A stretch of 23,197 nucleotides of DNA from a virus. Positions 1 through 23,197 of this stretch are shown here, one piece after another. The stretch's first letter is position 1, and every line of letters begins with the position of its first letter. The position numbers and the translations under genes were made by a program. Where the stretch lies: IMG/VR virus record IMGVR_UViG_3300042466_000902, positions 1-23,197 of that record; one strand, given 5' to 3'. Below the pieces are notes generated by a model that saw nothing but the letters and a program-made list of their open reading frames with translations, was not told the origin of the DNA and searched no databases.

Positions 1-25
1 GGGCTTATTCAAGCCTGGGCCTTTT
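1..25 (+). terminator. Right half of a probable terminator, cut by the window edge
   Basis: GGCTT (2-6), loop ATTC and AAGCC (11-15) form a perfect 5-bp stem, followed by T, GGGCC (17-21) and TTTT (22-25). If the missing upstream bases include GGCCC, the stem would lengthen to about ten pairs and make a standard intrinsic terminator ending the capsid transcription unit. T7 has its late terminator just before gene 11, the homologue of the next gene, which fits. The left arm is outside the window, so this is partly inference. Confidence 0.45.
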
Positions 26-63
26 ACCTTTCTGCGCCCAGAACGGCGCTTCCCTTTCCAACC

Positions 64-669
64 ATGGTCACTCAGCTGCAAGCAGTCAACTCGATGCTGA
101 CCGCTATTGGTCAGGCACCAATCACTGGACTCGATCAGGCTAATCCCGAGATTGCTATTGCCACCCTTATTCTCGACACTGTGCGTGTAGAGGTACTTGG
201 GGAAGGCTGGAACTTCAACTCCGAAAAGGGGTACACGCTGCTGGCCGACATCAATGGGGACATTACCGTTCCTCCGGGTATTTTGAATATGTCTGTCAAC
301 CAGGAAGATAACCAGTTTCGGGTGCGAGCTGTACAGAAAAATGGCAAGCTCTATAACAACCTCACCCATAGCTTCAACTGGGGCGCTGGTGCTTCTATCA
401 GCCTGGATGTAGTGTGGGACTACCTGTTCGAGGACATTCCTGCTGTATTTCAAAACTACATTATCCAACGAGCTGCCAGGGGGTTTGCGGGGCGTGCCTT
501 GGGATCCGACAAGATGGTCCAGTTCAATGCCCTGGATGAGCAAACACTAAGAGCCGCATGTCTCTCCTACGACTGCACCACTGGTCGCCATAATGCCCTG
601 GTTCAAGGAGACAAGGGCCGATACTTCATGGCTCCAACCCAGACTGCACTCTCCATCATTTCTAGGTAA
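64..669 (+). CDS. Tail tubular protein A (T7 gp11-like)
   Basis: This 201-residue protein matches the tail tube A / gatekeeper family of T7-like phages, which forms the ring joining the portal to the nozzle of the short tail. The N-terminus (about residues 4-30) has the family's typical pattern of VNSMLTAIGQAPI followed by N/P-E-I-A-I-A, and a later aromatic G-W-N-F-N segment is also typical. Length is close to T7 gp11 (196 aa). The ATG at 64 is in a CCATGG context with no Shine-Dalgarno. The frame stays open to the window edge, but the family N-terminus starts at this ATG. It is followed two bases later by tail tube B, the normal partner. Confidence 0.9.
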   Translation: MVTQLQAVNSMLTAIGQAPITGLDQANPEIAIATLILDTVRVEVLGEGWNFNSEKGYTLLADINGDITVPPGILNMSVNQEDNQFRVRAVQKNGKLYNNLTHSFNWGAGASISLDVVWDYLFEDIPAVFQNYIIQRAARGFAGRALGSDKMVQFNALDEQTLRAACLSYDCTTGRHNALVQGDKGRYFMAPTQTALSIISR

Positions 670-671
670 TT

Positions 672-3392
672 ATGCCAGCCGTCTCGCAGAAGATCGACAA
701 CCTGATCGGAGGAGTCTCCCAGCAGCCCGACTCCCTAAAGCTCGAGGGTACATTTGTCACCTGTGATGATTTCCTACCGGACCCCTTATTCGGGTTGTCC
801 AAGCGTCCTGGAATAAAGCACATCTCCCAACTGAATGGAGCCCTCAGCACCTCCTCCAGCTGGGGCTTTATTGATCGTGATGATGAGGAGAAGTACCTGG
901 TCCAGATTGGACGCACCGCTGGAGCCTCCATGCTCAAAGTGTGGGATGCCCAGAGTGGTGAATCCCAGATCGTCAATGCGATAGGATCGGGGGCACAGGG
1001 CTACCTGGCGCACACCGACGATGCAGAGCTGGAACTGCTCACTGTTGGTGACTACACTCTCCTTTTGAATAAAAAAGTAAACGTCGCGCAGGGTAGCCTG
1101 GCCAGTCCTACAGATACTCCCTACGCAATCGTCAGCATCAATGCTGTAGCATATAGCAGCCGCTATGAGTTCACTCTGCAGCCGTCGACACTCTACACCT
1201 ATACTACCGGGCACTCATCTGGTAGTACGATCCTAAGCATTCGAGATGTCACCGAAGGTTTAGCATCGGTAATCAATGCGGGGGGCATCCTCACAGCCAC
1301 AGTAATCGGACCTTACTTGTATGTTAGGAGGAATGACGGAGGTCCATTTGACGCCTCTACCCAGGGCGGACAGGGCGGCTCGGCCATCTCCATCGCCAAG
1401 GGTAAGGTATCCAGTCCGGCTGAGCTTCCTAGGCAGTTCATCAATAATTCCCGCATCCAGATTCTCAGCAATGAAGGATCTGATGGGGACGACTACTGGG
1501 TGACCTTCAAGACTGATAGTGGCGCAACCTCTGGTGTAGGTGTATGGGAAGAGACCATCGGTCCTGCTGTAAACAACGGCTTCAATACGGACACCCTGCC
1601 TCATGCTCTCATCCGCGAGGCTAATGGCACCTTCACCGTTCGTCGCCTTGGCCTTGCAGAGGCCCTGGCTACCCTGCCCAGCGTGTCGACCGCAGGCGCC
1701 GTCACGTCAGCCGCGGTCTTGAGCTCCACCCGAGGGCGATACCTGGTCGGTCAGACCTTCTGGGCCCGCGGCAGCGTGGGTACCAATCTACGCCTCCGGG
1801 TGGCCTCTACAGATGCCTCAGGCAATATCGTGACAGTCGAGCCGAGCCGTGCCGGCTATGGGTTTGCTGTCTCCAATGTCGTCTCCAATGAGTTTGGTGA
1901 TACCTTCACCATCACGTCAGTGGCTACAGTCACCACTGTGGCGGATCCTTTTGCCAAGCTCTATTGGGTGGACAGGCAGGCAGGGGACATCAAGTCCAAC
2001 AGCTGGCCCAGCTTCAAGGATAACCCCATTGACGGGATCTCTTTCTTCAAGAACAGGCTGGTTCTTTCTAGCCAAGACAACATCATAACCAGTGTGGCTG
2101 GCAACTACTTCAATTTCTTCCAGACCACAGTTGCCACCGTTCTGGCATCCGATCCAGTGGATATTTCCGCAGGCTCAACACGGCCACTGAGATTCCGTCG
2201 CATGCTCCCCTACCAGCGGGGCCTTCTCTGCTTTTCCGACAATGGGCAATACAGCCTAGAGACCAACACCGAAGCCTTCAGCACAGCCACTGCTGAGATG
2301 GTTCAAGTGGGTTCCTACGACCTGCTGTCTAATCTGGCTCCGATTGACATAGGACCGAGCATTGTCTTTGCAAGCAAGAGTGCCAGGGCCACTTCTGTCT
2401 TCGAGGCTCAATTCACGGCTGAAGGCCAGAGCCGCACCAGGGTTGCCGAACTCACCAGGGTGATACCTAGGTATCTGCCTCCTGACATTCAGGACATGAA
2501 GGCATCAACCACGGCCTCCATGGTCACACTCAGAAGCAAGCAGGCTGAAGGTCAGCTATTCTGCTTCAAATTTTACGACGTGGGTGGGGAAAGAAAGCAG
2601 GCTGCATGGTTTCGTTGGAGGGTCCCTGGATTGATTGAGCATCAATCCTTCTCTGGCAATGTTCTCACTGTGGTGCTTCGGTCCAAAACCAACCCTGCAA
2701 CCCTGAGCCTAGCCAATATCACGATTGACAATAACAACTCCAATAGCCCCCTCTTCTTCCAAGGAGAGCAGGTGGATGTTCGCCTAGACCTTCACAGTTA
2801 CAATCCATCCATCTTCTACAACGTCACCAACGACACCACGGAGGTAGGGATCTCCGACCATCTGGCCGATTACCAGGGCCAGACTTGGGAGTGTGTCACT
2901 ACCAGCGCAGCCCAGCCAGGAGTAACCTACACCGGCACCCTGATCAACACACCCTCCAACCCAGTGGGACGGAAGTGGCACCTGAGCGTTCCTGGAGACC
3001 TTAGTACTAACACCTTCTCCATTGGTACGAGGATTCAGGCTGAGGCCACGCTGCCAGCCTTTTTCATCAAAGGACGAGATGAGAAGCGGGACACCCGCAA
3101 CATCCCCGTCATCCATAGACTGACTTTCTCTAGTTTCAACTCTGGATCGTTTCAGGTCGAGGTCAAGAACCTGGGACGAGAGACCTTTGTCTCTACACTT
3201 GAGCAAAAAGTGGCTGGAAGCTACGTTCCTGGCACCATTCCCATTGTAAGGAATCGCACCAATACCGTGCCAGTCTTTGCCAAGGGGGATGCCACGGAAA
3301 TCAAGATCCAGGCTCCCTTCCTATTCCCTGTGACAATCGACAGCATCCTATGGGAGGGGACGTTTGACACCTTTGGTCATCAGCGACTATGA
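672..3392 (+). CDS. Tail tubular protein B (T7 gp12-like nozzle)
   Basis: A 906-residue protein of the T7 gp12 family, which forms the hexameric nozzle of the podovirus tail. The N-terminus holds the family signature, with N-L-I-G-G-V-S-Q-Q-P-D near residues 10-20 and L-S-K-R-P-G near 42-47. The rest looks beta-rich, as expected for the propeller-like nozzle. It is about 110 residues longer than T7 gp12 (794 aa), so there are probably insertions in surface loops. Its ATG lies two bases after the stop of tail tube A, and its stop overlaps the next gene's start as ATGA at 3389-3392, which suggests translational coupling. Confidence 0.92.
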   Translation: MPAVSQKIDNLIGGVSQQPDSLKLEGTFVTCDDFLPDPLFGLSKRPGIKHISQLNGALSTSSSWGFIDRDDEEKYLVQIGRTAGASMLKVWDAQSGESQIVNAIGSGAQGYLAHTDDAELELLTVGDYTLLLNKKVNVAQGSLASPTDTPYAIVSINAVAYSSRYEFTLQPSTLYTYTTGHSSGSTILSIRDVTEGLASVINAGGILTATVIGPYLYVRRNDGGPFDASTQGGQGGSAISIAKGKVSSPAELPRQFINNSRIQILSNEGSDGDDYWVTFKTDSGATSGVGVWEETIGPAVNNGFNTDTLPHALIREANGTFTVRRLGLAEALATLPSVSTAGAVTSAAVLSSTRGRYLVGQTFWARGSVGTNLRLRVASTDASGNIVTVEPSRAGYGFAVSNVVSNEFGDTFTITSVATVTTVADPFAKLYWVDRQAGDIKSNSWPSFKDNPIDGISFFKNRLVLSSQDNIITSVAGNYFNFFQTTVATVLASDPVDISAGSTRPLRFRRMLPYQRGLLCFSDNGQYSLETNTEAFSTATAEMVQVGSYDLLSNLAPIDIGPSIVFASKSARATSVFEAQFTAEGQSRTRVAELTRVIPRYLPPDIQDMKASTTASMVTLRSKQAEGQLFCFKFYDVGGERKQAAWFRWRVPGLIEHQSFSGNVLTVVLRSKTNPATLSLANITIDNNNSNSPLFFQGEQVDVRLDLHSYNPSIFYNVTNDTTEVGISDHLADYQGQTWECVTTSAAQPGVTYTGTLINTPSNPVGRKWHLSVPGDLSTNTFSIGTRIQAEATLPAFFIKGRDEKRDTRNIPVIHRLTFSSFNSGSFQVEVKNLGRETFVSTLEQKVAGSYVPGTIPIVRNRTNTVPVFAKGDATEIKIQAPFLFPVTIDSILWEGTFDTFGHQRL

Positions 3393-3844
3393 GCTACACC
3401 CTCCGGTCGGCCGATCTGGTCGACGCCCATGCTCTCTTCTTTCACCTCAGTGATTACGATCGAGCTGAGCTGATGGTGAGCCAAGTGATGCCGTTCGAAG
3501 CAATCTGGATGGGCATCCAGTCCTCAGCAGACCCCAAGGCGATCTACGACAAGCACAGCCGCATCGCGGCCATCGCAGGTGTGGTGCATGTGTCGGATGC
3601 CCTTGGGGCCCCCTGGATGCTCAGTACAGATGCTGCCAAGACGGAGCCGATCGCCTTCGTGAAGCAGGCTCGGGAATGGGTGGAGGAGCAGCTCGCCATC
3701 TACCCAGTTCTTGCACATCAGGTCCATCGCCACAACTACCCTCACATCAAACTTCTCAGGCTCCTGGGGTTTGAGGTCGAATCCCCCACGTCCCCCCTTC
3801 AGTTGTTCCTCCCGTTTGCCCAATGTGCGCCCCACTCGCAGTAA
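3389..3844 (+). CDS. T7 gp13-like protein (internal virion protein A; acetyltransferase-like fold)
   Basis: This 151-residue protein sits exactly where T7 gene 13 lies, between the nozzle and the gp14-like protein. The sequence has the look of the gp13 / GNAT-like family: an N-terminal alpha-beta segment (R-S-A-D-L-V-D-A-H), a central stretch with A-I-A-G-V-V-H-V and P-W-M-L-S-T-D, and a C-terminal N-Y-P-H-I-K-L-L-R-L-L-G-F-E-V. The last is like the 'neighbours in the crowd' end of GNAT folds (N-x-x-x-x-K/R-x-x-x-x-x-G-F). T7 gp13 is needed for virion morphogenesis; acetyltransferase activity is not established here. It starts by ATGA overlap with the nozzle gene and overlaps the next gene by 22 nt. 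Confidence 0.75.
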   Translation: MSYTLRSADLVDAHALFFHLSDYDRAELMVSQVMPFEAIWMGIQSSADPKAIYDKHSRIAAIAGVVHVSDALGAPWMLSTDAAKTEPIAFVKQAREWVEEQLAIYPVLAHQVHRHNYPHIKLLRLLGFEVESPTSPLQLFLPFAQCAPHSQ

Positions 3845-4542
3845 TCGCTCCTGTTGCTCTCGGTGTGGCTTCCTTCGCCACACAAGCCGTTGGATCCATC
3901 GCCAGTTATACCCAAGAAACTAACCAGGCCAGGGATGAAGCCAAGGCTCAAAACGAGTACCAGCAGAAGCAGTATGAGCTGCAGGCGCAGGCCTGGACTC
4001 AACAGGAGGATGCAGCCAATCGTCAGGAGAAACTGAACCGAGAAGCTGCGTCCAAGGCCTATATGTCGGCACAGATCAAGATTAACAATGAGTACAAGCA
4101 GGCAGCCCTAGAAGCTGATAACCTGCGGCTCCGATCCATGCGGGATGCTGCCAACATCCAAGCCAGCGGCAAATCTGGCCGCAGCATCGGAATCCTGGCC
4201 ATGGACCCCGACCGAGAATACGGACGAGACCTGGCCACCTTGGGACTGAACCTAGGGTACGCTCGAGACGATTACTACCAGTCTATCGACTCCATCTTCG
4301 ACCAGGCAACCAGCGCTAATGCTCAGGTTGCGTCTACCCGTAGTCCTGCTCCATCCAAACCCACCAAGATAAAGGCAAAGACTCCTAATTCGCTTGGCCT
4401 GGTTTCTGGTCTGGTAGGCGCTGGTCTATCTGGAATTAGCACATTCAGCTCCCTTCAGGCGCCCAGTGGTGCTGCACCGAAACCTCCTACTGGCAGTCCC
4501 AATAATTTCAATACGGCTCTGAGACTACCAAAACTCGTTTAG
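3823..4542 (+). CDS. Internal virion protein B (T7 gp14-like)
   Basis: A 239-residue protein resembling T7 gp14, an ejection protein that crosses the outer membrane during DNA entry. Residues 1-30 are hydrophobic and small-residue rich (PLAVIAPVALGVASFATQAVGS). About 30-120 is a long Gln/Ala/Glu-rich coiled coil, then comes a K-S-G-R-S-I-G-I-L-A-M-D stretch, and the Gly/Ser-rich tail (about 190-215) is again mildly hydrophobic. This order is typical of the family, and the length is near T7 gp14 (196 aa). The start lies inside the 3' end of the gp13-like gene in another frame. The next ATG is six bases after the stop, so the two are probably co-translated. Confidence 0.82.
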   Translation: MCAPLAVIAPVALGVASFATQAVGSIASYTQETNQARDEAKAQNEYQQKQYELQAQAWTQQEDAANRQEKLNREAASKAYMSAQIKINNEYKQAALEADNLRLRSMRDAANIQASGKSGRSIGILAMDPDREYGRDLATLGLNLGYARDDYYQSIDSIFDQATSANAQVASTRSPAPSKPTKIKAKTPNSLGLVSGLVGAGLSGISTFSSLQAPSGAAPKPPTGSPNNFNTALRLPKLV

Positions 4543-4548
4543 TGAACC

Positions 4549-7500
4549 ATGGCCATTGATTATAGTCCTCAAGGCCGTCGGGTATCCCTAGGCGGCACCC
4601 AATCCCGGGGGTTTAGCCCAGTCCAAGCTGTTGACAATTCCGATGCGGTACTAAGGCAGGGGCAGGATGCCCTTGCGAGCTTTGCCAAGGCCCAGGAGTA
4701 CAATCTGGCCAACCCGGATAAGAGCCTGGAAGCCTTAGCTGGGCTGTCCAAGACGGTCACTGAGTTTATGGTCGAACGTCAGAAAGGCGTCAATGAGAAC
4801 GACCGCAAGCTCGGAATCGCTGACATCCTCAATGGGGACATGCAGCCCAAGCCTGAGGCTCTGCAGACTTATCGGGAAAATACCACCCAGCTTCGAGCTG
4901 CAGCTCTCGATGAGCAGAATGCGCTCAACGATCTTGAGAGCATCCGACCCGACGTGGCTGTGGAGATCCGAGCCAACGATCCAGTGGTGAGTGGCTGGCG
5001 TCAGTACGGACAGGCCCAAGGCACCGCCATGAAAGCAGCTGCCAACGCCGAAATGCTCTTCGAGCAGGCGATGGAATCCACCACCAAGAGCATCCGGATC
5101 ACCACCCCTGATGGTAGCGTTCGGATGATTGCACCCTCCGAAGCAGAATCTATGGCAGAGTTGAACGCCGTTTGGTCCGTGGTCCTCCAGACCTTCATTG
5201 GAGCCAGCGGCCTTGATGGGCTCAACCCTCTGCTCTTGGCTGAGCACGTCACTCCCAAGATCATGGACATCAAGGCCCGGGTCTTCTCAGCCGGGGCCAA
5301 GAAGATTGCTGCCGTCCAGAAGGATCGAGCCGTCAGTGAAGTTGCAGCTCGATTGGGAGGTGCGCTGGCCAACAGCCAGATGAATGACTCCAGCAACCTC
5401 GCATCCATTTTCCAGCTCGGTGGAGCTGAATGGGCCGCGGCCGAAGGGATTACACGATCAGAGGCCGACAAGAAGGTGCTAGATCGGATGGTCACCGAGG
5501 CCATCCTTCGAAAAGACGATCTTGCCATTGCCCGCCTCAAAGCCCTTCCCCGGGCAGAAGATGGTTCTATGTCACTGGGGACGCTGGAAAATAGCTTTCC
5601 TGATGTATTCGACAATGCCCTGACCAGAATCAAGGCCCTCAACAAGCAGGAAGCTGACGATCGAAAAGCTGCCCAGCTTGCCACCGTCGAGAATGCGGTC
5701 CAGGCCTACAAGAAGACCATCATCAATGCTACTCCGGATGAAGCCGAGAAGGCCTATAATACTACACTGCAGACGCTGACAGAGATGTCAAAGGCAGGAC
5801 TTGCAGGCGCAGATGCAGCCCTCATTGCCCATGGTCAAAAGCCAAAGCGACGGGCAGGTGTGGCCTTCGAGGATAGCTTTGTTGAGCAGTTCAATAGGAA
5901 CCCAGCTCGGTGGAGTAAGGCCCAAGTGCAGAAATCCATCGCCGATGGAGAGTTCAGTCCTGGCATCCTGAACCGCCTCAAGTTCCCCGAGGATCTGGCC
6001 CCAGGTAGGATCAAGGAGTTCACCAAGATCACCCAGGATGCGGCCAAGGCAGCCATCGCTGCTCAGCTCAAAGGAAAGGGATTCACCGCCACTGATCTCG
6101 AGGGGGCAGAGGTGGTCACCCGCTCTGCCCAGTTTGCTTTTGAGATGAGGACGGAGCTACTAAAACTTGCTGCTCAGAATCCCGACTTCTCCACTGAAGA
6201 TGCCAACGCTCACATTGAGAAGATGATCTCCAGGGTCCTAGATCCTAAAACAGGGGATAGTCGCTTCATTGTAAGCCCCACACGAGCGACCAGCCCTGGT
6301 TTCCCTGTGCAGTTCATGGCTCCTCTAGTCAATAAAACTGCAGGGGTCAACTTCTCTCAGACCGGCAAAGAGACGAGCATTGACTACTCCCAGATCAAGC
6401 CCGCCGACCTGAAAGGAGTCACCGTTAAGCCTAGAGACCGGGTGATGACAAACGAGAGCCTAGAAACAGGTGCGGAAGTCTACAGGAAAACTGGCGCCTT
6501 TCCGGGAGAACAGCAGGAAGCCATCAAGCTGACCGGCCTCACCCAGACCGAATACATCCGAGCCCAGAGTGGTCAACCCCGAAGCCTGGCTGACTTGGCC
6601 CAGGGCCTGCAGCTGGCCATCAAGGATAATCCCCGCTCCACTCCTGTCGAACTGTTCAGAGCCGACTGGCAGATCGAGCGGAAAAAGCTGCTCCTCCAGA
6701 ACACACCGACGCCTTCAGGTGGCGTTGCTCCTGAAACGGCCGAGCTCCTGCGTGACCTGGGCAATAAGGAGGGTGGAGCCATGGAGTACGAGGCTGCAAA
6801 CAGCGGCACAGCCGGCGACATGCCCCAAGGCATCCCCGGCCTGACCAGCATGACCATCGATCAGATCCAAGGAACCAAGGCCCACCACGTCGGCAAGTAC
6901 CAGCTCCAGCTGGGTAAGGGCCGCACCCTGGATCTCCTCAAGCAGAAGATGGGCCTCACTGGCACCGAACCCTTCACCCCTGAGCTTCAAGACCGCATGG
7001 CCTCTGAGCTAATCTGGGGAGGCTGGAAGCGTCCAGCTCTCACATCCTATCTCAAAGGGGGCGGAAACCTGGAGAAGGCGGTCGAGGACTTCAACAACGA
7101 ATGGGAAGCTGGCAAGCTCAGCTTCGACGCGAGGCCCTACCTGAGAAAGATGCGGGCCGCTTACCAAGTTCGTGGTGGCGGGGCCGTTGGCCTGACCGGA
7201 AACTTCCGCAAGGAGAATATCGCAATAGTCAACTGGGAAACCAAGGGACGAGGCGATTCCTACCAGAAGGGTGGGGTCGACATCTACTTTAACGACAAGC
7301 AATTCCCTGCCTTTGCTCCTGGAAAGGTGACCGACATCGGACGCCAGCCAGATGGCAAAACTAGCTACGGGATCTATGTCATCACCGAGCATAAGGATCC
7401 TAAGACCGGACAAACTTTCCAGCTCATCAATGCTCACCTGGATGCGGTCTACGTCAAAGTTGGCGACTCCGTCCAGGTGGGCACCATCCTAGGACGGCAG

Positions 7501-7638
7501 GGTTCCACAGGCAGCACCTCTGCCGGTGGCATCGCCTCCAGTGATCCCCTCGAGCCTGCCCCCCGCGGCTCCAAGCAGACCATCCCATATCGACGGCCTG
7601 AGGTCCTCAAGGAGCTCCTGCTGCCGCTTCTCCGGTGA
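4549..7638 (+). CDS. Internal virion protein C (T7 gp15-like) with C-terminal muramidase-like and M23-like domains
   Basis: A 1029-residue ejection protein in the position of T7 gene 15 (747 aa), longer because of a C-terminal extension. Residues 1-720 are mostly helical and Ala/Lys/Glu-rich, as in gp15. From about 735 to 865 there is a lysozyme-like domain similar to the lambda R transglycosylase. Candidate catalytic Glu741 lies in K-E-G-G-A-M, followed by G-K-Y-Q-L, then F-T-P-E-L-Q-D and an E-W-E-A-G segment. Residues 900-1010 resemble an M23/LytM fold, with G-G-V-D911-I-Y, A-H963-L, and V-G-D-S-V-Q-V-G-T-I-L-G-R-Q-G-S-T-G. The usual first His and the final H-L-H are absent, so zinc binding is doubtful. 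In T7 the transglycosylase is in gp16, so the function appears relocated. ATG at 4549 is six bases after the previous stop, with no Shine-Dalgarno. Confidence 0.85.
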   Translation: MAIDYSPQGRRVSLGGTQSRGFSPVQAVDNSDAVLRQGQDALASFAKAQEYNLANPDKSLEALAGLSKTVTEFMVERQKGVNENDRKLGIADILNGDMQPKPEALQTYRENTTQLRAAALDEQNALNDLESIRPDVAVEIRANDPVVSGWRQYGQAQGTAMKAAANAEMLFEQAMESTTKSIRITTPDGSVRMIAPSEAESMAELNAVWSVVLQTFIGASGLDGLNPLLLAEHVTPKIMDIKARVFSAGAKKIAAVQKDRAVSEVAARLGGALANSQMNDSSNLASIFQLGGAEWAAAEGITRSEADKKVLDRMVTEAILRKDDLAIARLKALPRAEDGSMSLGTLENSFPDVFDNALTRIKALNKQEADDRKAAQLATVENAVQAYKKTIINATPDEAEKAYNTTLQTLTEMSKAGLAGADAALIAHGQKPKRRAGVAFEDSFVEQFNRNPARWSKAQVQKSIADGEFSPGILNRLKFPEDLAPGRIKEFTKITQDAAKAAIAAQLKGKGFTATDLEGAEVVTRSAQFAFEMRTELLKLAAQNPDFSTEDANAHIEKMISRVLDPKTGDSRFIVSPTRATSPGFPVQFMAPLVNKTAGVNFSQTGKETSIDYSQIKPADLKGVTVKPRDRVMTNESLETGAEVYRKTGAFPGEQQEAIKLTGLTQTEYIRAQSGQPRSLADLAQGLQLAIKDNPRSTPVELFRADWQIERKKLLLQNTPTPSGGVAPETAELLRDLGNKEGGAMEYEAANSGTAGDMPQGIPGLTSMTIDQIQGTKAHHVGKYQLQLGKGRTLDLLKQKMGLTGTEPFTPELQDRMASELIWGGWKRPALTSYLKGGGNLEKAVEDFNNEWEAGKLSFDARPYLRKMRAAYQVRGGGAVGLTGNFRKENIAIVNWETKGRGDSYQKGGVDIYFNDKQFPAFAPGKVTDIGRQPDGKTSYGIYVITEHKDPKTGQTFQLINAHLDAVYVKVGDSVQVGTILGRQGSTGSTSAGGIASSDPLEPAPRGSKQTIPYRRPEVLKELLLPLLR

Positions 7639-7642
7639 TGTA

Positions 7643-7703
7643 GGCGGTCTACCGCCCTCACCATCCGATCACAAACCCCACTGGATGCGTCCGGTGGGGC
7701 TTT
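7643..7703 (+). terminator. Two hairpins between the internal virion genes; the second is a terminator or processing-site candidate
   Basis: The 90-nt gap after the gp15-like gene holds two stem-loops. GGCGG/CCGCC with a TCTA loop is at 7643-7656. CCCCACTGGA/TCCGGTGGGG with a TGCG loop is at 7676-7699; nine of its ten pairs are Watson-Crick and one is T-G. The second is preceded by ACAAA and followed by CTTT, which makes it terminator-like, but the T tract is short. It may instead be an RNase III-type processing site or a partial terminator that tunes expression of the next gene. Confidence 0.55.
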
Positions 7704-7728
7704 CGGCTGCCCCCTTGCTTTATTTTCC

Positions 7729-10700
7729 ATGCCTCAGCCCTCCCGGTCTCCCGGTCTTCCCACCATCACCGAGAGCACCGACGCCAACATCGCCGCCGAG
7801 AAGGAGCGCCAGCGCCTCGAGGAAGAGAAGCGCCGGAAGGCCGCGGCCAACCTCGCCAAGGGTATGGATCCCTCTGGGCGAAGACTCAAGGCCAAAGATA
7901 GGCCGATCGATCCTAATGCACCGAAGCCCAGGAAGATTATCCCTGACACGGGACCAGGATTTAAGCCGCTCATTCCGGGCCCTGTCGAGCTTTTCCGTAA
8001 GGCCACGGCCAACGACGGCAATGAGGGCGGATTCGCAGTCATCAAGGAACCCCTGCGGGCCCTGGATGCCGGCCTGACCCAGATCGTAGAAGGCATAGGC
8101 GAGACGGCCATCTGGGGCGGCCTGGGTGCCTACAGCGCCACCGAGAAGGCCCTCAAGAAGGTCTCCGGCATGACACTCCCTGAGCTGCCCAAGTCCTGGG
8201 ATCCCCTGGAGAAGGAATACCGGGAGATCCGGTTCAACTCCATGGCCCCGGAGAACCGCCCCAACACCACAGCCGGCCAGCTGGGAGCCGACATCCTCTC
8301 CTTCGCCCTGACCACCTTCTCGGTGGCACGACGGCTTCCCCAGACGGGCCTGATCGCTGGAGCCGCCAACAAAGGTAAGCTGGCACGAGCCGGCGCACAG
8401 GCAGCCTCTGGCATCCCAGCCGGTGCTGCTGCAGACTTCCTGCTCACCAAGGCCGGCGATCCCAATGCCGCCAACCTGATCCGAGACCTCCCCTTCGTCA
8501 CCCCCGAGACCAAAGAGCTGTGGTCCTTGGGTCTGGCCTCCAGCCGGACCGATAACGCCTTCATCTCCAAGCTCAAGGCCACCATCACCGGGGGTGCCGT
8601 GGGCGCTGGTGCTGATGCCGTCAGCTACCTCCTATTCGCCCGCAAGGCCACCCAGGCCTTCCTGAAGCAGGGCCTTCCTCCTGAGGAAGCCATGGCCCGC
8701 GGGGTCGCCCAGGGTGCCGAGGAGGCTCAGGCCGCCAAGGCAGCCAAAACCGATCTCTCCGACAAGCAGTGGTCCGTCGCTACCAATGGCCGCGTCCGCG
8801 AGCTGGAGGCCCGCCGCATCGAGCTGGAGACTGAGCTCGACAGCCTCAAAAATAAGCAGCTGGAATTGCCCCTCAGGGATGTAACCCCCTCCCCTCCACT
8901 TACGCCTGAACTGAGAAGGGAGCTGTCTAATCTCCCAGTTGAGAACGCAGAGCGTAGACTTGAAATAGCCGAGGCTAATCTCAAAGAAGTGGAAGAAGGG
9001 GACCCATACTGGAGCCCTGAGTATGCAGCCGCCAAGGCTGAGGTAGAAGATGCAACCAAGGCGGCAACAGCAGACGCTCCTGATCCTAAGCAACTCGAGA
9101 TTGGTCTGGATGCTCCTGCAAAGCAACTCGATCCAGAAGCCCAGCGCATCCAGGATCTGGAGCAGAAACTGGCTGATCTAGCCGAGGAACGGGCCCAGCT
9201 CGAGATGGATCTTTCGAATGATCCGGCCACCATGCGTGCGGAGGAACTGGCCACCTTCAACGACTCGGTCCCACCCAGTGCTGCCGTGGTTGATCAGATC
9301 CGACTCGAGACCTCCGTGCCCAAGGTGGCCCGCCGGCCTGATGCCGATCCGTCCATCCTGAAGGGTGCCACAAGCCCAACCAGGGGCAATAGCCCCAGCG
9401 TCTTTACCGACGCCTTCTATAAGATCCTCTCCACAGCACCGGATGTCAACAAGGCCACCATCACCACGCTCAAGTCATTTGTGGATGGGATGGACCTGCG
9501 GAACATCTCCAAACAGACTGGCAGATCCGTAGCCGAGAACCTCGAGCATTCGGCTCGCATGGTTCAGGCCTTCAGGCAGGCTGTCCAGGTGGCAGGAGAC
9601 TACACCCCGGATGGAGATGAAATCGTGGCCCTGCTGAGATCACAGGGGGCATTGCGCAGTGTTACTGAAGAAGGAGTTACACAGGAACTGCTAAGCGCTA
9701 AAGGTGTCATTGCCACCAAGACGTTTATCACCGACACGACCAATCAAATCTACGAGCTATCTAAGAGTCTCGATGAGCTGTATGCTGCGGGTCGAAACCC
9801 CGGGAACCAGATGGATCGCCTTGCCGATCGCCTGATAACCCTCAGTGAGCTTCACAAACTCAGTGGCTACGACAGTGGCTACAACCTGCGGATGTTCCAA
9901 GAAATCCTGGGTGCTGATGGGAAACCCGTGAAGGGGCCAAGCCCACAAAGTCCTAGGGAGAAGGCGGCCCTCGAAAGTAAAAGGATGAAGGAGTGGATCA
10001 CCAAGATCCACAAACTCTCCCGGGCTGGCCAAGATGCTGCTGCCACTGCTGAACGAACTGCCCTTGTTCGGGCCCTCGTCCTCAACGGTGGGGACCCTGC
10101 CGGCACCCTCAAGCATATCGACGTGATGATGCGGGTGGGCTGGGAGCAGGCCATGAATGGGCTCTACAATTCCATCCTGTCTGGCCCCATTTCCCAGCTG
10201 CGGAACCTGGCTGGCAACACCTACGCCTCCGTCGAGAAGCCCCTCAGCTTGGGCCTCATGGGGATCAAGGATCCACGAGCACGCTACGCCGCAGTCTCAG
10301 CCTACAAAGGAATTGCCACCTCCATGAGTGATGCTTTTGCTGTGATGCGACGGAGCTTTGCCACGGGCGAGCCTCTGCAGCTGAACACCAAGTTCATGAT
10401 GGAGGAGACCAAGGCTTTGGCCAAACTCGAGGCAGTTCGAATCCTGGCCAAAGACAGCGGCAACACAGCCGAGCAGATGGCCTTGGGGATTATCGACACC
10501 CTCTATAAGGTCCAGGACAACAAGCTCTTCAGTTGGGGCAGTCGCGCCCTGGTGGCCGGTGATGATTTCTTCAAGATCATCAACAGCCGCATGAAGATCT
10601 CCATGGATTCTGCGTTTGCAGCCTTTGACAAGGGTCTATCACCGAAGGAGCTTGATGCTCGGTTTGGTGAGATCTACGCTCAGAAGTACAAGGCCAGCTT

Positions 10701-12057
10701 CAACGACGACTTCCAGATCAAGGACGAGCACCTCCTCGATTGGGCCGACGCTTCCACCTTCCAGGACAACCCCGGAAGTGTGGTGAATGCCCTCTCCCAG
10801 TTGACTAATGCTGCTCCACTACTGCGTCTGGCTATGCCTTTCGTGCGGACGCCATACAACCTGGCCGTCTATGGGGCCCAGCACCTCCCTCTCCTCAATC
10901 GAGCAAGCAGCCGTGCCCGGGATGTGCTGAACTCCATGCCAGGAGACGAGGGATTCGACCCCGTGGCCAAGGCCATCATGCAGGGCCGTCAGGCCACAGG
11001 AGCCCTGTTCATGGCCGCAGGGGGAATGGCTGCGCTCAATGGCAACCTCACGGGCAATGGCCCGCCTCCAGGCCCTGCCAGGGAGCTCTGGCTGCAGGAA
11101 CACCGTCCCCGCTCCATCAAGGTGGCCGGAAAGTGGGTCTCCTTCGAGTCGATCGAGCCCGTCAATAACCTGATGGCCCTCATGGGGGACATCGCCATGC
11201 TGGGTCGGATGGGCCACATCGACGTGGCGGAGCAGTTCATGTCTCAAGCGCTGTTTGCCCTCTCGATTTCCATCGTGGACAAGAGCTACCTCAGCGGCCT
11301 TACTGTCGTCGCTGGATTCTTGGACCCCAAGACCTATACCACACCAGATCCTGTCACCAAAGGACTCCTTTCGACAGCCAACAACTTTATCCCTATGGCT
11401 GGTGCTCGTCGAGCCATGGCTAACACCCTGAATCCCTACATCCGAGAGATTGATGGGGAGCTCCAGAAAGTATTGGCCGCCGCTGCCCCAGGATTCGCCC
11501 TGAACGAGCCTACCAAAATCGATCCATTCACCGGAAAACCCTTCACGTCGCTTACAGGCGGGTGGTACAATGCCAACTCTCCCTTTAGAATCTACGACGC
11601 AGAGTTCCCCAAGGGGTCCCCGGAGGCCCTGGGGCAGTCTGTGGCCTCGAACCTGACCGATGCAGGCTGGGATTCTAGCCTCCTCACCACCAAGCTCGAC
11701 CAAGGGGAGGAGATTGCCAAGGACGAGCGGGCAGACTTCGCCAAGGCGCTCCACCAGGTCAAGCTGGCTGAACGTCTGGATGATCTCTTCAGCAGTCCCA
11801 CCTACCAACAAGCACTCCAGGGGTGGAAATCACGCACCTCCTCGCAGATTGCTGAGGATTCCCAGCACCACGAGCTAATCACCGCAACCGTCAATCAGGT
11901 CAAGGCCGAGGCCAGAGCTCTGATGCTCAATAACTCAGAAAAGTGGCGGACCCGCACTGATCTGGTGCGACTACGCCGTATTCAACAAGGCCGCGGCAAT
12001 GTAAATGCCGCAACTCAGACCCAGCAAGCAATCGACGATCTTAACGATGGCAATTAA
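7729..12057 (+). CDS. Internal virion protein D (T7 gp16-like, giant ejection protein)
   Basis: The largest protein in the window (1442 residues; T7 gp16 is 1318), placed between the gp15-like gene and the tail fibre like T7 gene 16. It starts with a charged helix rich in E-K-R-Q near 20-45, and no transglycosylase domain is visible at the N-terminus. Two Leu/Glu-rich coiled-coil segments, about residues 350-385 and 465-500, flank a linker. In this linker (DNA about 8870-9130) codon use looks less GC-rich than around it, and K-Q-L-E occurs twice. Further on there are hydrophobic helices, for example about 1087-1106 (ATGALFMAAGGMAALNG). A C-terminal part with K-S-Y-L-S-G-L, F-I-P-M-A-G and P-Y-I-R-E resembles the end of other giant phage core proteins. 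The expected role is passage of DNA through the cell envelope. ATG at 7729 follows a pyrimidine-rich leader without Shine-Dalgarno. Confidence 0.85.
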   Translation: MPQPSRSPGLPTITESTDANIAAEKERQRLEEEKRRKAAANLAKGMDPSGRRLKAKDRPIDPNAPKPRKIIPDTGPGFKPLIPGPVELFRKATANDGNEGGFAVIKEPLRALDAGLTQIVEGIGETAIWGGLGAYSATEKALKKVSGMTLPELPKSWDPLEKEYREIRFNSMAPENRPNTTAGQLGADILSFALTTFSVARRLPQTGLIAGAANKGKLARAGAQAASGIPAGAAADFLLTKAGDPNAANLIRDLPFVTPETKELWSLGLASSRTDNAFISKLKATITGGAVGAGADAVSYLLFARKATQAFLKQGLPPEEAMARGVAQGAEEAQAAKAAKTDLSDKQWSVATNGRVRELEARRIELETELDSLKNKQLELPLRDVTPSPPLTPELRRELSNLPVENAERRLEIAEANLKEVEEGDPYWSPEYAAAKAEVEDATKAATADAPDPKQLEIGLDAPAKQLDPEAQRIQDLEQKLADLAEERAQLEMDLSNDPATMRAEELATFNDSVPPSAAVVDQIRLETSVPKVARRPDADPSILKGATSPTRGNSPSVFTDAFYKILSTAPDVNKATITTLKSFVDGMDLRNISKQTGRSVAENLEHSARMVQAFRQAVQVAGDYTPDGDEIVALLRSQGALRSVTEEGVTQELLSAKGVIATKTFITDTTNQIYELSKSLDELYAAGRNPGNQMDRLADRLITLSELHKLSGYDSGYNLRMFQEILGADGKPVKGPSPQSPREKAALESKRMKEWITKIHKLSRAGQDAAATAERTALVRALVLNGGDPAGTLKHIDVMMRVGWEQAMNGLYNSILSGPISQLRNLAGNTYASVEKPLSLGLMGIKDPRARYAAVSAYKGIATSMSDAFAVMRRSFATGEPLQLNTKFMMEETKALAKLEAVRILAKDSGNTAEQMALGIIDTLYKVQDNKLFSWGSRALVAGDDFFKIINSRMKISMDSAFAAFDKGLSPKELDARFGEIYAQKYKASFNDDFQIKDEHLLDWADASTFQDNPGSVVNALSQLTNAAPLLRLAMPFVRTPYNLAVYGAQHLPLLNRASSRARDVLNSMPGDEGFDPVAKAIMQGRQATGALFMAAGGMAALNGNLTGNGPPPGPARELWLQEHRPRSIKVAGKWVSFESIEPVNNLMALMGDIAMLGRMGHIDVAEQFMSQALFALSISIVDKSYLSGLTVVAGFLDPKTYTTPDPVTKGLLSTANNFIPMAGARRAMANTLNPYIREIDGELQKVLAAAAPGFALNEPTKIDPFTGKPFTSLTGGWYNANSPFRIYDAEFPKGSPEALGQSVASNLTDAGWDSSLLTTKLDQGEEIAKDERADFAKALHQVKLAERLDDLFSSPTYQQALQGWKSRTSSQIAEDSQHHELITATVNQVKAEARALMLNNSEKWRTRTDLVRLRRIQQGRGNVNAATQTQQAIDDLNDGN

Positions 12058-14338
12058 CCCCTACGTTCCCTCCACTGTAACGGCCAACGGAACCCAGGTC
12101 GACTTTTCATTCACGTTTCCTTACCTGGCCCGTAGACACGTCAAGGTCACCATCAATGGTATTCTAACCACCGCATTTACCTTCCTCAGTGCAAACGTAC
12201 TGCGGTTTTCAGTGGCGCCTGCTGCAGGGGCCAAGGTGGTCATTTTTCGAGAAACCCCGTCAGATACATTGGTGGCTGTTATTCAGCCTGGTGGACCTAT
12301 CCCCGTTGCGGGGCTCAATCAGAACTTTTTACAAGTCCTCTACTACACCCAAGAAGCACCCACCCAGGCGTACATTGACGCAGCAGATGCGCTAAAGGTA
12401 AATAAGTCGGGCGATAGTATGTCTGGCAACCTGTCCATGGGTGGTAATAAAATTACCGGTCTTGGCACTGCATCTGCTCCTGCTGATGCTGCAACCAAGA
12501 AGTATGTCGATGATAATGCTCTTCTTTACAGCGGATCACCTGGGTTCACTCAGGACGGCACCGGGGCTGTAACTAGGTCCTGGAGTAGTAAGCTCAAAGA
12601 CGAAGCATCCGTGCTGGACTTTGGCGCTGTCGCCGACGGTGATTTCTCCGGCAATGGCACTGATAATTCCGCCGCCTTCCAGGCCGCCATCGACTCAGGC
12701 AGAGCTATCCGAGTGCCAAAGGTGGGTACAGGAGCATACAAGATCACACAGACGCTTAACCTCACCGGCAATTACAAAGCATTGCTTGGTGATGCAAGTA
12801 TGCCGGTGATAGTCAAAACAACCCCTGGTCCTGCGCTCAAGATAAGGGCTGCTGGTGCGAACTTTAACGAATTTTCGGTGATCGAAAATCTCTACCTGAT
12901 CAACACAAACGTACCCAGTTTTCCGGTCAACCCAGGCCCAAACGATGCTGGGGTGGTGATTAGTGGCGGAGACGCCAGCGTTCCCGCAGCAGTCCAGCTC
13001 TCGCTGGTTTCCAGGCTGCGGGTCGCTAACTGGAGCGTCGGCTTTTATCTGACGGACATAGTTGGAGTCCGCGTCAAAGACTGTTTTGTCCAGCTGCAGA
13101 ACGACTACAGCGGCACGACGCTAACTGCCAGCAATAAATTTATCGGCTTTCTTTTCGACGCAACCCCGTTTACGCCTGGTGGAATTTCCCCTTTAGCAAG
13201 CATCGAGGTCAACAGCTGCGACGTTGTTGGCGGCGGACTGCCAAATGGCATCACCTCCGCCGGTTACTATATCATCGGCCCTGACATCAGGGATATTTTC
13301 TTCAACGACTGCGAGACAGCCAATCTCTCTTACGGTTGGTGGGTCGTAGCCCAGGGGAATGATTTTAATTGGGATGTTCACATTGGACGCCCGATTGTTG
13401 ATGCCTTTAAGCGTCATGGCATTTTCATCGATGGAGCAGATGGTCCAGGTGCTATCACTATCGATGGAGGCTACTTCGTTGGACTAGGCGCTGGAGCGGG
13501 AGCCGCTATCTATGGTCTCTCCTCAAGCGGAATTAACGTGACAGGCGGTGCCCAACTAATGGGTATTGCAAATAACGGATCAACGGACGATGGCGTACGG
13601 TTTGATGCTTGTTATAGCTGTTCAGTAGTGGGAAATAATCTTGTAAATCTTAAGTACGGAGTGTCTCTTAATAATTCGCGGAATTGCACGGTAACCGGCA
13701 ATACTATTTTTGCCAGAGCAACAGATACAGAGCCCTCTCCTCAGCTAGAGGAGGCTATTCGATTATTCAACTCGTCGGAGGAGAACGTTGTAGCCGCTAA
13801 CACTATTACAGGTTTTGACGCTACAAGAAAATATAGCGCAGGAATTTTTGTTGAAACGGGGTCTGCACGCAATGTGGTCTTAGGCAACTCCATTGATGAA
13901 GCCACAGTAACAACTGCTTACAGCATCAATGACGTTACGACCACCCTAATCAGCTCGGACACTTCTGTAATCCGCTCAAATACTGTCAAACTACAAAGTA
14001 GCACCGATGCCCTAGTCCTGCAGGGTAACAGTGGTACGCTCCCAATTCAGTTCAGGGATGGGGCGGGCACTGTGCTCTCCTATATTCGTTCTGACGGCGG
14101 ACTCCGGTCCACTGTCGAACTCAACCTTCAGGGTAACGACAGTAGCACCCCGATTGCTTTTAGAAATGGATCTAACACTGTGCTTTCCTACATCCGCAGT
14201 GATGGAGGTTTGCAGGCACAGCAGAGACTCAATCTTCAGGGCAGCGATGGCACATATCCCATTGTTTTCCGAGATGGTGCCGGAAATGCTATTGGGAAAA
14301 TAAACAACGCTGGCGCTTACAGTGCTGGACCTCCATAA
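12047..14338 (+). CDS. Tail fibre / tailspike with T7-type N-terminus and beta-helix body
   Basis: A 763-residue adhesin. Residues 1-105 match the T7 gp17 N-terminal attachment domain (N-P-Y-V-P-S-T, then F-S-F-T-F-P-Y-L and H-V-K-V-T-I-N-G). Around 132-157 is the common tail-fibre linker I-T-G-L-G followed by A-D-A-A-T-K-K-Y-V-D. From about 187 there is a pectate-lyase-3-type start (S-V-L-D-F-G-A-V-A-D-G, then G-T-D-N-S-A-A-F-Q-A-A-I-D) and a right-handed beta-helix with repeated N-x-V-x-G-N-x-I turns up to about 650. This suggests a polysaccharide-binding or depolymerising spike. The last 108 residues are three 36-residue repeats. The ATG at 12047 is chosen over one 42 nt upstream because the family N-terminus begins there; it overlaps the previous gene by 11 nt. 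Confidence 0.88.
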   Translation: MAINPYVPSTVTANGTQVDFSFTFPYLARRHVKVTINGILTTAFTFLSANVLRFSVAPAAGAKVVIFRETPSDTLVAVIQPGGPIPVAGLNQNFLQVLYYTQEAPTQAYIDAADALKVNKSGDSMSGNLSMGGNKITGLGTASAPADAATKKYVDDNALLYSGSPGFTQDGTGAVTRSWSSKLKDEASVLDFGAVADGDFSGNGTDNSAAFQAAIDSGRAIRVPKVGTGAYKITQTLNLTGNYKALLGDASMPVIVKTTPGPALKIRAAGANFNEFSVIENLYLINTNVPSFPVNPGPNDAGVVISGGDASVPAAVQLSLVSRLRVANWSVGFYLTDIVGVRVKDCFVQLQNDYSGTTLTASNKFIGFLFDATPFTPGGISPLASIEVNSCDVVGGGLPNGITSAGYYIIGPDIRDIFFNDCETANLSYGWWVVAQGNDFNWDVHIGRPIVDAFKRHGIFIDGADGPGAITIDGGYFVGLGAGAGAAIYGLSSSGINVTGGAQLMGIANNGSTDDGVRFDACYSCSVVGNNLVNLKYGVSLNNSRNCTVTGNTIFARATDTEPSPQLEEAIRLFNSSEENVVAANTITGFDATRKYSAGIFVETGSARNVVLGNSIDEATVTTAYSINDVTTTLISSDTSVIRSNTVKLQSSTDALVLQGNSGTLPIQFRDGAGTVLSYIRSDGGLRSTVELNLQGNDSSTPIAFRNGSNTVLSYIRSDGGLQAQQRLNLQGSDGTYPIVFRDGAGNAIGKINNAGAYSAGPP
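14012..14335 (+). repeat. Three 36-residue (108-nt) tandem repeats at the tail fibre C-terminus
   Basis: Units lie at 14012-14119, 14120-14227 and 14228-14335. Each begins L-x-L-Q-G, continues P-I-x-F-R-(D/N)-G, and units 1 and 2 share S-Y-I-R-S-D-G-G-L. Unit 3 is more divergent (K-I-N-N-A-G-A). The stop codon follows unit 3 directly, so the array is the exact C-terminus. The protein similarity is higher than the DNA similarity, so the repeats are old and selected, not a recent slippage product. Confidence 0.9.
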
Positions 14339-14374
14339 CATCATTAGGCGCAAACTCTGTTTACTCTTTTACCG

Positions 14375-14608
14375 ATGTTTACTTCCTTCCTCGCCGTCAA
14401 AATTGCCGGCCTCGTAATCTCCACCGAGCAGCTCTTCTCGGCTGCCTGGTTTTCCTTCTTTCTCGCCTCAGAGTACCTAGCCAACAACCCAAAAATCAAG
14501 GCCAACTCCATATTCCAGCTCATCACTGGCTTTTTCAAGTCTGCACGACATGAGGATGATCAAATCAAGGCGATCAAAAATATCCTGCGAGGCAAGAATC
14601 ACCGATGA
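14375..14608 (+). CDS. Small membrane protein, holin candidate (T7 gp17.5 position)
   Basis: This 77-residue protein has a hydrophobic stretch at about residues 3-33 (FLAVKIAGLVISTEQLFSAA, then WFSFFLASEYLA) and a basic, polar C-terminus (K-N-I-L-R-G-K-N-H-R). It lies between the tail fibre and a lysin-like gene, the place of the T7 holin gene 17.5 (67 aa). A class II-type holin is therefore a reasonable reading, but there is no sequence signature that proves it. It ends in an ATGA overlap with the lysin gene at 14605-14608. The 36 nt upstream are pyrimidine-rich with no ribosome binding site. Confidence 0.55.
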   Translation: MFTSFLAVKIAGLVISTEQLFSAAWFSFFLASEYLANNPKIKANSIFQLITGFFKSARHEDDQIKAIKNILRGKNHR

Positions 14609-15153
14609 CTGACATCCTTTGGAACGTCTCCCAGTATTACAGCCAGGTTGACTCAGCCACAGGCCAAGGCCTCCGCATGTGCCGTTCCAGTACCTCTGCT
14701 ATGGCTGTCAAGTTCCTAAAGCCAGACTCCCTGATGGGTCCTAACGCTGACGATACCTTCCTCAAGGAGGTCATGCGGCATGGAGATAGCACAGAGCCGG
14801 TGCCACAGGAGAAGGCCTGCCTTGAGTTTGGGGTCAAGGCCCAGAGCTTTACCAATGGCACCTTCCCCGGCCTAAGGGCGGCTCTTCAGAAAGGTCCGGT
14901 AGGTGTGGGCTTCCTGCACCATGGGCCTGTCCGGGCCCCCCGGGGAGGGGGTCACTGGGCCCTTCTGATCGGGGCCACAAAAACCCACGGCATTTTCCAC
15001 GATCCCTATGGGGAATTGGATGCTGTGAACGGAGGGTATGTGCGTGTTGGTTCCGGAGGCAGATCCGTACGCTACAGCTGGAAAAATTTCCTCCCAAGAT
15101 GGGCCAGTGCATCCATTGGTCCGGGCTTCTACACTACTTATGAAGTGATTTAA
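14605..15153 (+). CDS. Cysteine peptidase/amidase-like lysin (C39-like fold)
   Basis: A 182-residue protein with the order of catalytic residues of papain/C39-like peptidases: Cys26 in R-M-C-R-S-S-T-S-A-M-A, His117 in G-G-H-W-A-L-L-I-G-A, and Asp133 in H-D-P-Y-G-E. A Gly-rich loop (A-P-R-G-G-G) precedes the His. Given its place between a holin-like protein and the small terminase, a role in cutting host peptidoglycan peptide bonds at lysis is likely. It replaces the T7 amidase, which lies elsewhere (gene 3.5). No signal peptide is seen, so export would depend on the holin. A role as a virion protease cannot be excluded. Confidence 0.65.
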   Translation: MTDILWNVSQYYSQVDSATGQGLRMCRSSTSAMAVKFLKPDSLMGPNADDTFLKEVMRHGDSTEPVPQEKACLEFGVKAQSFTNGTFPGLRAALQKGPVGVGFLHHGPVRAPRGGGHWALLIGATKTHGIFHDPYGELDAVNGGYVRVGSGGRSVRYSWKNFLPRWASASIGPGFYTTYEVI

Positions 15154-15157
15154 CACC

Positions 15158-15391
15158 ATGGCCAAAGCTACTGAAGCTGACTTAGATGCTCTCCACGGCA
15201 TGGTCACCCGTGAGATGACTGCTAGAGTCCGCGCAGGCAAAGATTGCTCCACGGCCGACCTGAAGGCTGCGGCCGAGTGGCTGGTCAAGAACAACTGGAC
15301 CGGCACCGTCAAGCCTGGAAGCCCATTGGCCTCCCTCCTTGATGGTCTCACTGAGGGGGACACAGCCTACATCGAAAGGCTCACACAATGA
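15158..15391 (+). CDS. Probable small terminase subunit (T7 gp18 / maturase A-like)
   Basis: A 77-residue, mostly helical protein. The segment from L-D-A-L-H-G-M-V-T-R-E-M (9-20) through S-T-A-D-L-K-A-A-A-E-W-L-V-K-N-N (31-46) resembles the 'LHxxV...A-D-L-x-x-A-x-x-F-L-K-x-N' pattern of small terminase subunits of podoviruses. T7 gp18 (89 aa) lies between the holin and the Rz-like gene, which is exactly the position here. It would bind the packaging site and recruit the large terminase. The start has a CCATGG context, five bases after the previous stop. The large terminase is not adjacent, being 2.4 kb away, unlike in T7. Confidence 0.58.
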   Translation: MAKATEADLDALHGMVTREMTARVRAGKDCSTADLKAAAEWLVKNNWTGTVKPGSPLASLLDGLTEGDTAYIERLTQ

Positions 15392-15621
15392 GCGAGCAGA
15401 TCAGGGGCGCCGTCCTTGCCGCAATATCGGCTGTGATGGGGTGGCTCGCTGTAACCTCAGTAGGGCTCCTCATCCAGGTGTCCCACCTGCAGGCCACCAC
15501 CAACGCCCTAAAGGATTCACTGCAGACCAACGCAGAACGTGATCATAGGCTGGAGGACAAACTGCGAGACGAGCTGAAAGAGCTCAGGTCCATCATTGAG
15601 GAGTTTCATGGCCGAAGGTAA
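15388..15621 (+). CDS. Rz-like inner-membrane spanin candidate (T7 gp18.5 position)
   Basis: This 77-residue protein has one N-terminal membrane segment (about residues 7-29, AVLAAISAVMGWLAVTSVGL) followed by a heptad-like charged helix (about 33-74) ending R-S-I-I-E-E-F-H-G-R-R. A short cytoplasmic N-terminus, one transmembrane helix and a periplasmic coiled coil is the plan of an i-spanin, and T7 gene 18.5 has the same position after gene 18. No lipobox-bearing Rz1 partner was found embedded in other frames. A pinholin or holin function is an alternative. It starts with an ATGA overlap at 15388-15391. Confidence 0.55.
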   Translation: MSEQIRGAVLAAISAVMGWLAVTSVGLLIQVSHLQATTNALKDSLQTNAERDHRLEDKLRDELKELRSIIEEFHGRR

Positions 15622-15886
15622 GTCTGCCAAGTATTACGCCGCCAACCCCAAAGCTGCAAAGAAGAAAGCAGCCTACCAACGCAAACTTAACAAGAAGCCG
15701 TCTGTGAAGGCCGCCTCGGAAGAGCGTTGGGCAGAGCGCAAGCGAAGGGGGATTGCCGGAAAGGGAGGGAAGGATCTCTCCCACACAACTGACGGTAGGA
15801 TGGTCCTGGAATCCCCAGCCAAGAACCGTGCCCGCAATGGTCATGGTAATAACGCAGTTAGAAAGCCCGTCAAGAAGAAACGCTGA
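15608..15886 (+). CDS. Conserved basic phage protein of unknown function
   Basis: A 92-residue, very Lys/Arg-rich protein beginning M-A-E-G-K-S-A-K-Y-Y-A-A-N-P-K-A and ending in P-V-K-K-K-R. The middle has K-D-L-S-H-T-T-D-G-R-M-V-L-E-S and N-R-A-R-N, which I recall as recurring in small proteins of tailed phages, including cyanophages. The function is not known to me; the charge suggests binding to DNA or the virion interior. A TTG 12 nt upstream would add four residues, but the ATG at 15608 is preferred because the family starts M-A-E-G-K-S. It overlaps the spanin-like gene by 14 nt. Confidence 0.7.
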   Translation: MAEGKSAKYYAANPKAAKKKAAYQRKLNKKPSVKAASEERWAERKRRGIAGKGGKDLSHTTDGRMVLESPAKNRARNGHGNNAVRKPVKKKR

Positions 15887-15893
15887 ACCTCTC

Positions 15894-16199
15894 ATGCCAA
15901 GTTTGACTCCGGATCACCTTCTCCAGAGCCTCCAAGCCATGACTAGCTCCGAAGCAAAACGCATGTGGCGTGAGTCCATCAAGGCTCACTATAATCACCG
16001 CTGCGTCTATTGTGGCTCCACTGAATCTCTCACGCTCGATCACGTCAAAGCCAAGGTTAAGGGAGGCCGTGACGAGGCCTCTAACCTTGTGGCCGCCTGC
16101 TTAGCGTGTAATCGAAGTAAGGGCTCTAGGGATGTTCTTGATTGGTTCAGAAACCAGCCTTTCTTCTCTTTGTCCACTCTCCAAAGTTTACCCTCATGA
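15894..16199 (+). CDS. HNH endonuclease
   Basis: A 101-residue HNH nuclease. Zinc-binding pairs are C37-x-x-C40 (C-V-Y-C-G) and C69-x-x-C72 (C-L-A-C-N). The catalytic D49-H50 lies in L-T-L-D-H-V, then come G-G-R-D-E-A-S-N64-L-V and N73-R-S-K-G. All key residues are present, so it is likely active. HNH proteins near terminase genes assist packaging in some phages; others are free-standing homing endonucleases. The insertion of this and neighbouring genes between the spanin and large terminase genes fits either idea. ATG at 15894 lies seven bases after the previous stop, and the frame upstream of it is antiparallel in character to the known gene there, so longer starts are rejected. Confidence 0.85.
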   Translation: MPSLTPDHLLQSLQAMTSSEAKRMWRESIKAHYNHRCVYCGSTESLTLDHVKAKVKGGRDEASNLVAACLACNRSKGSRDVLDWFRNQPFFSLSTLQSLPS

Positions 16200-16537
16200 C
16201 TGCTGTTGTTCTTACTCCCCAGGTGTCACTGCGACAGCCTGTTGAGAGTTTCTCCTATCCCTCTTTAGCACGCCGAGTTACCGCTACAACAACTTCGCAG
16301 AATGTTGCATTGACAAGCGGAATACGGGCAATAGTCATACACGTTCGTGACGCTGCCTGCCGTGTGGCTATTGGTTCTGGTCCTCAAACGGCAAATGCTA
16401 CCAGTAGCGTTTTTCTTCCTCAAGGCTCGACCACAACCTTTCAGACCCCCCTCAATGGAGCAGCAAACCTTGCAGTAATTCGTGATACTGCTGCGGTGGT
16501 CAATAGTGTTCTTGAGATTACAGAACTGCGCTCTTAA
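16196..16537 (+). CDS. Small beta-rich structural-type protein, unknown
   Basis: A 113-residue protein starting by ATGA overlap with the HNH gene. It is rich in Thr/Ser/Ala/Val and alternates short strands. The pattern is I-R-A-I-V-I-H-V-R-D, then V-A-I-G-S-G-P-Q-T-A-N-A-T-S-S-V-F-L-P, then F-Q-T-P-L-N-G-A-A-N-L-A-V-I-R-D and a closing V-L-E-I-T-E-L. This 'T-A-x-x-x-S-x-x-L-P-x-G ... G-x-x-x-A-V-I' style is common in small virion (decoration or fibre-associated) proteins of tailed phages. No enzymatic motif is visible. The structural role is inference from composition and from the next gene. Confidence 0.6.
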   Translation: MTAVVLTPQVSLRQPVESFSYPSLARRVTATTTSQNVALTSGIRAIVIHVRDAACRVAIGSGPQTANATSSVFLPQGSTTTFQTPLNGAANLAVIRDTAAVVNSVLEITELRS

Positions 16538-16579
16538 TAGCAAGCCTTAGTTTTTTCTGCTTTTTTTTTTGAGAATCCC
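16538..16579 (+). other. T-rich spacer with T6 and T10 runs
   Basis: The gap holds six T (16551-16556), CTGC and ten T (16561-16570), ending nine bases before the next ATG. Only a weak AGCA/TGCT stem with a 15-nt loop precedes the T10 run, so a standard terminator is not well supported. The tract could act as a U-rich leader for ribosomal protein S1-type binding, or as a weak terminator. Confidence 0.4.
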
Positions 16580-17170
16580 ATGTCTACTGTTCCCGCTGGC
16601 GGCTCTGCCTACGGTGCCTTCCCTTCCACCACTGTGGCGGGAGCCTCTCGCACGACCGTCCAGGATCCCTTTTCCAACCAGGTAACCTCGGGCCTTGACT
16701 TTCGCAAAACCCGCCTGGCCAAACATCGCCTGAATCGCACCATCCAGGCCACAGCCACCACAGCAGTGGTCAACGCAACCGTGGCCGTGGCCACCGATGC
16801 CATTAACACCGTCCGCCAGGCAGATCGGGTGCCCGCAACCTTGGTCAATGGCAAGCGCACCGGCCGCATCCGCCGTGTCTCCTCCACCTCCGTCGGCACC
16901 ATTGGGACCCTCGTTGGGGGCACCGGCTACACCAACGGGTCGTACACCAACGTACCCCTGGTCCGCACCACGGGTTCCGGATCCCAGCTGCTGGCCTCTG
17001 GGGCTGCGGCCGACATTACTGTGGCTGGTGGCATCGTGACCGCTTGCACCCTGGTGTCCGCTCGCACAGGCGAGGGCTACACCGTGGGCGATGTACTCAC
17101 CGCTGCCGGCGGCTACATCGGCGCTGGCACAGGCTTTACCATCAACGTGGCAACTGTAGCTGTAGGTTAA
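16580..17170 (+). CDS. Virion-type protein with Gly-rich beta C-terminus
   Basis: A 196-residue protein. The N-terminal half has Ala/Thr/Val-rich and basic segments. The C-terminal half (about 100-196) has G-G-T-G-Y-T-N-G-S-Y-T-N-V-P-L, then A-D-I-T-V-A-G-G-I-V-T-A, G-E-G-Y-T-V-G-D-V-L-T-A and G-T-G-F-T-I-N-V-A-T-V. This is a known type of repeat-like beta module in phage and cyanophage structural proteins, in which 'GxGYxxG', 'V-T-x-A' and 'GxxVGDxLT' recur. The protein is likely exposed on the virion (fibre or capsid decoration). Function is otherwise unknown. It is followed three bases later by a basic protein gene. Confidence 0.62.
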   Translation: MSTVPAGGSAYGAFPSTTVAGASRTTVQDPFSNQVTSGLDFRKTRLAKHRLNRTIQATATTAVVNATVAVATDAINTVRQADRVPATLVNGKRTGRIRRVSSTSVGTIGTLVGGTGYTNGSYTNVPLVRTTGSGSQLLASGAAADITVAGGIVTACTLVSARTGEGYTVGDVLTAAGGYIGAGTGFTINVATVAVG

Positions 17171-17173
17171 CTC

Positions 17174-17752
17174 ATGGCACCAGCAAAGAAAAAGCCCACC
17201 TCCTCAGGCGATCGCTCTAAACGGGCGGCCCAGTCCAAGGCCGTGGTCTCCGGCAAGACCCCGTCCAGTCGAGCCAACCGGCAGGCCATGTCGACCGCCA
17301 AGGTGACTTCAGGCATCAAAGGCAAGGCCGCCGGATCGGGCACAGCCCGGGTGACATCAAGCTCTGTGCGAGACGCCAAGCAGCAGGGCAAAGCCAATGT
17401 TACAGCCGCACAGACCCGACGTGTCGCCAAGGCAACCAGTGCCACCATGACGAGCAAACTTGCCAAAACACGAGCACTGCGGAGTGCTTCAAGCATGGGC
17501 CGTGCTGGAGTCCTGGGTGCGGTCGCCGCCGAGACCCTCAAGGCCAGGCCCACCGCAGACGGCACCCTCACCGGGGCCATGAAGCGAGGGGACTACAAAC
17601 CCAAGCAAGGCCCTGCTGTGCCGGCTCGAATGACGCAGGGCGGCATGGACAAGGGCTCCTTCAACAGCGCCTTCAAGGCCTCTCGCGCCGCCGGAAAGAA
17701 GACCTTCTCCTGGCGAGGCAAGAAGTACAACACCAAGAAAGCCGGAGAATAA
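17174..17752 (+). CDS. Basic Ala/Lys-rich virion-type protein
   Basis: A 192-residue protein very rich in Lys, Arg, Ala, Ser and Thr (histone H1-like composition over residues 1-130), with no aromatic residue until Tyr141. The C-terminal 30 residues (G-S-F-N-S-A-F-K-A-S-R-A-A-G, then K-T-F-S-W-R-G-K-K-Y-N-T-K) form a distinct module. I recognise this 'F-x-x-A-F-x-x-A-R-x-x-G-x-x-T-F-x-W-x-G-x-x-Y-x-T-K' pattern as a recurring C-terminal tag of podovirus proteins. It may anchor the protein in the particle. The role is unproven; DNA or capsid-interior binding is plausible. A terminator follows 27 nt after the stop. Confidence 0.6.
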   Translation: MAPAKKKPTSSGDRSKRAAQSKAVVSGKTPSSRANRQAMSTAKVTSGIKGKAAGSGTARVTSSSVRDAKQQGKANVTAAQTRRVAKATSATMTSKLAKTRALRSASSMGRAGVLGAVAAETLKARPTADGTLTGAMKRGDYKPKQGPAVPARMTQGGMDKGSFNSAFKASRAAGKKTFSWRGKKYNTKKAGE

Positions 17753-17778
17753 ATTCCAGGTTGCAGTTCGCATTATGG

Positions 17779-17798
17779 GGGCCTTCGGGCCCTTTTTT
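17779..17798 (+). terminator. Strong intrinsic terminator just upstream of the large terminase gene
   Basis: GGGCC (17779-17783), a TTCG tetraloop, GGCCC (17788-17792) and six T (17793-17798) form a textbook rho-independent terminator. The T run ends seven bases before the terminase ATG at 17806. It would end the late structural transcript here unless read through. Confidence 0.85.
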
Positions 17799-17805
17799 CA
17801 TTCAC

Positions 17806-19614
17806 ATGGCTCTATCCCAAGAACAGCTTCAGACCAAGCTACTCACGGATTTCGCGTTTTTCCTGAGGATTCTCTGGAAGCATCTTCGCCTGCCTGAGCC
17901 CACCCGGGCGCAGCTGGCTATGGCCCGATACCTTCAGTATGGAGGCCCAAGGATCCAGCTCCAGATGTTTCGAGGGGTCGGCAAATCCTGGGTTACAGCC
18001 GCCTTTGTTATCTGGACCCTTTACTGCAACCAGAACAAGAAGGTCCTCGTGGTCTCCGCCTCCAAACAGAGGGCTGACGACTTCTCGCTGTTCGTCCAGC
18101 GGTGCATCATGGACTTTCCATTCCTGCAGCACCTGGATAACTCTGGCAAGGACAATCGGTGGAGCCGAGTTGCATTCGATGTGAAAGGAGCCGAGCCTGC
18201 CCAGAGCCCCTCGGTGAAGAGCGTGGGCATTACCTCCGCCATGGTGGGCTCTCGGGCCGACCTGATCGTCCCCGACGATATCGAGAGTCCTGAGAATAGT
18301 GCCTCCGACATCCAGAGGGAAAAGCTCCTCCAGCGAACCACGGAGTTCGAGTCCATCCTGACTCCACTTCCCACCTCTCGAATCATCTACCTGGGGACCC
18401 CACAGACCATCTTCTCGGTATATAACAAGCTAGAGCTCCGAGGCTATAAGGCCATGGTCTGGCCCGCCCGCTATCCATCTGAGGAAAACCTCCCCAACTA
18501 TGATGGGCGGCTAGCTGAGGAGCTCGAAGAGGACATTCGCAGTTCGGGAATAGCGAATCTGGCCGGGCAGCCCACAGATACCCGCTTCTCGGACGCCCTC
18601 TTGCGTGAGAAGGAGTTCACCCAGACGGCTGCGGTGTTCCAGCTGCAGTTCCAGCTCGACACATCAATGTCGGACATGCTGCGGTACCCCCTGCGGCTGG
18701 GCGACATCCCGGTGGTGTCCCTCGATCCCAGGAAGTGTCCTGGCACGGTGATCTGGTCCCAGGACCCTGCCAACCGCATCAGCGACTTGGAGGCCATCTC
18801 GCTGCCCGGGGACCACTGGTTCCGGCCGGCGCGCCTCGGTGACGACTGGCTGGACTGGCCGGCCGACACCATCGTGGCGGTCGACCCATCTGGCCGCGGC
18901 AAGGACGAGACGGGCGTGGTGGTGCTGAGCCAGCTGGCCGGCAACATCTACCTGCGGGCCCTGCGGGGATTCCGAGAGGGCTACTCCGATGCCACCTTGA
19001 CGGCCATCCTGAAGCTGGGCCTGCAGTATGGGGCCACCATGTGCCTCGTGGAGTCCAACTTCGGCGATGGGACCGTTGTGGCCCTCCTCCAGAAGCACGC
19101 ACGGGAGATGCAGATACCCATGACCTTCGAGGAGACCCGGGCCTTCGTCCGCAAGGAGGAGCGCATCCTGGATGCCCTCGAGCCGGTCACCACCCAGCAT
19201 CGGCTGATTGTCGATCGGGGTGTCGTGGAATACGACCTGTCCTCGAACCAGGACCTGCCCCTCGAGGAGAGGCTCCAGAAGACCCTGGCCTACCAGCTCA
19301 CCCGGCTCAGTCGAGACAAGGGGGCCCTGAAGCATGACGACCGGGTCGATGCCTTGGCCATGGGCGTGGCCTACTTCACCGATCGGCTCAACGTGAGCCA
19401 GTTCGAGGAGTCCAAGAAGCTCTCCCAGGAGGCCTACGCGACCATGCTGAAGCAGATGGAGGAGGATCCAACACGGTTCGTGGATGACCTGGTGCTGGGG
19501 GATGTCAGGCAGAGGCTGCAGAGGGCCGCGGAGAGGTTGGACCATGCTCGAAATCGACCCAGGCATGGAGGCAACGTGTCTGCCCAGGTCAGGAAGGCCA
19601 TGGGAGGGGCCTAG
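17806..19614 (+). CDS. terL: Terminase large subunit (T7 gp19-like)
   Basis: A 602-residue packaging motor and nuclease (T7 gp19 is 586 aa). The N-terminal ATPase has a Walker A-like R56-G-V-G-K-S61 and a Walker B L-I-V-P-D-D-I-E (153-160). The C-terminal RNase H-like nuclease carries Asp360 (V-A-V-D-P-S-G-R-G), Glu416 (L-V-E-S-N-F-G-D-G) and Asp511/Asp515 (H-D-D-R-V-D-A-L). All catalytic residues are therefore present. ATG at 17806 begins M-A-L-S-Q-E-Q; a TTG 45 nt upstream would run through the terminator stem and is rejected. There is no Shine-Dalgarno, only the T-rich end of the terminator. Its last codons already belong to the 10-nt repeat array that follows. Confidence 0.93.
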   Translation: MALSQEQLQTKLLTDFAFFLRILWKHLRLPEPTRAQLAMARYLQYGGPRIQLQMFRGVGKSWVTAAFVIWTLYCNQNKKVLVVSASKQRADDFSLFVQRCIMDFPFLQHLDNSGKDNRWSRVAFDVKGAEPAQSPSVKSVGITSAMVGSRADLIVPDDIESPENSASDIQREKLLQRTTEFESILTPLPTSRIIYLGTPQTIFSVYNKLELRGYKAMVWPARYPSEENLPNYDGRLAEELEEDIRSSGIANLAGQPTDTRFSDALLREKEFTQTAAVFQLQFQLDTSMSDMLRYPLRLGDIPVVSLDPRKCPGTVIWSQDPANRISDLEAISLPGDHWFRPARLGDDWLDWPADTIVAVDPSGRGKDETGVVVLSQLAGNIYLRALRGFREGYSDATLTAILKLGLQYGATMCLVESNFGDGTVVALLQKHAREMQIPMTFEETRAFVRKEERILDALEPVTTQHRLIVDRGVVEYDLSSNQDLPLEERLQKTLAYQLTRLSRDKGALKHDDRVDALAMGVAYFTDRLNVSQFEESKKLSQEAYATMLKQMEEDPTRFVDDLVLGDVRQRLQRAAERLDHARNRPRHGGNVSAQVRKAMGGA

Positions 19615-19660
19615 GAGGGCCTAGAAGGGCCTTGAAAGGGCTCAGAGGGGCTAGGACACC
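19601..19660 (+). repeat. Array of about six imperfect 10-nt direct repeats at the terminase 3' end
   Basis: Successive units read TGGGAGGGGC, CTAGGAGGGC, CTAGAAGGGC, CTTGAAAGGG, CTCAGAGGGG and CTAGGACACC at 10-11-nt spacing, with consensus CTAGRAGGGC. The array spans the terL stop codon (19612-19614). T7 has arrays of the heptamer CCTAAAG beside its terminal repeats; the CCTAGAAG form here is similar. A packaging or end-processing role is inference. Confidence 0.75.
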
Positions 19661-19765
19661 TGGCCGACCCTAGAGGGCCCTTCCTGCCCCGATTTCTTGG
19701 CTGTTTCCCAATCTCGGTCAGAAACTGATCCCGGGCCGACCCATCTGAAGGGACTACTTGATCCT

Positions 19766-19783
19766 AGCTCCCCTGCGGGGCTT
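19766..19783 (+). terminator. Weak terminator candidate after the terminase
   Basis: AGC, a bulged T, and CCC (19766-19772) pair with GGGGCT (19777-19782) around a CTGC loop, followed by TCTGTC. The stem is GC-rich but the T tract is poor. Position after the last late gene supports a terminator role. Confidence 0.35.
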
Positions 19784-19950
19784 CTGTCGACCCCCTTGAT
19801 GGATCGACACCCAGACCAGTCATGCTAAGGGTTTTCAGAGCTTTCCAGTTGTAAGAGGGATGGCGCGAAACCGCGGCCCACTGGGATGGAGGTCTGAGGA
19901 GAGGAGAAAAAACCTCCTTTCATTTAATCCCGTCATCCCATACATGTAAC

Positions 19951-19981
19951 TTGTCTGTATCTGGATATATCTTACTATAAC
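19951..19981 (+). promoter_or_regulatory. AT-rich island with a possible sigma-70-type promoter
   Basis: TTGTCT (19951-19956) and TATAAC (19976-19981) with 19 nt between them lie in an AT-rich stretch (about 19915-19985) that stands out from GC-rich surroundings. The 8-bp palindrome GATATATC overlaps the spacer. The spacing is long for a standard promoter. If this is the left genome end, a host-type early promoter is expected here, as in T7. Confidence 0.35.
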
Positions 19982-19996
19982 TGATCTAGGTGCTCC

Positions 19997-20031
19997 CATC
20001 CCCATCTCTAGCTCTAGGAGGGGTAGGGATG
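19997..20031 (+). promoter_or_regulatory. Imperfect 13-bp hairpin in the leader of the next gene
   Basis: CATCCCCATCTCT (19997-20009) and AGGGGTAGGGATG (20019-20031) pair with ten Watson-Crick pairs, two T-G pairs and one mismatch around a 9-nt loop. The only perfect AGGAGG in this leader (20016-20021) sits at the loop/stem border and would be partly hidden. A second small hairpin, GTGCC/GGCAC with loop AGT (20068-20080), lies nine bases before the ATG at 20090. These could be RNA processing or translation-control elements. Confidence 0.45.
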
Positions 20032-20089
20032 AGAGGACCCAGCAGAACATGCTCAGAATCCCTTTGTGTGCCAGTGGCACTCCTGTCCT

Positions 20090-20482
20090 ATGACCCAGAT
20101 CAACCGCCAACTGACAGTGTGGCAAGGTCCAAATGATGTCCAACTCCACCTGACCGACCCCTATGGCCACGTCAACGGTGTGGTCTCCCTGAGCCTCGAG
20201 GAGTGTCGGCAGCTGGGAGAGGCCCTGGCAGTCGTGCAGCCGATCGTGGTGATCGATGTGGAAGCCGTGGTGGTCGAAGAGCCTGAGCCAGAGCCGGTGG
20301 TGGAAACTGAGGTGGAAACTGAGGTGGAAACCCAAGCCGTGGATACCGACTGGGCAGCCATGACCAGGGCTGAGATCCTGGAGGAGGTCAAGGACCGCTT
20401 CGAGGTGCTTCTCGATGGCACCCTCAAGAAGGATGCCCTGATCGCCAAGGCCGTGCAGCTGGAGGCCGAGCATGACGCCTGA
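20090..20482 (+). CDS. Unknown protein with acidic linker and SAP/HeH-like C-terminal helices
   Basis: A 130-residue protein. Residues 1-52 form a compact N-terminal part (L-T-V-W-Q-G-P-N-D-V-Q-L-H-L, then V-S-L-S-L-E-E-C-R-Q-L-G-E-A-L). About 53-90 is an acidic Val/Glu/Pro linker that includes V-E-T-E three times; its 12-nt unit GTGGAAACTGAG is repeated at 20300-20335. Residues 92-126 (T-R-A-E-I-L-E-E-V, then L-L-D-G-T-L-K-K-D-A-L-I-A-K) resemble the two-helix HeH/SAP-type modules found in phage proteins, some of which bind nucleic acid. I do not recognise the whole protein. The ATG at 20090 is preferred over one 24 nt upstream, because the compact domain begins here. Confidence 0.65.
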   Translation: MTQINRQLTVWQGPNDVQLHLTDPYGHVNGVVSLSLEECRQLGEALAVVQPIVVIDVEAVVVEEPEPEPVVETEVETEVETQAVDTDWAAMTRAEILEEVKDRFEVLLDGTLKKDALIAKAVQLEAEHDA

Positions 20483-20597
20483 GCAGGCCCGGAAGGTCGC
20501 CGCGGCCGCGCCAGCAGGGTCGGTCTATGCCGAGATGGCCCGGAAGGTGCTCAAGGAGGCCGCAGGGTCTACCTCTCAACCTCCCAGGAAATTTTAA
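20472..20597 (+). CDS. Possible 41-residue protein overlapping the previous gene
   Basis: An ATG at 20472 inside the end of the previous gene (11-nt overlap) opens a 41-codon frame. It starts M-T-P-E-Q-A-R-K-V-A-A-A-A-P, continues V-Y-A-E-M-A-R-K-V-L-K-E-A-A-G, and ends at TAA 20595-20597. It predicts a short amphipathic helix with a basic tail. Codon use is like the neighbour. Overlap style matches other gene pairs in the window, but the size makes chance possible. No family recognised. Confidence 0.4.
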   Translation: MTPEQARKVAAAAPAGSVYAEMARKVLKEAAGSTSQPPRKF

Positions 20598-20608
20598 CAG
20601 AAAATTCC
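20587..20608 (+). repeat. AT-rich inverted repeat
   Basis: GGAAATTTT and AAAATTCC are inverted copies (one bulged A) around the spacer AACAG. The element overlaps the stop codon of the 41-codon frame. It lacks a GC stem and T tract, so it may be a protein-binding site rather than a terminator. Confidence 0.45.
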
Positions 20609-20690
20609 GTGTGGGGTACGCCTGTTGGCGGTGGCCCCAATCCCCCCCCATGGCCCCCCTTCGATCCTGGCCTCGGCCGCCCGTCCCCCA

Positions 20691-20721
20691 TGGTTGGCCC
20701 GTTTTGGCCCGTTTTGGCCCG
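20691..20721 (+). repeat. Three 10-nt tandem repeats
   Basis: TGGTTGGCCC, GTTTTGGCCC and GTTTTGGCCC follow each other without gap; the last two are identical. This is the second 10-nt-periodic array in the region. The two arrays bracket about 1 kb, like the left and right short-repeat arrays around the T7 terminal repeat, though that comparison is inference. Confidence 0.7.
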
Positions 20722-20762
20722 CTTCCTCGGTCTCTGTTCGTTGCGCCGCAATGGTTCTCAGT

Positions 20763-20797
20763 CCTTGCGTACCTGTCACACACACAGGTACGCGGGG
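20763..20797 (+). repeat. Long inverted repeat
   Basis: GCGTACCTGT (20767-20776) and ACAGGTACGC (20784-20793) are perfect 10-bp inverted copies around CACACAC. Two T-G and two C-G pairs extend the stem to 14 pairs. There is no T tract. It lies just upstream of the first control module, so it could be an operator, an origin-type hairpin or an RNA structure. Confidence 0.7.
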
Positions 20798-20810
20798 CCG
20801 GTCGGCCTGT

Positions 20811-20889
20811 CTCATAAGTTGAGCTGATCGTCAAATTCTCCATCTATAATTTGGGCTTATACCACGGTTGTCCGGTGTGGATTGTGTGG
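20811..20889 (+). promoter_or_regulatory. Control module A (first copy)
   Basis: It contains CTCATAAGTTGAGCTGATC (20811-20829), a degenerate second copy TCTATAATTTGGGCTTATA starting 32 nt later (20843-20861), GGTTGTCC (20866-20873) and ATTGTGTGG (20881-20889). TATAAT at 20845-20850 is a good -10-like hexamer; the best upstream partner, TTGAGC (20819-20824), is 20 nt away. Module B has the same four elements in the same order. Confidence 0.55.
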
Positions 20890-20914
20890 TTCTGTGTTTG
20901 ATGGATCAGTACGA

Positions 20915-21006
20915 CTCATAAGCTGAGCTTATCACAAGCCCCAGGCCCATAAGCAGCGCTAATCGGTTGACCCATTGCCCCGGCGCCATCCTGCTGTATT
21001 GTGTGG
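20915..21006 (+). promoter_or_regulatory. Control module B (second copy)
   Basis: It contains CTCATAAGCTGAGCTTATC (20915-20933), CCCATAAGCAGCGCTAATC 31 nt later (20946-20964), GGTTGACC (20965-20972) and ATTGTGTGG (20998-21006). The core ATAAGC-TGA-GCTTAT is a perfect inverted repeat. The first elements of modules A and B are 104 nt apart, about ten helical turns. The module ends 43 nt before the start of a winged-helix-like gene, so an operator array for that gene is likely. Confidence 0.6.
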
Positions 21007-21049
21007 AGCGTAAACCGCCACAACATCGGTGCCCATCCCCTCCCATCCC

Positions 21050-21391
21050 ATGAACACCTCATCACAAGCATCACAGGCCATACAAATCCAAATCCTTCAC
21101 ATCCTCTCAGGTGGCCGAGAGCTGCGTCAATTCGAGATCGCAGCCGAACTACAGGTGCCAGAACATCACAACTGGGCAACCCACACAGTCTTAGAATCTA
21201 TGATCAAGGCAGAGCTGATCTCCTTTGAGTGGTATCACAATATCCTCAAAGATGGCACCTTGTCTAAAATACCCTACCGCTTCTATCGTCTTACTACTTT
21301 CGGGGAGGATAAGCTGATTAGCACCAAGCCCACACTGCGGGCCCTATGGGTTGGCTATATTGACAGGATTAAATCGATCCTAGGTGTCTAA
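21050..21391 (+). CDS. Winged-helix (PadR-like) DNA-binding protein, probable regulator
   Basis: A 113-residue protein with the plan of a PadR/MarR-type winged helix. Helix 1 is I-Q-I-L-H-I-L-S-G-G (13-22), a helix-turn-helix region F-E-I-A-A-E-L-Q-V-P follows (28-37), and the recognition-helix region is T-H-T-V-L-E-S-M-I-K-A-E-L-I (45-58). The wing is marked by Y-R-F-Y-R-L-T-T-F-G-E-D-K-L (76-89). This is family-level resemblance, not a strong match. It lies directly downstream of the duplicated palindromic module, which suggests autoregulation. ATG at 21050 is preferred over one 21 nt upstream because the ATGAAC start box shared with other cassette genes begins there. Base composition is less GC-rich than the late genes. 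Confidence 0.6.
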   Translation: MNTSSQASQAIQIQILHILSGGRELRQFEIAAELQVPEHHNWATHTVLESMIKAELISFEWYHNILKDGTLSKIPYRFYRLTTFGEDKLISTKPTLRALWVGYIDRIKSILGV

Positions 21392-21431
21392 TACTCGATC
21401 ATCACAAACCAACCCAGTCACAAACCTCCCA

Positions 21432-22190
21432 ATGAACACCACCACACGCGCCACATTTCGCGATGCCAACCAGGCCCATGCCTCAACTGCCCGCGGCCCC
21501 CTTCTCCGCCCAGAAGGAATCATTATGCCTATGCCTAAACACCGCCACAGTAAAGCCTTTTTAGACGCTTGCGAACGCGATCGCCAACCCAACCCAAAAG
21601 GTTCCCGAACAGCTCGGCTAGCCCGCATGGCACAAGAACAAGCACAAGCCACCTTTATCAACACCGCCAGCCCCGCGGCCCACTGCGCCACTTTGGCCGT
21701 CTGCTACCGGGAAGCGTTAAACGATGAAAGGGCACGGCTACCCATCACTCCCGCCCTTATCACAAACGCCCGCCAATGGTTAAATGAGCAGGTTAGCGCA
21801 GTAGTCAGAGCAGGATTCTGTCCTTTCTTCCTAAAAGGCCCCCAGCCTTTAGAGCGTGCCATCGCCGGATTCAAGCAACCCAGAGTGACGGGAGAACTCT
21901 GCCGTGTGCCTGTCTCAACCGACAACAACGATCACCATCCAGTGTGGTCTCCTTATGAAAACCTCCTCTTCCGATTCGTACACGACTACGCTCATTTCAT
22001 CATCGGTGCCCCTGCCACATTCGAGGGGGAACTTGCAGTAGCGCGTCACACCCTCACCCCAGCAGTGCGGGAAGATGATGCCCTAGCCCGCTTCTTAGCC
22101 TCAGAGAGTGTAGGTCAAGTGGCATTGTCTATTGTAGACGGAACCTACCCTAAACAGGTTCTGGCCTGCGGAATCCTGGACGTAATCTAA
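21432..22190 (+). CDS. Unknown protein with HDxxH...GE...H putative metal site
   Basis: A 252-residue protein. The basic N-terminus (1-70) looks disordered and includes M-P-K-H-R-H. The folded part (about 75-252) has R-F-V-H184-D-Y-A-H188-F, F-E-G-E200, H206 and E225-S-V-G-Q229, followed by V-D-G-T-Y-P-K-Q-V. This spacing of His/Glu residues resembles a metal site. I recall similar 'HDxxxH...GE...H...E-x-x-G-Q' proteins in phages, without known function. Not recognised as a named enzyme. A GTG at 21384 would add 16 residues and overlap the regulator gene by 8 nt, and an ATG near 21525 is also possible. The stop and the next start share one base (TAATG at 22188-22192). Confidence 0.65.
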   Translation: MNTTTRATFRDANQAHASTARGPLLRPEGIIMPMPKHRHSKAFLDACERDRQPNPKGSRTARLARMAQEQAQATFINTASPAAHCATLAVCYREALNDERARLPITPALITNARQWLNEQVSAVVRAGFCPFFLKGPQPLERAIAGFKQPRVTGELCRVPVSTDNNDHHPVWSPYENLLFRFVHDYAHFIIGAPATFEGELAVARHTLTPAVREDDALARFLASESVGQVALSIVDGTYPKQVLACGILDVI

Positions 22191-22354
22191 TGAACCCCAT
22201 CACAAGCCAAAAGTCGGAACAGCTACTACAAGCCATAGCCGACGCATTATGGGGCGATGGCGCAGACACACCATGGAATCCCGACACCATTCAAGCCATC
22301 GCAGACGCTATTCAAACAGAACGCCCTGATCTCCTCTCAAACAGAATCCAATGA
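22190..22354 (+). CDS. 54-residue protein of unknown function
   Basis: Starts on the last base of the previous stop (TAATG) and ends in an ATGA overlap with the next gene, so it fills the gap exactly. The protein is acidic and helical: E-Q-L-L-Q-A-I-A-D-A-L-W-G-D-G (10-24), then W-N-P-D-T-I-Q-A-I-A-D-A-I (29-41). The two A-I-A-D-A helices look like an internal duplication. The W-x-P-D-T-x-x-x-I-A style recurs in small phage proteins I have seen, with no function known to me. Exact tiling on both sides makes this a real gene despite its length. Confidence 0.65.
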   Translation: MNPITSQKSEQLLQAIADALWGDGADTPWNPDTIQAIADAIQTERPDLLSNRIQ

Positions 22355-22983
22355 AACCACCACTCCCTAGCCGAATCACAAGCATTCTTGGCACCTTCTA
22401 CCTCTCCACTGAGACCGAACGCATCGTCGGCCGTCAGTGGTATTCACAAGCTCACACAGCCGCCCTTGACCTATCCCTCACCTATCCGATAAGCGTCATC
22501 ACAGCCGCAGGAGTCATCGCAGCGCTCAGTCCCAACAACAGGTGGCACCGGAATCTATTAGACGCTGATTCCCTAATCGATTGCTTTATTGAACGCGGAC
22601 CCCACGCAGCCTCTCAGCTGAAGGTATGTACCTATGGGAATAACATACAAAAGGCTCTGACAATCCTTAAGTGCAGTCATCCAACTATAGAAGATATAGC
22701 CATCATCTTAAACGGCCGTAAGATCTCTGCCTTCTACCGTTGCATTCTCGGGTCTCAGACGGCTGTATGTGTTGATGGGCATGCTTATTCAATATGGGCA
22801 GGGCAGACTATCACCACTAGTAATACCCCTAACATCGGCCCGCGGCTCTATGCTCAGATTGTTTTAGACTACACTAAAGCCGCTACTATGATAGACTCAA
22901 AGGCTCCATCCCACGAAATTATTAGCCCTGTTCAATTACAAGCAATTACATGGTTAGCCCATAAACGCATCATTGGCCGGTGA
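22351..22983 (+). CDS. HhH-GPD-like (DNA glycosylase-fold) phage protein
   Basis: A 210-residue protein. A-G-V-I-A-A-L-S-P-N-N-R-W-H-R-N (53-68) is followed by a helical middle and then the key part. N-G-R-K124-I-S-A-F-Y is followed, exactly 18 residues after the Lys, by Asp142 in C-V-D142-G-H-A-Y-S-I. E. coli endonuclease III has G-V-G-R-K120 and V-D138-T-H with the same spacing, the catalytic Lys/Asp pair of bifunctional HhH-GPD glycosylases. The iron-sulfur cluster cysteines are absent. I recall phage proteins of this 'SPN...N-R...G-K...FY...D-x-H' type being annotated only as unknown-function domains. Enzyme activity is inference. Starts by ATGA overlap and ends by GTGA overlap with the next frame. 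Confidence 0.65.
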   Translation: MKPPLPSRITSILGTFYLSTETERIVGRQWYSQAHTAALDLSLTYPISVITAAGVIAALSPNNRWHRNLLDADSLIDCFIERGPHAASQLKVCTYGNNIQKALTILKCSHPTIEDIAIILNGRKISAFYRCILGSQTAVCVDGHAYSIWAGQTITTSNTPNIGPRLYAQIVLDYTKAATMIDSKAPSHEIISPVQLQAITWLAHKRIIGR

Positions 22984-23156
22984 CACGTTACCTGCTGATG
23001 GACCTAAGCAACCTAGACAGGGAGCTTTTAACATGGCGTGATCGTATCTGGGCCCAACGCCTCATCAACCAGAGCAACCGACAAGGCAGGCCATCAGGTC
23101 TCAGTCCTCCAACATCACCGATTAGCCCTACTGATCACCCCAGCCCTGCCCCATAG
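22980..23156 (+). CDS. 58-residue protein of unknown function (GTG start)
   Basis: A frame beginning with GTG at 22980 overlaps the previous stop as GTGA. It reads L-L-M-D-L-S-N-L-D-R-E-L-L-T-W-R-D-R-I-W-A-Q-R-L early and ends in a Pro/Ser-rich tail before TAG at 23154-23156. An in-frame ATG at 22998 would give 52 residues. The helical, charged N-terminal half looks protein-like, and the overlap style is that of the other cassette genes. No family is recognised. Confidence 0.5.
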   Translation: MTRYLLMDLSNLDRELLTWRDRIWAQRLINQSNRQGRPSGLSPPTSPISPTDHPSPAP

Positions 23157-23174
23157 GTAGGGCTTATCTATGGG
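23150..23174 (+). repeat. Inverted repeat and further copy of the control element
   Basis: CCCATAG (23150-23156) and CTATGGG (23168-23174) are perfect inverted copies with an 11-nt spacer. The first 19 bases, CCCATAGGTAGGGCTTATC, match the element at 20946 in 15 of 19 positions and that at 20915 in 14 of 19. It overlaps the stop of the last gene. Confidence 0.55.
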
Positions 23175-23175
23175 A

Positions 23176-23195
23176 GGGGGGGGGGGGGGGGGGGG
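23176..23195. other. Homopolymer run of 20 G at the window end
   Basis: GGGA (23172-23175) is followed by 20 G and then AA at the window edge. Such a run is unusual in phage DNA. It may be a contig-end artefact of two-colour sequencing chemistry, where loss of signal is read as G, or a true low-complexity tract able to form quadruplexes. Confidence 0.9.
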
Positions 23196-23197
23196 AA

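Follow-up and report, generated by a model that had tools for sequence, protein, structure and literature searches.

The window analyzed here, 23,197 nucleotides of viral DNA, is a fragment of the genome of a T7-like cyanophage, that is, a T7-like virus of cyanobacteria. It contains late genes for the virion, the gene of a T7-type large terminase (17761-19614), an ORF behind the terminase (20066-20482), a non-coding stretch of 567 bp and an early cassette that comprises, in this order, a winged-helix gene (21050-21391), P2 (21432-22190), a 54-aa ORF and DUF7178 (22351-22983), with the winged-helix gene, P2 and DUF7178 on the plus strand. P2 is conserved in the clade. Relatives, which were retrieved with the terminase and with P2 as queries, have an operon with the phage RNA polymerase as the next block after the early cassette. 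Because of this order, the non-coding stretch between the ORF and the first early gene (20483-21049, plus strand), which holds blocks conserved in relatives, represents the first early control region. The same region includes an inverted repeat, GCGTACCTG / CAGGTACGC, at 20767-20793, of which altered versions are kept in the corresponding control region of L004, L007, G008 and G009.

The control region carries a set of boxes that are 6-3-6 dyads (palindromes of 15 bases) with the consensus ATMAGS-N3-SCTKAT, none of which is assigned a strand. Box A1 (20813-20829, CATAAGTTGAGCTGATC) contains the dyad ATAAGT-TGA-GCTGAT and scores 16.7 bits, box B1 (20917-20933, CATAAGCTGAGCTTATC) is the perfect dyad ATAAGC-TGA-GCTTAT and scores 22.9 bits, and box B2 (20948-20964, CATAAGCAGCGCTAATC) contains ATAAGC-AGC-GCTAAT and scores 19.2 bits. 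The original prediction had described them as 19-bp boxes with the core CATAAG..GAGCT.ATC, which we recovered without mismatches at 20813 and 20917 and with one mismatch at 20948; its perfect dyad in the best box, the TATAAT in the first module (20845-20850) and its spacings (about 32 between A1 and A2, 31 bp between B1 and B2, 104 between A1 and B1) are likewise present. The second box proposed 31-32 nt after each first one is strong in the case of B2, whereas A2 (20845-20861), which overlaps the TATAAT, is weak at 8.2 bits, although an identical copy is kept in L006. A further pair, overlooked in that prediction, is formed by C1 (23120-23136, GATTAGCCCTACTGATC, 13.4 bits) and C2 (23152-23168, CATAGGTAGGGCTTATC, 10.8 bits), 32 bp apart and ahead of what in relatives is the RNA-polymerase operon.

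These boxes exceed chance expectation by several measures. The window contains eight matches to the core with up to three mismatches, where 1.87 would be expected, a count not attained in any of 100 shuffles. With a weight matrix trained on 78 boxes, all from other phages, the sites at 20917, 20948 and 20813 are the top three of the 23-kb window, while other top matches (5097 and 12841) fall within coding ORFs; similarly, none of 2000 dinucleotide shuffles of the intergenic region yielded two sites scoring at least 12. A degree of circularity applies to these ranks, given that the first array loci described below were picked with a window-derived pattern. B1 matches that pattern exactly. However, A1, B2, C1 and C2 deviate from it, which makes the high ranks that they receive from a matrix trained elsewhere largely independent of the selection. 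Promoters of a T7-like phage RNA polymerase were rejected as an identity for the boxes, which are absent from the late genes, with good ones at 20813-20964 and 23120-23168 only. Dyad half-sites at a fixed spacing, more frequent than chance and paired in helical phase, are as would be found in operators of a dimeric protein.

Conservation among relatives is uneven. A perfect dyad is retained in L042, which has three good boxes, and in L006, where it occupies the place of A1. B2 has a counterpart in L002 (GATAAGCAGCGCTGATC), and the C pair has one in L024 (GATCAGCCCCCCTGATC and CATAAGCAGGGCTTTTC) at the same 32-bp spacing. A good box has been lost from L004 and L007, both close relatives; the best score in L004 is 9.4.

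The boxes had been proposed as parts of a duplicated module of four elements, and all four can indeed be found twice, with GGTTGWCC at 20866 and 20965 and ATTGTGTGG at 20881 and 20998; the third and fourth, however, take no part in a duplication, and the likeness between the two modules is lost in relatives. Alignments with L002, L004, L006, L007 and L008 reveal that in module A both belong to a single conserved element that extends from CCACGG to GATTGTGTGG (CCACGGTTGTCCGGTGTGGATTGTGTGG, 20862-20889, plus strand, containing GGTTGTCC and ATTGTGTGG), the inner letters of which vary, GGTTGWCC being replaced by GGTTGGCC, GGTAAGTC, GGTTCGGC or GGCAAGTC. In module B, the third element, GGTTGACC, is part of GGTYGACCCNTTGCC within a conserved block adjoining B2 (GGTTGACCCATTGCC, 20965-20979, plus strand) that reads GGTCGACCCGTTGCC in L002 and GGTTGACCCCTTGCC in L004 and L007, and the fourth reads TATAGTCATTGG in L002 and TAAGATATGAAG in L004 and overlaps a putative -10 hexamer. 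Since these elements belong to different conserved blocks and vary in relatives, the likeness of the modules beyond the dyads is peculiar to the window. L004 (6830-6900) and L007 (6805-6875) each have two copies of the CCACGG...GGATTGYGTGG element.

The putative -10 belongs to TTGCCC-N16-TATTGT, located behind B2 (20975-21002, plus strand) and aligned with TTGCCA-N16-TATAGT in L002 and TTGCCA-N16-TAAGAT in L004. A host-type promoter kept in three lineages is a plausible reading of this alignment; a consensus promoter scan did not report the site in the window. The TATAAT at A2 could likewise be the -10 of a promoter whose -35 region would be covered by A1.

Similar dyads occur widely in other viral DNA. 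A first scan with CATAAGCNGAGCTTATC led to unrelated contigs with whole dyad arrays. A consensus drawn up from these loci together with the window was then used to scan for pairs of dyads at a distance of exactly 31 bp, which occurred in 39 stretches of viral DNA forming 20 clusters. Lengthening the distance to 36 bp, and so shifting the second dyad by half a helical turn, gave no matches; the half-sites are identical in both scans, and the comparison is free of the selection bias. Spacings within the arrays are almost exclusively 18, 31, 49, 67, 80 and 98, which corresponds to an 18/31-bp lattice. At the two pairs of mirror positions that show variation, the partners change independently (45 paired compared with 43.2 expected, and 48 compared with 46.2), and this independent variation of the half-sites fits protein half-sites and not hairpins. 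The possibility that the boxes act as stem-loops in RNA or single-stranded DNA, for which each dyad offers a 6-bp stem and a 3-nt loop, is thus largely refuted: pairing is not maintained, no Rfam match was obtained, and the strict helical spacing is a feature of the DNA level.

The contigs that carry arrays differ in kind. In L073, an array of seven dyads is located upstream of a weak relative of P2 followed by a homologue of DUF7178, which is the window's own cassette. Another array contig encodes a portal protein with 66% identity to its counterpart in the isolated Synechococcus siphovirus S-CBS4, which itself has no array; one (G018) encodes an integrase, and many carry DUF7227, a gene also present in early regions of T7-like cyanophages. 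Iterated repeats of 21-23 bp (CCGGCTAG..GTAT) are placed directly ahead of the dyad arrays in L033 (7010-7100), L035 (reverse strand, about 100-190), L040 (7090-7180) and L073 (1585-1690). In G007, the ribonucleotide reductase and adjoining ORF (16141-18637) share about 60% identity with their counterparts in contigs that bear arrays and are partly S-CBS4-like, a likeness that suggests shared hosts. BLAST searches of phage and plasmid records returned no array homologues, only weak matches of LexA/Fur-like stretches, including one in S-CRES3, and a scan for the paired motif in a genome collection, which did not extend to cyanobacterial chromosomes, returned three isolated sites in unrelated bacteria (Shewanella, Vibrio and Paenibacillus). 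The box sequence was not found in a search of the literature, and we know of no host transcription factor with an ATMAGS-N3-SCTKAT motif.

The arrays are accompanied by sites of two further types. Cyanobacterial LexA boxes have been described as RGTACNNNDGTWCB and AGTACWNWTGTACT (PMC3091678), and a cyanobacterial Zur box as NTNANAATGATNATCATTNTNAN (PMC9337993). LexA-type boxes were identified within about 300 bp of arrays in 12 of the 20 clusters; 16 of them fall in the 10.5 kb near arrays, whereas the more distant parts of these loci (134.5 kb) have none, and several are one letter off published picocyanobacterial recA/lexA sites such as CGTACGTTTGTACT and CGTACGCCTGTACT (PMC3091678). Fur-type sites are present near arrays as well, with 8 in the 10.5 kb near arrays and 14 in the 134.5 kb elsewhere.

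Two members of the window's clade carry such sites. In G008, a Fur/Zur-like site is present at 504 in one early control region and at 2969 in the other (of 45,280 positions), and the site at 2969 contains the AATGATAATCAT core of the published Zur box (PMC9337993). The first early control region of G009 holds a site of the LexA type; a single LexA or Fur match per 45 kb is not significant alone, whereas clusters are. The isolated T7-like cyanophage S-CBP42 carries tandem LexA-type sites directly upstream of its RNA polymerase gene. Neither a cyanobacterial LexA box (RGTACNNNDGTWCB) nor a Fur/Zur box (GATAAT-type 7-1-7 or 19-bp) occurs in the window, the boxes of which differ from both. In the isolated Synechococcus phage S-CRES3 (OQ587941), tandem LexA-type and two Fur-like boxes are located at 30210-30325, between convergent genes and not at a promoter, and lack an ATMAGS dyad; a further three boxes of the LexA type are spaced about 50 bp from one another at 33029-33140. 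Our literature search found no cyanophage papers naming LexA and Fur sites together.

Our findings suggest, with a probability of roughly one half, that the boxes of the window are operators for a dimeric DNA-binding regulator of the picocyanobacterial host, placed at early control regions. That they are control boxes for a dimeric protein, as the original prediction held, is well supported by the significance of the dyads, their fixed helical spacing in unrelated phages and their independently varying half-sites. The regulator is most likely a host transcription factor, a choice favored because different operator-like sites take corresponding places in related phages and co-occur in others. 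Pairs three helical turns apart would seat two dimers on the same face of the DNA, and the boxes are found at the two early control regions that the host RNA polymerase would read first, namely 20813-20964 for the early cassette and 23120-23168 for the RNA-polymerase operon. A host regulator at these positions could allow the state of the host to modulate early phage transcription; the binding of a protein, an effect on transcription and the sign of that effect are all presumptive. Precedent exists in cyanomyoviruses, where host PhoB has been shown to bind Pho boxes of S-PM2 and P-SSM2 (PMC10976474). The two systems are alike in that cyanophage promoters have sites for a host transcription factor, but the Pho boxes are direct repeats of PyTTAAPyPy, a different site in a different phage group, and serve nutrient genes (PMC10976474), while binding to the boxes of the window is predicted from sequence.

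More tentatively, the arrays and boxes may represent a composite element of control that is widespread among phages of picocyanobacteria. In such an element, the hitherto undescribed ATMAGS-N3-SCTKAT dyad, as the site of a host factor, would form phased lattices interspersed with LexA- and Fur-type sites, and the combination would tie the first transcription of both lytic and temperate phages to the DNA-damage and metal state of the host, or titrate those regulators. If so, early transcription would be wired to host regulators in many cyanophages, including T7-like ones, which are usually assumed to use unregulated host-polymerase promoters, and DNA damage, metals or a third signal would influence the outcome of infection. 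The ATMAGS dyad would then offer a handle for finding the third regulator.

Among the alternatives, the one that retains most support, though we consider it unlikely, is that the sites act as a decoy or sponge, titrating host regulators as phage DNA multiplies and exerting no control over neighboring promoters. Arrays that occupy long non-coding stretches and combine up to seven to nine dyads with Fur-like and tandem LexA sites would suit this role, as would the position of the S-CRES3 cluster between convergent genes. However, the good sites in the window's clade number only one to three and adjoin promoter-like sequences in two early control regions, and arrays precede early genes in L073 and in the loci bearing DUF7227.

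Less probable still is that the boxes are sites of a phage initiator or of a partition or packaging protein, marking a replication origin or terminal region and not serving a transcription regulator. Such a role is compatible with the content of the long non-coding stretches, where a regular dyad lattice is joined by other iterated repeats, as well as with the location of the window's region after the terminase, near where T7-like genomes end. It does not account for the co-location of the dyads with LexA and Fur-like transcription-factor sites or for the second pair, set apart from the first and before the polymerase operon, and a search for a shared initiator gene found none.

Temperate phages of the lambda/P22 type have multi-operator arrays, consisting of 17-bp dyads at fixed spacing near early promoters, and the resemblance raises a slim chance that another phage-encoded repressor, for instance of the HTH_3/Cro type, binds the dyads. 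The contig of L040 (G004) does encode an HTH_3 protein, and the integrase of G018 points in the same direction. The present system differs from those arrays in that its T7-like members are without a cognate repressor gene that we could find and in that LexA and Fur-like sites are mixed in. A search for HTH_3 genes was negative for G007, G008 and G009 and for the rest of the T7-like contigs covered, some of which are incomplete, and no regulator gene common to the box-bearing phages was found among the available sequences.

The binder originally proposed was the product of the adjacent gene (21050-21391), which would autoregulate its cassette. A winged-helix fold is indicated for this protein by a low-depth AlphaFold model (pLDDT 78.5), with PadR and MarR regulators as the best Foldseek matches (E 7.7e-5 for PadR), families that are often autoregulating. 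Nonetheless, we rejected this candidate as very improbable, since gene and boxes are not inherited together: L004 has a homologue 70% identical and no good box, L007 keeps the region, with a nearly identical upstream sequence, and has no winged-helix gene, and no homologue was detected in L042 or in any array-bearing locus examined.

Other sequence features of the early region were recorded. A 9-mer, TCACAAGCC, occurs in 9-12 plus-strand copies per genome in G007, G008 and G009 (31 of 32 copies are on the plus strand), nearly all in the early region and often immediately flanking start codons, in more than one reading frame; it is missing from S-CBP2, P60 and S-SRP01. Copies of this type in the window lie at 20932, 21062, 21402, 21418, 21760, 22200, 22376 and 22444, and most read TCACAA(A/G)C; the 9-mer is probably an RNA-level signal. 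At the RNA-polymerase operon, two copies of CGACTGGGGC..GGACAA, about 45 bp apart, precede a conserved promoter-like TAAGAGGTCC (L024, 1740-1820; L027, 3040-3120). The window ends in a poly-G run (23178-23195), which represents a feature of the genome, because runs of 10-11 G are located at about the same place in relatives, behind the C boxes (L024, about 1706-1716; L027, about 3010-3020), and which is probably the reason the contig breaks there.
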